A stretch of DNA of 64,000 nt. Origin: Phycisphaeraceae bacterium (GTDB lineage Bacteria > Planctomycetota > Phycisphaerae > Phycisphaerales > Phycisphaeraceae). The notes beneath the pieces were generated by a model. The model saw only the letters and a program-made list of their open reading frames with translations, had not been told where the DNA came from and made no database searches. Numbering within the stretch: position 1 is the stretch's first letter; the number at the start of each line of letters is the position of its first letter. The position numbers were made by a program, and so were the translations under genes. The DNA lies in contig JADLFV010000129.1 of the NCBI GenBank assembly GCA_020849625.1, positions 16,658 through 80,657 on the forward strand, written 5' to 3'. Below, one piece after another: positions 1-64,000 of this stretch.

Positions 1-1
1 G

Positions 2-572
2 AACCAGCCGCGCAGCACGCAGCGTCGTCCCCGGAAGGTCAAGGATGACGAGCCGGCGATCGTGAAGCGGATGCACGCGTTGGTGCGGCGTTGGCCACGG
101 TTCGGGTATCGCCGGATTCACGCGTTGCTGAGGCGTGAAGGATTCAGGATCAACCGCAAGCGGGTGTATCGGCTGTGGAAGCAGGAAGGGTTCAAAGTGC
201 CGCAAATGCAGCGTAAAAAGCGACGGTTGGGGATCAGCGCCAACGGGATCGTGCGCCGGCGTGCTGCCGGGGTCAACGACGTGTGGTGCTGGGACTTTAT
301 CCACGACCGCGATGAGCAAGGCCGGCCATTGAAGTGGCTGATCATCGAGGACGAGTTCACGCGCGAGGGGCTGGCGCTGGAGGTTGAGCGGAGCATAAAG
401 GCTGATGATGTGTTGGACGTGTTGCGTGAGTTGTTCTTGGCGCGCGGCGTGCCGCGTCACATCCGCTCGGACAACGGGCCGGAGTTCATCGCCCAGGCGA
501 TCCGTGCGTACCTGAATGCCGCCGGCGTCGAGACGTTGTATATTGAGCCGGGCGCCCCGTGGCAGAAGGATC
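2..572 (+). pseudogene. IS3-family transposase (OrfB/integrase core) fragment, open at the window edge and truncated at about 572
   Basis: Frame open from base 2 (NQPRSTQRRPRKVKDDEPAIVKRMHAL...FGYRRIHALLRREG...VWCWDFIHD...IRSDNGPEFIA...YIEPGAPWQ), typical of IS3 OrfB with rve core; homology stops abruptly after WQKDHV. Confidence 0.85.
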
Positions 573-1815
573 ATGTTGCATGTTGCACCTCGTGGGTTGA
601 GTGCGTGACGATCTGCGGGAACCGGCATCGTTCGGATAGTTTTCGCCCTTGGCTCTTGACGGGTTGGTTGTGACCAGGCGGCTCGTAAAGGCATTGGCTC
701 TTGTCATCATAAGCATAGGCCCGAAGCAAGCCGGCGTGTCGCCAGCGTTTGACCGTGGCGGTCGCGACGTGCAGTTGCTCTGCCATTTCCTCCATGGTCA
801 GCATACCTTTCTCTCGCAGTCGTTCATAGCGACTACGCAGGTGGTAGGTGCGACGAACGCGTGCCACCATTCCCGTGGTGTAGGTCGCCCCCTGGCCGGC
901 GTGCAACCCCTGTTGGTTCAATTGCCAGGCGACTTGCCCGTCGGTGTGATGATCGAGTAACTGGTCAATCCGGGCGATGACTTGAGGATTGGTTTTTCTC
1001 AGTTCCCAGGCTCCCCGCAGTGCGGGTACCGACAAGGTGCGCTGCGCGCCGCCCTTAAAGCGGATCTGCACGGTGATCTGATCGGTCTTGACGAGTGTGA
1101 CGTCTTCGAGCAACAGGCGAACCATCCGCTTGCGTTCCCGGTCGGGTGTTTGCGGATCGCGCCAGACAGAGGGGAAGTCGTCAGCCAAGGCCAGTATGCG
1201 CCGCTGGGCCTGTTCATCGAGGACCCGCCGGTCCGCTTCCCGTTGCCGTTCGTATTGTTGTTGTGCCTCGTCCAGTGCCCGCAGCGACTGATTCCATTCG
1301 GCTTCCAGCGTATCGGCCACCAGCCGATTGTCGGGATCGACTTGCATGTATCGGCGTTTGGCCAGATCGGCTTCGAAGCGTGCCCGCTCGACCTGCTGGC
1401 ACCGCAACCGGTCCGCCTCTTGCAGACGCGTTTGCAGTTCTTGCTGCACGGCCCACACCAGGTGGAGGTTCATCGGTTCGACGGACTGTAGCAGCAATTG
1501 GGCGATGGCCTCGTCGATAGCGGCGCCGGGTACGCACTGGCAGATCCGGTGACCGTTCTCAATTCCGTCGCGTTGACACACATAATCGGGGACAAAACGG
1601 CCTCGTCGGGCATGATAGCGCACCGTCATCCGCTGGCCGCAAAGGCCGCAGATCACCAGCCCCTGTAGCAGTGCCGGCCCCTGACCCGGTGGACTCTGAC
1701 GTCGGTCGTGCCCATGTGTCTGGGCGCAGGCATGCAGTTGTTGCTGGTTCCGTTGATAGTCTGACCAACTGATGTAGCCTGGATGGGCCTCGGGGATAAG
1801 CACTTGCCACTGGTC
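571..1815 (-). pseudogene. Large serine recombinase C-terminal part (zinc-ribbon, coiled coil, C-terminal HTH); catalytic N-terminus missing
   Basis: HPGYISWSDYQRNQQQL...LVICGLCGQRMTVRYH...YVCQ...MLTMEEMAEQLHVATATVKRWRHAGLLRAYAYDDKSQCLYEPPG; no resolvase catalytic domain. Confidence 0.8.
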
Positions 1816-1829
1816 TTGAGACAGTATGG

Positions 1830-1920
1830 CAACGCACCCGACCGTGGGGGCCTTGCCATTTGTATCCAGAATGCACAGTGAAGAGCTACGCTGGTGAACA
1901 TCCAAGCCGACCGTAAGCAT
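1830..1920 (-). mobile_element. IS110-family transposase N-terminal fragment (5' end only), in frame with the recombinase remnant
   Basis: MLTVGLDVHQRSSSLCILDTNGK resembles the IS110 DEDD-domain start; switches to recombinase sequence after about 25-35 aa. Confidence 0.65.
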
Positions 1921-2016
1921 GCCGAATCTCCTTGGTTGGGGGATATGGAGCAGCCCATTATCCCCAGGCCATCAGAGCTCGTTGCATAGCTTCAGGTCTG
2001 ACCTCATTGTGTTCCG

Positions 2017-3477
2017 TTAGCGCGTATCTGGCCTTCTGCGCATGGGACGCTTGTTACCGATGTATAATCGCCAATTGGTCCCTTCGGCATTGAGTACATC
2101 AATTTGGTTGTTGGTCCTCAGGTTGTCCAACAGGCGGGTTTTGAGGTTCGCAACGACTTCCGCCACTTCAGATTGACCCAGTAGATCATTGTGCTCTTGT
2201 CTGTCACTCATGCGATCAAACAGATACTCTCGATTATCACGGGCGCTGAAGATGTACTTCCAATTCTTGTTAAGTGCCATGTACTGCGCGTCACGTTGGT
2301 GGAGGACGTGCGAAAAAACAACTCGGTCAGGGTTTCGCGGTTTACGTAAGTCAGCCCCATCTAGATCTGCGTGATGGTCAATACCGGCGGCACCGAGCAC
2401 TGTTGGAGCAATATCCACAAGGCTGACTGGGCCATCATCCACCGAGCCCTCCGGCACTATGCCCTTGCTGCTGATGATCAGGGGGACACGTGCCGAGGCT
2501 TCAAGCATGTTCTCTTTCCCCAGGCACCCCCAATCACCCAGCATGTCGCCATGGTCGGAGGTGAAGATAATCAACGTATTGTCCATCTGTCCAGATGCTT
2601 GCAATGAATCGCAAATTCGTCCAACTTGGTGATCCACGAACGAGACGCAAGCGTAATATCGAGCTATGTTTCGCTGCCACAGCCGAACATTTACCTCTCC
2701 TTCCATGTGGTAGTAATACAAATCGCTCTGTGCCTTTGCCGGCCGATCGTGGAGATAGTTCGGAGGCATGTGTGGCTCTGGCATGTCCGTGCTACAGTAC
2801 GATCGCATCCATGAATATGGAGGCGAGTAGGGCGGGTGTGGATGGACGAAACTGGCGAACAGAAACCATGGCTTCGCCTGTTTGCTTTGCTCCTCGATGA
2901 AGGCAATGGACCGATCACCAATCCACTGCGTAGGATGATGGCTCTCGGGCAGTGGCGACAGTTGGGGCAAGTAGATCATGTCGCCGAAGACACCATGAGG
3001 CTCCCGAACATGTGCGTACGGCGTGCCTTGCAGCCATTGCAGGTAGTCGTCGTCCTCGATACACGCCGGCACCTCCTCTTGCGTCTCCCGCGTCTGGAAT
3101 CCGCGCAGCGCACCGCGGTCAGGCGTGAAGTGGCATTTCCCGATGCCGTGCGTCCGAAATCCAGCATCCGTCAATAATTGCACATAGGAAGGCCGCCCGT
3201 CCATCGGCATAGGGTCGCTGTTCGACAGACATTTTGTCTTGGAGGGGTATTGTCCATAGTGCATCGATGCGCGTGCGGGCACACAGACGGGCGAGGACGA
3301 ATAGGCGGATGTAAATGCACGACCGCTTTGAATAAGCCGATCGAGATTGGGCGTCCGGATGAGGGGGTTGCCCATGGCATGAATCGCATCCGCCCGCATC
3401 TGGTCAGTCAGTATAAGAAGAATGTTCGGTCGTTTGTCTTGTGGTTCTATCATGGCGTGTATGTCGCCGGAAATCAC
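2017..3477 (-). CDS. Sulfatase (alkaline phosphatase superfamily)
   Basis: RPNILLILTDQMRADA...SSPVCVPARASM (C-x-P-x-R formylglycine motif)...FTSDHGDMLGDWG. Confidence 0.92.
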   Translation of the reverse strand: MISGDIHAMIEPQDKRPNILLILTDQMRADAIHAMGNPLIRTPNLDRLIQSGRAFTSAYSSSPVCVPARASMHYGQYPSKTKCLSNSDPMPMDGRPSYVQLLTDAGFRTHGIGKCHFTPDRGALRGFQTRETQEEVPACIEDDDYLQWLQGTPYAHVREPHGVFGDMIYLPQLSPLPESHHPTQWIGDRSIAFIEEQSKQAKPWFLFASFVHPHPPYSPPYSWMRSYCSTDMPEPHMPPNYLHDRPAKAQSDLYYYHMEGEVNVRLWQRNIARYYACVSFVDHQVGRICDSLQASGQMDNTLIIFTSDHGDMLGDWGCLGKENMLEASARVPLIISSKGIVPEGSVDDGPVSLVDIAPTVLGAAGIDHHADLDGADLRKPRNPDRVVFSHVLHQRDAQYMALNKNWKYIFSARDNREYLFDRMSDRQEHNDLLGQSEVAEVVANLKTRLLDNLRTNNQIDVLNAEGTNWRLYIGNKRPMRRRPDTR

Positions 3478-3587
3478 AGAGGTAAGAAACGCCTATGATA
3501 TGCCATTAAAATAGGCATACTCCCAGCTCAAGCAAATCGCTCTGCGGTAGTAAGTCAACGGTGTCGTACTATTTGACATAGTCTTTT

Positions 3588-4706
3588 TCAGTACCTTCCA
3601 TATTCTCTCCCGACTTCATACATGCGAATGACATTATCGAGCGGTGAGTTGTCCTGGATCGAGTGGGTTGGTGCGAAGCAGTATCCGCCGCTGGGTTTCA
3701 TGACGTCGAGGGTGTCTCGGCAGACACGTTCGACATCGTCCGCCGTGCCGTACGCCAACGGGCCGGCCGTGCTGATGCAACCGTGGAAGGACAGGCGATC
3801 GCCGAAGGCCCGTTTCAGCCGGGCTGGTTCCATGTTCCTTGCCTCTGGTTGCACGGCATCAACGGCGGTAATGCCCATATCGATAAGTTCGTCGTACACC
3901 CAACTACAACTTCCGCAGGAATGTACCATTACCGGGATGTCGTAACTGGCCGCAAGGTCGATGTACTGCTGGTGAAACGGCTTCAAGGTGGCGCGATACA
4001 TATCCAGACTGATCAACGGTGCATGTTGTGTGCCCAAGTCTTCGCCCATCCAGAGGAAATCGATCATCCCTTGGGCTTTGTCCAGGGCGCGATCAAGGAT
4101 GGCTAACTGGATTTTTACGCGGCGCTGGGTTAGCAGCCGTCCGGCCGGCTCATCCAATGCCAGGTCCATCATGACCTGCTCCATTGATCGCAGCATGCCG
4201 TTGGTGTTGATGATGTCGGCAATATGCGGACCGCCGATGAAGACGGCATAGTCGGCAACACGCTTGCACTTTTCCAAGATCACGTCGTAGTCGAAATCGT
4301 CTGGATCAGGCATCTTCCACACCGCAATGGCTGATTCATCAGCGTCGCGCAATGGAAAGCTTGTATATTCCCAGTAGCCGCCGGCCTCGTTCTGGATCCA
4401 TCGCTTCTGTATGCCCCAGTTATCGGTCTTTACGTCCGAGTCGGGAGGGCTCTCGTACAAATTCGGTCCGATGTAGTTGGGGCCGACAGTGCGGAAATCG
4501 ACTCCAAGCGCGTCCATCAGCGCTAACTCGCTCTCGACGGTGACCTCCACCGGGATGCCGTAGTGCGCCTTGAGCTCGCGATGCACCTTCGACGCATGGC
4601 GTTCGTAGTTGATGTAATTGATAGGCACTCGGTCCGGTTCACTGTGGGCGAAGGCAGCCAGCACGCGTTCTTTGGGTTTCATAAGTCGGCTTTTGTTTGA
4701 GGTCAT
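3588..4706 (-). CDS. Uroporphyrinogen decarboxylase (URO-D)-like family protein, MtaA/CmuA-like
   Basis: MKPKERVLAAFAHSEPDRVPI start; ...FLWMGEDLGTQHAPLIS...VMVHSCGS...; 4-bp overlap with upstream ORF. Confidence 0.85.
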   Translation of the reverse strand: MTSNKSRLMKPKERVLAAFAHSEPDRVPINYINYERHASKVHRELKAHYGIPVEVTVESELALMDALGVDFRTVGPNYIGPNLYESPPDSDVKTDNWGIQKRWIQNEAGGYWEYTSFPLRDADESAIAVWKMPDPDDFDYDVILEKCKRVADYAVFIGGPHIADIINTNGMLRSMEQVMMDLALDEPAGRLLTQRRVKIQLAILDRALDKAQGMIDFLWMGEDLGTQHAPLISLDMYRATLKPFHQQYIDLAASYDIPVMVHSCGSCSWVYDELIDMGITAVDAVQPEARNMEPARLKRAFGDRLSFHGCISTAGPLAYGTADDVERVCRDTLDVMKPSGGYCFAPTHSIQDNSPLDNVIRMYEVGREYGRY

Positions 4707-6949
4707 CTGTCGACACGTACCTCAACAATTCGTGCCTGGTCGCTCCCCCAAGTCTTGGTGACCTCAACGGTTATCGCGGTAGTGGTAACGGATTCGAAAG
4801 TGCGCCGAACGATTCGGCACGTGTTGTCTTCGAGCGCGAACAGACGTCGGCGTTGGCCAGAGACTTGAGCGTAGACCGCACAGTCGCGCACTAGTTCCGT
4901 GGGCGAACCGCCACTGCACCATTCGAGACGGGTAAGGTCAAGGTTGTTGTCGAAGACCAGCTCTACGACCGAAACCGAAGTGGGCTGGTCCCAGGTAAGG
5001 ATCAGTGATTGCGGCAGACTGGCTTCGCTGATCCAGACATTGCTGCGCGATTCGGGACGCGTAACGCCGGTGAGCACTTCGCGAGGCCCGAAACAGTGCG
5101 TGGGCGGGGTAAGCCGGATGGCGAAGGCACCACGGATCCGGCGCATAAACCAGGCATCAGTCTCAAATATCTGAGGCTCAAACTTGCCGGCCTGTGTGGC
5201 TGGCGGCTCTTGCTGGCTGTAGCCGCAGGAAACGCCTTCGGACGCGGGTTCCAGGCAAACCCAATAGACCGTGTCAGGTGTGAGTGTGCGCTTGGGGAGC
5301 GAGAAGAGTATGTCGTGCTCGCCCGGCGAAAGCTCTTGCTCAACGGAGAGCAGGTTTTCTTGGTTGTTGAAGTCATCGATGCGAAGGCCCTCTCGCAGAT
5401 GGAGGGTTACCGTGATTGGATGGTTCGTCTCATTTCGTAGTGGGACGCGCACGGAATCGAGTTGGTCGCCAGAGATGATAAAACTTTGCGCGATCTTCTG
5501 TGGGATGGCATACCAGCTTTCCCTTGGGGGAAATACAAGCGTCGCTTCTGAGGAAGCAGTTGCTATGGCGGCGGCGGCTAGGCCGACGTCGCGCTTGCCA
5601 CCTGGAATGTAGCAATCCTGCGCTAAGAGTCGTTGCTGCAAGCTTCTGATGTGCTTCGAGCCCACTTGGCGCGGCGTGCAACGGTTCTCGATGCAGAGGG
5701 CCGCGGCGCTGCCGACGGCCTGTCCCATGACTGCGCAGGTGGCCATCACGCGCGTCGTGCCCATGGCGACGTGAGACGTGCTGATGTTGCGGCCCGCGAA
5801 CATCAGGTTGTTGATGGTCTTGGCGTATAGACAACGGAACGGTATGGTATGGCGACCGCGAAGCAGGTGTCCCTTCCAGTAGCGATCTGGTGCCGCCGCG
5901 ACCCCCTTGGGATTGTGCAAGTCAATGTGCCATCCGCCATAGGCAACGGCGTCAGGAAAGACGCGGCAGCTTTCGGCATCCTCCTGGGTCATGATGTAGT
6001 CGCCGATGAAACGGCGTGAGTCCCTTCGTCCCGGAACCCAACCCACATGCTCGAGCACGAGATTGTCCGCGCCGTGATCACCCTGATTCTTGATATGATC
6101 CCAAACGCCAAGCGCATAGCGATAAAGTTCGTCGCGGACAGTCTCAGCATCTGCGAAGGGTTCCAACTCGCCGCCATATTCGATCCACCAGTAGCCACCG
6201 CCGGTACCGAGCAATGGCGGAAGCTTGTGCGGTGCATCACGTGTGCCGCCGGGGAAATCGTCGTCGGTCTTGAAGATGTGAATCCACGGCGGCGGTTTGA
6301 ACGGGATGGGCTGGCCCATGTCGCGGACCCGCATGTAGATCGTGCAACCCATCCGCTTGCCGTCTGCAACGGGTTCGGCAAGGGTTTCGCCGAACTGGTC
6401 CTTGGCCTCCCGCCCCATCATGAACGGAGCGCCAGCTTCGGCGGCAACGCGTCCGTCACCGGAGCAATCGATGAAGATAGTGCTGGAGACGGTGAAGGCG
6501 CGTTCAGTCGTAGGCTGCTCGCAGTCAACACGCACAATCCGTCCGTTCTCGACCGTGGGATTCCGGACGAGTGTATTGAGGTAAACGTCCAGCCGCTCTT
6601 GCTCCCGGCATGCTTCCCACAGCACCAGACTCCAGATTGAAGGCGATTGAAGCGGATTTGGGAAGTTGACGTTGCGCTCAAAAAGTTCATTAATGATGCC
6701 AGTTTCGCGGGAGAACCGGTAGTGTCCCAGTTCGTCTGCTCCTTGGATCTTAACGCCGATCTCGGCGCTGGAGTTACCGCCCAAGACTGGCCGGTCTTGC
6801 AGTAGACCGGTTCTCGCCCCTTGCCGGGCTGATGCCAAGGCAGCACAGACACCAGCCATGCCACCGCCTATGACGACCACGTCGTAATGATAGTTGTCGA
6901 TTTGGTCTTTCATACAATTGTTGTGCAATGCTTTATTCAGTAGCAACAC
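4703..6949 (-). CDS. FAD-dependent oxidoreductase (large secondary-metabolism / xanthan-lyase-annotated type)
   Basis: YDVVVIGGGMAGVCAALASARQGARTGLLQDRPVLGGNSSAEIGV Rossmann FAD motif; FRCLYAKTINNLMFAGRNISTSHVAMGTTRVMATCAVMGQAVG. Confidence 0.88.
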   Translation of the reverse strand: MLLLNKALHNNCMKDQIDNYHYDVVVIGGGMAGVCAALASARQGARTGLLQDRPVLGGNSSAEIGVKIQGADELGHYRFSRETGIINELFERNVNFPNPLQSPSIWSLVLWEACREQERLDVYLNTLVRNPTVENGRIVRVDCEQPTTERAFTVSSTIFIDCSGDGRVAAEAGAPFMMGREAKDQFGETLAEPVADGKRMGCTIYMRVRDMGQPIPFKPPPWIHIFKTDDDFPGGTRDAPHKLPPLLGTGGGYWWIEYGGELEPFADAETVRDELYRYALGVWDHIKNQGDHGADNLVLEHVGWVPGRRDSRRFIGDYIMTQEDAESCRVFPDAVAYGGWHIDLHNPKGVAAAPDRYWKGHLLRGRHTIPFRCLYAKTINNLMFAGRNISTSHVAMGTTRVMATCAVMGQAVGSAAALCIENRCTPRQVGSKHIRSLQQRLLAQDCYIPGGKRDVGLAAAAIATASSEATLVFPPRESWYAIPQKIAQSFIISGDQLDSVRVPLRNETNHPITVTLHLREGLRIDDFNNQENLLSVEQELSPGEHDILFSLPKRTLTPDTVYWVCLEPASEGVSCGYSQQEPPATQAGKFEPQIFETDAWFMRRIRGAFAIRLTPPTHCFGPREVLTGVTRPESRSNVWISEASLPQSLILTWDQPTSVSVVELVFDNNLDLTRLEWCSGGSPTELVRDCAVYAQVSGQRRRLFALEDNTCRIVRRTFESVTTTAITVEVTKTWGSDQARIVEVRVDR

Positions 6950-6969
6950 GAAATAACAAGGACAGTTCC

Positions 6970-7980
6970 TTATTTGATACTGACCACTCGACCAACTGCG
7001 GCGGATTCATACGCGCCGGTGGCAATTCTAAGAACTGCGATAGCTTCATCGAACTTCGGCACCGCATCGTTAAGGCCATTCACGAAGTCCACAAAACGTC
7101 GAACCCCATAAGGAATCGGATTCCAACGATCTTTAAACTCCTCTGCTTCAATGACGATCCCGTCTTTCTCAACACGTAGGTTCTTCGTGTCGCGGATAGA
7201 GATGACATGAGATTCAGTCATGATATCCATATTCACCCCCCATCCGCCGTTACCTACGCAACCGTTAGCCATGGAGGTCACAGCACCGCCTTCGTGACGT
7301 ATGGTCAGCAGTGCCAGATCTTCAACATCTGGAGTTACGGAAATACCCTCACGGGCTTCCGAGAACTCAAGCGTGTGCGTCGTCGCCACCACGTCCATGG
7401 CCGGTGGCATGATCGAGTTGACAAAGTCAAGCAGGTGTCCAGCGTTCTCAACTAAGAATCCGCCGCCAGTCTCCCTCATCCAGAACCAATCCGGTGGCAC
7501 AAAGATGCCGGCGCGAGCCGGAGTCATGTACTTCAGCCAGATCCACTCTGGCGTACCGTATTTCCCACTGTCGAGCATTTCTTTGATCTTACGAAAAATT
7601 GGCAGATTCCGAGCCCCAAAGTTCACCATTAACTTCACCCCGGCGTTCTTGCATGCATCCTGCATACGCAGGGCTTGTTCTAGCGAGATGGCGAGAGGTT
7701 TCTCGCACAAAATATGCTTGCCGGCACGTGCCGCCGGTATGACGATCTGCTCCCGAATAGATGGCGGCGTGGCGACAGTTACCGCTATGATGTCAGGATC
7801 CTGCAATGCTTCGTGAAAATCGGTGGCGTATCTCACGCCACCACATTGTTCTGAGACTTGTTTAGCCAGGCACTCGTTCTGATCCACCACCATCGAGAGC
7901 GTAACGCCTTCGATACCATTGAGTGTGTTGGCATGGTTGGCGCCGGCGCCGCCGACGCCGATGACTGCGATCTTGGTCAT
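6970..7980 (-). CDS. Gfo/Idh/MocA family oxidoreductase
   Basis: MTKIAVIGVGGAGANHANTLNGIEGV...HILCEKPLAISLEQA. Confidence 0.92.
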   Translation of the reverse strand: MTKIAVIGVGGAGANHANTLNGIEGVTLSMVVDQNECLAKQVSEQCGGVRYATDFHEALQDPDIIAVTVATPPSIREQIVIPAARAGKHILCEKPLAISLEQALRMQDACKNAGVKLMVNFGARNLPIFRKIKEMLDSGKYGTPEWIWLKYMTPARAGIFVPPDWFWMRETGGGFLVENAGHLLDFVNSIMPPAMDVVATTHTLEFSEAREGISVTPDVEDLALLTIRHEGGAVTSMANGCVGNGGWGVNMDIMTESHVISIRDTKNLRVEKDGIVIEAEEFKDRWNPIPYGVRRFVDFVNGLNDAVPKFDEAIAVLRIATGAYESAAVGRVVSIK

Positions 7981-7993
7981 GGCTTACTTCCGT

Positions 7994-8812
7994 TTAGTTC
8001 CGAAGATTGTTAATGAAGTCGACACAGTCCTTCATGGCTGTGGCCTGTTCGCCATCGACGAAGCATTCAAACGAGTACGAGTTCTTGTAGTTAATCGCTT
8101 TGAGCGCTGCGAAGATCGGCGCAAAATCTGTATGACCTTGTCCGGGGAGAAACCGATTTGAATCAACCAGGTGAACATGCTCTATAAAGTCTCCGAACCT
8201 ACGTATAGTCGCGCCTATGTCCTTCTCTTCGATGTTCATGTGATAGGTGTCCGCGATTACGCCGAGCCCCTTGCCGCCAACTATTCGACAGACGTCGACG
8301 GCCTGCTCCACACGATTGATCAGGTGTGTTTCGTAACGGTTTACGGGCTCGATTAGGACCTTGCAGTTGACAGACTCAGCATGCGCGTTCAAACAAGCGA
8401 GCGCGTCGCAGAGCACTTCCATTTGTAATTGTTGGGCGCTTTTGTAGGGCAGCAAATCCGCTATCTGCGGCATATGTTTAAAAATTGGTACCATGATCAT
8501 ACCGACCGCGCCGAGTTCAGCTCCGAGTGTAAGCAGGCGATTCATGTCGCTCATTGCCATTTCGCGCTTCTCTCTATCCGCATGCAGCAGGCTGCCGCGA
8601 AATCCCGAGCAGACGGCGCTAATCTCCAGTCCAGTCTCTTTAAGGACCTTTTTGACGCGTGGTACCGCTCCGTCGAGTCCCTGTCCCCAGATCTCGATCA
8701 TGTCGCATCCAAGTTCGCGCAAGTACGCCGCTCGAGCTTCGAACGTGTCGCCGATTCCGAGATCAGGAAAATAAAACCCACCCTCGAGTGTAATAAGTGA
8801 CGATAGCTTCAT
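7994..8812 (-). CDS. Sugar phosphate isomerase/epimerase-like TIM barrel (AP endonuclease 2 family)
   Basis: KVLIEPVNRYETHLINRVEQAVDVCRIVGGKGLGVIADTYHMNIEEKDIGATIRRFGDFIEHVHLVDSNRFLPGQGHTDFAPIFAAL. Confidence 0.9.
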   Translation of the reverse strand: MKLSSLITLEGGFYFPDLGIGDTFEARAAYLRELGCDMIEIWGQGLDGAVPRVKKVLKETGLEISAVCSGFRGSLLHADREKREMAMSDMNRLLTLGAELGAVGMIMVPIFKHMPQIADLLPYKSAQQLQMEVLCDALACLNAHAESVNCKVLIEPVNRYETHLINRVEQAVDVCRIVGGKGLGVIADTYHMNIEEKDIGATIRRFGDFIEHVHLVDSNRFLPGQGHTDFAPIFAALKAINYKNSYSFECFVDGEQATAMKDCVDFINNLRN

Positions 8813-9021
8813 TGTGCCTTCCTTGTTCCAATGGACAGCCCGATTCGCTCAATGCCGGATTTCCAGCTCTCGCGTACGTTGTAGTATCGCAGCAGTTCAT
8901 TATTGTACAGCTTGACGCCGGTTTGATAAGCGAGACTGCCTTTCCAACCGGGCTCTGGCTTGAGGATCGGGTTGCACGGCATGCATGCCACCCCCGCGAT
9001 GTCCGCCCCACGTAAATGCAT
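8809..9021 (-). pseudogene. Short coupled ORF resembling the N-terminal part of a GH43/GH130-like glycosidase (probable truncated gene)
   Basis: NPILKPEPGWKGSLAYQTGVKLYNNELLRYYNVRESWKSGIERIGLSIG; TGA overlaps the ATG of the next gene (ATGA). Confidence 0.4.
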
Positions 9022-9113
9022 CAGATTACGGAATCAGGCCCTGGATCGGGTCGGGGAGCCTTGTCAATTATTAATTGTGCGATGACTTTTGTGGCGTACT
9101 ATCCAAGCCGGCT

Positions 9114-9902
9114 TTAATCGATGCTCATCGTGCCCCATCTGGCCGGAGAATTGTAATTACCAACCGATGATTCCTCGGCATCCAAACCATCAATGAGTAA
9201 TCCAAATTGACGGCTGGTAACGTCCTGCCACTTCCGATAGTTAGTGCTACCGTCCATTCTCGCATAATTCTTCCCGCCCTCGTGGGGTCTGTCGTTAAAC
9301 ATTATGGGGTAGTTGAACCGCATCCACCCGCTCCACCCAGCTTCCGTCATAGAAGGTTGAATGCTATTGCCCCAGTGAGGACGTATGACTGAAGCCCCGT
9401 CCACCACTGAATTGCAACTGAAAGTGATGATATCGGTACGTTTGTAGATGCCTAAATCACCAAAATGGGTGACTATTCCATTGGCTACGTAAGCGAACTT
9501 ATTATCGTCATCAGGGGGATAGCTTAGACCAATAGTCCAGCCCCAATCGAGATCCAATTCAGGACAGATATAAGAACCAATATTGCCATCGATATACTTG
9601 TGAATCAGTAGGCCCCACGAGGGGACCTTCTTGTTGTATGTCAATGGAAGGGTTACAACCCATTGACTAAAATATGGCCTTCCACTGTTGCTGGCGTGCT
9701 GCCACGGCCATGTGTCCTTCTCATCCGTCGCGTAGGCCATCGCACCATTCTGCAGTTGCCGTACATAGGCAGCACATGTGATTTGCCTGCCGGATTCACG
9801 CGCCTTTTTCAACGCAGGCAAGAGAATCGAAATGAGCAGAGCTATAATGGAAATAACGACCAGTAATTCAATCAACGTAAAGCCGTTTCGGTGAGCCTTC
9901 AT
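9114..9902 (-). CDS. Prepilin-type N-terminal methylation domain protein with H-X9-DG motif
   Basis: [50 protein letters not shown] near the C-terminus matches H-X9-DG. Confidence 0.88.
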
Positions 9903-10539
9903 ATCTCATTAATCCTTTCTAGAAGGGCCTGCATCACGAGGACCGGGTATGCAAAGCGTGTCCGACGTGAGAATCAATGGCCCAGATGATGCTGTAGGCC
10001 GGCACACTCAACAGTTCTCATATAGTGCCTCACAAACCTCACCTAACGACGCATGCAGCAAATGCCTATCTCCAACACATTTCAATCAAGCGATCAATCA
10101 AGCAGAAGCACCCCCTCAAGGGCCGCCCTCCATGCCAGTAAAACCACCGAGCCTTACATCGCTTACCCAAAATATCGATACATTATGATACAGATAGCTG
10201 CATAATCTGTCAAGCTCGTTATGACCTGAATAGGCGGCATGGCCCCAAAAATATTATATTATATGTGATATCAGATGGTTATGAATTTTTCGCCGTCATG
10301 CATTCGATAATTCATCCAATCGCAACACATCTTCATTGACAACGAGAATGTATTGTGTCAATGTATGTATGTGCGATGTATCTTCGTTCGAACGCTTCGG
10401 GATTCGTATCGCCCTTAAGGGTTTTACCGGAGTCTTACGTACATCGTTCTACTGTCAAGGCGCTTGTAAGGGAGGCAGCAACAACTCGGAACACTCGTTA
10501 GTTTTTTCACTGCATCGCCCCGACTTCGACCACGAACAG

Positions 10540-10698
10540 CTAGGAGGCCGCTAAAAAAGTCATAATCACCCTTACGGATCAACGAACACCAATATGTCAA
10601 TCCCCGATTACAAGCTGCAAATGCCGATCCGGCGGAGACATACGGTGATCAGCCACGCATTTTATTGTGTTCCAGTTCATTTTTTAGCGGCCTGCTAG
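10540..10698. repeat. 159-bp element with 19-bp imperfect terminal inverted repeats (MITE-like)
   Basis: CTAGGAGGCCGCTAAAAAA (10540-10558) versus TTTTTTAGCGGCCTGCTAG (10680-10698): 18/19 inverted match, both ends CTAG. Confidence 0.6.
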
Positions 10699-10770
10699 AG
10701 CACGGCATTAATGCATCGTGACCCAATGATTTCCCTCACTAAGCCACAACATAATTGAGTATTACAACTG

Positions 10771-12642
10771 ATGAGAATTAGACACTCTTATTGCCTGGTA
10801 GCGTGCATCCTTGCCATGAATACACCTCCTACAAACGCGGCGCAAGTTGGCATACAGTATGTTCGTGGAAAATATACATACCCAGAAACAGCATTGTCTG
10901 ATTTTCAACGGTTCCACGAGGACCGGATTAACACAGTGATGATTAGCATGCCATGGAGTCATTGGGAAAATCAACCTGGAACTATTGATCCAGTATTTCT
11001 CGGAAATATGGCTCCCGTATTCCTATATGCTGAACAGAACAGCATGTCTGTAGTCATTGCGAGCCATATAAATGTTAATGATGGGACCGATGGCAATTGG
11101 CAGATCCCTACTTGGATTCAGAACATGGACGAATACATAGCGCCATCATCCTACCTTACAGTCCCAGAGGTGAGAACGGAGCATGTAGCATATATCAATC
11201 GATTGATTGATGCGACGAAGAATTATCCAGCTGTTGTCGGCTACGTAATTTCGAAAGAGGCTGTGTCGTCGACTCAATGGTACGTAACAAATCCTACAGG
11301 TCGGGCCATATTTGATGCTCGTTGGGTGGGCTTAATTGATAATGTGCAGCGAGTACGACAGCACATGGATGTTACCGACGTTACCCAATATCTTGCTATA
11401 GGGGGGAACGACCAGGATCCAAATTACGCCGCATATACATGGGCGAATAACGGTACTGTGAACCTGGCCGAATTCTGGACCGAAACATGTGATGTTATTG
11501 GTAACCAGGGTGCCGCAGGGCTGCAACGAGCTGGCCAGTGGTACCCGGACACCCCAAAAGTTCGTACAGAGGGACGGCTCTATGGGGCTGGCATGTATGA
11601 CTATGATTTAGCATATGATTACGAGGGGCTGCAAAATGCTGCCGTGTCAAACATGTTGGCTTTTTACCCATGGCATGTGGGGGAATTTAGTAATCCCTGG
11701 AATCTGACGCTACAGATTCTTGACGACCGCAACGATGCAAGAGGAACACCATACTACTGGGCATTGCGTGATCTGGCCTCAGGCGTTGATAGTTTTGAGA
11801 CCATAGATCAAGCAGACTTGCCAGCAACGGACTGGACCTCACAGTTGGCATTTGACCCCACAACGGCTTCACCGGGTATTTCGAGCCGCTGGATGGGCAC
11901 AGGCGACATTGTAGGCCAAAAGGACCGCCTGCCCGTGCAAGCGCCACAGTCAACCATCGCGGCCACAATCACGCTGGACATTGGGGAATATGTCAAGCGA
12001 AGTGTGGTAGCCGCTCACTGGGTGGATTCCGGGGTCACGGCGGGCGATGCCTTCACGTTTCTGGCCCGCACGGATGGGGATTACGATGTGATATTGGTGG
12101 CTGAGATGACCGGACATTCGCCTGTCGGGTCAATGATCCACGTGAGTGGTACTGAATGGAGACGTTACGAGGTCTCGTTTTCAGAGTTAGAGTTGACGGA
12201 AACAGAAATCTCACAGATCACTACCGTTGGTCTTTACAACTTTTCCTCTGAGGCAATGAACTTTGACATTGATGAGTTTCTGATCCGTCAAGCCTCCTTA
12301 GTCATGGGTGATGCCAATGGCGACGGGATGGTGAATCTGGCCGACCTACAGATTCTCGGTGACCACTGGCAGTTGACAACAGCTAGCTGGACGGAGGGAG
12401 ATTTCACCGGGGATGGCAACGTTAACCTGGCGGACCTCCAGATCATTGGTGACAATTGGGGCTACGGTACAAATGTTGACATGAAACTGGAGGATGGGCT
12501 GGCGGCAACTGGGATGACTATCCCTGAGCCAGAATCAATTGTTTTAATGTTGAGCGCGCTGATCACTTTTGCATGTCGCCGACATGTCTGCAACATATTA
12601 ACGGATGCTTATGTCGTATTTTATGACGGATCGAAGACATGA
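10771..12642 (+). CDS. Secreted glycoside-hydrolase-like (TIM barrel) protein with dockerin-type repeats and PEP-CTERM-like tail
   Basis: Signal peptide; GIQYVRGKYTYPETALSDFQRFHEDRINTVMISMPWSHWE; MGDANGDGMVNLADLQILGDHW...GDFTGDGNVNLADLQIIGDNWG; PEPESIVLMLSALITFACRR. Confidence 0.72.
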   Translation: MRIRHSYCLVACILAMNTPPTNAAQVGIQYVRGKYTYPETALSDFQRFHEDRINTVMISMPWSHWENQPGTIDPVFLGNMAPVFLYAEQNSMSVVIASHINVNDGTDGNWQIPTWIQNMDEYIAPSSYLTVPEVRTEHVAYINRLIDATKNYPAVVGYVISKEAVSSTQWYVTNPTGRAIFDARWVGLIDNVQRVRQHMDVTDVTQYLAIGGNDQDPNYAAYTWANNGTVNLAEFWTETCDVIGNQGAAGLQRAGQWYPDTPKVRTEGRLYGAGMYDYDLAYDYEGLQNAAVSNMLAFYPWHVGEFSNPWNLTLQILDDRNDARGTPYYWALRDLASGVDSFETIDQADLPATDWTSQLAFDPTTASPGISSRWMGTGDIVGQKDRLPVQAPQSTIAATITLDIGEYVKRSVVAAHWVDSGVTAGDAFTFLARTDGDYDVILVAEMTGHSPVGSMIHVSGTEWRRYEVSFSELELTETEISQITTVGLYNFSSEAMNFDIDEFLIRQASLVMGDANGDGMVNLADLQILGDHWQLTTASWTEGDFTGDGNVNLADLQIIGDNWGYGTNVDMKLEDGLAATGMTIPEPESIVLMLSALITFACRRHVCNILTDAYVVFYDGSKT

Positions 12643-12764
12643 GAACTGTCATAAGGGGGGTACATAGCTGTCTTTGAGAACGTTAGTGTATGTGTGACAC
12701 CGGAGACATATACAAAATAAATGTATTTGAATTGTAATGCAATTGGTCTAGGTGTAGGACATCA

Positions 12765-14537
12765 ATGGCAGATACTACAGTTTACATCGTTATTGCAATT
12801 TACATGCTACTGATGGTGATGGTTGGGTTGATCATGCGTCGACTCAACAGTAACATCAGCGACTATTTTCGCAGTGCCTGCAAGGGTACGTGGTGGCTGG
12901 TGGGGGCCAGCACATTTATGTCTGCGTTCAGTGCCCTCACCTTTTCAGCTGCCGCTGGGGTAGCGTTTGAGAGTGGGTGGTCGATCAGCATTGTATATAT
13001 AAGTGCATCTATTGGCTTTATCATTAATGCAATCTGGCTGGCACCAAAGTTTCGTCAAATGCGGGCTATTACAGGGGCACATGTCATCGAAGACCGGTTT
13101 GGAAGACTGACCCAGCAGTTCTATGCCTGGACTGGTGTTTTCCTGGGAGTTATGTATGCCGCCCTTTTTTTGTACGGTCTCAGTATCTTTATCTCTACGG
13201 TGTTCGGTTTGCCCATCACCATGGTCGTGGTTGTAATTGGTCTGGTGGTTCTACTCTACTCAGTGACCGGAGGAAGCTGGGCAGTTATGAGCACCGACTT
13301 CTTGCAAGCACTGATTCTCATACCAATTACTTTATTAATGGCATATCTCGCGCTAAAAGCTGTAGGTGGGTGGAATGCGTTTCTGGACCGCACTACCGAA
13401 CCGGGATTAGCCGAAGATTTCGCTATGTTTTGTAGTCCGGACCGTTTTGGTGGCCGATACACTCTGTTGTGGTCAGCCGCCATGTTGATCGAGAGACTCA
13501 TTGGATACAACACCCTTCATTCATCGGCACGATATTTTGCTGTTAAAGATGGCTGGGAAGCTCGCAAGGCGGCATGGCTAGGCGCTGCATTAATGGCCGG
13601 TGGCGCTGTCATATGGCTGATACCACCAATGGTTGGCCGTATGCTATATGAAAACCAGATCCTGGCAATGCCCCTTGCCAAACCAGCTGAATCGGCCTAC
13701 GCGGTGGTCTGTATGCAGCTGCTACCCAAATCACTGATCGGAATCATGGTTGTGGCAATCATGGCTTCCACAATGAGTTCCATGGACACCGGCTTGAATC
13801 GTAATGCCGCCCTTTTCACTCGCGACATCTATCCGATGATATGCAAATGGATGGGTACGAAACCGGCTGAGGGCCAAGCGTTATTGCGGCGAGGCCAAGC
13901 TTTCTCACTCGTCTTAGGACTGATTATCATATTTATAAGCTTGTACTGCGTCAGCCAAGAGGGCCTGGGTGTATTTGAACAAACGCAAACTGTCAGTGCC
14001 GCTATAGGTGCGCCGATGGCGATCCCCATGTTGTTTGCCGTGTTCATCAGACGCGCACCGTGGTGGTCCGCTATCTTCTCATTTGCGTGCGCATTAGTGC
14101 CTTCTAGTATCGGGGTAATGCTTGGCTGGTCATATACTAGGATGGTATTTTGGAACGTAAGCATTGGGACAGCCGGATTCCTTGTTACCATGCCGTTCTG
14201 GCGTTACGCTTCGACAGCCTACCGTGCCAAGGTTGAAGCATTTTTCGAGCAAATGTATCGCCCGGTGGATTTTCTCCGCGAAGTAGGCGTAGGCAATGAT
14301 CCGCAACAATTGGCTGTTATGGGTCGATTTGCGTTGGGGATCGGCGTTTTGATTGCGCTCTTGGCGTTGATTTCCCAGAATGGACATGACCGTCTCTGCG
14401 TGCTTTTTGTAGCTTGCTTTGGTGTCTGTGTAGGCTCACTACTCATTTATGCTGGGAGACGAATGTCACACGCAATAGATGCTGTAACACACCCCGATAC
14501 TTTTGGTGATCTGCAGGAGGGGATTAAGGTTAATTGA
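12765..14537 (+). CDS. Sodium:solute symporter family protein
   Basis: Multiple TM segments; SDYFRSACKGTWWLVGASTFMSAFSALTFSAAAGVAFESGW; SSMDTGLNRNAALFTRDIYP. Confidence 0.9.
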   Translation: MADTTVYIVIAIYMLLMVMVGLIMRRLNSNISDYFRSACKGTWWLVGASTFMSAFSALTFSAAAGVAFESGWSISIVYISASIGFIINAIWLAPKFRQMRAITGAHVIEDRFGRLTQQFYAWTGVFLGVMYAALFLYGLSIFISTVFGLPITMVVVVIGLVVLLYSVTGGSWAVMSTDFLQALILIPITLLMAYLALKAVGGWNAFLDRTTEPGLAEDFAMFCSPDRFGGRYTLLWSAAMLIERLIGYNTLHSSARYFAVKDGWEARKAAWLGAALMAGGAVIWLIPPMVGRMLYENQILAMPLAKPAESAYAVVCMQLLPKSLIGIMVVAIMASTMSSMDTGLNRNAALFTRDIYPMICKWMGTKPAEGQALLRRGQAFSLVLGLIIIFISLYCVSQEGLGVFEQTQTVSAAIGAPMAIPMLFAVFIRRAPWWSAIFSFACALVPSSIGVMLGWSYTRMVFWNVSIGTAGFLVTMPFWRYASTAYRAKVEAFFEQMYRPVDFLREVGVGNDPQQLAVMGRFALGIGVLIALLALISQNGHDRLCVLFVACFGVCVGSLLIYAGRRMSHAIDAVTHPDTFGDLQEGIKVN

Positions 14538-14814
14538 CGGCAAGACCAATGTCACAAAACAGGATTGTTTTAAGATGTTGGCGGTCCTAAAACTGTCCTA
14601 ATCTGGGAGTCACAATACCGATCACATTGATCCGAAGCGACACGAATCGTCGAGCGGTAAGCCCTGACCTGGCTATGATTTGAGTCAAAAACCGTCGATG
14701 CGAGGGTGTGGACGATATAGTAGTCGCTCAATCCCGCCCTGTCCGCTTTGTGAAAAAGGGAACGTGTTCTCGGTAATGCCGCCCGCCTCCGCGAAGTCGG
14801 AGGCGGGTGCAGGA

Positions 14815-15062
14815 ATTAGAAGCGTAGATTCAACGTGTTGCCACGGGCCACGGGGCGAGAAGACCACTTGACGGGCAACCAGTTTAGGGTTCGAACCGAC
14901 TTTTTTGAAAAAGTCACGTTGTTCGGCTGCCGTGCCCTCGGCAGCCAATTTTTTTGCTTGTTTGCTGGCTTTCAGGAAGCGAGCCATGGGTTCTAACCGA
15001 TTCGAGCCGTGACGCTCCAGATCGGTGATTTCCTCGTCGAGCGTTTGCCGCTTGGCGGTCAG
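14815..15062 (-). pseudogene. Serine recombinase C-terminal fragment
   Basis: LTAKRQTLDEEITDLERHGSNRLEPMARFLKASKQAKKLAAEGTAAEQRDFFKKVGSNPKLVARQVVFSPRGPWQHVESTLL, typical recombinase C-terminal region; no N-terminal domain. Confidence 0.65.
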
Positions 15063-15066
15063 ACCA

Positions 15067-15126
15067 GCCGCGTTGCACGTTGACGATGATCAGAGGAAGT
15101 TCGGTCATCACCGCCAGGCCGATGGG
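15067..15126 (-). pseudogene. 20-codon fragment resembling 2-oxoacid:ferredoxin oxidoreductase alpha subunit (KorA)
   Basis: PIGLAVMTELPLIIVNVQRG matches the KorA signature; flanked by unrelated debris. Confidence 0.6.
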
Positions 15127-15132
15127 GCACAC

Positions 15133-15219
15133 AAAAGGTTCCTGGCACCTTTTTTCAATTATGACCAAATTTGCCGTAAAAACAGCAATGTTCTCAAAAA
15201 TAGTTCCTGGAACCTTTTT
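15133..15219. repeat. Two REP-like palindromes (GTTCCTGG[C/A]ACCTTTTT) in direct orientation
   Basis: AAAAGGTTCCTGGCACCTTTT (15133-15153) and AAAAATAGTTCCTGGAACCTTTTT (15196-15219). Confidence 0.6.
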
Positions 15220-15277
15220 GTCTACTTTTGCCTCGACGCAGCGCCCCCCCGATGTGTTCACGCCCGGCGCAGCGACG

Positions 15278-15301
15278 GCCCCCGGTGTATTCACCGGGGG
15301 C
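15278..15301. repeat. Perfect 10-bp stem / 4-nt loop hairpin
   Basis: GCCCCCGGTG-TATT-CACCGGGGGC. Confidence 0.75.
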
Positions 15302-15417
15302 TGAATTGACAGGTGGTGTCAGACCCGCCCTCTCCGCGATCTCCGCGAGACGTTGCTTGCATTGGATGGCGGGTATGGGTGATCTCACAGGCATCGCCGA
15401 TCAAGGGTGGCGGCTCC

Positions 15418-15693
15418 TCAGTTGCCCGGGCCATCACGATCGGGTGAAGGAGCATCCAGCCAATCGCGTGCGATCTGGTGGGCGGCTTCGGCGTCGGATT
15501 CCAGGACGATCACGCTCATCATGGTGACGCCGTCCAGCGTGTTCCAGCCCATAAAGGCGCCCGAGGTCTGCTGGCCGGCCACGTGACAGGGGATGTCATG
15601 ATCGCGCAGTTGTTGTGCGATCGCTTCGACTTCGAACAGGTCGTTGCTTTGATACACGACGACGGATTTATCGTTCTGCCGATCACGTGACAT
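15418..15693 (-). CDS. DUF2007-like putative signal-transducing protein
   Basis: VVVYQSNDLFEVEAIAQQLRDHDIPCHVAG...VIVLESDAEAAHQI. Confidence 0.75.
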   Translation of the reverse strand: MSRDRQNDKSVVVYQSNDLFEVEAIAQQLRDHDIPCHVAGQQTSGAFMGWNTLDGVTMMSVIVLESDAEAAHQIARDWLDAPSPDRDGPGN

Positions 15694-15785
15694 GGGGTAC
15701 TCCAGGCAGAAGGCGAGAGATCATGCACATGCAAGTTGCGAGTGCGACACGGCGCTCGAAGCGCGGCTTAGAGCAGAAACAGAAC

Positions 15786-15870
15786 TCACCGCAGAGGACG
15801 CAGAGAATAATCCAAACAAGCCTGGTTTCAAGTGTTTGGTCTCTGTGTCCTCTGTGTTCTTTTGTGGTGA
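15786..15870. repeat. Inverted repeat of the ACCGCAGAGGACGCAGAG type
   Basis: CACCGCAGAGGACGCAGAGA ... TCTCTGTGTCCTCTGTGTTCTTTTGTGGTG with inner CCAAACA/TGTTTGG. Confidence 0.7.
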
Positions 15871-15940
15871 AATCCGGTTCTTTCAGGGGCATTTATTCTA
15901 TTCTCTCTCGTGAGCGTTACTGGTCAACTGTAAATGCCGG

Positions 15941-16171
15941 TCAGTCCGCATCGCCACGGAAGGCGTCGAAGTCTTCGCGCATGTCGCGGAGGGCTCGTTC
16001 GACAAGCCGGCGAAACTCGCGCTCGACGTCATCGGGATTCTTTTTGCTGCGAGGCAGGCTCATCCAGAGCATCTGCAGCGTCTGGCGAATGCTGGCGTCG
16101 GCTTGCCCCGGCCCCAACATGTCCCGCATGCGGTCTTCTTCGCCTTCTTCAAATGAACCGAATGCAGCCAT
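15941..16171 (-). CDS. Hypothetical protein (76 aa)
   Basis: Intact acidic ORF MAAFGSFEEGEEDRMRDMLGPGQADASIRQTLQMLWMSLPRSKKNPDD. Confidence 0.55.
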   Translation of the reverse strand: MAAFGSFEEGEEDRMRDMLGPGQADASIRQTLQMLWMSLPRSKKNPDDVEREFRRLVERALRDMREDFDAFRGDAD

Positions 16172-16251
16172 CGGAACCTCCGCAGACTAATGAATACGCT
16201 CAGTTGACGGGTACCTGCTGAGGAACGCCCTCGTTGACACCGGCGGCTTGG

Positions 16252-16707
16252 TTATGCGTACGCGACCCAACACGACAGACAGATGATCGGCAGCAAGGTG
16301 ACGCACAAGATCAAGGCCATGCCGACCAGGTGCGGATGTCGCTTGGGGATCAGCAGGACGCGGGGGACTGAAATATCGGGGGATGCTTTATGATACGCAG
16401 CCACGATTTCTCCAAGGATCAGCCACACGATCAAAAGTGTGGCCAGGTCACCGAGCATTCCGGTTGCCGCTCCTATGCTTTGGAAAAACGATGCGGAGCT
16501 AATTCCACGGCTGGCCATACCGTCGACCGCAGCAGCGAGAAGGTGAGCTGTCGGCAGTCCAAGGATATAAGGCAAAAGCAGGTAAGCCACGAGCCAGATC
16601 GCGCTGGGCAGATGGAATCGCTTGTAGGTCCAGATGCCGACGGCCACGAGTGCTAACAAGATGACGAGTTGCATCGCTTGGATGAGGAACATGGAGCCTC
16701 CATTCAT
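16252..16707 (-). CDS. Hypothetical integral membrane protein
   Basis: Start MNGGSMFLIQAMQLVILLALVAVGIW chosen from ATGA overlap with the upstream ORF; several TM helices. Confidence 0.6.
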   Translation of the reverse strand: MNGGSMFLIQAMQLVILLALVAVGIWTYKRFHLPSAIWLVAYLLLPYILGLPTAHLLAAAVDGMASRGISSASFFQSIGAATGMLGDLATLLIVWLILGEIVAAYHKASPDISVPRVLLIPKRHPHLVGMALILCVTLLPIICLSCWVAYA

Positions 16708-17000
16708 TGGCGTCGTCGGTTGCCGGTCAGCGGCAGCTGGTGGTCCGGTGCAAGCCGCCACCATAAGAAGCCCGTGATCACCAGTGCGGGCAACCAGGAA
16801 TACGACATCACACCGATGACTGCCAACGGCAATGCGATGAGGAGCGATGACCATTCAGATGTCGGGTTGAAAACAGCTTCGCCTCGCAGAACAGTCATCA
16901 GAAACAGGTTGAGAATGGCAAGGATTGAGCCAAGGACCCAGACGATAAGCGCAAGTTTTAAAAATCGTGGCCACGACGGTTTAGGCTCAGCGTTACTCAT
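16704..17000 (-). CDS. Hypothetical membrane protein
   Basis: MSNAEPKPSWPRFLKLALIVWVLGSILAILNLFLM; coupled by ATGA to the next gene. Confidence 0.55.
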   Translation of the reverse strand: MSNAEPKPSWPRFLKLALIVWVLGSILAILNLFLMTVLRGEAVFNPTSEWSSLLIALPLAVIGVMSYSWLPALVITGFLWWRLAPDHQLPLTGNRRRQ

Positions 17001-17111
17001 GGCACCTAACAGTTATTCGACAGAACCCGGTCTCTCTCTATCATCGGAGCGATGCTCAGGGGCGTCAATAGGGATTTGATGGCGAATCGCAGAAATGGGC
17101 TTGAATGGCTG

Positions 17112-17161
17112 GCGAGCCGGGCTGTGTCAGCCCGGGACCGGCCCGACACGGGCCGGCTCGC
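17112..17161. repeat. Three-way-junction palindrome (GCGAGCCGG/CCGGCTCGC outer arms with two inner hairpins)
   Basis: GCGAGCCGGGCTGTGTCAGCCCGGGACCGGCCCGACACGGGCCGGCTCGC. Confidence 0.7.
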
Positions 17162-17359
17162 TTCAAGACCGATTACATTTCAAACTGCCTCCTTATCGAA
17201 AATACCGGGGTGTTGAACAATAACAATTCGGATTTCAGCAGGCAGCGTGAAGCACTCAACCACTACGGTGCAGCACGCGGCTCGAGGCAGACCCTATTGG
17301 ACCTCCTGTCGCCTTTAGTCTTAGAGACACGTTACAATGATCATCGATATCAACTCTGA

Positions 17360-17923
17360 GTGAACATTATGCGCAAATGGCTTTGGCGCATCGCGTGGGG
17401 CATGTCGCTGCTTAACTTTATCGTGTTAACGCTGTTCTGGCTACGATCCGCGCATCGTGTTGACGAGTTCTATATTGAAAGGGAAGGTGGGGCCAGGTTA
17501 ACACTGTGCAGTGAGGGTGGCGCCGCGGTGGTGGAATGGATAGCTCCGCAAGGGCTGAAAACCGGCAACGGCTGGGGCATATCAACGGAGAAAACATCTG
17601 CTAGATCTAGGTGGAATATCTTTCATATCAATGATTCACATGACATGATTTTCTACATTTATCATGGTTGTTATGGAATCTTTTGGGGGCCCGGGTATGA
17701 CAACCCACCGGGATCGTTCGTGCTCATCGTTGCTGATATTTATTTGATGGCGCTTGCTGCTACACCCATCGTTATCCAGCTGATCCGTTGGTTGCGCAGG
17801 CGGCGCACGCGCCAGAACATGTGTGCATCATGTGGTTATGACCTGCGCGCTTCCACTGGCTCGTGCCCGGAGTGTGGAGATGTAATCCCAGTGCGTGATG
17901 CTCTCCAAGATCAAGCGGACTGA
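17360..17923 (+). CDS. Hypothetical membrane protein with C-terminal CxxCGYDLR zinc ribbon
   Basis: CASCGYDLRASTGSCPECGDVIP, a common planctomycete zinc-ribbon tail; TM segments upstream. Confidence 0.65.
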   Translation: MNIMRKWLWRIAWGMSLLNFIVLTLFWLRSAHRVDEFYIEREGGARLTLCSEGGAAVVEWIAPQGLKTGNGWGISTEKTSARSRWNIFHINDSHDMIFYIYHGCYGIFWGPGYDNPPGSFVLIVADIYLMALAATPIVIQLIRWLRRRRTRQNMCASCGYDLRASTGSCPECGDVIPVRDALQDQAD

Positions 17924-17983
17924 TCGATGTGGTCTGCGTTGTGATTATTGAGTGGACTATTTCCCCTCGCGCGCTTCGCCTGC

Positions 17984-18844
17984 TCAAGGTGCGGGGGTTT
18001 CGGCGGCCGGGTGCATGTGGTAGGGGTGGTTGTCTTTGAGGTATTGGCCGGTGCGGACCATGTTGAGCCACTGGGTGGCGGCGGTGGTGAGCCATTGTGC
18101 GCCGTCGGTGATGGGTTCGGCGAAGCTGGGGTGGTGGTCGGTGAGGCCGAGCAGGTCCTGGAGGATGAGCACGTGGCCGTGGCAGGCGGGGCCGGCACCG
18201 CAGCCGATCAGGGGGATGTGGACGCGCTCGATGATGCGCTGGGCGGTTTCAGCGGTGGACTGTTCCAACAGCAGCATGGCGCAGCCGGCATCTTCCAGTT
18301 GCAGTGCAAGCTCAACTAACTGATCAACACTTGCGGGGGTGCGGCCGGCGACGACGGGGACGCCGACCTGTTGCGTGCGTTGCGGGCGCCAGCCGATGTG
18401 AGCGCAGGTGGGGATACCTGCGCGAGTGAGTTTGCGCATCAGGTCGATGAAGGGCGGGCCGACTTCGAGTTTGACGATGTCAGCATTGGCATCGGAGAGG
18501 AAGCGGCCGGCGTTGTGAATGGCTTCGGCGTCGTCGGCCTGGTAGCTCATGAAGGGCATGTCGCCCATGATGAAGCAATCGGGCGCGCCGCGGCGGACGG
18601 CAGCGGTGAGCATGAGCATCTGGGAGAGACTGACCTGCGTGGTGTTCTCGTAGCCGAAGATCATCTGCGCGGCTGAATCGCCGACGAGCAGGGCGGGGAT
18701 GCCAGCCCGTGCCAGCCAGCGTGCGGTGGTGGCGTCGTAGCAGGTGAGCATGGCGATCTTTTCGCCGCTGCGGGCCATGCGTCGGATGGTGGAGAGGGTG
18801 ATGCGTTTGGGCGTGGTGGGGTTTGTATCGATGGGCGGGTTCAT
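17984..18844 (-). CDS. panB: 3-methyl-2-oxobutanoate hydroxymethyltransferase
   Basis: KIAMLTCYDATTARWLARAGIPALLVGDSAAQMIFGYENTTQVSLSQM...MGDMPFMSYQ...LIGCGAGPACHGHVLILQDLLGL. Confidence 0.95.
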   Translation of the reverse strand: MNPPIDTNPTTPKRITLSTIRRMARSGEKIAMLTCYDATTARWLARAGIPALLVGDSAAQMIFGYENTTQVSLSQMLMLTAAVRRGAPDCFIMGDMPFMSYQADDAEAIHNAGRFLSDANADIVKLEVGPPFIDLMRKLTRAGIPTCAHIGWRPQRTQQVGVPVVAGRTPASVDQLVELALQLEDAGCAMLLLEQSTAETAQRIIERVHIPLIGCGAGPACHGHVLILQDLLGLTDHHPSFAEPITDGAQWLTTAATQWLNMVRTGQYLKDNHPYHMHPAAETPAP

Positions 18845-19084
18845 GGCGATGGGGCATTATAGGAGTTCAGCGTAGCGAAGCCGGGGCGTTACGTAGAGGA
18901 GGCTGGGGCAGGAAGCTTAGGTTGTCCGGTCCAATAATCTGTTGCAAATGGGTCTTGCAAGGCATCCGGCAGTTGGATAGAATGTTTCCAATTCACTGGG
19001 CTTGCTTTTCGGCAGGCATCAGGCAGTATTGGTGGGACCAATACCAGAACGAGGGTTGAGAAGTTCATCTCAAGGAAGGAAGCC

Positions 19085-19717
19085 ATGAAACGCAAAGGGT
19101 TTTTACTGCACGGTGTCGTTGTGTCTCTGCTTTGGGCGGTGAGCGCCACGGCGGGGACGGTGACCCAGATCAACATTCAAAGCGGCCCGGGCACGGAAAG
19201 CCTGGGGTCATACTCAGGCATCATCAAGTATGACACGAACAACGGCGCCACCGGTCTGCTGGACATCTCGCTGACCAATCTCAGCCCGGCGGGCAACGGC
19301 GGGTTCATCACCGGCCTGGTGTTCAACATCGTCGGCGGATCCAACGCCACCTATCAGCCGATCGGCGGCGACACATTCTTCAACCTGACCAATCCCTCCG
19401 CTTCGCCCTATGGTACGTTCGAGGAAGGCGCCGCCATCGGCGGCAGCTTCCTGGGCGGCGGCAGCCCCAACAGCGGCATTGCGGTGGGCAACTCGCGCAC
19501 GTTCCGCTTCAACGTGACCGGCAACGTGAACGGCCTGAGCGCCACGGACTTCTTCTCGCAGCCATCGTCCAACGGCGTGCTGTTCGCGGTGCGCTTCAAG
19601 GGCTTCAAGGATGGCGGCTCGGACAAGGTGCCGGGCCAACTGATCCCGACACCCGCGACCGCCTTGGCGGGTCTGTCTCTGATGGGCTTACTGGGCATGA
19701 AGCGCCGCCGCGACTGA
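19085..19717 (+). CDS. Secreted protein with PEP-CTERM-like C-terminal anchor
   Basis: Signal peptide; C-terminal PTPATALAGLSLMGLLGMKRRRD. Confidence 0.7.
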   Translation: MKRKGFLLHGVVVSLLWAVSATAGTVTQINIQSGPGTESLGSYSGIIKYDTNNGATGLLDISLTNLSPAGNGGFITGLVFNIVGGSNATYQPIGGDTFFNLTNPSASPYGTFEEGAAIGGSFLGGGSPNSGIAVGNSRTFRFNVTGNVNGLSATDFFSQPSSNGVLFAVRFKGFKDGGSDKVPGQLIPTPATALAGLSLMGLLGMKRRRD

Positions 19718-19747
19718 AAACCAGCGGCTCAAACACCGATAACGCAG

Positions 19748-19780
19748 CCGCCGCGTCTCCATAGGCGCGGCGGTTGTTTT
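19748..19780 (+). terminator. Rho-independent terminator
   Basis: CCGCCGCG-TCTCCATAGG-CGCGGCGG followed by TTGTTTT. Confidence 0.8.
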
Positions 19781-19931
19781 ATGGCTGCCGGTAGCCCGGG
19801 GCCTGGTGCCAGCCTATGATTGAACAGCGATCATAGCTGCGAATTTGTGTGGGGGGGCGGCTGCTTCGGTCGATATGCCAAAGTCAAGAAGTCAGGAGGG
19901 GTCATGCCTTCTCTGCCGAAAGGAGGCGGAC

Positions 19932-20135
19932 ATGACCTGGTTGCTGTATGTATTTGGTGTGTATCTGGCGGCCTGCTACGGGTGGGCGATCTACCTGGCG
20001 GTAAGGCTGTACACCGGCAAGCGGCTGCGCGTGCTGTTGTTCGGCGGGCGCGGACGCCAGGGCACGGGTGTGGAGCTGGAAACGCCGCAGGAGACGACCA
20101 CCGCGGCGCCGACGCACCGACGGCAGGCGGCGTGA
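19932..20135 (+). CDS. Small single-TM protein (67 aa)
   Basis: AAAGGAGG about 8 bp upstream of ATG; MTWLLYVFGVYLAACYGWAIYLAVRLYTGKRLRVLLFGGR; followed by a terminator. Confidence 0.6.
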   Translation: MTWLLYVFGVYLAACYGWAIYLAVRLYTGKRLRVLLFGGRGRQGTGVELETPQETTTAAPTHRRQAA

Positions 20136-20193
20136 GGCAAGCGCGAAAAGCGCAGGCAGCGCGGAAAGTGCAAAACCATTGCGACGGGAGACG

Positions 20194-20219
20194 AACGCGA
20201 GGGCGGCTCGCGTTTTTTT
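20194..20219 (+). terminator. Rho-independent terminator
   Basis: CGCGAG-GGCGG-CTCGCG-TTTTTTT. Confidence 0.75.
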
Positions 20220-20280
20220 ATTTGCATGGTGAGCGCGACAAGTCGCGGCGCTTCGTAGCGCAAGGGCTCGCCATGTGTGC

Positions 20281-21381
20281 TTAGAGGCGGCGGACGCCGG
20301 TCTCCAGCACGGCCAGGACGGCGATGATGACCAGGGCCTGGATACCGATGATCAGGGCCAGGTCGCCTTCCAGCCAGCCGATGACCAGGCCGCTCATCCC
20401 GGTGGCCAGCACGCAAAGCCAGATCAGTCCGACCGCGCGTTGTTTGCTCAGGCCCAGGCGGACCAGGCGATGGGAGAAGTGGCTCTGGTCGCCGCGGAAG
20501 GGACTGCGCCCGGCCAGCAGGCGCACGAGGGTGACGCTGAACAGGTCATAGAGCGGCACGGCCATCATGACCACGGGCATGATGACGGCGTGCGGATGCA
20601 ACTGTAATGAGTAGGGATTGAAATAGGTGGTGCGGACGGAGATGACCGCCATGATGGTGCCGACGACCAGCGACCCGCCGTCCCCCATGAAGAGCCGCGC
20701 GGGCGGGAGGTTGAAGGCGAGGAACCCGAGCAAGGCTCCAGCCAGCAGGGCGCAGAGGCCGGCCACGAACCATTGCCCGCCGGCCAGGGTGATGATCAGG
20801 TAAAGCCCGGACAAAATCATGGCCACCCCGGCGCTCAGGCCGTCCATGTTGTCCAGGAAGTTGAAGGCATTGATGACGATGGTGATCCACAGCACGCTCA
20901 GGCCGACGCTCAGCAGGTAGCCGCCGGCCCCGTAGTGTTCGAACTGGCGAAGGATGCGCATGTCGGCGGCGATGGCGAGCATGGCGGCGATCAGCAGCAT
21001 GACCAGCATCTTGGGCAGCGGCCCGAGGCGCACGCGGTCGTCGATCAGCCCCAGCAGGTGAATGATCAGCAGGGCGCCCAGGAGGATGGCGGCATTGAAG
21101 GTTTCGTGTTGCAGGCCGGGCAGATGACGCGCCACGTCGCGCGGCCAGAGGTCGGTCGGCAGCAGCCAGGCGGCGATGACCAGCACCGCCAGGGGCCAGG
21201 TGACGGCCCAGAAGATGGCGATGCCGCCGGTGTTGGCGACGGAGCGCTCGTGTTGTTTGTGGGCCTCGCTGCCGCTGCGATCGAGCCAGCCGGCCCGCGT
21301 GCTCAGCAGCAGCACGATGGCACACAGCGACACGCACAACAGCAGTCCCACGCCGATCAGCGACAGCACCACCAGCAGCAT
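20281..21381 (-). CDS. MraY/WecA-family undecaprenyl-phosphate glycosyl-1-phosphate transferase
   Basis: LIHLLGLIDDRVRLGPLPK...NAFNFLDNMDGLSAGV...LFMGDGGSLVVG; many TM segments. Confidence 0.92.
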   Translation of the reverse strand: MLLVVLSLIGVGLLLCVSLCAIVLLLSTRAGWLDRSGSEAHKQHERSVANTGGIAIFWAVTWPLAVLVIAAWLLPTDLWPRDVARHLPGLQHETFNAAILLGALLIIHLLGLIDDRVRLGPLPKMLVMLLIAAMLAIAADMRILRQFEHYGAGGYLLSVGLSVLWITIVINAFNFLDNMDGLSAGVAMILSGLYLIITLAGGQWFVAGLCALLAGALLGFLAFNLPPARLFMGDGGSLVVGTIMAVISVRTTYFNPYSLQLHPHAVIMPVVMMAVPLYDLFSVTLVRLLAGRSPFRGDQSHFSHRLVRLGLSKQRAVGLIWLCVLATGMSGLVIGWLEGDLALIIGIQALVIIAVLAVLETGVRRL

Positions 21382-21402
21382 GGCGGTAGTTTAACCATAT
21401 AG

Positions 21403-21451
21403 CCCCGGCCTTGGCCGGGGAAATCCACATAGCCCGGCCATGTTGGCCGGG
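21403..21451. repeat. Pair of AGCCCCGGCC-type palindromes
   Basis: CCCCGGCCTTGGCCGGGG (21403-21420) and CCCGGCCATGTTGGCCGGG (21433-21451). Confidence 0.75.
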
Positions 21452-21453
21452 TT

Positions 21454-22446
21454 TCAGTCGCCCAGCACGTAGGCGAAGATCAGGGGGGCGACGATGCTGG
21501 CGTCGGATTGGATCATGAACTTGGGCGTATCGACGGCGAGCTTGCCCCAGGTGATCTTTTCGTTGGGCACCGCGCCGCTGTAGCCGCCGTAGCTGGTGAC
21601 GGCATCGGAGATCTGGCAGAAGTAACCCCAGAAGGGCGTGTCCTCCCATTCCAGGTCCTGGATCATCATGGGCACGGCACAGATGGGGAAGTCGCCCGCG
21701 ATGCCGCCGCCGATCTGGAAGAAACCTATTGATGGTTTGCCCGCGCCCTTGTTGCAGTTTTTCTGATACCAATCCGCCAGCATGACCATGGCTTCGGTGC
21801 CCAGGCGCATGATGCGGTGCTCTTCGATCTTGCGCTTCATGGTCCAGGCTGCGAACATGTTGCCCATGGTCGAGTCTTCCCAGCCGGGCGTGATGATGGG
21901 AATGTTTTTCGCTTTAGCGGCCAGCATCCAGGAATCTTCCCTGGGCAACTGGAAGTGCTGCTCGATATCGCTCTGGCCGAGGATTTCCCAGAAATACTGG
22001 TAAGGAAACTTGCGCGTGCCGTTTTTCACCGCGGCGTCCCACAAGTCGTACATGCGATGCTCGACGTGGCGCATGACGTCTTCGGGAATGCAGGTGTCGG
22101 TCACGCGGTTCATGCCGCGATCGTAAAGAGCTTTTTCGTCGGCAGCACTCAACGCTCGCCAGTTGGGGCAGTGTTCATACTCGTTGCCCGCCAGCAGGGT
22201 GAACACGTCCTCTTCCAGGTTGGCGCCCGTGCAGGTGATGGCGTGGACCTTGTCCCGCATGATCATGCGCGACAGGATACGTCCGATGCGAGCGGTGGAC
22301 ATGGCCCCGGCCAAAGTGATCATCATCCGGCCCCCGGCCGCCAGGTGCGCTTCGTAAGCCCTGGCGGCGGTGACCGTCTCGCGGGCGTTGAAGTGCAGGT
22401 AATGACGCTCAATAAATTCACGGACCGGCGAAGGCATTGGAATCAT
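21454..22446 (-). CDS. Deoxyhypusine synthase-like family protein
   Basis: MMITLAGAMSTARIGRILSRMIMRDKVHAITCTGANLEEDVFTLLAGN...IPIITPGWEDSTMGNMFAAW...GGGIAGDFPICAVPMM. Confidence 0.85.
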   Translation of the reverse strand: MIPMPSPVREFIERHYLHFNARETVTAARAYEAHLAAGGRMMITLAGAMSTARIGRILSRMIMRDKVHAITCTGANLEEDVFTLLAGNEYEHCPNWRALSAADEKALYDRGMNRVTDTCIPEDVMRHVEHRMYDLWDAAVKNGTRKFPYQYFWEILGQSDIEQHFQLPREDSWMLAAKAKNIPIITPGWEDSTMGNMFAAWTMKRKIEEHRIMRLGTEAMVMLADWYQKNCNKGAGKPSIGFFQIGGGIAGDFPICAVPMMIQDLEWEDTPFWGYFCQISDAVTSYGGYSGAVPNEKITWGKLAVDTPKFMIQSDASIVAPLIFAYVLGD

Positions 22447-22488
22447 CTCCCGTGTTGGCGAATGAAAGTTGGCTGGTGATGTTGATCT

Positions 22489-23286
22489 TTACAGTCCCAG
22501 CACCTGGCGCATCGAGTAGCGGCCGGGTCCTTTGTCCGCGATCCATCGCGCAGCCTGCAGCGCGCCTTTGACATAACTGTCACGACTGGTTGACACGTGC
22601 GTCAACTCCAGCCGCTCGCCCTCGGCTGCGAAGTAGATCGTGTGCTGCCCGGCCAGGTCGCCGAGGCGCAGGGCCTGAATCGTAATTTCACTTTTCTTCC
22701 GGGGGCACTGCGGGCCGTGACGTTGCAGGACCACATCCTTGTCGAAGTCGCGCCCGGTGGCGGAGCAGAGTGTGCGAGCCAGGCTCAGGGCGGTGCCGGA
22801 GGGCGCATCGTGCTTGCCGCGATGGTGGGCCTCGAGGATTTCGATGTCGTAATCTTCGCCCAACAGCGGGGCTGCCTGCCGCAGCAAGCTGTGCAGCACG
22901 TTGACCACCAGGCTGAAGTTGCTCTCCCAGATGACCGGGACGTCGCGGGCCGCGTCATCGAGCCGCTTCTGATCGGCGGCGGTCAGTCCGGTAATCCCGC
23001 AGACCAGGGCGAGCTTGTGCTGGCGGCACAACGCGATCGTGGCCGGCAGGGCGGCGGCGGCACTGAAATCGATCAGCACGCGGGCTCCGGCATTCGGCGG
23101 GATCTGGCTGCTGATGGCCACCCCGTTGGCTGCTATGCCAGCCAGGATCCCGGCATCCTGGCCCATCTGTGGACAGTCGGGCCGCTCCAGGGCGGCTGCC
23201 AGCTTCAGTTCCGCCGACGCGGCCGCCAGGGCAATCAACCGCCGGCCCATGCGTCCGGCTGCACCGTTTATGACGATCCCGATCAT
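22489..23286 (-). CDS. dapB: 4-hydroxy-tetrahydrodipicolinate reductase
   Basis: MIGIVINGAAGRMGRRLIALAAAS...VLIDFSAAAALPATI...EILEAHHRGKHDAPSGTALSLA; start set at 23286. Confidence 0.92.
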   Translation of the reverse strand: MIGIVINGAAGRMGRRLIALAAASAELKLAAALERPDCPQMGQDAGILAGIAANGVAISSQIPPNAGARVLIDFSAAAALPATIALCRQHKLALVCGITGLTAADQKRLDDAARDVPVIWESNFSLVVNVLHSLLRQAAPLLGEDYDIEILEAHHRGKHDAPSGTALSLARTLCSATGRDFDKDVVLQRHGPQCPRKKSEITIQALRLGDLAGQHTIYFAAEGERLELTHVSTSRDSYVKGALQAARWIADKGPGRYSMRQVLGL

Positions 23287-23352
23287 GGCTGCGACCTTAT
23301 TCTCAGTCAGTCCGGGAAGCAAGCGGGCGGCTGGTTGGCTAGAATTGGAACC

Positions 23353-24927
23353 ATGGGCTTTCTGGACAAATTCAAAGGTAAGGGCAAGCCGGGATCCGCG
23401 GAAACCGCCGCGGCGGGCGGGGGCGTTTCCGGGGCCGGCGACGGCAACGGTGCGGCAGACAGTTCCGGGGGCGCTTCCGGGGGCGGTTTCAAGCCGGACC
23501 CCCGCAAGGCCCGCAAGTTCTTCGAGTATGGCCAAACCACCGCCGACTCGGGCAACTTCGACTACTCCATCGAGTGCTACATCAACGGTCTGCGCCACGA
23601 GCCGGAGTCCATGCCCCAGCACGAGGCCCTCTACGAAGTCGCCAAACGCCGCAAGGTCAAAGGCGGCAAGCCGGCCGGGTTCGGCGAAAAGCACAAGTCG
23701 CTGGGCCCGCGACCGGTGGACAAGATGCTGCAAATGGAAAAGGTCTGGGCCAAGGACATCCTCAACGCCTCAGCCATGCTCGACTTCTTCTCCGAAGCCG
23801 TCGAAGCCGTTGACAAGCACCCCGACCTGAAGAACCTCGCCGAAGTCGCCTACTGGATCGGCGGCCTGCTGCTGGATTCCCTGGCCACGGTCAAGCGGCC
23901 CAAGCCCATGCTGATCAAGGCCCGCGACCTGTTCGTGCGCATCGAAGCCTTCGACAAGGCGGTGGACGCCTGCCGCCGCGCCCTGGCTCACGATCCGAGC
24001 AACAACGACCTGATGCAGGAACTCAAGCAGTTGGAAGCCTCCAACGCCATGCAGGCCGGCGGCTACAACAAGACCAGCGCCGAGGAGGGCGGCTTCCGCC
24101 AGTTCGTGCGTGACGCCGGCAAGCAGCAGGCCCTCGAGCAGGACGACACGGTTTCCAAGACCTCTTCCATGGTCGATCAGATCATCGCTCGCCGCCGCAC
24201 TGAATATGAAGAGGACCCCGAAGACCTCGACCGCATGCTCAAGCTGGCCAATGCTCTGGTGCAGAAGGAAACCGACGCCGAGGAGAACGAAGCGATCAAG
24301 ATGCTGGATGCCGCCTTCGAGGAGACCAGCAGTTATCGTTTCAAGGTCCGAGCCGGCGACATCCGCATGAAGCAGATGAACCGCCGTCTGCGCGAGCTTC
24401 GCCATCAGCTCAAGGAAAATCCCGGCGACGAGCAGCTCAAGCAGCGGTTTGAGCAGCACCGCCGCGATCAGTTGACGTTCGAGTTGAATGAGTTCGCCGA
24501 GCGGGTCAAGAACTATCCGACCGACCTGGCCATCCGCTTCGAGCTGGGTCTGCGGCTGTACCTGGCCGGCCAGATCGACGAGGCCATCGGCGCCTTCCAG
24601 CAGGCCAAGGCCGAGCCCAAGCACCGCTCCATCTCCCACGCTTACCTGGGACAATGCTACCTGCAGAAGGACTGGCTGGACGAGGCCATCGGCACCCTCG
24701 AGGACGGCCTGGACCAGCACCCGGTCAAGAGCGACCGCCAGGGACTCGAACTGCAATACATGCTGATGAACGCCTACGAAAAATCCGCCGAGCGCAACAA
24801 CAATCTCGAACAGGCCCAGAAAGCCCGCGAGATCGGCTCCTCCATCCTTCAGACCAACATCAACTACCGCGACATCCGCGACCGCGTGGAGAAAGTCCGG
24901 GCCCTGGTCGATCGACTCAGCGGATGA
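23353..24927 (+). CDS. TPR-repeat protein
   Basis: MGFLDKFKGKGKPGS...; tandem TPR-like segments (FELGLRLYLAGQIDEAIGAFQQAKAEPKHRSISHAYLGQCYLQKDWLDEAIGTLEDGL). Confidence 0.82.
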   Translation: MGFLDKFKGKGKPGSAETAAAGGGVSGAGDGNGAADSSGGASGGGFKPDPRKARKFFEYGQTTADSGNFDYSIECYINGLRHEPESMPQHEALYEVAKRRKVKGGKPAGFGEKHKSLGPRPVDKMLQMEKVWAKDILNASAMLDFFSEAVEAVDKHPDLKNLAEVAYWIGGLLLDSLATVKRPKPMLIKARDLFVRIEAFDKAVDACRRALAHDPSNNDLMQELKQLEASNAMQAGGYNKTSAEEGGFRQFVRDAGKQQALEQDDTVSKTSSMVDQIIARRRTEYEEDPEDLDRMLKLANALVQKETDAEENEAIKMLDAAFEETSSYRFKVRAGDIRMKQMNRRLRELRHQLKENPGDEQLKQRFEQHRRDQLTFELNEFAERVKNYPTDLAIRFELGLRLYLAGQIDEAIGAFQQAKAEPKHRSISHAYLGQCYLQKDWLDEAIGTLEDGLDQHPVKSDRQGLELQYMLMNAYEKSAERNNNLEQAQKAREIGSSILQTNINYRDIRDRVEKVRALVDRLSG

Positions 24928-24933
24928 GCGGGT

Positions 24934-25036
24934 ATTTTAGATTTTAGATTTGCGATTTCTGCACGCTTATGGGGGCAACGCCATCGATGACAGCAGTTTA
25001 TTCCAAATCGCAAATCGCAAATCTAAAATCTCAAAT
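24934..25036. repeat. Inverted tandem-heptamer array (ATTTTAG/ATTTGCG type)
   Basis: ATTTTAGATTTTAGATTTGCGATTTC ... AAATCGCAAATCGCAAATCTAAAATCTCAAAT. Confidence 0.8.
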
Positions 25037-25781
25037 TCCCCTCGCCCTCGCCATTATCCCCGCCCGTTACGCCTCCGTGCGCTTCCCCGCCAAGCCGCTG
25101 GCGGCTGACACCGGCAAAACGCTCATCCAGCACGTGGTCGAGAACACCCAACGCGCTTCGCTGATCGAACGCGTGGTGGTGGCCACCGATGACCAGCGCA
25201 TCTTCGATGCCGTCAAGGCATTCGGCGGCGAAGTGGTGATGACCGGCGAACATCCCAACGGCACCAGCCGCATCGCCGAGGCCGTGCAGATTCTGCACAC
25301 CGCCCACGAGTTGATCGTCAACGTGCAGGGCGATGAGCCGGAGATCGAGCCGGACGTGATCGACTCGCTGATCGATGGTTTAGCACGCGATCCATCCTCC
25401 GACATGGCCACGCTCTACTCGCGCTTCGCCGAAGGCGAGGACCCAGCCAATCCCAACATCGTCAAAGTGGTCATGGATCAGCACAACCACGCCATCTACT
25501 TCTCACGCAGTCTCATTCCATACACCCGAGACCCGAATCCCGAAACCCGATACCCGATCTTCAAGCACCCCGGCCTGTACGCCTATCGCCGCAGTTTTCT
25601 GCTGCACTATCCGCAGCTTTCACCCACGCCGCTGGAGCAGGCCGAGAAGCTCGAGCAGTTGCGGGTGATCGAGCACGGCTTCAAGATCGCCCTGATCCCC
25701 GCCATCGCCCCCCATCCGGGCATCGATACGCCCGAACAGTATCAGGCATTCGTGAAACGCTGCCAATCGCGCCGCGCGTGA
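24987..25781 (+). CDS. kdsB: 3-deoxy-manno-octulosonate cytidylyltransferase
   Basis: LALAIIPARYASVRFPAKPLAADTGKTLIQHVVENT...VVVATDDQRIFDAV...NVQGDEPEIEP; first residues are repeat-derived (start uncertain: 24969 or 24987). Confidence 0.93.
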   Translation: MTAVYSKSQIANLKSQIPLALAIIPARYASVRFPAKPLAADTGKTLIQHVVENTQRASLIERVVVATDDQRIFDAVKAFGGEVVMTGEHPNGTSRIAEAVQILHTAHELIVNVQGDEPEIEPDVIDSLIDGLARDPSSDMATLYSRFAEGEDPANPNIVKVVMDQHNHAIYFSRSLIPYTRDPNPETRYPIFKHPGLYAYRRSFLLHYPQLSPTPLEQAEKLEQLRVIEHGFKIALIPAIAPHPGIDTPEQYQAFVKRCQSRRA

Positions 25782-25947
25782 TGAAACTTCACCTCCGCCC
25801 CAAGGCCGCTCCGCTTCAGCGGAGCGTAGTCAACGTCCCGAATTACACTCACTTACGCACTCGCGTATCGCTCGCACGCCCCGATGAACCGGGGCGGCCT
25901 CGCCCCCGCACCCATTGAATGCTTATTCCGCCCCCCTGTTACTTGCT

Positions 25948-26493
25948 TCACCAGGTTTTGATTTCAATCCGCTCCAGCACTTCGCCGTACAGTTCCTCCA
26001 TGCGCCGGGCCAGGTCCCTGAACGTGGCGGCCCGGTCAGCGTTCAGTTCGCGCTGGCCCAGGTGCTGAGCCAATGCACCCATGTATTGCGTGGCGTCGAG
26101 CTGTGACAGCAGCAGCGCGCGCTCGAAGTCATCGCCGAACAGCAGCCTTTTGCTGGTGGCGGCCGCGACGATGCTGCGCGCTTCGGCTTCGGCGGCCGGC
26201 AGGTCCGTGATGTCCAGCCGCAACTGTGGATCGGCGGCCGCCATGTGCTCCAGATCCTTTTTCGCCTGCCGGGCCGCCTCCGCGATTGATGTCACCACCG
26301 ACCGCGTCGATTCGCTGGGCTTGCGCAGGATGAACAGCCCATCGACGTTGGCCTCGTCCCGGATCACGCTGTAAAGCAGGCTGTAGCCGGCAACCAGCTC
26401 GCGATTGGGCGCGTCGTCCGGCAGAGTCTTGTGGCCTGCGCATCCAGCCAGCATCAGCCCAGCAACCGCCACGATGGCAAAAGAATATTTCAT
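25948..26493 (-). CDS. Hypothetical lipoprotein
   Basis: MKYSFAIVAVAGLMLAGCAG lipobox. Confidence 0.65.
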   Translation of the reverse strand: MKYSFAIVAVAGLMLAGCAGHKTLPDDAPNRELVAGYSLLYSVIRDEANVDGLFILRKPSESTRSVVTSIAEAARQAKKDLEHMAAADPQLRLDITDLPAAEAEARSIVAAATSKRLLFGDDFERALLLSQLDATQYMGALAQHLGQRELNADRAATFRDLARRMEELYGEVLERIEIKTW

Positions 26494-26581
26494 ACCCCGA
26501 TTGTAATACCGCAACCCCTCCCCGGCACCCCCGGGTACTTTCTTCCAGTCCCGCTCATTTCCGGTCCGGCACAAGAACATA

Positions 26582-26645
26582 TTTAACTTAATTAGTTCCT
26601 TCTCAGCCGGTCTGGACATCGCCGGAGGAACTTAATTAAGTTAAA
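26582..26645. repeat. AT-rich inverted repeat
   Basis: TTTAACTTAATTAGTTCC (26582-26599) ... GGAACTTAATTAAGTTAAA (26627-26645), one 1-nt indel. Confidence 0.75.
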
Positions 26646-26794
26646 ATTGATCTTCTTCAGGGGCGCAGCGGGGGTCGGTTGGTTGGGCGGATGGGTTGGT
26701 GTGTCGATGGGGGTAGGGGCGAGAGTGTTTGGCGATGGGTGCGTTGAGGGGATGCTGGAGACGCTGAATATGCTGGGGGCGGCGCCAGCTCGTG

Positions 26795-26971
26795 CTATTT
26801 TTTGCGTTCGCGCGGGTCGTTTTCGCTGCCGCCCTTGTGCTGCTGCACGGCCCGGCGCAGCAGGAACTCGATCTGGGCGTTGACGCTGCGCAGATCGGCG
26901 GCGGCCCAGCGCTCCAGTTCCTTCCAGAGGGCTGGGTCCATGCGTAACAGAAAGGGTTTGCGCTCAGCCAT
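26795..26971 (-). CDS. Arc/ribbon-helix-helix-like DNA-binding protein (58 aa)
   Basis: [58 protein letters not shown]; absent from the supplied ORF track (below its length cutoff). Confidence 0.75.
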
Positions 26972-27003
26972 GCGTTTGCTTGCTATCTCAAAAAATCAAA
27001 GTC

Positions 27004-27253
27004 TTGAACCGCAGAGACGCGGAGGACGCAGAGCAAGACAACGATTGTGCCGATGAATGCCCATATTCGGATTCAGCCACGGATAAACACGGATGAACAC
27101 AGATGAGTATAGAGTCATAGTCAATTCCATCCGTGCCTATCCGTGTTCCTCCGTGGCTGAATGGTTTATCTCAGCATTTGTCTGCATTCATCATTTATTC
27201 GTCGTTCCTGTTCCTCTGTCTTCCTCTGCGTCTTCCGCGTCTCTGCGGTTCAA
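27004..27253. repeat. Nested long inverted repeats between the SPFH and Arc-like genes
   Basis: Outer TTGAACCGCAGAGACGCGGAGGACGCAGAG / CTCTGCGTCTTCCGCGTCTCTGCGGTTCAA (29/30); inner TTCAGCCACGGATAAACACGGATGAACACAGATGA / TCCATCCGTGCCTATCCGTGTTCCTCCGTGGCTGAA. Confidence 0.85.
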
Positions 27254-27260
27254 ACTGGTT

Positions 27261-28274
27261 TCAGGTATAGAGCGTGCCGGTGTTGACCACGGGCTGGACC
27301 TCGGATTCGCCGCAGAGGACGACCATCAGGTTGCTGATCATTGCGGCTTTGCGCTCGTCGTCCAGCTCCAGCACGTGCTGCTCGGACAATTCCTGCAGGG
27401 CCATGCCCACCATGCTGACGGCCCCGTGCACGATCTTCTGGCGGGCGGCGATGATGGCCTCGGCCTGCTGGCGCCGCAACATGGCCTGGGCGATCTCGGG
27501 GGCGTAGGCCAGGTGAGTCAGGCGCGCTTCCTCGACCACGACGCCGGCCTTGTTCAATCGCTCCTGCAATTCCTGGCAGAGGGCGGCCGAGACTTCCTCG
27601 ACACCGCTGCGCAGGGTGGTTTCGTTTTCTTCGCCATGATCGTAGGCATACAGGCTGGCCAGGTGGCGGATGGCGGATTCGCTCTGGATTTCCACGTAAT
27701 TTTCGTAGTCATCGACATCGAACATGGCCTGGGCGGTGTCGCGCACGCGCCAGACGATCACGGCTGCGATCTCCACGGGGTTGCCGCGGCGGTCGTTGAC
27801 CTTGAGCGTGTCGCTGTTCATGTTGCGCACGCGCAGGGAGACTTTGAAGCGTTTGGGGCCTTTGTGTGGAGTGTGCTGAACTTCTTTGTGGGCTTGCTTG
27901 GCCTGTGCCTCGGCCATTCTTTCGGCGAAGCTGCTGCCGCCGGTGGGGCTGTTGGAGTAGAAGGGATTGCCCCAGTGGAAGCCGCTCTGACGGACAGTGC
28001 CCTTGTAGGTGCCGAAGAGCACCAGCACGCGGGCCTCGTTGGGCTGGAGGGCGAAGAAGCCGGGCATCATCAGAATGCTCAACAGCAGGCCGAGGATGGA
28101 CACTACAAAGGGCCACCAATGGGGGTGCCTCACCGCCACCACGCCGGCTGCGATGGCATAGATCAGCAGGCCGATGCTGCCCAGCAGCAGCAGAATGTTG
28201 ATCGGCAGCATGAGCCAGCCGCTGCCCACATGCACGGTTCGTTCCCGACTCACCGACAGTTGTTGCTCGTTCAT
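27261..28274 (-). CDS. SPFH/Band 7 domain protein
   Basis: [34 protein letters not shown]...[41 protein letters not shown]...[39 protein letters not shown]. Confidence 0.9.
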
Positions 28275-28385
28275 GATCCCGGCTCCCTCGTTGGTTGACA
28301 GGCATCCCGCCACGGCGCGGGTGTATAGCAAAATGATATCATATTGAAATCGCTGTGTCAAGGGGTTTTTCTGGTGCGGGAGGCG

Positions 28386-28447
28386 GCCGCTTGCGGCTTC
28401 GCGGAGCGCCGCGATTGATCGTGTGGTTCCGCGAAGCCGCAAGCGGC
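28386..28447. repeat. Perfect 20-bp inverted repeat
   Basis: GCCGCTTGCGGCTTCGCGGA (28386-28405) / TCCGCGAAGCCGCAAGCGGC (28428-28447). Confidence 0.8.
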
Positions 28448-28522
28448 TGGAACATCACCCGCGAATCACGGGTGGTTTACGGCGCTCTTGAATCTTGATC
28501 CCCCTGCGCGGTACAGTAGGAC

Positions 28523-30397
28523 ATGCCCACCACGCAGGATCTGCTCCAGAACGCCGGCCACAGTTCCCAGGAATCCGAGTTCTTCAATCCCATGCCCCCC
28601 GGCTACGTGCCCGGACGACATAAGTACGTCGTCGTCGTCGGCACCGTCATGAGCGGACTGGGCAAGGGCATCTTCTCCAGCTCCCTGGCCAAGCTGCTCA
28701 AGGACAAAGGTCTGCGCATCGCGCCGATCAAAATGGAGGGCTACCTCAACATCGACTCCGGCACGCTCAACCCCTATCGCCACGGCGAAGTGTTCGTCCT
28801 CGACGACGGACTCGAAACCGACATGGACCTGGGCACCTACGAGCGCATGCTCGATCAGAACCTGACCAAAGACAACTACACCACCTCCGGCCAGGTCTAT
28901 CGCACGGTGCTGGATAAAGAGCGCGGCGGCGGTTACCTCGGACGTGACGTGCAGATGATCCCCCATGTCACCGGCGAAGTGAAATACCTGCTTCGTCAAC
29001 TGGCGGTGCGGCAGAAGGCGGACGTGGTCTTCGTCGAGGTCGGCGGCACCGTGGGCGATCACGAAAACGCCTTCTACATCGAAGCGTTACGCCAGCTTGC
29101 TTTCGAGGAAGGCGAAGGCGCGGTCTGTTTCGTGGCGCTGACCTACGTCATTGAGCCGCCGGCCCTGGGCGAGCAGAAGTCCAAAGCGGCGCAGCTCGGT
29201 TTGAAGAAGCTGATGGAAGCGGGCGTGCAGCCGCACATGATCGCGGTGCGGGCCCAGAACGCGGTGCAGGACGCGGCGCGGCAGAAGATCGCCATGTTCT
29301 CCAACGTGCCGGTCGATCGCGTCTTTTCCATGCACGATCGGGCTTCGATCTACACCATTCCCGACGCCATGCGCCATGCGGGCCTCGACCGCGAGGTGCT
29401 GACCATGCTGCGTCTGCACGGGCGGGTCAACCAGGCGATGGAAGATGAAGCTCGCGAGCAGTGGGCCGGCTTCGTGCGCAAGCTCATCAGCCCCCGCAAG
29501 TTCAAGACAAAGATCGGCATCACGGGCAAGTACGCTTCATTGCGCGACGCTTATGCTTCGATCGACAAGGCGCTCGAGCATTGCGGGGCACATCTTTCCA
29601 GCGAGATCGACGTGGCCTGGATCGACACCACCAAGTTTCCCCCGGCCCCGGAAGTGGTCGCCGAGCAGTTGCGGGGATTCAACGCGGTGATCGTGCCGGG
29701 CGGTTTCGGCGTGCGCGGCACGGAGAGCAAGATCGCCTGCGTGCAGCATTGCCGGGAGAATCGCATTCCCTACCTGGGCATCTGCCTCGGTTTCCAGATG
29801 GCGGTGATCGAGTTCGCCCGACACGTCTGCAATCTGGAAGGGGCCGGCTCGACGGAGTTTGATCGCGAAACGAAACACCCGGTGATCGACATTCTGCCGG
29901 AGCAGAAGAAGATCGAGGGCCTGGGCGGCAACATGCGACTGGGGGCCCAGGACGTGGCGATCAAGGCGGACACGCTGGCGGCGTTTCTGTTTGCAGAAAG
30001 GCACCAAGGCACCGAGGCACCAAGGAACCAAGGGCCAATACCCTCGATGCCTCGGTCCCTTGATGCCTCGGTGCCTATTCTGATCCACGAGCGGTTCCGC
30101 CATCGCTACGAGGTGGATCCGAAATACATCGAGCAGTTGGAGGCGGCGGGATTGATCTTCTCCGGGCGGCATCCACAGCAGCCGATCATGCAGGTGCTGG
30201 AGTTGCCGCGCCCGGTGCATCCGTATTTCGTGGCGGCCCAGTTCCATCCCGAGTTGACCAGCCGTCCTCTGCGCCCGCAGCCGATGTTCATGGGACTGGT
30301 GGCGGCGGCCATTGCTCATGCACACCCTGACGTGCCCGCGGCACAGATCAGTGAGCGCTGGCTCCCTTTCGTCCAACCTGAGCCAGCCGCGGTGTGA
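28523..30397 (+). CDS. pyrG: CTP synthase (divergent, with internal insertion)
   Basis: GTVMSGLGKGIFSSSLAKLLKDKG...HGEVFVLDDGLETDMDLGTYERML...GGTVGDHE...YLGICLGFQMA...FVAAQFHPELTSRP. Confidence 0.9.
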   Translation: MPTTQDLLQNAGHSSQESEFFNPMPPGYVPGRHKYVVVVGTVMSGLGKGIFSSSLAKLLKDKGLRIAPIKMEGYLNIDSGTLNPYRHGEVFVLDDGLETDMDLGTYERMLDQNLTKDNYTTSGQVYRTVLDKERGGGYLGRDVQMIPHVTGEVKYLLRQLAVRQKADVVFVEVGGTVGDHENAFYIEALRQLAFEEGEGAVCFVALTYVIEPPALGEQKSKAAQLGLKKLMEAGVQPHMIAVRAQNAVQDAARQKIAMFSNVPVDRVFSMHDRASIYTIPDAMRHAGLDREVLTMLRLHGRVNQAMEDEAREQWAGFVRKLISPRKFKTKIGITGKYASLRDAYASIDKALEHCGAHLSSEIDVAWIDTTKFPPAPEVVAEQLRGFNAVIVPGGFGVRGTESKIACVQHCRENRIPYLGICLGFQMAVIEFARHVCNLEGAGSTEFDRETKHPVIDILPEQKKIEGLGGNMRLGAQDVAIKADTLAAFLFAERHQGTEAPRNQGPIPSMPRSLDASVPILIHERFRHRYEVDPKYIEQLEAAGLIFSGRHPQQPIMQVLELPRPVHPYFVAAQFHPELTSRPLRPQPMFMGLVAAAIAHAHPDVPAAQISERWLPFVQPEPAAV

Positions 30398-30421
30398 TTC
30401 CCTTAACCATTTTTACGGATC

Positions 30422-31360
30422 ATGCTCATGCGTCCATGGATGACGATGGTGTGTGCCGCGGTGACTGCCGTGGCGGTTTGTGCTCAAACATTCTCTGAGG
30501 TGATCGAACTTTCCAACGGCGACAAGATCAACGTCGAAGTCATCGAGCGAACCGACGATCACCTGCTGGTCGAGCACCCAGTGCTGGGCCGGTTGACGAT
30601 ACCCGTTGCCGCGGCCAAAACGGTGGAAGTCGCCGCGGAACCCGAACCGGAGCCCGAGCCGGAAAAGCTTGCCGATCCGCGGCTGATGGGCGTGGCGTTT
30701 CTGCCCGGGTGGACGCGGCACATCGAACTGGGGCTCGACGGCACGTCGGGCAACAGCGACAGCTTCAACCTCCGGGCCGGCTTTGCCGCCAGACGCGAAG
30801 ATGAAACCGATCGCTGGCAGATCAATTCCGCCTTCACCCGCAGCACCAGCGAAGGCACGACCACCCGCAACGATTTCTACAGCGAACTGATCAAGGACTG
30901 GCTGCTGCCGGGCCAGAAGCATTTCTACTTTGCCCAGGGCCGCTATGACTACGACGACTTCCAGAGCTGGCGTCACCGGGCGGCGGCGGCCGGCGGCGTG
31001 GGCTACCAGTTCTACGACACGCCGAAGTTCAACCTGCTGGGTCGCGTCGGTGGCGGCGTCAACGAAAGCTGGGGCGGTGATGCTGACGACATGCTCACCC
31101 CTGAAGCCCTGTTCGGCCTCGAGGGCTGGTGGCAGTGGTGCGACACCCAGCGCCTCGAGTTCAAGAGCACTTTCTATCCCGCCCTCGATGACCTGGGCGA
31201 GTTCCGCAACCTCAGCAGCCTGGCCTACGTGCTCAAACTGGACAACGCCCACAACCTGAGTCTGAAGCTCGGCCTGGAAAACGAGTACGAATCGCAGGTC
31301 GAAGATGGTATCAAGCACAACGACTTCAAATACTTCGCGGCGCTGGTGTTTGATTTTTAA
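30422..31360 (+). CDS. DUF481 family outer-membrane-like protein
   Basis: LSNGDKINVEVIERTDDHLLVEHPVLGRLTIP; WTRHIELGLDGTSGNSDSFNLRAGF; C-terminal FAALVFDF. Confidence 0.8.
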   Translation: MLMRPWMTMVCAAVTAVAVCAQTFSEVIELSNGDKINVEVIERTDDHLLVEHPVLGRLTIPVAAAKTVEVAAEPEPEPEPEKLADPRLMGVAFLPGWTRHIELGLDGTSGNSDSFNLRAGFAARREDETDRWQINSAFTRSTSEGTTTRNDFYSELIKDWLLPGQKHFYFAQGRYDYDDFQSWRHRAAAAGGVGYQFYDTPKFNLLGRVGGGVNESWGGDADDMLTPEALFGLEGWWQWCDTQRLEFKSTFYPALDDLGEFRNLSSLAYVLKLDNAHNLSLKLGLENEYESQVEDGIKHNDFKYFAALVFDF

Positions 31361-31370
31361 GAAGCGCAAC

Positions 31371-31431
31371 AGAGCCGGACTCTGTGAGTCCGGGGAAGTC
31401 CGCGGACACCGGGGTCACAGACCCCGGCTCT
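31371..31431. repeat. Multi-stem palindrome
   Basis: AGAGCCGG...CCGGCTCT outer arms with inner GGACTCTGTGAGTCC and GGGGTCACAGACCCC. Confidence 0.7.
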
Positions 31432-31435
31432 GGGG

Positions 31436-32440
31436 CTACGGCAACTGCTGGCGCCAGGTGTCTGGGCTGAGCGTTAGGGCGCGGGGGCTGGTGGAGCTGA
31501 TGGCCAGGTAGGCGTCGTCGATGTAGTAGGAGCCGGTGCCGTTGTTGGTGACGATCTGCCAGCGGGCCTCGAGCAGTTGGCCCTGCCAGCGCGGGGTGAT
31601 GCTGCCGCTGATCAGCCGCCAGTTGGTGTCGATGGTCGAGCCGGAGGATGAGTGGGAAAAAGTCTGCGTGCCGCTGTCAGTGCTGCGGACGTAGAGTTGG
31701 ATTTTGGCGCTGTCGGTCAGCAGGCTGGAGCGGATCCAGACGCTGGTGTCGCAGGTCAGGCCGTTGACCAATTTGCTGGTCAGGTCCTGCTGCGGGCCGT
31801 CGGTGACCGAGCTGCGCCCGGAGACGGAAAGCGAATAGGGACCACTGCGGGCGTTGCTGCCGTCAACGGCCAGGTTGAGCGTCCAGGTGGGAAACTGCCA
31901 GTTGTCCGCGTTGGTGCTGAAGCTGGGATTGGTCAGCAGATTGGTGGCGGCGCTGAGTCCGCGCAGATCGACGGGATTGAGTGTGAGGCGTTCCAGGCGT
32001 TGCACGCCGCTGACCTCACCGAGGCCTACGACGTCCACGGACTGATCGATGGCAGCCGACAGCGACGAGCCGCTGGAGGCGACGAACTTGAAGCGGAAGT
32101 TGCCGCGGCCGAGAGATGCGGAGCTGGACCAGGTGTCGTGGGTGTAAGAGGTTCGCCAGTTGCTGTTGTTCTGGATGGCGCGCAGGGCGCAATCGACGGC
32201 GGAGCGGGCCAAGAACGAGGCCTGCACGGCATCCTGATCGAGTTGCTCCGCCTGGCGCTGGGCCTGCACGGCCAGCAGGGCGGAGACGCCCAGGATGGTC
32301 ACCAGCATGGCGGCGCCCAGCACCGCGATGTAAACCGTGCCGCGCCGGCACCTCCCATTAGCCCCGGGCTCTGCCCGGGGAACTCCCCCGGCAAAGCCGG
32401 GGGCTAACGGTTTGATCATCATCGCGCAACGTCCGGTCAT
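31436..32440 (-). CDS. PilX-like pseudopilin with C-terminal carbohydrate-binding-like domain
   Basis: RRGTVYIAVLGAAMLVTILGVSALLAVQAQRQ...ARSAVDCALRAI; NLLTNPSFSTNADNWQFPTWT...SGPYSLSVSG CBM-like. Confidence 0.65.
   Translation of the reverse strand: MTGRCAMMIKPLAPGFAGGVPRAEPGANGRCRRGTVYIAVLGAAMLVTILGVSALLAVQAQRQAEQLDQDAVQASFLARSAVDCALRAIQNNSNWRTSYTHDTWSSSASLGRGNFRFKFVASSGSSLSAAIDQSVDVVGLGEVSGVQRLERLTLNPVDLRGLSAATNLLTNPSFSTNADNWQFPTWTLNLAVDGSNARSGPYSLSVSGRSSVTDGPQQDLTSKLVNGLTCDTSVWIRSSLLTDSAKIQLYVRSTDSGTQTFSHSSSGSTIDTNWRLISGSITPRWQGQLLEARWQIVTNNGTGSYYIDDAYLAISSTSPRALTLSPDTWRQQLP
32359..32406. repeat. TAGCCCC-type double palindrome inside the PilX-like CDS
   Basis: TAGCCCCGGGCTCTGCCCGGGGAACTCCCCCGGCAAAGCCGGGGGCTA. 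Confidence 0.85.
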
Positions 32441-33096
32441 GGCAGCACCCCCTTGCGAATCAGGTCGCTGCAGGCCCAGGTGCGGATGGCTTTGAGTTGG
32501 GTGACCACGCGATCACCATGTTTGACGGTGACGGTGATGAGCTTGGCCCGTTGGGAGGCGTTGGCCGAAGCGCTGACGTTGTCGGGATTGACATGGGTGA
32601 TGACGACCTGGCGCGACCAGCCGTCGAACCCGGCGATGGCTGTGCCGTTGCGATCGGCGGGCGGCGATTCGCTCAAGCCGTTGTAGTCGTCGACATCGTT
32701 GAACAGCGAGCGGTTGCCGGCCGCCAGTTCGGTGGCGTTGGGGGTCAGGCCGTCACCATTGACCGGGTCGGCATAGTCCTGGTCGATGATTTCGCTGAGC
32801 AGGTCGCCGGCCAGTTGGCAACCGCGGGCCTGCTCAGCCATGACCACGCGCGTGCTGCGCGAGGCCGCCACCGCGCTGAGTGCGGCCGTGAACAGCAGGC
32901 TCACGATGAGCATGGAGACGACCACTTCGACCAGGCTGAAAGCGGCGTTCGGGTATCGGGTATCGGGTGTCGGGTATCGGGTCAAACGACTGGCATCCGG
33001 CGCAGGCGTGGAAGGCGCGTACCGACGGCCGCCTGGAATTGAAATTCCAAAACCCGATACCCGATACCCGATACCCGATACCCGATTTCGCATCAA
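32437..33096 (-). CDS. PilV-like pseudopilin
   Basis: AAFSLVEVVVSMLIVSLLFTAALSAVAASRSTR; 4-bp overlap with downstream gene. Confidence 0.75.
   Translation of the reverse strand: MMRNRVSGIGYRVSGFGISIPGGRRYAPSTPAPDASRLTRYPTPDTRYPNAAFSLVEVVVSMLIVSLLFTAALSAVAASRSTRVVMAEQARGCQLAGDLLSEIIDQDYADPVNGDGLTPNATELAAGNRSLFNDVDDYNGLSESPPADRNGTAIAGFDGWSRQVVITHVNPDNVSASANASQRAKLITVTVKHGDRVVTQLKAIRTWACSDLIRKGVLP
32947..33086. repeat. Inverted tandem-heptamer array (GGGTATC)
   Basis: GTTCGGGTATCGGGTATCGGGTGTCGGGTATCGGGT ... AACCCGATACCCGATACCCGATACCCGATACCCGAT. Confidence 0.9.
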
Positions 33097-34817
33097 TAGC
33101 TTCCCCCGCTGATGACGGTGATCTCGTCGAACAGAGCGCCGCTGCCGGCCGGGTAAAGCGCAACGCAGCGGGTGTCGTAGGCATCAGACTCAAACTGGTA
33201 GTTGAACGTGCCGCGGTGGACGCCGTTGACGAACAGGGCCACCTCGTTGTTGCCGGGATCGAGCATCAGGCGCAGGTCGATCATGCCGGCCGGCAGGCCG
33301 GTGACGGAGGTCAGCAGGTCGTCGCCGGGTCGCTCGGTGTAGAGCTTGATCGTCTGCGTGCCGTTGGATTCGAGCCGGGCGACGGCATAGACGCCGCTGT
33401 TGGTGCTGCCGGACCAGTCGAGGTTGATCCAGACAGCCGGGCCGTCGCTGCCGCTGACGGTGGCCTGTATGCGGAGGTCGATGGTGGTGGGGTTGGGAAA
33501 GTCGGATTGAGGCCGCGAGTCGAGGTAGGTAACGCCGGCCCATTTGCCGTTGTTGAGCGTGCTGCGGTTGAAGGATCCGCCGCTGCGCACGATCCAGTCG
33601 GCCGTGCCGTCGGCGTTACTGTCGGTGTCGGTGGGATCGGCCTCATCGAAGGTCAGATGCCAGTAGTCCACGTTGTGCCAGGGTCGGTTGACCAGTGGGC
33701 AGGCCGACTGAGCGCGGCTGGCGGCAACGGTGGTGGGCTGAACGGTGACGGTCAGGCGGGTCAGGCGGGTGCGGGTGAGCGTGCGCGTGGGGCCGGGCGT
33801 CCAGTAGTAGCCGACCACGAAGTTCATCAGCGTGCGGCTGTTGTTGTAGCTCCAACTGCCGCCGGAGTTGGACGTGACGTGATAGCCGATGCCACCCGGG
33901 CCCAGGTTGGAGTGCAGGGTTTGGCCCGCCGTGCCGGTTCCGCCGGACTGATCGAGCACGAAGGCCAGCTTCTGGCCGCGCTGCATGATGGGGGCATTGT
34001 TGAAGACGAACTCATGCCAATAGAAATTCGTGGTGCTCATGTCAAGCTCTTTGAGCGTGACCGAGTCGAGCATGGTAGAAGTCGGCTCACTGCTGCCGGT
34101 GACCGACCGTATGGAAGCCCGCGCGGTGCCGAACTGCAAGCCTTCCGCCATGAGGGCGAAATAAGCCCGCGAGACCTGCCAGCGTGTGGCGTCGGCGGCC
34201 AGGTTGGGGCGGATGACCTGGGCGATCCACTTGTCGCTCTCGATGGTTCGGCTGCCGGAGTTGGTGGTGCTGGTGTTGCCGGCAAAGGCAACTTCACTGC
34301 TCTTGACATCCGGGCCGGGATAGCTGCTGGTGACTGTTTCGCTGCTGGTGGTGAAGCTGAGGCTTTGCACCGCGTCCAGCAGGATGACGTTGGCGCCGCC
34401 GTTGTAGCTGCGGTAGAGCGGAGCCCCGGCCGTGCCGGACCAGTGATAGCGGATGCGCTCGGGATCGCCGTCGTCATCGCGGTCGGGCACGGCGAAGGTG
34501 ATGGCGGTGGCGGTCAACTCGCTGAAATGCAGGGCGAAACGGGCATCATCGGTGATGCGGGCCAGAGCGGCGGCGGCATCGAGGCTCTGCTGGATGGAGG
34601 CGTCGGTCTTGTCATCGGGTACCGCCCGCGCCGCCAGCACGATGGCCGAGGAAATCCCCAGCAGCACAATGGCCGACAGCGCCAGGCCCAGGATCAGTTC
34701 GATGAGAGTGAAGGCCCGGGAATGGCGGATGGCGGATGGCGGATGGCGGATGGGATCGCGCGGTGGTCGCCCGCCTGCCCATCCATCCGCGATCCGCCAT
34801 CTGCCATCTGCCATCAT
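33093..34817 (-). CDS. PilW-like pseudopilin with large C-terminal extension
   Basis: RAFTLIELILGLALSAIVLLGISSAIVLAARAVPDDKTDASIQQSLDAAAALARITDDARFA. Confidence 0.75.
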   Translation of the reverse strand: MMADGRWRIADGWAGGRPPRDPIRHPPSAIRHSRAFTLIELILGLALSAIVLLGISSAIVLAARAVPDDKTDASIQQSLDAAAALARITDDARFALHFSELTATAITFAVPDRDDDGDPERIRYHWSGTAGAPLYRSYNGGANVILLDAVQSLSFTTSSETVTSSYPGPDVKSSEVAFAGNTSTTNSGSRTIESDKWIAQVIRPNLAADATRWQVSRAYFALMAEGLQFGTARASIRSVTGSSEPTSTMLDSVTLKELDMSTTNFYWHEFVFNNAPIMQRGQKLAFVLDQSGGTGTAGQTLHSNLGPGGIGYHVTSNSGGSWSYNNSRTLMNFVVGYYWTPGPTRTLTRTRLTRLTVTVQPTTVAASRAQSACPLVNRPWHNVDYWHLTFDEADPTDTDSNADGTADWIVRSGGSFNRSTLNNGKWAGVTYLDSRPQSDFPNPTTIDLRIQATVSGSDGPAVWINLDWSGSTNSGVYAVARLESNGTQTIKLYTERPGDDLLTSVTGLPAGMIDLRLMLDPGNNEVALFVNGVHRGTFNYQFESDAYDTRCVALYPAGSGALFDEITVISGGSY

Positions 34818-34818
34818 T
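34721..34818. repeat. Inverted tandem-heptamer array (GGCGGAT)
   Basis: AATGGCGGATGGCGGATGGCGGATGGCGGATGGGA ... TCCATCCGCGATCCGCCATCTGCCATCTGCCATCATT. Confidence 0.9.
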
Positions 34819-35371
34819 CCACGCTCATCTGTTCGGTTGTGCTGTCGTAAGTCACCGCCCGCTGTTTGTCGCCGACGGCGATGACCAGCTTGGCGGTGGT
34901 ATTGGGCTTGCCGTAGCCGTCGAACTGCAACGTGGTGCCGTTGGCGATCTTGACCGAGGTTAACACAGCGATGAAGGGCGATTCGTCGAGCTGGGTGTCG
35001 CTGACGATGTTGCCATCGGCGTCGCTGAAGCGGACGAGGTTGTCGGTGGTATCGGTGGCGAGGGTGACGGTTTTGCCGTGAGCCCGGGCGTAGCGCTGGG
35101 CCAGATCGAACTGGGCAGCCAGATGCCGGCTGGCGGCATCCAGGCGGTAGCGCTGCACGGAGCCGGCGTAACGCGGCACGGCCACGGCAGCGGCCACAGA
35201 CATCACGGCCAGGACGAGGAGCAGTTCGATCAGGGTAAAGGCGATTGTTGATTTTTGATTTTCGATTTTCGATTTTCGATTGCGGCGCGCGCTCGCACCC
35301 GGGCGTCTTTCAGATCGCCATTCGCAAATCGAAAATCGAAAATCGAAAATCACCCGTCTTCTCCTAAACAA
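34814..35371 (-). CDS. GspH/FimT-like pseudopilin
   Basis: IAFTLIELLLVLAVMSVAAAVAVPRYAGSVQRYRLDAASRHLAAQFDLAQRYARAHGKTVTL. Confidence 0.82.
   Translation of the reverse strand: MFRRRRVIFDFRFSICEWRSERRPGASARRNRKSKIENQKSTIAFTLIELLLVLAVMSVAAAVAVPRYAGSVQRYRLDAASRHLAAQFDLAQRYARAHGKTVTLATDTTDNLVRFSDADGNIVSDTQLDESPFIAVLTSVKIANGTTLQFDGYGKPNTTAKLVIAVGDKQRAVTYDSTTEQMSVE
35242..35351. repeat. Inverted tandem-heptamer array (TTTTCGA)
   Basis: GATTGTTGATTTTTGATTTTCGATTTTCGATTTTCGATTGCG ... CGCAAATCGAAAATCGAAAATCGAAAATC. Confidence 0.9.
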
Positions 35372-35447
35372 CCACCGGCGGCCAAAGACCGCCGGCGGTT
35401 CAAGTTCAGGTCATATGGTCACGGGTCTTGGCCGCGAGAGTGTCAGA

Positions 35448-35957
35448 TCAATAATCGCTGTAAAGTTTCCCGGCCGCATCCTTCTCGGCGATGGCCGTGT
35501 TGGCTTTGACCGTGCCTTCGGTGGCGTTGTAAACCCAGGCGCAGTCTTCCGTGCCCAGGGTGTCGGTGAAGGCGGTCGATCCCTTCTCAGCGCCCACCGG
35601 CAGTGCGGGAATGCTGCGCAGGTACGGCCCGTAGATGTGGGTCGTGTCCTTGCTGGCGGCCGTGCCGCCGCTGGCGTCGGTGTACTGGGTCAACTGAGTG
35701 CTGATGTTGAGCAGCGTGGGGAACGTGCCGCTGTGCTCGGTGGCGTAGAGGTCGATGGCGTTGCGCAGCACAGCCAGGTTGGCGGTCAGGGCTGAGTCGG
35801 CCGCACCGGAGGCGCCGCGACTGATGCGGGGGATGGCGATCGCCCCGATGATGCCGATGATCACGACCACGATCACCAGCTCGATCAGGCTGAACCCCCG
35901 AAATCCTTTACCCCGGCGAGTGCGACGAGCGGCTGCAATGACCTGACTGTTCAACAT
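35448..35957 (-). CDS. GspG/PilA-like major pseudopilin
   Basis: GFRGFSLIELVIVVVIIGIIGAIAIPRISRGASGAADSALTANLAVLRNAIDLYATEHSGTFPTL; start set at 35957. Confidence 0.85.
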   Translation of the reverse strand: MLNSQVIAAARRTRRGKGFRGFSLIELVIVVVIIGIIGAIAIPRISRGASGAADSALTANLAVLRNAIDLYATEHSGTFPTLLNISTQLTQYTDASGGTAASKDTTHIYGPYLRSIPALPVGAEKGSTAFTDTLGTEDCAWVYNATEGTVKANTAIAEKDAAGKLYSDY

Positions 35958-36145
35958 GATTCTGTCTCCCTGGGTACGACCTTTTACAGGTTGGGTCTTC
36001 GATTGTCCTGCATGCTGAATCGACCTGACGTGGTGACGACTTAAGGCGGCCGCCTCAAAAATGCGGGCACACGTGGATAATCCAGCGACCCATTCGACAG
36101 AACGGCGCGGCAGAGTCCGGATAAACAAGCGGGGGATGGCGCCGA

Positions 36146-36718
36146 TCAGCGCCGGGCGGGCGCGGTCTGCTCCAGCGTCAGATCGACCATCTGATCGCCG
36201 AACTGAAAGGTGGCCCCCGAGTTGCCCACCGCCACCAGGCGGAAGTCCACCAGGCTGTCGCCGACGCGATAAGGCTGGCCGTTGACGATGGCGATGCGGT
36301 TGTTCATCACGGCACTGAGCGTGTGCGTGCGCAGGAACTGTTCGATGGGATCAACCTGCGTGGGGTTCTGGGCGGCTGAGGTGGCGGGTTGATCGCCGTA
36401 CCAGGACGCTTCGGGTGTCAGGACGTTGCGGGTGGCGTCAAGCTTGCTCGCCTGTTGCTGGCCGGTGTCGCGCAGGCGCTGGGCGATGGAAGGTCCGGCG
36501 GGGGTTACCGGCTGTTTGATCGCCGCGGCTTCCGCGGTTGCGGCCGGGGCTTCGACGGCGGTGCTTTCCGCAGACTGCGGCGACACCATGTATTGCTGGG
36601 CTTCGGCGGCGGCGGGATCGGTTTCGCCACTGGCCAGCACGAAGCGATCGACGCCCACGGCCGACAGGCCCAGCGCCAGAAGTCCGAGAAGTATTTTGCG
36701 TTCCCTGGACATTTGCAT
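36146..36718 (-). CDS. Hypothetical pilus/secretion assembly protein (GspB/GspC/PilP-like position)
   Basis: N-terminal TM; C-terminal LSAVMNNRIAIVNGQPYRVGDSLVDFRLVAVGNSGATFQFGDQMVDLTL. Confidence 0.55.
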   Translation of the reverse strand: MQMSRERKILLGLLALGLSAVGVDRFVLASGETDPAAAEAQQYMVSPQSAESTAVEAPAATAEAAAIKQPVTPAGPSIAQRLRDTGQQQASKLDATRNVLTPEASWYGDQPATSAAQNPTQVDPIEQFLRTHTLSAVMNNRIAIVNGQPYRVGDSLVDFRLVAVGNSGATFQFGDQMVDLTLEQTAPARR

Positions 36719-36827
36719 GACTCAACCGAACGATTCAAAGCCCGGTCGAGCAAGTCGAAATGAAAGAAAAGATGCATGGCGCGGGGCCGATAAGGACCGG
36801 CTGCTGGTAGAAAACGACCGCCGCGTG

Positions 36828-36871
36828 GGCGCGGCGGCTAAACGGTTGAGGGCGAGCCCGCTTCAACGGGC
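36828..36871. repeat. Two adjacent hairpins
   Basis: CCGCCGCG-TGGG-CGCGGCGG and GCCCG-CTTCAA-CGGGC. Confidence 0.65.
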
Positions 36872-36881
36872 GGGGGTGGGG

Positions 36882-37442
36882 TTAACCGCCGGTGGCCGGC
36901 GAAGCGAACCAGATCAACTCGAAGGTGAAGCGCGGCTGATCGCCGCGATTGCGCGGATTGCCCGTCAGGTCCAGGCTGGCCACGGCCAGGTCCGGCCACT
37001 GCTGGCGCAGACGTTTGAGAAAGTTGGTGGCATCGACGTATCCGCCGCGACCGGTCATGTGAATGGGCACCGTCATGTAATGCGTGCCCGCCATGGCGGC
37101 GCTGGGCTCGATCTGGTCCAGCTGGAGATTGCAGGCGTCCGCCAGCGCGGTGAACTGGGCCACCCGGCGATTCAGTTGACTCAACGGCTCCAGCTTCAGC
37201 GCCTGGCTGTCCAGGGTACATTCGGTCTGCAGCAGTGTGTCGCGCATCTTGGCAAGCGTCGTGCTCATCTCGTCGGCCTTCTGCTCGCGCTCGGTCAACT
37301 CACGCTGCTGCTGCTTGCCGGCTGACATCTCATCGAGCATGGGCTTGACCGCCACGGCATAAACTCCGCCGGTCAGCAGCAGGCACACCGCCGCGGCCGT
37401 CAGGTCGATCATGCGCAGTTGCTTGTCGTGCGGTTCACTCAT
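36882..37442 (-). CDS. PilO-like assembly protein
   Basis: Single TM, coiled coil, then HYMTVPIHMTGRGGYVDATNFLKRLRQQWPDLAVASLDL; downstream of PilM/PilN. Confidence 0.7.
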   Translation of the reverse strand: MSEPHDKQLRMIDLTAAAVCLLLTGGVYAVAVKPMLDEMSAGKQQQRELTEREQKADEMSTTLAKMRDTLLQTECTLDSQALKLEPLSQLNRRVAQFTALADACNLQLDQIEPSAAMAGTHYMTVPIHMTGRGGYVDATNFLKRLRQQWPDLAVASLDLTGNPRNRGDQPRFTFELIWFASPATGG

Positions 37443-39126
37443 GGCTCGGGCCTCCCAGTAGCAGGTCGATCTGGAATGCCACCGCGGTCTGCGCGCCCCA
37501 CGGCTCGCGCTGGGTGGACAGCAGCTTCACCGAGTCGAACAAACCCACGTCCTCCAAAGCCAGCACATATTCGGAAACCGTCTCGTGGGCGCGGGTCAGG
37601 CCCTCCAGGTGCAGCGTGTAGGACGACGCCAGGTGGCGTTGATCGGGAGGCAGGTCGTCGTTGGTCGGCGCCAGGCGACAGGTCGAGAGCACCGCATCAT
37701 CATTGAGCAGGCCGGCCACCAGTTGCAGAAGGATGGACCAGTCGGGCTGATCGCCCACGCTGCGGCCGGCCTCCATGGTGGCCAGCGCATCCTTGAGCCG
37801 CGGCTGCAGCAGTTGGATGGCCTGATCGGCGTCGGCGATACGCTGGTCGGCGGCGGTTAACTGGCTGGCGGTGGCGCGCTGGGCCCCGCCGGACAGATGG
37901 TGCAGTACGCCCCAGCCGACCACCAGCGCCGCGGCATAAGCCAGCACCGCAACCGCCCAGCGGCGACTGCGCTGTTTTCGTCGGCGCAGGATGCGATAGC
38001 TGTCGGGCACCAGGTTGACCGCGTCGGGCGCCTGCTCCGAGGCGACGTGCGATCGGGCCAGACCCAGGGCGGGAATCAGCGAGGGCTGCATGGCCAGTTC
38101 ACCCAGGTTTTCCGCGTTGGCGACCAGGTCGGCTGGGCGTACGGTCGTGACTTGGGTCTCGGCGGCCGCGGCGATGAAGGCATCGACTCCGGGCACACCC
38201 GCGCCGCCGCCCAGCAGCAGCACCTGCTTGACCGGATTTTGCGGATACTGGCTGTGCGCATAGTCCATGGTCAGCGTCAGCTCGCGCACCACGTTGCCGA
38301 AGTGCGCTTCGAGCTGAGAGCCGGCCTTGACCAGCAGTTTCCAGTCGTCCTCATCGCCGCGCCCTTCCAGCTCGAAGCCGATCTCGCACAGCAGATAGTC
38401 GATGACCTGCGGCGGATACTGCTGCTCTCGCTGCAGAGCCTGGCGCAGATGATGCATGCCGCAGCCGAGACTGCTGCGCTGATAGACCACGGTGTGGCTG
38501 TGGATCAGGGCGATGCTGGTGCTGTCCCAGCCCAGATCGACGATGGCGGTGATGCCGTCGTCAGCCTGCTGCACGAGTTTGCGGCAGGCGCGGGTGACAG
38601 CCCAGCCGGCCGCGTCCAGACCCACCACGTCGAATCCCGCGCTGCCCAGCGCTGCGAGCAGCGCGTCGGAGTGCTCATGGCGGCAGGCCACCGCCATGAC
38701 CGTGGTGCCGCCGCTGCCGCGGGCCGGTTTGGGCAGATCCCAGCAGGCCATCTCGAAGGAGTCGGGATCGTGGCGATGTTCGTGAGCCATCTCGCCGCGG
38801 GCGATCTGTTCCAGGGGGATGCCTTCCTTGCGCGGGGGCAGGGACAGCACGCTGGTCAGGGCCATTTTGCCGGGCACGTTGATGACGACCTGGCGGCCGA
38901 TGAAGTTATGGCGGCTGAGCACGTCGCGCAGGCGCATGGCTTCGGCGGCATCGAAGGGCTCACCCGGATGCAGGCGCTCCAGCACCAGGGCTGAGGCGAT
39001 GCGGCAGTCAACGTCGGCGGCCGCGGCGTGATCCAGTTGCACCGCCTTGATGTAGCAATCGCCCAGGTCCAGCCCGATGGGGCCGCGCGCCCGGTGGATG
39101 TGACGACTGTTGGATTTCTTTGTCAT
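37435..39126 (-). CDS. PilM-PilN fusion protein
   Basis: PilM-like GPIGLDLGDCYIKAVQLD...TAIVDLGWDSTSIALIHS...VLLLGGGAGVPGVDAFI; then PilN-like NLVPDSYRILRRRKQRSRRWAVAVLAYAAALVVGWGVL. Confidence 0.8.
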   Translation of the reverse strand: MTKKSNSRHIHRARGPIGLDLGDCYIKAVQLDHAAAADVDCRIASALVLERLHPGEPFDAAEAMRLRDVLSRHNFIGRQVVINVPGKMALTSVLSLPPRKEGIPLEQIARGEMAHEHRHDPDSFEMACWDLPKPARGSGGTTVMAVACRHEHSDALLAALGSAGFDVVGLDAAGWAVTRACRKLVQQADDGITAIVDLGWDSTSIALIHSHTVVYQRSSLGCGMHHLRQALQREQQYPPQVIDYLLCEIGFELEGRGDEDDWKLLVKAGSQLEAHFGNVVRELTLTMDYAHSQYPQNPVKQVLLLGGGAGVPGVDAFIAAAAETQVTTVRPADLVANAENLGELAMQPSLIPALGLARSHVASEQAPDAVNLVPDSYRILRRRKQRSRRWAVAVLAYAAALVVGWGVLHHLSGGAQRATASQLTAADQRIADADQAIQLLQPRLKDALATMEAGRSVGDQPDWSILLQLVAGLLNDDAVLSTCRLAPTNDDLPPDQRHLASSYTLHLEGLTRAHETVSEYVLALEDVGLFDSVKLLSTQREPWGAQTAVAFQIDLLLGGPSHE

Positions 39127-39127
39127 C

Positions 39128-40348
39128 TCATCCGGCTCCCGTCTGGGCGGTCAGGTCGAACAGCGGCAGGAACATGCTCAGCGCCACCGCGCCCACCACC
39201 ACGCCCAGGCCGACCAGGATCAACGGCTCAAGAATGCTGGTCAGCGTCTTGAGCACCACTTCGTTTTCCTCATCCATGAACTCAGCCATGTTCAACATCA
39301 TCACCGAGACCTGGCCGGTGGATTCACCACTGCGGATGGCTTCGAAAACTGAAGGGCTGATCAGGCGTTCATCGCTGAAGGCGTCGCTCATCGGCTCGCC
39401 GCGGGTCACCGCTTCCTTGGCCCGGTCGATCAGGGCGGCGTAGTGATGATTGCTGGCCGCGGCTTTGGTCAGATCGAGGGCGTCCAGCAGCGGCACGTAG
39501 CTGTCCACCAGCACGCCTAACAAGCGCACGATGCGGGCGGTGATGAAGCCGCGGATCATGGCCCCGAACATGGGCAGCCGAATCAACACCGTTTCCAGGG
39601 CGCGCACGCCCGCCGCTGAGCGCACATAAAAAAACACGCCGCCGCCCAGCACGCCCAGCCCGATCAGGATCGCCCACCAGTAGGTGCGCAGGGCGTAACT
39701 GAGAGCCATCAGAATCTTGGTCAGCGGTGGCAGCTCCATGTCCAGCGTTTCGAACAGCACGGCGAAGCGCGGCAGCACGAACGTGAGCATGGCGATCAGC
39801 ACCGCACCCGAGACGAACAGCAGCAGGGCGGGATAGACCAGGGCCCCGATCAGGCTGCTGCGGGTTTTCAGTTGCTTGCTGACCAGTTGCGACAGCCGGT
39901 CGAGCATGGGCGAGAGTTTGCCGCCGGTTTCCCCGGCTGCGATCAGGCTGCGATAGACCTCGTCGAAGCACTCGTTGTGATGGGCCATGGCCTGGGAGAT
40001 CGGCTCGCCCTGTTCGACGCCGCGGCGCAGGTCGGCGATCACGCCCTTCCAGCGGGCGTCGCGCGTCTGCCGCTCGAGGGCGGCCAGCGATTCGGTGATG
40101 GGCGTGCCGGTGCTCGAGAGCACGTAGAGCTGGCGGGTGAACATGGCCAGGTTCTTCATGCGCCCGCCCTTGAGGCCGAGTTTCCTTTTCCCCTTTCCGG
40201 GGGCGACGCGCGTGCCGGCCTCGTGCATGTCGGTGACGAACAGGCCCTGGCGGCGCAACAGCTCGGACGCCTCCGACCTGGAGCCGGCCTCGATGGTGTC
40301 GCGCACCGTCTTGCCCCCGCGATCGTAAGCCTGATACGCCAGTTTCAC
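39128..40348 (-). CDS. Type II secretion / type IV pilus inner-membrane protein (PilC/GspF)
   Basis: AMFTRQLYVLSSTGTPITESLAALERQT...SLIAAGETGGKLSPMLDRL...GESTGQVSVMMLNMAEFMDEE. Confidence 0.93.
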   Translation of the reverse strand: MKLAYQAYDRGGKTVRDTIEAGSRSEASELLRRQGLFVTDMHEAGTRVAPGKGKRKLGLKGGRMKNLAMFTRQLYVLSSTGTPITESLAALERQTRDARWKGVIADLRRGVEQGEPISQAMAHHNECFDEVYRSLIAAGETGGKLSPMLDRLSQLVSKQLKTRSSLIGALVYPALLLFVSGAVLIAMLTFVLPRFAVLFETLDMELPPLTKILMALSYALRTYWWAILIGLGVLGGGVFFYVRSAAGVRALETVLIRLPMFGAMIRGFITARIVRLLGVLVDSYVPLLDALDLTKAAASNHHYAALIDRAKEAVTRGEPMSDAFSDERLISPSVFEAIRSGESTGQVSVMMLNMAEFMDEENEVVLKTLTSILEPLILVGLGVVVGAVALSMFLPLFDLTAQTGAG

Positions 40349-40408
40349 GTCATCAATTCCTCAAACATTCACTCAATCACTCAATCAAGCAATCACCAAT
40401 TGAATCTC

Positions 40409-42193
40409 TCACGCCGCCGCCGCCGGTGGCTGACTGGCGGGCGGGGCCTGGGCTTCCAGGTCCTCGTTGTGGGTCACGCGCAGCACTTCCTCCAGGCTGC
40501 TGCGATGCTCCATGGCCAGCAGCACGCCTTCCTCGCGCAGGCTCAGGAAGCCGGTCTTTTTCAGTTGTTCGCGCATCTCGTGGCCGGGCGCGCCGTGGTG
40601 AATGAGGCGGCGCACGCCGGAGTCAACTTCCATCACTTCGTAGATGCCGCCGCGACCTTTGAAGCCGCTGTTATGACACTGCGGGCAGCCGGCTCCGCGA
40701 CGGAAGCTGCGGCCGGCCATGTCCTTGAGCCCCGCATCGTGCAGCACCTGCTCGGTGGGGTAGTACTTGCTGGCGCAGTGCGGACAGATGGTGCGGGCCA
40801 GTCGCTGGGCGACCACGCCGTTGATGGCGCTGCTGAGCAGGTAGGACTCGATGCCCATGTCCATCAGGCGGCTGACGGCGCCGACGGCATCGTTGGTGTG
40901 CAATGTGGCCAGTACCAGGTGCCCGGTGAGGGCAGCCTGCACAGCGACGCGGGCGGTTTCCTCGTCACGGATTTCACCGACCATGATCACGTCCGGGTCC
41001 TGGCGCAGGATCGAGCGCAGGGCGCGGGCGAAGGTCATGCCGATGGAGCTGTTGACCTGGATCTGGTTGACCAGTTCGAGTTGATACTCGACGGGGTCTT
41101 CGACGGTGACGATGTTGCGTTCGGGACTGCGCAGCAGATCGAGGGCGGAATAGAGTGTGGTGGTTTTACCCGAGCCGGTGGGCCCGGTGACCAGGACCAG
41201 GCCGTGCGGGCGCTTCAGCGATCGCTTGAAAGCCTCGAGCGCTTCGGTGCGGAAGCCCAGGTCCTCCATGCGCACGTGCAGATTGGCTTTGTCCAGCACG
41301 CGAATGACCAGCTTCTCACCCAGCAGCGTGGGAATGGAGCTGACGCGCAGGTCGATCTCGCGGCCCTCGGCCACGATGCGCACGCGGCCTTCCTGGGGCA
41401 GGCGTTTCTCAGCGATGTCCATCTTGCCGATGACCTTGATGCGCGAAGCGATGGCGGCGTGCATGCCGGGCGGGGGCTTCATCAGGTCGCGCAGGTTGCC
41501 GTCGATGCGATAGCGGATGCGCGTGCCAGCCCGCGAAGGTTCGACGTGGATGTCGGAAGCCTTGTCGCGCACGGCTGTCAGCAAGGCCACGTTGACCAGG
41601 TTGATGATGGGCGAGCCATCGACCATCTGCTCCAGGTCGGTGACGGGGCCTTCATCGACCTGCTCGCGTTCGACAACTTCGACGTCGGTCTCGACCAGGC
41701 TGGTGAGGAAGGCGTCGATATCGACGTTGCCGCCGGAGTATTTCTTGAGGAACTCGCGGATGTTGGCTTCCAAAGCCAGCACGGGTCGGATCTGCTTGCA
41801 GCCGGTGATCGAGCGCAGGCGGTCGAGCGTGGGCAGGCTGGAAGGCTCGGCCATGGCCACGGTGAGCGTGTCGCGCACCTTGAACATGGGCACCACCAGC
41901 ATGCGATCGGCTTCCTCCTCACCGATGAGCTTGATCAGCTCGGGATCGATCAGGCCGTGGCGGAGGGTGACGCCCTTGATGCCCATGCAGTTGGCCAGGG
42001 TGTTAACGAGCGTGTTGGCGTTGATGACGTTCTGCTCGACGAGCATTTCACCCAGGCGCTGGCCGGAGACTTTCTGCTGTTCGAGGGCCTTGGAAAGCTG
42101 CTGCTCGGTCAGTGCCCCGGATTCGAGCAGGGCTTGGCCGATGCGCGTCTTGCGGCGGCTGATGCGGACGGGATTTTTGTCGTCGGCGGGCAT
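40409..42193 (-). CDS. Type II secretion / type IV pilus assembly ATPase (GspE/PilB)
   Basis: GLVLVTGPTGSGKTTTLYSAL Walker A; RSILRQDPDVIMVGEIRDEETARVAVQAALTGHLVLATLHTNDA; C4 zinc motif. Confidence 0.95.
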   Translation of the reverse strand: MPADDKNPVRISRRKTRIGQALLESGALTEQQLSKALEQQKVSGQRLGEMLVEQNVINANTLVNTLANCMGIKGVTLRHGLIDPELIKLIGEEEADRMLVVPMFKVRDTLTVAMAEPSSLPTLDRLRSITGCKQIRPVLALEANIREFLKKYSGGNVDIDAFLTSLVETDVEVVEREQVDEGPVTDLEQMVDGSPIINLVNVALLTAVRDKASDIHVEPSRAGTRIRYRIDGNLRDLMKPPPGMHAAIASRIKVIGKMDIAEKRLPQEGRVRIVAEGREIDLRVSSIPTLLGEKLVIRVLDKANLHVRMEDLGFRTEALEAFKRSLKRPHGLVLVTGPTGSGKTTTLYSALDLLRSPERNIVTVEDPVEYQLELVNQIQVNSSIGMTFARALRSILRQDPDVIMVGEIRDEETARVAVQAALTGHLVLATLHTNDAVGAVSRLMDMGIESYLLSSAINGVVAQRLARTICPHCASKYYPTEQVLHDAGLKDMAGRSFRRGAGCPQCHNSGFKGRGGIYEVMEVDSGVRRLIHHGAPGHEMREQLKKTGFLSLREEGVLLAMEHRSSLEEVLRVTHNEDLEAQAPPASQPPAAAA

Positions 42194-42194
42194 G

Positions 42195-42231
42195 GATCGG
42201 GTATCGGGGTTCGGGTATCGGGTACCGGGTC
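42195..42231. repeat. One-sided GGGTATC-type array
   Basis: GATCGGGTATCGGGGTTCGGGTATCGGGTACCGGGTC. Confidence 0.75.
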
Positions 42232-42565
42232 AGAGGAAGCTGCGGACGGCCGAGCCTGGGTCTTCAAAGTGCTCGAACTGCTGGTAGAGCTCGGTGAGCG
42301 TGAGCACTTCGCGCAGGGTGTCGTTGACGGAGCAGAGCTTGAGGGACTGGCCGGCCTTGATCAGCTCGTCGTGTACGTCGAGCATGGCCTCCAGGCCGCG
42401 CGAATCGGCATAGGGCACGGCACTGACGTCCAGCACCAGGCGACCGAGGCTGACCCGGCGCACTTCCATCATGCGCTGGCGAAACTGCGCCGCGTCCGCC
42501 GCGATCAGCGGCCCGATCGGCCGCAGCACGGTCACAGCTCCTTGTTTCTGCTCCTGGATCTGCAT
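42230..42565 (-). CDS. STAS-domain (anti-anti-sigma-like) protein
   Basis: GAVTVLRPIGPLIAADAAQFRQRM...GRLVLDVSAVPYADSRGLEAMLDVHDEL; start set at MQIQEQ. Confidence 0.82.
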   Translation of the reverse strand: MQIQEQKQGAVTVLRPIGPLIAADAAQFRQRMMEVRRVSLGRLVLDVSAVPYADSRGLEAMLDVHDELIKAGQSLKLCSVNDTLREVLTLTELYQQFEHFEDPGSAVRSFL

Positions 42566-42566
42566 T

Positions 42567-42664
42567 GATGAAAAGTGAAAAGTGAAAAGTGGAAAGTGAA
42601 AATACGACAGCCTGGTGGCTGCGTTGCTGATTTTCACTCTTCAATTTTCACTTTTCACTTTCTC
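42567..42664. repeat. Inverted tandem-heptamer array (AAAAGTG)
   Basis: GATGAAAAGTGAAAAGTGAAAAGTGGAAAGTGAAAAT ... ATTTTCACTCTTCAATTTTCACTTTTCACTTTCTCC. Confidence 0.9.
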
Positions 42665-42670
42665 CTTTCC

Positions 42671-44473
42671 TTATTCCGTCGCCGTTTCCTCCGTCTGCTC
42701 ACCGACCGGCAGACTGATGGTGAAGGTCGAGCCGTGGTCGAGTTGGGAGTCGAGGCTGATGTCACCGCCGTGCAGGCGGATGATCTCGCGGGCCAGGCCC
42801 AGGCCCAGGCCCGAGCCGGTGATGCCGCTGATGCGCTTGTCACGGGCGCGGTAGAACTTCTCGAACACGTGGGTCTGATCTTCCGGGCTGATGCCGATGC
42901 CCGAGTCGGTCACCTCGATGACCAGGTCCTTTTCCTTGACCTCGACGCTGACGCTGACGCGCCCGCCGTCGTTGGTGTATTTCAGGGCATTGCCCAACAG
43001 GTTCTGCACTGCCACGGCCAGCTTCTCGCGGTCGCCCTGGATCACCGGCAGCTTGGGCGGAATGGTGAACTGCATCTGAATCTCTTTGGTCGCCGCCTGG
43101 GCCTCGTAGTCGTTGCGCAGATCGCCCAGCAGCCGGTCCAGCCGCACGTCATCGCGCTGAATCTGCAACGTGCCAGCCTCGATCTCAGCCACGGAGAGCA
43201 TGTCGTTGACCATGCGCTCCAGGCGCTGCGTCTCCTGGTTGATGACGTTGAGGCACTTGGCCCGCAGGACGGCATCCTTGTCGCCTTCATCGATGGCCGA
43301 CTCGACGTACAGCCGGATGTTGGTCAGCGGCGTGCGCAGCTCGTGGGTGGCCTGGGCCACAAACTCGTGGCGGGCTTCCTCAGCCACGCGCTGCTGCGTG
43401 ACGTCTTCGATCACCAGCAAGGCGCTGGCGGTGTCGCCCTCGCGCACGGGACGCACGGCATAACGGATCACCCCGGCCCCCCCGGAAGTTCTGCGGTCGT
43501 GAATGTGCGTGGTGCGCTTGGAGCCCATGACCGCGTCGTGGATCACGTCGGCTACGCCGGCATCCTTGAGGTGATCGATCAGCGGCTGGCCCGCCAACTG
43601 ATCGCGCTGGGTGGCGAAGAACACGGCCGCGGCATTGTTGGCGTAAACCACGCGCATCTTGTCGTCCAGCAGGATCACGCCCTGGCTCATGGCGTCGCAG
43701 CCGCTGGCCAGGTCGTTGTTGCCGCTGCGGCGGTCGCCCATCTGCTGCTTGGTCTGGCGCACGGCCGCCTGGCGGCGATAGCGCTGTCGCTCTTGCAGCA
43801 GATCGTTCCAGGCCGCAGCCTCGCGGCTCAGATGCCCGGTGACCGCCAGGGCTGTCTCGGATTGCTCGCCGCCGCCCAGAGCCAGCAGCGATTCGCGGAT
43901 CATGCCCATGGCTGCCAGGCGACTGCGGAAATAGCGATACACCACCCACAGGGCCAGCAGCGCCGCCACGCCAATGGTGCCGATGCCGGCTTGGGCCTGC
44001 CAGAGCGTTCCGCGATCGGGCGTCAAACCGGCTTCGATCTCCAGCGTGGCTGTGCCGAAACCTTCAACGGTCAGCGGCAGGCGCATGTCGAGGTTCTGCC
44101 CGTCGTTGACGATGGTCTGCTCGATGCCGCCGCCGCTCTGCCAGTGTGCATCGTCGAGGCTGGCGGTGATGCGTGACGGATCGTTGTCAGCAATGACATC
44201 GCCGCTGGGCAGCACGATGCGCAGGCGTTCGAGGCCGAAGCGCTCGGCGCCGTCCATCATCATGCGGCGCACGGGCGTGACGTCACCGGCCGCGAGCATG
44301 CGCTCGGAGGACTGGGCCAGCATCTGGCCGGCACTGAGCAACTGGTCCAGGCGGGTCTGTTCCAGCGAGTCGGACTGGGTGCGCATGGTCCAGTAGGCGC
44401 AGGCGGCCAGCACGGCCAGCACGATGGCCGAGAGAACCATGCCGATGGAGGCGACCGATGATTCGCCGCGCAT
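42671..44473 (-). CDS. Sensor histidine kinase with PAS-like domain
   Basis: EFVAQATHELRTPLTNIRLYVES...LLGNALKYTNDGGRVSV...VTDSGIGISPEDQTHVFEKFYRARDKRISGITGSGLGLGLAREI; start set at MRGESSVAS. Confidence 0.9.
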   Translation of the reverse strand: MRGESSVASIGMVLSAIVLAVLAACAYWTMRTQSDSLEQTRLDQLLSAGQMLAQSSERMLAAGDVTPVRRMMMDGAERFGLERLRIVLPSGDVIADNDPSRITASLDDAHWQSGGGIEQTIVNDGQNLDMRLPLTVEGFGTATLEIEAGLTPDRGTLWQAQAGIGTIGVAALLALWVVYRYFRSRLAAMGMIRESLLALGGGEQSETALAVTGHLSREAAAWNDLLQERQRYRRQAAVRQTKQQMGDRRSGNNDLASGCDAMSQGVILLDDKMRVVYANNAAAVFFATQRDQLAGQPLIDHLKDAGVADVIHDAVMGSKRTTHIHDRRTSGGAGVIRYAVRPVREGDTASALLVIEDVTQQRVAEEARHEFVAQATHELRTPLTNIRLYVESAIDEGDKDAVLRAKCLNVINQETQRLERMVNDMLSVAEIEAGTLQIQRDDVRLDRLLGDLRNDYEAQAATKEIQMQFTIPPKLPVIQGDREKLAVAVQNLLGNALKYTNDGGRVSVSVEVKEKDLVIEVTDSGIGISPEDQTHVFEKFYRARDKRISGITGSGLGLGLAREIIRLHGGDISLDSQLDHGSTFTISLPVGEQTEETATE

Positions 44474-44749
44474 CAACCAGGCGTGGGCCAACCGAGCCGA
44501 GCGGGGACTGCAAGCGACCTCCGCGGCCTCAGGGACCGGCGTCTGGGAAGGATCAGCATGTGACGGCTTAGGCAATCTCCCCTCCCTTGAAAACGGTTTG
44601 TCCCCCCTCCCATCGGCCAAATGGGTATCCCCTTTTAGGGGGATTCGTCCCCACCGCGATGGTCCCTGTCGCCAAAATGGTCCGGTGCCTCTTGTCCCGG
44701 CCGAGGTCGTCCGGTAATATGGCGATCGCACCATCTTGGAGGAGAACCG

Positions 44750-45418
44750 ATGATCCGATCATCCAGCATGTGGCGTGTTCTGGGGATTCTGCCGTTGTTG
44801 GCAGCCGGCACCGCGTCGGCCGCCATCATCGACCTGCAGCCCAATCCCGCCAACGGCTTCTACGACGAAACCAGCGAAGGCAATGACCGCGGCGTCCTGT
44901 TCACCGTGGCCCAGGACTTCAGCATCACCTCGGTCGGCATCGAAGCGCCCCTGGCTGACAAAAGCTTCGACGTGCAGATCTACGACGGCGACGTCAGCGG
45001 ACTGGCCTCGCCCGTGTGGGCCACCGAGACTGTTGATGTGCCGGTGGACAACGGCTCGTGGTTCGACGTCTTCTGCAGCTTCAACTTCCTGACCGGGCAC
45101 ACTTACACGCTGATGTGGGGTCCGACCGACGGCGTGGCCAACGACTGGCTGGGCGGGCCTACTGCCGCCATCACGCTGTATTACCTGCCCGGCTCGCAGA
45201 GCAGCGATGACACGGAAATCTTCGACGAGTTCAACAACCTGCTGCTGACGCTGACCGCCGGTCGAGTCTATAACGCCAACACCAGCCAATATGCCGGCAA
45301 CATCTACGCTCCGCGCTTCCGCTTCAACGGTCCGGTGCCTGAGCCGGCCACGGTGCTGCTTCTGATCGCCGGCGGCGCCGTGATGCTGCGCCGGGGTCGC
45401 AAGTCAGCGACCACCTGA
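44750..45418 (+). CDS. Secreted PEP-CTERM protein
   Basis: Signal peptide; VPEPATVLLLIAGGAVMLRRGRK. Confidence 0.82.
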   Translation: MIRSSSMWRVLGILPLLAAGTASAAIIDLQPNPANGFYDETSEGNDRGVLFTVAQDFSITSVGIEAPLADKSFDVQIYDGDVSGLASPVWATETVDVPVDNGSWFDVFCSFNFLTGHTYTLMWGPTDGVANDWLGGPTAAITLYYLPGSQSSDDTEIFDEFNNLLLTLTAGRVYNANTSQYAGNIYAPRFRFNGPVPEPATVLLLIAGGAVMLRRGRKSATT

Positions 45419-45431
45419 GAGTCTGCCCGGC

Positions 45432-45521
45432 GCCGCGAGGACGCGGCGGCTAAACGTTAAGCCCCCCGAATATTCCTTACGCGAAGATCAATATACGTTT
45501 AGCCCCGGCGGCTACGCCGGG
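45432..45521. repeat. Two REP-like hairpins in a convergent intergenic region
   Basis: GCCGCG-AGGA-CGCGGC and CCCGGCG-GCTA-CGCCGGG. Confidence 0.65.
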
Positions 45522-45567
45522 TGAGCGCCCTTGCACGCCCGTCCACACTTCTGCTGCTGAATGCATA

Positions 45568-46109
45568 TCACTTTGATTCGACCGACAACTGATCGCGCAT
45601 GAAGTAAAAGACATTGCCGGGACCGTCACCGGCGATCAGATCGACCTGGCCGTCACCGTTCAGATCGGTGGCGCAGGGCGGCAGGTCGTGCCCTTCGACG
45701 AGGATCAGCGAACCGTCCGCAAGCTTTGCCCGGCGTCGTACAGCGGAAGCTTGGTGTTGTAGTCGTCCAGATCGCTGATGGTTGAGGGATCGATCGGCGA
45801 GTGGATGGTGCGCCGCCTGGCCATCCTGTCGAACGGCTCCATGACGATGACCTGGGCTGTGTTCGGATCGGTCCACGGCAGCACGCGGACGTCGGACCAG
45901 CGGGTGAACAGCGGATGCGTGCCGTGCGGCTTGACGGTGAGGTTGCTGAGCACGTGACAGGGACAGTCAAAGGTCTCGCGCACCTGCAACTGGGCGGCGG
46001 CGGGAATCGATTGCAGGAAACAGACAGCCAGAACGAGTGCGAGGGCGGCGGACAGCTTCATGGGGTGATCCTGTTTGTGAACTGGTGTGAAAAGGACTGA
46101 TGCTGACAA
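45568..46109 (-). pseudogene. Degenerate secreted VCBS/FG-GAP-like protein split by a frameshift near 45.72 kb
   Basis: Frame 1: signal peptide plus LQVRETFDCPCHVLSNLTVKPHGTHPLFTRWSDV; frame 2: CATDLNGDGQVDLIAGDGPGNVFYFMRDQ. Confidence 0.5.
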
Positions 46110-46162
46110 AGCGCGATTTCACGCTCCCACGTACTGCTGTGGATGGATGCACGATCCCCAAG

Positions 46163-46210
46163 CCCACCCACTCCCGTGGGTGGGTGGCCCGGCAGCCGGA
46201 GTTGCCGGGC
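46163..46210. repeat. Two adjacent hairpins
   Basis: CCCACCCAC-TCCC-GTGGGTGGG and GCCCGGCA-N8-TGCCGGGC. Confidence 0.7.
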
Positions 46211-46333
46211 TGTGGACAGAAGCCCATTCTAGCATGTCATATCAATTATGCATCCCGTTGAAGGCGCACTTCAGGCGCGTATGCTGGTAAAAATAAATAA
46301 TGTAAACCATTTATTATCAATAATATAAAACTA

Positions 46334-46377
46334 GTTGACATTTTTGCGACATCTGATATTCTTAAGACATGTCAGAT
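46334..46377 (+). promoter_or_regulatory. Sigma-70-like promoter overlapped by an inverted-repeat operator upstream of the GntR gene
   Basis: TTGACA (46334-46339), 16-bp spacer, TATTCT (46356-46361); CATCTGA (46349-46355) / TCAGATG (46371-46377); AT-rich tract upstream. Confidence 0.6.
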
Positions 46378-46412
46378 GGAGGTCATCAAGCGAATTCCAA
46401 GGATGGGTTCCC

Positions 46413-47261
46413 ATGAGCAGCACCAGCAGCGATCTGAAACTGCGCGACCAGGCCTACGGCTACATCTGCCGCCAGTTGGTGGATGGGCGCATCGGGGCCG
46501 GCTCGCGCTTGAGCGTCGGGTCGCTGGCCAAGGAGCTGGGCATCAGTCGCACGCCGGTGTCCGAGGCGTTGCGTCGGCTGCAGTTGGAGCACGTGGTGGA
46601 GCAGGTGCCGCGGGTGGGCACGATAGTGCGCAAGCCTTCGCTGCTGGAGATTCGCGAGCTGTACGACCTGCGCATTCTGCTGGAAAGTTACGCGGTGATG
46701 CGCGCCGCCCGCGCCCGCAATCCGCGGCGGCTGAATCTGCTGGAGCAGTTGCTGGATCAGTTTCACGGGATCTGCGCCGACTTGCGCGACAGCGGCAAAC
46801 CGTACCTGACACCGGAGCAGGCCCGCCGATTTCTGGCCCTGGACATGGCGTTCCATGCCGTGATTCTCCAGAGCATCCGCACGCCGCAGATGCGACGGAT
46901 GATCGAGGACATGCGGGTGTTCACGCTGATCTTCGCCACCCGCCGCCACGATCATCAAGACCTGCCCACCATCGCCCGCATCTACCTGTGGCACACTCGC
47001 ATCTACCGGGCGATCCGCGACGGCAACGCGCCCGCCGCCCGCCGCCGCATGCGCGGTCACCTGCGTTTCAGTCGTGACGGGGCCATCAAGTTTCTGCGCC
47101 ATCACGCCACCGAATCCGCCCCGGTCGATCTGGACCTGGCGTCATTGATGCCGCGGGGCGTGAGCCTGACCGATGACGCCTTCCTGCCGACCAGCGGCAG
47201 ACGGATCAACAAGAAAAGTCGTGTCGCCGATTCATCCACCACCAAAGGAACGCCGCAATGA
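46413..47261 (+). CDS. GntR-family transcriptional regulator with FCD-like domain
   Basis: LRDQAYGYICRQLVDGRIGAGSRLSVGSLAKELGISRTPVSEALRRLQLEHVVEQVPRVGTIVRKPSLLEIRELYDLRILLESYAV. Confidence 0.92.
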   Translation: MSSTSSDLKLRDQAYGYICRQLVDGRIGAGSRLSVGSLAKELGISRTPVSEALRRLQLEHVVEQVPRVGTIVRKPSLLEIRELYDLRILLESYAVMRAARARNPRRLNLLEQLLDQFHGICADLRDSGKPYLTPEQARRFLALDMAFHAVILQSIRTPQMRRMIEDMRVFTLIFATRRHDHQDLPTIARIYLWHTRIYRAIRDGNAPAARRRMRGHLRFSRDGAIKFLRHHATESAPVDLDLASLMPRGVSLTDDAFLPTSGRRINKKSRVADSSTTKGTPQ

Positions 47262-48082
47262 AAGCGCAAGCCACCATCCGGGCAGGATCGCGCGGTTTCA
47301 CGCTCATCGAGCTTCTGGTCGTCATCTCCATCATCGCGCTGCTGATTTCCATTCTGCTGCCGGCCCTGTCCAAGGCCAAGGACGCCGCCAAGAACGTGCA
47401 ATGCCTGACCAACGTCCGCTCCCTGGCCGCGGCCCAGAACGCTTACCAGGTGGACAACGGGCGGCTGCCGCTGGGCTATTACGAATTGCGCGTCGCCCTC
47501 AGTGCCGCCACCATCAACAGCGGCTACTGGGCCAACCAGATCGCCGACACCTTCGGACCCAACAACGACCTGCGCCGCCTGTATCTGCCTTACGTCAACG
47601 TCAACTTCATGACCTGTCCCTACTGCGAGCCGTACGACAAGAGTCCGGCCGCGATCCCGCTGGGCTCGACCCGCATCTACGTCGATTACATGTTCACCAA
47701 CGGATTCTTCTTCAACCGCGTCAACAACGTCTGGGACAAGCCCTACTTCTGGCAGCGGACCGACGACAAGTGGGAAATCGACGGCCACGGCATGGACGTG
47801 CTGGTGGGCGATCGGCTGGTCCTCAACGGCACCACGCTCCAGGCCAACCACCTCAACGGCCAGGCCGGCTGGCAAACAGTCTATATCCCCAATCCAGGTA
47901 ACTTCACGATCAGCGACTACCAGAAGACCGGCACATTTGCGGATCTCGACGTGCTGGCCGGCAACTTCGCCCGCCGCGACGGCAGCGCCAACACCTACAT
48001 GGGCAACGATGACAAGCTGTTCGACGTGCCGGTGCCCAACCTGGAAGGCTCGCGCTTCTATCGATTGCCTAATGCCCGTTGA
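47258..48082 (+). CDS. Prepilin-type N-terminal methylation domain protein
   Basis: [50 protein letters not shown] overlap with the GntR gene. Confidence 0.85.
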   Translation: MKAQATIRAGSRGFTLIELLVVISIIALLISILLPALSKAKDAAKNVQCLTNVRSLAAAQNAYQVDNGRLPLGYYELRVALSAATINSGYWANQIADTFGPNNDLRRLYLPYVNVNFMTCPYCEPYDKSPAAIPLGSTRIYVDYMFTNGFFFNRVNNVWDKPYFWQRTDDKWEIDGHGMDVLVGDRLVLNGTTLQANHLNGQAGWQTVYIPNPGNFTISDYQKTGTFADLDVLAGNFARRDGSANTYMGNDDKLFDVPVPNLEGSRFYRLPNAR

Positions 48083-48150
48083 ATGTGTGCCGGCGTAGGC
48101 ACGCTATGGTTTTCCGTTGACCCGTTACTTTGTATGTGGAGGAAAAGAAG

Positions 48151-48993
48151 ATGACAGCCAAAAAGTATTGCACGGCGATGTGCCTGGCGGCGCTGCTGCT
48201 GGCGGCCATGCCGGGAACTGTTCCGGCGGCGATCGTCGTCAGCGAGTCGTTCAACTACACGCTGGGCGCTGACCTGAACGGTCAGAACGGCGGGACGGGC
48301 TGGGGCGCCGCTTGGGTGGCGCCGACTGGCCAGACGTATTCCGCGAAGCTGGAGGTCCAGGACATCGCGGCCCCGGCCGGCTACCCGGCCGCCACCGGCA
48401 ACCAGGCCCTGGCCCATACCGCCACCTCGGCCACCGTCCGCACCGAGCGGGCCCTGCTCAATCCGATCAGCACCAACCCCGTCGCCAATCAGGTGCTCTA
48501 CGGCAGCATCCTGTTCCGACGCAACGACGCGACCAACGGGGCCGGCACGGAAAACAGCGAGTTCTTCCGCCTCGACAACGCCAGCAACATTCGCGTGGCC
48601 AGCGTCGGTCAAACCAGCGGCGAACTGATGACCGTGCAACTCGGCGGCAGCATCGTCACCACCACCACCTCGGTCGGCATCGGCACCGATTACCTGCTGG
48701 TGCTCAAGCTCACCTTGAATCCCGCCGGCACCAGCGACGTGCTGGAAGCGGAACTGTTCACCGCCGCTGACACGCTCACTGAGCCGGGCCTCTGGCAGGG
48801 TCAGGTTTCGCTGGACCTGGGCGACGTGGCCACCAAGCTGGTGGTCAATCAGGCCCGTCTGGCGGAGGATCTGCATTTCGATGAGATTCTCCTCGGCCAG
48901 AGTTTCGCAGACGTGGTACCCGAGCCGGCCTCGATGGGGCTGCTGCTGGCGGGTGGGCTGTTGTGCCGTTCGAGGCGAACGGACAAGCGGTAA
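48151..48993 (+). CDS. Secreted PEP-CTERM protein
   Basis: Signal peptide; SESFNYTLGADLNGQNGGTGWGAAW...; VPEPASMGLLLAGGLLCRSRR. Confidence 0.82.
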   Translation: MTAKKYCTAMCLAALLLAAMPGTVPAAIVVSESFNYTLGADLNGQNGGTGWGAAWVAPTGQTYSAKLEVQDIAAPAGYPAATGNQALAHTATSATVRTERALLNPISTNPVANQVLYGSILFRRNDATNGAGTENSEFFRLDNASNIRVASVGQTSGELMTVQLGGSIVTTTTSVGIGTDYLLVLKLTLNPAGTSDVLEAELFTAADTLTEPGLWQGQVSLDLGDVATKLVVNQARLAEDLHFDEILLGQSFADVVPEPASMGLLLAGGLLCRSRRTDKR

Positions 48994-49056
48994 GTGTCAA
49001 GCGTCCATTGTCAGGAACGATCAAGCGATCCATCTAGCATGCAAAGGAGAATTCAA

Positions 49057-50268
49057 ATGACTGGTCAACTCACACGCACGTCGCTATGGCTGGCGGCCAT
49101 ACTGTTCGCCGCCGTCCCCGTCATGGGCCAAACGGTCTATGTCTGGACCAACAACGCCGCGGACAATGACTTCACCAACCTCAACAACTGGTATCAGGAA
49201 GGCACCACCACACTTCCCACCGTCCCATTCACCGCCACCGACAACCTGCTGGTGGAAAAGGATGGCACGGACAAGGCGGTGCTCAGCTCGGCCACGCTCG
49301 GCCGCTGGCTGCGGGCCGGATGGTATCCCGGCACCATCGGCTTGATCGAGGTCGTCAGCGGTGGTCAGGCCGACCTGAGCAACTCCATCTATCTCGGCTA
49401 CGATGCCACGGCCGTGGGCACGTTGAACATCATGGGCGGCGTGGTCAATGCCAACAGTTCGTACACCACCATCGGTGGTTTAGGCCAGGCCTCCCTGACC
49501 ATCTCCAGCGGCAGCCTGAGCACCAACCGCATGAACATGGGCCATGAGGCGAGCGGTTCGGGCGTGCTGGAAGTCAGCGGCACCGGCTCGCTGTACATCG
49601 ACAACTATCTGTCCGGCAACCTGGGTGATTCCACGGTGCGGCTGATCGGATCCACCGCGTCGTTCCAGATCAATGACGATCTGACCGCCGATGCCCAGGG
49701 CACCAACCTGTTCGAGTTTCAGCTTGACGGCGCCAACGGCGTGGGCACCGGCATCGTGGTGACCAACGTCATTGATCTGGCTGCCAACGCACAGGTCGAT
49801 GTCTCTTTCCTGGGCGCGTCGGTCAATGGCACCTACACCCTGATGTCCACCACCGGCACCTTCACCGACAACACCGGCGGCAGCCTGCTGACCGCTGCTT
49901 CGGTCACTGCCGGTTGGAGCTATGCCATCGTCGATGATGCGGGCACCAAGAAGCTGCAGGTCACACTCGGTAGCGGCTATCACCCCGGCGACGCCAACGG
50001 TGACGGCCTGGTCAACTTGTCCGACCTGCAAATCCTCGGCGATAACTGGCAGTCCACCACCGCCGGCTGGGCGGAAGCGGACTTCACCGGTGACAACGTC
50101 GTCAACCTGGCTGATCTGCAGATCCTCGGCGATAACTGGGGCTTCGGCACCGGGCCGGATGTGAGCTTCGACGAAGCCCTAGCTCAGGTGGCCATCCCCG
50201 AGCCCGCGTCGCTGTGCATGCTGCTGCTGGGCGGGCTGCTGGCGACGTTGCGTCGGCGTGGCGGGTAA
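49057..50268 (+). CDS. Secreted beta-helix-like protein with two dockerin-type repeats and PEP-CTERM
   Basis: GGAG RBS; GTLNIMGGVVNANSSYTTIGG-type repeats; GDANGDGLVNLSDLQILGDNW...ADFTGDNVVNLADLQILGDNWG; IPEPASLCMLLLGGLLATLRRR. Confidence 0.82.
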   Translation: MTGQLTRTSLWLAAILFAAVPVMGQTVYVWTNNAADNDFTNLNNWYQEGTTTLPTVPFTATDNLLVEKDGTDKAVLSSATLGRWLRAGWYPGTIGLIEVVSGGQADLSNSIYLGYDATAVGTLNIMGGVVNANSSYTTIGGLGQASLTISSGSLSTNRMNMGHEASGSGVLEVSGTGSLYIDNYLSGNLGDSTVRLIGSTASFQINDDLTADAQGTNLFEFQLDGANGVGTGIVVTNVIDLAANAQVDVSFLGASVNGTYTLMSTTGTFTDNTGGSLLTAASVTAGWSYAIVDDAGTKKLQVTLGSGYHPGDANGDGLVNLSDLQILGDNWQSTTAGWAEADFTGDNVVNLADLQILGDNWGFGTGPDVSFDEALAQVAIPEPASLCMLLLGGLLATLRRRGG

Positions 50269-50273
50269 ATTAC

Positions 50274-50355
50274 ATAGCCCCGGCCTTGGCCGGGGTGCCT
50301 TAATGACTCGGCCTTGGCTGGGCGGCTTGAAGACCCCGGCCAAGGCCGGGGCTAT
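50274..50355. repeat. Perfect 23-bp inverted repeat of AGCCCCGGCC type
   Basis: ATAGCCCCGGCCTTGGCCGGGGT (50274-50296) / ACCCCGGCCAAGGCCGGGGCTAT (50333-50355). Confidence 0.85.
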
Positions 50356-52572
50356 ATGGAGATACGAACCATACCGCGTTGTCACGCATTCAACCTGATC
50401 GAACAACTGGCGGTGATTTCGAGCATCGCGCTGCTGATCATCGCTGCGCGCGGGCAGGCCCAGACGACGCTGTTCAACGGCGTGCAGGTGCCGGGCGTGG
50501 TCATCACGCACTCGCCGGCTTCCAGCGAGCTGTATGTCGGTACGCCTTCTCTGGCTATTCTGCCCAACGGGGATTACGTCGCCAGCCGCGACGTCTTCGG
50601 GCCGACCTCCGGCGGGTCAACGTCCGGCACCACGCATCTTTTCAAATCAACTGACCAGGGCCAGTCCTGGTCCGCGTTGACCACGATCAGCGGCAACCTG
50701 TGGTCCGGTCTGTTCGTGTATGACAACGATCTTTATTTGATGGGTCCCAATCGCGTTCACGGCGACATGGTGATTCGCCGCTCGACTGACGGCGGCGCCA
50801 CCTGGACCACGCCGACTAATTCCAGCAACGGCTTGCTCAAGCCAGCGGTAGGCAGCGTGGGCGCGCACACCAGCGCCATGCCGGTGGTGATCGCCGAGGG
50901 GCGCATCTGGCGGGCATACGAAGACAACGGCGGACCTGCGGGCTGGCCCGGTCAGTATCGCGCGGGCCTGATGAGCGCGCCGCTGGGCAGTAACCTGCTC
51001 AATGCCGCCAACTGGACCTACACCAACCTGCTGACGCGCAACACGAACTGGCTGCCCAACAGCGGATTCAACGGCTGGCTGGAAGGCAATGCCGTGGTCG
51101 ATCGCAGCGGCAAGGTGGTCGATGTGCTGCGGGTGGATGTCGATGAAGGCCAGCCGGAATACGTCGCTATCGCTCGCGCGATCAGCAGCGCCACCATGAC
51201 ATTTAATTCCGGGGGCGACATCGTACCCATGTCGGGCGGTGCCAAGAAGTTCGTCATCCGCTACGACGCGGGCACCGACGCCTACTGGACGCTGGCCAAC
51301 ATGGTCAACGCCAACAACTACAACCCGACCGCCAAGCCCGGCACCATCCGCAACATCGTCGCCCTGATGCGCAGCCATGACCTGACCAGTTGGAACGTCG
51401 AGCGCATCGTGTTGCAGAACCTGACCGACGTGTCGCACATCGGCTTCCAGTATCTGGACTGGCAACTGGATAACGGTGAAATCGTGGCGGTTTCTCGCAC
51501 GGGGTATCCGGACGGCCTGGGCGGCGCGGATACCGCACACAACGCCAATTTCCTCACCTTTCACCGCTTCGGGCCCCTGGTGCAGACCAGCGTGCAGATC
51601 AGTGAATCATTCGATTACGCTTCCGGGGGCGGGCTGAACGGCCGCAACGGCGGGACAGGCTGGGGCGGGGCATGGGTCACGCCGACCAGTGTCGGCACAT
51701 CGGTCATCGAGGCGCAGGACATCGCCGCTCCCGTCAGTTACTTCTCAGCCAGCGGCAATCAGGCACTGTCCCACACCGACAACGCGGTTACCGTCCGCGC
51801 GGAGCGCACGCTGTATTATCCCATCGACACCAGTCCGGGCGCCACGCAGGTGCTCTACGGCAGCATGCTGTTCCGCCGCGATGATGCAACCAATGGCAGC
51901 GGCACGGAGAACAGCGAGTTTTTCCGCCTGGACAATGCCGGCAACGTGCGGGTGATCGCGGTGGGCCAGACCAGCGGCGAACTGCTGCGCCTGGTCCTGG
52001 GCAACAGTGAAGCCGCGCTCGACACCACCACGCCGGTGCCGATCGGGGTCGATTACCAGTTGGTGGTCAAGATGACGCTCAATCCATCGGGCGTCGCCGA
52101 CGTGCTGCAGGCCCAGCTCTTCGAGGCCGGCCAGACTCTGGTCGAACCCAGCACGTGGCAGGGCACGTTGACGCTGGATTTGAGCGACGTGGCGACCAAG
52201 TTCGTGATTAACCAGGCACGGCTGGCTGAGGACCTGCACTTCGACGAAATCCGCATCAGCACCGATTCGCCCTTCGTGCATCCCGGCGACGCCAACGCCG
52301 ACGGCCAGGTCAACCTCGCGGACCTGCAGATTCTGGGTGACAACTGGCAATCCGGCGCCGCCCAGTGGTCGCAGGCGGACTTCACCGGCGATGGCGTCGT
52401 AAACCTGGCAGACCTGCAGATCATCGGCGACAACTGGGGCTTCGGCGCTGCGGCGGATATCGGTTACGATGAAGCCTTGCAGTCGCTGGGCCTGGCGGTA
52501 CCGGAACCTGCGTCGCTGCTGCTGATCCTTCCCGCCTGGCTGCTGCTGTCGCCGCGACGCGCCAACGATTGA
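50356..52572 (+). CDS. Sialidase/BNR-like secreted protein with LamG-like module, dockerin repeats, PEP-CTERM and a prepilin-like N-terminus
   Basis: HAFNLIEQLAVISSIALLIIAARGQAQ; STDQGQSWSALTTI and STDGGATWTTP; GDANADGQVNLADLQILGDNW; VPEPASLLLILPAWLLLSPRR. Confidence 0.82.
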   Translation: MEIRTIPRCHAFNLIEQLAVISSIALLIIAARGQAQTTLFNGVQVPGVVITHSPASSELYVGTPSLAILPNGDYVASRDVFGPTSGGSTSGTTHLFKSTDQGQSWSALTTISGNLWSGLFVYDNDLYLMGPNRVHGDMVIRRSTDGGATWTTPTNSSNGLLKPAVGSVGAHTSAMPVVIAEGRIWRAYEDNGGPAGWPGQYRAGLMSAPLGSNLLNAANWTYTNLLTRNTNWLPNSGFNGWLEGNAVVDRSGKVVDVLRVDVDEGQPEYVAIARAISSATMTFNSGGDIVPMSGGAKKFVIRYDAGTDAYWTLANMVNANNYNPTAKPGTIRNIVALMRSHDLTSWNVERIVLQNLTDVSHIGFQYLDWQLDNGEIVAVSRTGYPDGLGGADTAHNANFLTFHRFGPLVQTSVQISESFDYASGGGLNGRNGGTGWGGAWVTPTSVGTSVIEAQDIAAPVSYFSASGNQALSHTDNAVTVRAERTLYYPIDTSPGATQVLYGSMLFRRDDATNGSGTENSEFFRLDNAGNVRVIAVGQTSGELLRLVLGNSEAALDTTTPVPIGVDYQLVVKMTLNPSGVADVLQAQLFEAGQTLVEPSTWQGTLTLDLSDVATKFVINQARLAEDLHFDEIRISTDSPFVHPGDANADGQVNLADLQILGDNWQSGAAQWSQADFTGDGVVNLADLQIIGDNWGFGAAADIGYDEALQSLGLAVPEPASLLLILPAWLLLSPRRAND

Positions 52573-52582
52573 ACAGGCAACG

Positions 52583-54091
52583 ATGAAACACCGACCTCTG
52601 CTTCGTACTTCGCTCGCCCTGGCGGCGGGGCTGCCCGCGACGCAGGCCGCCATGGCGCAGGACGCATCCACCGCATCGAATCGCCGCCCCAACATCCTGT
52701 TCATCATGGCGGACGATCAGGCGGACTGGACCATTGCCGCCGCGGGCTATCCCAACACCTTCACGCCCGAACTGGACCGGCTGGCGCAGGGCGGCGTGCT
52801 GATCCGTAACGCTTTCGCCGCCGCCGCGGTGTGCAGCCCGGCCCGCGCCGGCGTGATCAGCGGCCGCTACAGCAGCGAGGTCGGCATCGAGAATTTTCTG
52901 TCCGATGGCGCGCGCGGCATACCCGCCGACGTGATCACCTGGCCGCGGGTGCTGCGCGACGCGGGCTATCGCACGGCCATGGTCGGCAAGTGGCACCTGG
53001 GCGATCACGAGGACGCTGATCTTCCCCCCGCCAAGGGCTACGAGTTTTTCAGCGGTTGGCCCACCGGCGGTAAGACTTCGCGCGATCCGAGCATCTGCGT
53101 GGAAGGCCAGTGGCAAGACTTCAAGGGCGAATACACCTCCGACGTGCTGGCCGGTCTGGCCATGGAATACATGGAGCGTTTCAAGGACGAGCCGTTCGCC
53201 ATTTCGCTGCACTTCTGGGCCCCGCACGCCAACCAGGGTGTGCCCGCGGATTACAAGCTGCCTTACGACGATCGCACCTGGCTGCCCATGCGGGATGAGG
53301 ATTTAGCGCCGTGGCGGAAGATGGAACTGGCACTGCCCGAGCCGGACTTTCCCAACCTGGACGTGCCGCGCGTCGAGCGCATGATGCGCGAGTATTACGC
53401 CTCCGTCCGCAGCAACGATCGCAACGTCGGCCGTATCCTCGCCAAGCTCGATGAACTGGGCCTGACCGAGAACACCATCGTCATCTACAGCTCCGATCAC
53501 GGTTACATGATCGGGCACCACGGCCTGTGGCATAAGGGCAGCGGCTGGTGGATCACCACCGATGGCAAAGACCCGGCCGGCATCTACAACGACCTGATGG
53601 ACGACCGCCCGCTGATCGTGCGCGACAATCTCTATGACAACTCCATCCGCGTTCCCGCCATCATCCGCTGGCCGGCCCGGCTCAAAGCGGGCACGCAGAC
53701 CACCGAGACGTTCACTCACCTGGACTGGTTCCCCACCCTGCTGGCCATGGCGGGCGTGGAGGCGCCGCAAGGCGCGGTGCTGCGCGGCAAAAACTACCTG
53801 CCCGTGCTCATCGGACAAGCCACCGACTGGGACAACGACCTGGTAGCCCAGCACCGCAAGCTGCGCTGCTATCGCACCTCCCAGTGGAAGCTGGTGCGCG
53901 ACTTCACCCGTCTCGGCCGCGACGAGTTGTATCGCTACCCCGACGATCCGCAGGAGCGGCACAACCTGATCGCGTCCGACGATCCGCAGATCGTGGCTGT
54001 TCGCCGTGACTTGGACGGCAGACTGCGCAGGCAGATGAAGCAGATCAACGATCCGCTGTATCCTTACGCCGAGGCCTGGCCGCTGGATTGA
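52583..54091 (+). CDS. Secreted sulfatase
   Basis: RRPNILFIMADDQADWTIAAAGYP...AAAVCSPARAGVISGRY...YSSDHGYMIGHHGLWHKG. Confidence 0.94.
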   Translation: MKHRPLLRTSLALAAGLPATQAAMAQDASTASNRRPNILFIMADDQADWTIAAAGYPNTFTPELDRLAQGGVLIRNAFAAAAVCSPARAGVISGRYSSEVGIENFLSDGARGIPADVITWPRVLRDAGYRTAMVGKWHLGDHEDADLPPAKGYEFFSGWPTGGKTSRDPSICVEGQWQDFKGEYTSDVLAGLAMEYMERFKDEPFAISLHFWAPHANQGVPADYKLPYDDRTWLPMRDEDLAPWRKMELALPEPDFPNLDVPRVERMMREYYASVRSNDRNVGRILAKLDELGLTENTIVIYSSDHGYMIGHHGLWHKGSGWWITTDGKDPAGIYNDLMDDRPLIVRDNLYDNSIRVPAIIRWPARLKAGTQTTETFTHLDWFPTLLAMAGVEAPQGAVLRGKNYLPVLIGQATDWDNDLVAQHRKLRCYRTSQWKLVRDFTRLGRDELYRYPDDPQERHNLIASDDPQIVAVRRDLDGRLRRQMKQINDPLYPYAEAWPLD

Positions 54092-54107
54092 ACGCAAGGA
54101 GTTTTCG

Positions 54108-55499
54108 ATGCATGTCACGCGAAGTTGTCTGACGTTGTGCCTGTGGTTGAGTGCGGCTGTCACAGCCGCGGCCCAGAGCGGGCGACTGCCCGATCCCAAC
54201 AGCCTGATTGACAGGCGATTTCCCGACAATCCGCAGAAGATCACGCCGCTGGCTCAGGACCATGTCGCGGTGGGGCGGTCACCTGACCCGGAGCGGGTGT
54301 GGATTTACGATCCGTACGTTCTGGCCTTGGAGGATGGCCGACTGATCGGCGGCTACACCCTGGGCGGGCCGGGCAGAGTGGACTACTGCAAGCAGAAAGG
54401 CTGGCTCGACGCCGACGGCCAGCCACAGAACGCCGTGGTGCTGACCAGCGACGACGGCGGCAAGACGTGGACCGAACGCGCCCGCTATCGCATGTCGCAC
54501 CAGCGGGCCTTTGAAGCTGACGGCAAGATCTACATCCTCGGCCACAGCGGAAACCTGCGCATCATGCGCTCTGATGATCGCGGCCAAACCTGGACGCAGC
54601 CCGTCGAACTGACCCAGGGACAGCAGTGGCACCAGTCCGCGGTCGGTTACTGCAAGGCCAACGGCAACATCTACATCGTCATGGAGCACCGCCTCGAGCG
54701 CGGCATCAAGGGCTGGGATGTGACCAACATCGCCCCCGTGCTCATGCGCGGCAAGCTCAGCGACGACCTGACCCAGCGCGAGAACTGGACCTTCGCCAGC
54801 GAGCTGGTGTTCATGGATATCGTGGACATCAACAAGCTCAACTACGTCGGCATCCCCTTCTTTCCCACCAATCCCACCACCTCGTACTCCCTTGCGCCCC
54901 GCCGCGGCATGGCGCCCATGGGCTGGCTGGAGACCAACGTCGTTCAGATTCACGATCCCAACCACGTCTGGTTCGACCCGACGGGGCACACCTTCCACAT
55001 GCTCAGTCGCTGCAACACCGGCGGGACCAACGTCGCGGCCTTCAGCAAGGTCGTCGAAAATCCCGACGGCAGCTTGACCACCATGCTGGAGCAGGTCCCC
55101 TCCGGCAAGGACATGCTGTTTGTCCCGCTGCCCGGCGGCGGCATGAAGTTCTACGTCACCTACGATGAAAAGAGCGGGCTTTACTGGCTGCTTGGCAATC
55201 AGACCACCGACAGCATGATCGATGTCAAGAAGATGGACCCGCTCCGCTACGGCATCCCCAACCAGGAGCGGCATCGCCTCGTGCTGCACTTCTCGCGCAA
55301 TCTGTACGACTGGTGCTTCGCCGGCGTCGTCGCCATCGGGCCGGACATGAACGGGGCAAGGCACTATTGCAGCATGGACATCGACGGCGATGACCTGGTC
55401 ATCATGTCGCGCAGCGGCGACAATCGCGCCCACGACGCCCACAACGGCAACCTGGCGACCTTCCACCGCGTGACCAACTTCCGCGGCCTTGTCTATTGA
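54108..55499 (+). CDS. Sialidase/BNR-repeat-like secreted protein (copy 1)
   Basis: Signal peptide; LTSDDGGKTWTERARYRM; MRSDDRGQTWTQPVEL. Confidence 0.8.
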   Translation: MHVTRSCLTLCLWLSAAVTAAAQSGRLPDPNSLIDRRFPDNPQKITPLAQDHVAVGRSPDPERVWIYDPYVLALEDGRLIGGYTLGGPGRVDYCKQKGWLDADGQPQNAVVLTSDDGGKTWTERARYRMSHQRAFEADGKIYILGHSGNLRIMRSDDRGQTWTQPVELTQGQQWHQSAVGYCKANGNIYIVMEHRLERGIKGWDVTNIAPVLMRGKLSDDLTQRENWTFASELVFMDIVDINKLNYVGIPFFPTNPTTSYSLAPRRGMAPMGWLETNVVQIHDPNHVWFDPTGHTFHMLSRCNTGGTNVAAFSKVVENPDGSLTTMLEQVPSGKDMLFVPLPGGGMKFYVTYDEKSGLYWLLGNQTTDSMIDVKKMDPLRYGIPNQERHRLVLHFSRNLYDWCFAGVVAIGPDMNGARHYCSMDIDGDDLVIMSRSGDNRAHDAHNGNLATFHRVTNFRGLVY

Positions 55500-55517
55500 A
55501 AAGAACTGGAGCAACCC

Positions 55518-56921
55518 ATGACTCGAATCCACTTGTTACTGACCTTGACCCTGTCGATGTTCCTGGCTGCGTCAGCCGGCGCCCAGCAGGAGCGCCTGCC
55601 CGATGCCAACAGCCTGATTGATGCGCAATTTCCCGACAATCCGCAGAAGATCACGCCGCTGGCCCAGGACTACGTGGCGGTGAGCACGTCGCCCGATCCG
55701 CAGACGATCTGGTTTTACGATCCCTACGTGCTGGCCCTTCCGGGGGCCGGCGGTCGGTTGATCGGGGGCTACAGCTACGGCGGGTCCGGCGCGGAAGAGT
55801 TTTGCAAGAAGAACGGCTGGGTCGATGAAGCCGGCGAAGCCCAGAACGCGGCGGTGCTGACCAGTGACGACGGCGGCCGGACCTGGACCGAGCGCGCTCA
55901 CTATCGCATGTGGCACCAGCGGGCCTTCGAGGCCGGCGGCCACATCTACATCCTCGGCCATCGCGACGACCTGCGCATCATGCGCAGCGAAGACAACGGT
56001 GAAACATGGACGCAGCCCGTAAATCTGACCGAGGGCCAACTGTGGCACCAGTCGGCGGTCGGCTACTGGAAGGCCAACGGCAACATCTACATCGTCATGG
56101 AGCATCGCCTGCCCCGCGACATCAAGGGCTGGGACGTGGCCAACTGCGCCCCCGTGCTCATGCGCGCTTCGCTCAAGGCTGATCTGCTCAAGCGCGAAAG
56201 CTGGACCTTCGCCAGCGAACTGGTCTTCATGGACTTCGTCGATCAGAGCAAGATCAACTACGTCGGCATCCCCTATCTGCCTACCAATCCGACAAGCTCC
56301 TACATCATCACCGAAAAGCCCCGCCGCGGCATGGCGCCCATGGGCTGGCTGGAAACCAACGTGGTCCAGATCATGGATCCCAACCACATCTGGTACGACC
56401 CCACCGGCCACACTTTTCATCTGCTGGGCCGCTGCAACACCGGCGGCACCAACATCGCGTGCCTCAGCAAAGTCGTTGAGAATCCCGATGGCACCATGAC
56501 CACCATGCTGGAACAAGCGCCCTCCGGCAAGGACATGCTCTTCATCCCGCTGCCGGGCGGTCAGATGAAGTTCTACGTGCTCTACGATCAGAAAACACAG
56601 CTCTACTGGTTGCTGGGCAGCCAGTCCACCGACAGCATGGTGGCCGTCGAAAAAATGGATCCGCGCCGCTGGAACCTGCCCAACCAGGAGCGGCATCGCC
56701 TGGTGCTGCACTACTCGCGCAACCTGTACGACTGGTGCTTCGCCGGCGTCGTCGCCATCGGCCCGGACATGAACGCCGCCCGCCACTATTGCAGCATGGA
56801 CATCGACGGCGACGACCTGGTCATCATGTCGCGCAGCGGCGATGACAAAGCCCACGACGCCCACAACGGCAACCTGACCACCTTCCACCGCGTCAAAAAC
56901 TTCCGCGGCCTGGTGTATTGA
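55518..56921 (+). CDS. Sialidase/BNR-repeat-like secreted protein (copy 2, tandem paralogue)
   Basis: Collinear with 54108-55499 over its full length (LPDANSLIDAQFPDNPQKITPLAQDYVAVSTSPDPQTIWFYDPYVLAL). Confidence 0.8.
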   Translation: MTRIHLLLTLTLSMFLAASAGAQQERLPDANSLIDAQFPDNPQKITPLAQDYVAVSTSPDPQTIWFYDPYVLALPGAGGRLIGGYSYGGSGAEEFCKKNGWVDEAGEAQNAAVLTSDDGGRTWTERAHYRMWHQRAFEAGGHIYILGHRDDLRIMRSEDNGETWTQPVNLTEGQLWHQSAVGYWKANGNIYIVMEHRLPRDIKGWDVANCAPVLMRASLKADLLKRESWTFASELVFMDFVDQSKINYVGIPYLPTNPTSSYIITEKPRRGMAPMGWLETNVVQIMDPNHIWYDPTGHTFHLLGRCNTGGTNIACLSKVVENPDGTMTTMLEQAPSGKDMLFIPLPGGQMKFYVLYDQKTQLYWLLGSQSTDSMVAVEKMDPRRWNLPNQERHRLVLHYSRNLYDWCFAGVVAIGPDMNAARHYCSMDIDGDDLVIMSRSGDDKAHDAHNGNLTTFHRVKNFRGLVY

Positions 56922-56937
56922 GAACGTCGGAGAATTG

Positions 56938-57114
56938 AACCGCGGAGACGCGGAGGACGCAGAGGAAGGCATTAGAACAGAGAAGTGGCTGTAAAAAAAG
57001 CAGAAAAAGACGCAATAGGATTTGAATCTCATTCCTTCTCGCGATTTCTGCGCCTTTTTGCGGCCAACGTATTCTCTTATTGCCTTTCTCAGCGTCCTCC
57101 GCGTCTCTGCGGTT
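56938..57114. repeat. Nested inverted repeat (AACCGCGGAGACGCGGAGGACGCAGAG)
   Basis: AACCGCGGAGACGCGGAGGACGCAGAGGAAGGCA ... TGCCTTTCTCAGCGTCCTCCGCGTCTCTGCGGTT, inner TGTAAAAAAAGCAGAAA / TTTCTGCGCCTTTTTGCGG. Confidence 0.85.
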
Positions 57115-57181
57115 ATTCTTCCTTCAGTTTATGATGTGCCTGCCGAGTCCAGTTTGCTTTTAGCTTCCAGCCGGTGAACTC

Positions 57182-58615
57182 ATGCCTCAATCCGACGACC
57201 GCCCCAACATCATTCTCATCATGACCGACCAGCAGCGCTACGACACCATCGCGGCCCTGGGGGCTGGTCACATGCACACGCCCAACCTCGATCGCCTGGT
57301 CCACGAAGGCGTGGCCCTGACGCATTGCTACTGCACCGCGCCGTCCTGCGTGCCTTCACGCTCCAGCTTCTTCAACGGACGCTATCCTCATCAGCTCGGC
57401 GTCTTCCACAACGCTCATCACTGGTCCACCTCCTGGATCGAGCAGCTTCAGGCCTCCGGCTATCACACGGTCAACGTCGGCAAGATGCACACCATCCCCT
57501 TCGATGCCCCCTGCGGGTTCGATCAGCGACTGGTCGTGGAAAACAAGGACCGCCCGCTGCGCCTGGAGCGCGAGCACGGCGGGTACTTCGATGAGTGGGA
57601 CAAGTACCTGGCTTACATGAACGTCCGCAAGCCCAGCCGCGACACCTACAAGGCGGAGCACTCCGAGTGGGCGCAGGCCCTGGGCGCATTCACCTGGCCA
57701 TTGGATGAGCAGCATCATTCGGACATCTTCGTGGGGCGCACCGCGCGGTGGTTGATCGAGAATCGCCGCTCCAATGCGCCGTTGTTGCTGGTCATCGGGT
57801 TCCCCGGCCCGCATCCGCCTTACGATCCACCGCAGCGGTTCCTCGATCTGTACGATCCCGCCGACACCCCCGTGCCGCGGGTGACCGACGAGGAACTGGA
57901 CGCCCAACCGCACGCCCTCAAGGCCCTGCGTCAGGAGATGGCTGACAACAATCACGATGCGGTCAAGTGGCAACTCAATCCAACCGAAGCGCAGCTTCGC
58001 CGCTTGCGCCATCACTACGACGCCAACGTCTCGCTGATCGACGAGCATGTGGGCCTGATTCTCGACGCTCTGAAAAAGCGCGGCTATCTCGACAATGCCG
58101 TCGTCGTCTTCGGGTCCGATCACGGCGACTGCCTGGGCGATCACGGCCACATCCAGAAGTGGACCATGTACGAACAGATCACACGCCTGCCCATGATCTT
58201 CTGGTCCCCCGCCCCCGGAAGATTACCTTCGGGCGCGAAGGGCAAGACCTATGAGGGACTGACTCAGCACATTGACGTGGCCGCCACGATTCTGGAAATG
58301 GCGGGAGTGGAACTGGATGAAAACTTTGAAGGCCGCTCACTTCTGAAACGAATGCAGGACGATGCCCCGCTGCGCGAATACGTCTTCGCCGAGCACACGG
58401 CCGACAACCTGCTCAAGGAAGTGACCATGATGACCATGGTCCGCAGCGAGCGCTACAAGATGGTGCACTACGAAGACTCGACCGACGGCGAACTGTACGA
58501 TCTCTACGCCGATCCGCAGGAGAAGCACAACCGCTGGCATGATGCGGCCTGCGATCCGATGAAACGCGAACTGATGGATGCCATGCGCCGTTGGCGGGCG
58601 GGGGAACACGTATAG
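57182..58615 (+). CDS. Sulfatase
   Basis: RPNIILIMTDQQRYDTIAALGAGHMHTPNLDRLVHEG...TAPSCVPSRSSFFNGRYPHQLG...FGSDHGDCLGDHG. Confidence 0.94.
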   Translation: MPQSDDRPNIILIMTDQQRYDTIAALGAGHMHTPNLDRLVHEGVALTHCYCTAPSCVPSRSSFFNGRYPHQLGVFHNAHHWSTSWIEQLQASGYHTVNVGKMHTIPFDAPCGFDQRLVVENKDRPLRLEREHGGYFDEWDKYLAYMNVRKPSRDTYKAEHSEWAQALGAFTWPLDEQHHSDIFVGRTARWLIENRRSNAPLLLVIGFPGPHPPYDPPQRFLDLYDPADTPVPRVTDEELDAQPHALKALRQEMADNNHDAVKWQLNPTEAQLRRLRHHYDANVSLIDEHVGLILDALKKRGYLDNAVVVFGSDHGDCLGDHGHIQKWTMYEQITRLPMIFWSPAPGRLPSGAKGKTYEGLTQHIDVAATILEMAGVELDENFEGRSLLKRMQDDAPLREYVFAEHTADNLLKEVTMMTMVRSERYKMVHYEDSTDGELYDLYADPQEKHNRWHDAACDPMKRELMDAMRRWRAGEHV

Positions 58616-58719
58616 TGACGCCGAGCCCTGAGGAGTCGGCGACGAAGGGCCGGATCGAACGCGGCATCAACCACGCGATCCGGGGCTTCGCTGCGCTCAG
58701 CCCTCGGCTTGGTCATCAT

Positions 58720-60477
58720 TCAATTCACCTTGACCACCACCAGGGAGGTGTCGTCGATGCTGCGGCGGGTGCCGGTGAACTGGCGGACGGTCCAGTGCAG
58801 ATGGTTGAGGGCGTCGGTGGCGGACTTGCTGGCGCACTGGCGCAGGGTTTGTTCGACGCGCTCGTTGCCAAACTTGCGGCCGTCGGCGTTGAAGGCATCG
58901 ACCAGGCCGTCGGTGTATAGCAGCAGCAGGTCGCCGCGGTTGAGATCCCAGATGCCTTTTTCGTAGTGCTGGGTTTCATCGACGCCCACGATCATGCCGC
59001 CGGTGGCCAGTTGATGGATGCGGCCGTCGCGCAGCAGCAGCGGGGGGTTGTGCCCGGCGTTGCAGTAGGTCAGGCGGTGCGTCTCGGGGTTGAACACGCC
59101 GTACCACAGCGTGGCGAATTCGTTGTCCAGCGTATCGCGGCAGAGGGCGACGTTGCAGCGGGCGATGATCTCGTCGAGGTCGTACACGTCCTGGGCATAA
59201 GCGCGCAGCGAGGCGCGGACGGAGGCCATCAGCAGGCTGGCGGCAATGCCCTTACCGACCACGTCGCCGATGGCGATGCCGAGGTTGTTCTGATCCAGGT
59301 CGATAAAGTCGTAGAAGTCGCCGCCCAGCTCGAAGCTGGGGATGTAGCGGGCGGCGATCTCGAACGGCGGATACTGCGGCATTTTGGTCGGCAGCATGCG
59401 GCGCTGCACGCTGGCAGCCAGGTGCAACTGGCGGCTGAGTCGCTCGTGCTCGTGGCGCGTGGTTTCCAATCGAGCGTTTTCGATCGCAGCGGCGAGCATC
59501 TGGGCGATGGCACGCAACAGGTTGACCTCGAACGCGCTGAAGCGGCGGGTCTGGGCGCTGTAGAGTTGCAGCGTGCCGATGGGTTCGCCCTGGTGAACGA
59601 TCGCGGCGCAAAGCATGGAGACCAGGCCCTCGCGGCGGGCATCGTCGGGATGGAGCGAGCGGGCGTCGGTGGGCATGTCCTCGATCTGCACCACTTCGCC
59701 TTCGAGAGCCGCCTTGTACATGGTCGAGCGATCCAGCGGCACGTGGCCCTTGTCGATGTAGCGCTGCGAAAGGTTGTGCGAAGCGCGCGATACCAGCATC
59801 GGCTTGCCGTCGATCTTTTCGATCAGGCGAATCATGGCAGCCCGCGCCTGCATGACCTCCGCCACCGACTGCACCGCGGTGTCGAGCACCTGGCGCAGGT
59901 CCTTGTGCCCGGCGATCAGGCGACTGACGCGATACAGAGTCGAAAGCTCGCGCACGCGGCGGCGGGCCTGGTAGTCGTCGTAGCACAGGCGGGCGATGGC
60001 GTTGGCCAGCAGATAGAGAAACTGCACGCTGGCCGCGCGGTTGGGGCCGCAGGATTCCTCCGCCTGCCGCACCACGTCGTCGAGACGCTCGGGCGGCACG
60101 CCCAGTTCCTGGGCCAGGGCCCGCAGGTGCGGGCGCGGATTGCGCATGTGCGTGTTCAACGGCTTTTCGATGGCGATCGAGCCGAGCCTGCGCCCGCCCA
60201 CGATGATCGGTGCGATGAAGCGGCCCTGCTCATCGAGCAGTTGATCGAGCACCATGTCGGATGCGTCACGGCTCTCAGCGTCAGTGCGCCGGGTCAGCGG
60301 TTGATCGTCAGCATCGCGGATGACGGTCGCCAGGCGGGTGACGGCTGAGAAGGAATCCTGAATTTCCTGCAGCGTGGCCAGGTCGAGAAAATCAGTCAGC
60401 GACAGCGACTGGTCCACCGAAAGTTCAGTGAACGATTCATCCAGCGGCGCGAGAGAAGTTTCGGGCAGGTCGTTCAA
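58720..60477 (-). CDS. GAF-domain SpoIIE/PP2C-type serine phosphatase (RsbU-like)
   Basis: GAF-like region; SVQRRMLPTKMPQYPPFEIAARYIPSFELGGDFYDFIDLDQNNLGIAIGDVVGKGIAASLLMASVRA...CNAGHNPPLLL...LLLYTDGLVDAFN. Confidence 0.92.
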   Translation of the reverse strand: MNDLPETSLAPLDESFTELSVDQSLSLTDFLDLATLQEIQDSFSAVTRLATVIRDADDQPLTRRTDAESRDASDMVLDQLLDEQGRFIAPIIVGGRRLGSIAIEKPLNTHMRNPRPHLRALAQELGVPPERLDDVVRQAEESCGPNRAASVQFLYLLANAIARLCYDDYQARRRVRELSTLYRVSRLIAGHKDLRQVLDTAVQSVAEVMQARAAMIRLIEKIDGKPMLVSRASHNLSQRYIDKGHVPLDRSTMYKAALEGEVVQIEDMPTDARSLHPDDARREGLVSMLCAAIVHQGEPIGTLQLYSAQTRRFSAFEVNLLRAIAQMLAAAIENARLETTRHEHERLSRQLHLAASVQRRMLPTKMPQYPPFEIAARYIPSFELGGDFYDFIDLDQNNLGIAIGDVVGKGIAASLLMASVRASLRAYAQDVYDLDEIIARCNVALCRDTLDNEFATLWYGVFNPETHRLTYCNAGHNPPLLLRDGRIHQLATGGMIVGVDETQHYEKGIWDLNRGDLLLLYTDGLVDAFNADGRKFGNERVEQTLRQCASKSATDALNHLHWTVRQFTGTRRSIDDTSLVVVKVN

Positions 60478-60511
60478 GAGCGTGGATCGGTGGAGGGCGA
60501 AACCGTCAGGA

Positions 60512-62290
60512 TCAAGGCTTCGATGGGGCCTCGGCTGGTGGCGCAGACTGCTCCGCGGCGGGTGTTTCCGCGGGGGTCTCTACCGCGGCAGGTGGTGGTG
60601 CGGGCGCGTCAGCCTCGGCGTCCGGGGTTGCGGCATCGAGCCAGATGCTGCGCAGCACGGGCAGCAGCGGATCGCGCGGGTCGCGGCTCTGGGCCATGGC
60701 CAGCCCGTAACGGATCAACTGGCGGGACTGCACCTGGTAGCCCAGGTAAGCCATCATGATGCCCGGATCATCGGTGGAGTCGGGGCTTTCGATCAGTTGG
60801 TTGAGTTCACCCTGCACCCAGCGCAGGCGTTCGGCGCTGGGCAGCAGGCGTGCCTCGTAACGGGCGGCGATCAGTTCGGGGTGGCGCTCGAAAAGCCGGC
60901 GCAGGTTGAGCGCGGAGGAGCGGATCATGCCGGCTCCCAGTTGAGCGTGCATCATGCCCACGCTCGGCATCGGATCATCGGGCGTCAACATCTGGGCCTG
61001 CTTGTAGGCGCTTTCCGCCTTGAAGAAATCGCCGGACGCCAGGGCCGCCTCAGCTTCGCCCATCAACTGGTTGCTGCGCGTCTTTTCCGCGCCAGCCAGC
61101 GAAGGAAAAGCGGGCAGGTCGTAGTTCAACTCGCCCAGCAGGTCGTTGACTTCGTTCTGCTCAGCCTGAGTTTTCAATTCGGTTTCCGCGGGCTGCTCGG
61201 GAATGCCGTAGGCCTTGCGGATCGCTTCGAGGGCAGCCTGTTCCGCCTGCTTCACGCGCTCCTGATCGGGCTGTTCGAGGTCAGCCGATTCGGTTTCGTC
61301 CACAGGGCTCTTGATCAGTGGTTTGCCGGACTTGCTCTTCTCGCGCAGCTCAGCCATCAGCGCGCTATAGACGCTGGGCTGCGCTTCAGCTTTGGGGTTC
61401 TCCAGGATCGACTCGCGCGCCTGCTGGATGTTGAACCACTGCTTAGGGGCGTTAGGCTGAAGCTGCTGGCCGAGGGCCAGGGTCAGCGCGCCGGGCAGCG
61501 GCTGCGCCTCCTGCTGCTCTTGCTGCTGCTGCGGCTGCATCGTGTCGGTTTCGACCGTGGTGCTTTCCGGTTCTTCCACGGTCACCTGTGGCGGCTGAGT
61601 CGGACTGATGCGGGCGTCCTTGTTCAGCGCCTGGCTGGCGTCGTCGAGCTGCTTCTGCTGCTCGGGGGTGATCGGCGGGCGCATGGTGGGCGTCTGGGTA
61701 TCGACCTGGCGCACGCCCAGCAGCGGCGAATCGCTCAGCGCCAAAGTCTGACCTTCCGTGCTGCGCACGGCGCTGAGGCTGGACGTGGTGACCAGGGGCG
61801 ACGACAGGAAGCTGTAAGAACCGGAGCTGACCAGTCGCTGGCCACCCTCATAGTAGTAGCCGGCCCCGGCCCCGGAAGGTCCGCCGGTCGAGAGGCTCTG
61901 GCCGGCGAGGTTGGTGTACGAGCGGAAGACCGGCGCCGTGCCGCCGCCGTAGCGAGTGAGGGGCTGTGTGTTGACCAATGCGGGGGCCGAGTAAAGCGAC
62001 TCGGCCCGGAAGTTGAAGAGGCTGTCGCTGCCCAGCGCGCCCTGGAACTCACCGGGCGCGGTGTAGCCGATGTCGCCCTGAAAGCCGCGGCCGCCGGCCA
62101 CGTTGCCGGTGACCAGGTCGTTGCGCAGGCGGTAGTCGGGCATGGGGTTGTTGCTGTTGGCGCCGCCGGAACCGACGCGCAGATTGGCATCGAGCGCTCG
62201 GCCGCTCTGTCCGCCGGCCGCCTGCTGGCCCAGGGCCGGCAGTGTCATGGCCAGCGTGAGGAACGGGATGAGGATCAGTCTGGTGGTCAT
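60512..62290 (-). CDS. Hypothetical secreted protein with TPR-like region
   Basis: Signal peptide; LMGEAEAALASGDFFKAESAYKQAQMLTPDDPMPSVGMMHAQLGAG. Confidence 0.6.
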   Translation of the reverse strand: MTTRLILIPFLTLAMTLPALGQQAAGGQSGRALDANLRVGSGGANSNNPMPDYRLRNDLVTGNVAGGRGFQGDIGYTAPGEFQGALGSDSLFNFRAESLYSAPALVNTQPLTRYGGGTAPVFRSYTNLAGQSLSTGGPSGAGAGYYYEGGQRLVSSGSYSFLSSPLVTTSSLSAVRSTEGQTLALSDSPLLGVRQVDTQTPTMRPPITPEQQKQLDDASQALNKDARISPTQPPQVTVEEPESTTVETDTMQPQQQQEQQEAQPLPGALTLALGQQLQPNAPKQWFNIQQARESILENPKAEAQPSVYSALMAELREKSKSGKPLIKSPVDETESADLEQPDQERVKQAEQAALEAIRKAYGIPEQPAETELKTQAEQNEVNDLLGELNYDLPAFPSLAGAEKTRSNQLMGEAEAALASGDFFKAESAYKQAQMLTPDDPMPSVGMMHAQLGAGMIRSSALNLRRLFERHPELIAARYEARLLPSAERLRWVQGELNQLIESPDSTDDPGIMMAYLGYQVQSRQLIRYGLAMAQSRDPRDPLLPVLRSIWLDAATPDAEADAPAPPPAAVETPAETPAAEQSAPPAEAPSKP

Positions 62291-62480
62291 GGTTAAGCCC
62301 TCCCGTCAGTGAGCCGGACGCCTGCCCGGTGCCTATCTATTGTATGTATGTCGGCTGCCGTTGGATCGAGTATTCAGCCGAGGCCCCATAATTCGCCTGC
62401 CATCGCCCTTTTTGCCCCGGAAGTTGCTTCCCTGGAAGGTTCCGGGGTGAGGCGTGCTTCACTTTCGGGGGCACGCCGGG

Positions 62481-62951
62481 TCAGAGCAGCTCCACGATGT
62501 GGAAACGCTTGGGGCCGCGCGGCAGATCGACCTTGACCGTCTCGCCCACGCGGGCTTTCATCAGGGCCTCGCCCATGGGACTGCTGGCGGTCACCTCGAT
62601 CTCGTCGGCATCGAAGTTGCCACTGGCTTCGCCCACGATCTTGTAGAGGTCCTCGCTGTCGTCGTCCAGGTCGCGCAGCTTGACCAACGAGCCCATGAAC
62701 ACCATGTCCTCGGGCACCGCGTCACCGGAGGCTACATGCGCTTCGCTCAGGCGCGCCTCCAGCCGGCGGATCTCCGCTTCGTTGAGGCCCTGCTCCTCGC
62801 GGGCGGCGTGATAGTCCGCATTCTCGCTGAGGTCGCCGTCACGCCGGGCCTCGGCGATCCGCCGCGACAACTCCGTTCGCCGGCCCTTGAGCGTCTCCAG
62901 GCGTTCGGTCAGTTTCACTTTTTCCTGTGCGGTGATGAACTGCAAGATCAA
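62481..62951 (-). CDS. greA: GreA/GreB-family transcription elongation factor
   Basis: TERLETLKGRRTELSRRIAEARRDGDLSENADYHAAREEQGLNEAEIRRLEARL...SSPMGEALMKARVGETVKVDLPRG. Confidence 0.92.
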   Translation of the reverse strand: MILQFITAQEKVKLTERLETLKGRRTELSRRIAEARRDGDLSENADYHAAREEQGLNEAEIRRLEARLSEAHVASGDAVPEDMVFMGSLVKLRDLDDDSEDLYKIVGEASGNFDADEIEVTASSPMGEALMKARVGETVKVDLPRGPKRFHIVELL

Positions 62952-63017
62952 ATCTCCCGTGAAAAAAATACCCCAACGCCCGGGAAGATTTCTTCCGCGG
63001 GCGTCGGTCGGTCCACG

Positions 63018-63665
63018 TCAGGCTACGTGCTTCATTCTAACCGAGCAGACCTGAAACAGCAGCAATGCTCCCCAGGCGCCCACCGACACCGCCGCCATCA
63101 GCGAAATGTGCTCGGCCCACGGCCGCGGCTGGAAATTACCCGCCGCCTCGGTCAGGGCCCACAGCGAACCCAGCGGACTCACCCACGTCGGCCAGGAACC
63201 ACGCCCCAAACCCAGCATCAGCAAGGGCTCACCCAGCAGCAGCAGCAGGCAGGCCCCCATGGCCGCAGTCCTGAATCGGCCGCGATCCCACAGCCCGCCC
63301 ACCGCGATCAGCCAGCCCACCGCCAGGCTCCAGGCCGCCATCGCCACCGCCAACCACACCGCCTGGTGCATCGGCCAGCGGGCGATGGTCATCAGCGGCC
63401 AGACCACCGCCTGCCACAGCAGATTCAGCGCTAGCCAGTCCAGCAGCACGCCGCCCGTCGAGCCCCATTGACTGAGCCGCAACGCCGGCCACGCCACGAA
63501 CAAACCCAGCGCCGCGCCGAACACCAGCCATCGCACCGCCGCCTCGTTCACGCTCATCTCCAGCCACTGCATCCCCCACAGCGCCAGCAGCCAAAGGCTC
63601 CAGCCCAGGATCAGCAGCCGCACACTGGGCCGGCCCGGCCGACGATGCCGCAAAGCGATGGACAT
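63018..63665 (-). CDS. Hypothetical integral membrane protein
   Basis: Multiple hydrophobic segments (LLILGWSLWLLALWGMQWLEM...); start set at MSIALRHRR. Confidence 0.55.
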   Translation of the reverse strand: MSIALRHRRPGRPSVRLLILGWSLWLLALWGMQWLEMSVNEAAVRWLVFGAALGLFVAWPALRLSQWGSTGGVLLDWLALNLLWQAVVWPLMTIARWPMHQAVWLAVAMAAWSLAVGWLIAVGGLWDRGRFRTAAMGACLLLLLGEPLLMLGLGRGSWPTWVSPLGSLWALTEAAGNFQPRPWAEHISLMAAVSVGAWGALLLFQVCSVRMKHVA

Positions 63666-63755
63666 GCGGAAAGTATAGGTTGCCAATCGTGACCTTTGCA
63701 CAGCCCCGGCTGAGGCCGGTTTACCGGCCGTGACAATGAGAAATCACGCGGGTAG

Positions 63756-63836
63756 GATTTTTGATCTAGCGGCTTCGGCCGCCGTTGAGGCCGTTTGATT
63801 GAGGATTTAGCGGCCAAAGCCGCCAAATCAAAAATC
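63756..63836. repeat. Imperfect 26-bp inverted repeat
   Basis: GATTTTTGATCTAGCGGCTTCGGCCG / CGGCCAAAGCCGCCAAATCAAAAATC, 23/26 match. Confidence 0.7.
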
Positions 63837-64000
63837 ACCGCGCCGCGCCGTGACGGGTCCGATCGGCCCAGACCCGCCACGCGCGCAGCAAGGCGACACC
63901 ACTTCGTGACGCACCACTTGCGCAGCACATCACTTCCGGGGGGAAGGCCAGTTTCGCCGAGGCCCCATAGAGCCGGTAGGCGACGCGCCTGTCAGCCCCC

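Follow-up and report, generated by a model that had tools for sequence, protein, structure and literature searches.

Palindromic heptamer repeats in the leader regions of minor prepilin genes of a Phycisphaeraceae bacterium

Dispersed tandem heptamers are known from Cyanobacteria as short tandemly repeated repetitive (STRR) sequences, a feature that the elements described here share. To our knowledge, descriptions of STRR sequences include neither an inverted arrangement nor a location in pilin leaders. Judging by description, the nearest known kind is the coding palindromic repeat, as exemplified by the Rickettsia palindromic elements, which are ~150 bp long and occur in many unrelated metabolic genes (Ogata et al. 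2000, 2002, described in PMC10969869). As far as that account goes, both are selfish palindromic repeats of several families that lie in frame in protein-coding genes and are apparently translated, whereas the present elements have arms of tandem heptamers, are mainly intergenic, and have their coding cases concentrated in prepilin leaders. Repeat-derived coding sequence is also reported for the enterobacterial small mobile sequences RU-1, RU-2, and RU-3, where an RU-2 repeat forms part of a signal peptide (pestis YPO1552; Delihas, PMC2759123). That case concerns a single signal peptide, and the element, 168 bp long, has an ORF of its own, in contrast to heptamer hairpins that recur in SPIII leaders (PMC2759123). 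REP and REPIN sequences, the GTAG/CGTC-tagged palindromes associated with RAYT transposases, are short and are found mainly between co-directional genes, Planctomycetes included (PMC3733652, PMC3116915). Unlike these, the elements described here have arms in which a heptamer is repeated many times in tandem, and the Y1 genes of the present genome are flanked, where at all, by other palindromes. The open-access literature searched did not mention palindromes of heptamers within prepilin leaders (weak evidence), nor a recurrent concentration of repeats in class III (prepilin) leaders.

The source genome is a 4.82-Mb draft in 154 contigs with ~100 N_methyl genes, a number that would fit a planctomycete. 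On the minus strand of the window, the whole 64,000-nt stretch analyzed here, lies a type IV pilus operon comprising T2SSF, PilM/N, PilO, T2SSB-like, major pilin, FimT, PilW, PilV, and PilX genes. The FimT/GspH-like minor prepilin (34814..35353, minus strand, as are the other prepilin genes of the operon) has a GTG start at 35353 and a 38-aa leader, VIFDFRFSI...NRKSKIENQKSTIA, followed by FTLIE; its Pfam match to GspH (PF12019, E 9e-4) is weak and below cut-off. In the PilW-like minor prepilin (574 aa, 33093..34817) a 35-aa leader, MMADGRWRIADG...IRHPPSAIRHSRA, precedes FTLIE, and in the PilV-like one (32437..33093) a 51-aa leader from ATG 33093, ending ...LTRYPTPDTRYPNAA, precedes FSLVE, an alternative start at TTG 32985 giving a 15-aa leader; both match PF07963 over cut-off. 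FimT, PilW, and PilV each combine the features expected of SPIII substrates, namely a hydrophilic leader ending in Gly/Ala, FxxxE, and a hydrophobic stretch, with Ala at −1 in all three and leader net charges of +6, +4, and +6, respectively. The PilX-like gene (31436..32440) has a C-terminal CBM_4_9-type domain (PF02018) as its only Pfam match; it lacks the typical FxxxE segment, and its N-terminus was assigned from position and a hydrophobic segment only. The major prepilin (35448..35957, PF07963), an operon-mate of FimT, PilW, and PilV, has a 21-aa leader without repeats and provides an internal comparison.

An initial annotation of this DNA had claimed that four consecutive pseudopilin leaders each carry a different repeat. 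All four repeats were found where it had placed them, the PilX palindrome belonging to an unrelated class. The FimT leader holds a TTTTCGA heptamer inverted repeat (35256..35352, minus strand, as are the following three) that begins at the GTG, with arms 35256-35281 and 35327-35352 (26 nt, 100%) and a predicted RNA fold of −61.3 kcal/mol (z −5.6). A GGCGGAT heptamer inverted repeat occupies the PilW leader (34722..34814; arms 34722-34753 and 34783-34814, 91%) with a fold of −76.6 kcal/mol (z −5.5), its loop being partly common to elements at locus L131. In the PilV leader a GGGTATC heptamer inverted repeat (32949..33085) has 34-nt arms (32949-32982 and 33052-33085) that are 97% complementary, and BLAST matches it at 70 places in the genome, covering more than the arms at just one of them. 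The PilX leader carries instead a GC-rich double palindrome, TTAGCCCC...GGGGCTAA (32358..32407), which is not a heptamer element and folds weakly as RNA (z −1.1). PilX is the weakest of the four cases because of this other palindrome class and the lack of a typical FxxxE segment. A scan of the window against Rfam matched no families. Shuffles and an order-3 Markov control rule out a chance origin of the repeats.

The annotation had also held that the proximal arm of the repeat must be translated in FimT, PilW, and PilV, having found no start codon downstream of it, and on the latter point it was correct: when all start-like codons are listed, none of the three genes has ATG, GTG, or TTG from the end of the proximal arm to the +1 Phe. 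Given translation from a standard start, the proximal arm would be part of the leader. FimT offers only TTG at −44 and GTG at −38. An AGGAG (35361-35365) sits 7 nt before the GTG at 35353, which is the likely start, and the TTG that had been assigned mechanically is probably wrong. Candidate starts for PilW are the ATG codons at −35/−34 (ATGATG), overlapping the FimT stop, and those for PilV are TTG at −52, ATG at −51 (a TGATG overlap with the PilW stop), and a TTG at −15 that immediately precedes the proximal arm.

Alignment with pseudopilin orthologues, which the annotation had proposed, showed short leaders free of repeats and removes the alternative that the leaders are ancestral sequence. 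In the operons of ~15 relatives the leaders lack heptamer repeats, the sole inverted repeat near a leader being a weak non-heptamer one (L091). The relative G022 (T2SSF 58% identical) keeps the major-FimT-PilW-PilV gene order at L228, as judged by reciprocal best hits, and the same region is found in other relatives. There the reciprocal best hits have leaders of 13 aa in FimT (38 here), 21 aa in PilW (35 here; match over 556 aa), and 21 aa in PilV (51 here, or 15 from the TTG); the major prepilin (reciprocal best hit, 64%) has 16 aa there and 21 here. Further leaders differ likewise, being 34 vs 16 and 25 vs 8 aa in the L131 pair, 44 vs 10 at L135, and 26 vs 6 at L143 (here vs G022). The repeat-free orthologous leaders show that the repeats are derived, with the caveat that orthologues this distant, all from outside the genus, show absence and not insertion boundaries. 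G022 has repeats of its own in 2/25 class B leaders, both orthologues of repeat-bearing leaders here, and the units differ within each pair (L110/L234): GGCGGAT here vs AATCAGC in G022, and ATTTTAG here vs ATTTCGG-type in G022. Independent insertions fit best, although the ATTTTAG/ATTTCGG pair could also reflect the turnover of a single old element. A GTDB-wide pattern search for prepilin motifs with a GGCGGAT arm no more than 30 nt away returned five matches. The two in Planctomycetota lack a left arm and resemble remnants of an arm, and the other three are unconvincing; the GGCGGAT family thus appears to be rare in leaders outside this genome.

Beyond the window, we sampled 1.476 Mb of the genome, picked mostly around prepilin genes, with controls from the same contigs. 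A simple home-made hexamer model called 1,249 genes, 85 of them prepilin-like (26 operonic class B and 59 DUF1559-like, the latter labeled by motif and not by a family scan). The sample contains 155 inverted repeats with a score of at least 15, compared with 1 found by the same finder in an order-3 Markov version, and about 50 of these have tandem 7-8 nt arms of several unit families (55 by a 7/8-periodicity criterion for heptamer-type arms). Polarity within a heptamer family is fixed (e.g., always GGGTATC...GATACCC) and loops are mostly unique. Most of these elements are closely fitted into the space between genes, commonly beginning a few bases past one stop codon and leaving 3-39 bases to the next start. 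One GGGTATC element (L120:498-586, on G000:C60) lies directly 5' of the single A24_N prepilin peptidase gene found in the genome (G000:C60:638-886, the pilD match). A GspK/PilX-like gene at L131:15425-19363, adjoining two repeat-bearing pseudopilins, has a leader, ARNPIPDTRYPRHNRG, made up of GGGTATC-type repeats.

Repeats are strongly concentrated in the leaders of class B prepilins. We counted period-7/8 tandem arrays lying no more than 66 nt from the cleavage site or, for other genes, in the first 66 nt, and found them in 10/26 class B prepilins vs 6/1,120 other gene starts (Fisher p = 4e-14), a rate ~70 times higher in the class B leaders. Only 2/323 signal-peptide-like genes were positive (p 5e-11 vs class B), and one of the two, L131 15425-19363, itself looks like a GspK/PilX-type pseudopilin; interior windows gave 4/4,723 and DUF1559-like prepilins 1/59. 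With inverted repeats counted and the range widened to 180 nt upstream, 14/26 class B genes were positive. Full inverted repeats ending 6-25 nt before the cleavage site/+1 Phe occur in 10/85 prepilins, compared with an element entering the 5' coding end in only 3/1,164 other genes (p 3e-10): a KdsB-like gene, a lipoprotein-like gene with a repeat-coded signal-peptide core, and a LepB-like N-terminus. At co-directional junctions, 11/19 class B leaders carry repeats vs 38/728 other noncoding junctions; a possible factor is that a leader may leave more bases free than a tight junction does. Elements within one operon may be non-independent. Some leaders are not independent of each other, the GGCGGAT loops of L131 being similar to that of the window. 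The proposal that independent insertions repeatedly hit a tolerant, cleaved slot has held, with 10/26 class B leaders positive, derived repeats, and different units in two orthologous pairs. Alanine at −1 is found in 6/10 repeat-bearing vs 21/75 other prepilins, a small set in which a consequence of insertion is suggestive only.

We consider it probable that selfish palindromic heptamer elements accumulate both between genes and in the discarded leader segment of prepilins. Prepilin leaders are of variable length, have Gly or Ala as their last residue, and remain in the cytoplasm in accordance with the positive-inside rule (PMC10191384). An element would land at a tight operon junction or within a short ancestral leader, and an open frame from the upstream start would easily be retained, the arm being usually stop-free. 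Since 7 and 3 are coprime, all three frames of an arm read one 7-residue cycle, and a unit whose cycle lacks a stop is open whichever frame is read. The peptide cycles encoded here, IRHPPSA, TRYPIPD, and NRKSKIE, are hydrophilic. The added sequence, hydrophilic and net positive, would satisfy the positive-inside rule, and the single PilD-type peptidase would be predicted to cut after the −1 Gly/Ala, leaving the mature pilin unchanged. Insertions into most other coding sequence would be purged, those in leaders surviving. Multi-copy palindromes do lie in frame in genes whose orthologues lack one, both in the leaders and in pyrG. Openness of the frame is ruled out as evidence of selection, given that 30/60 intergenic arrays are likewise open in the downstream frame and that stop-free units are common everywhere (48/60 vs 12/13).

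Most of the pattern is accounted for if a segment that is later discarded tolerates insertions, but as a sole cause such tolerance is incomplete, given the excess of repeats in leaders over noncoding co-directional junctions. Two further observations run against a disposable leader: DUF1559-like leaders are likewise cleaved and carry repeats in only 1/59 cases, and a start-codon hairpin of −61 to −77 kcal/mol would be expected to impede initiation. Such strong RNA hairpins in FimT and PilW make an effect on translation likely, whether selected or not. The elements might be kept as regulators, a start-codon hairpin dampening or coupling translation and setting a low minor-pilin stoichiometry, with the translated leader a side effect. 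The FimT and PilW elements start at most 3 nt from the start codon with z of about −5.5, the start codons of PilW and PilV overlap the stop of the preceding gene, as fits coupling, and leaders carry repeats more often than other junctions, while the major pilin and the DUF1559-like prepilins have almost none. We regard this explanation as unlikely: the hairpins are absent from the orthologous operons of G022 and other relatives, repeat family, loop, and length differ from gene to gene, and like elements occur between unrelated genes and within pyrG. We are similarly doubtful that heptamer elements at minor-pilin starts are favored or targeted as translated hairpin modules, acquired independently per gene, that would set expression while the repeat-coded peptide serves as the leader.

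Preferred insertion at some DNA feature of the pseudopilin 5' end, as opposed to selective filtering, would also yield 11/19 against 38/728 and the clustering of element ends 6-25 nt before the conserved FxxxE codons. Such target-site specificity is quite improbable given that the FTLIE coding motif is common to the DUF1559-like prepilins (1/59), that several unrelated repeat families take part, and that intergenic elements sit equally snugly upstream of unrelated start codons. Least credible of all is that the repeats are noncoding spacers, with the real starts elsewhere (non-canonical, or reached by reinitiation at a rare codon) and no repeat translated. Elements elsewhere are indeed mostly intergenic, and the ORFs show no more than an open frame, which half of such arrays would have anyway; however, FimT, PilW, and PilV offer no ATG, GTG, or TTG between the proximal arm and the transmembrane segment, the sole near-start codons there being ATC (FimT, PilW), and in FimT a clear AGGAG-GTG start stands ahead of the element.

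With selfish elements accumulating in a disposable leader as the preferred reading, this genome offers a natural experiment on the minimal prepilin leader, a large share of its minor-pilin leaders being built from unrelated repeat DNA. It also shows where coding palindromic repeats can persist, namely in a cleaved, hydrophilic, frame-insensitive slot, and the excess of leaders over noncoding junctions makes tolerance vs function testable. Pseudopilin N-termini in repeat-rich genomes are easily misannotated, and leader sequence is unfit for homology.

Rare coding cases outside prepilins include two on the plus strand of the window. An ATTTTAG/ATTTGCG inverted repeat (24930..25040) enters the N-terminus of the KdsB-like gene (24987-25781), giving MTAVYSKSQIANLKSQIPLALAIIPARY, and an 8-mer (CACCAAGG-type) inverted repeat (30007..30076) lies in frame within the CTP synthase gene pyrG (28523-30397). 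PDB 1vco aligns to residues 30-491 and 522-599 of the latter with 4 residues between, indicating ~26 extra residues. In the lipoprotein-like gene (L119:12099-13115), TTGGTCA heptamers encode the signal-peptide core (LVIGHWSLVI).

Palindromes of other kinds are also present in the genome. Of its four Y1_Tnp genes, three are flanked by non-heptamer palindromes and one by none found, and mobilization of the heptamers by RAYT was accordingly rejected. At one of these, a RAYT-like Y1 transposase gene (L171, G000:C17:15509-15727), CCGCCGTCGCCGACGGCGG palindromes lie on both sides, the upstream copy being preceded by ATAG. They resemble the ATAGCCCC class, whose palindrome is found just upstream of the ATG in 7 or 8 DUF1559-like prepilins. 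Seven prepilin genes (L111, L115, L122, L135, L157, L161, and L167) share an almost identical ATAGCCCCGGCCTTGGCCGGGGCTAT palindrome just 5' of the ATG, ending ~32-41 nt before the +1 Phe, which may be REP-like or regulatory.
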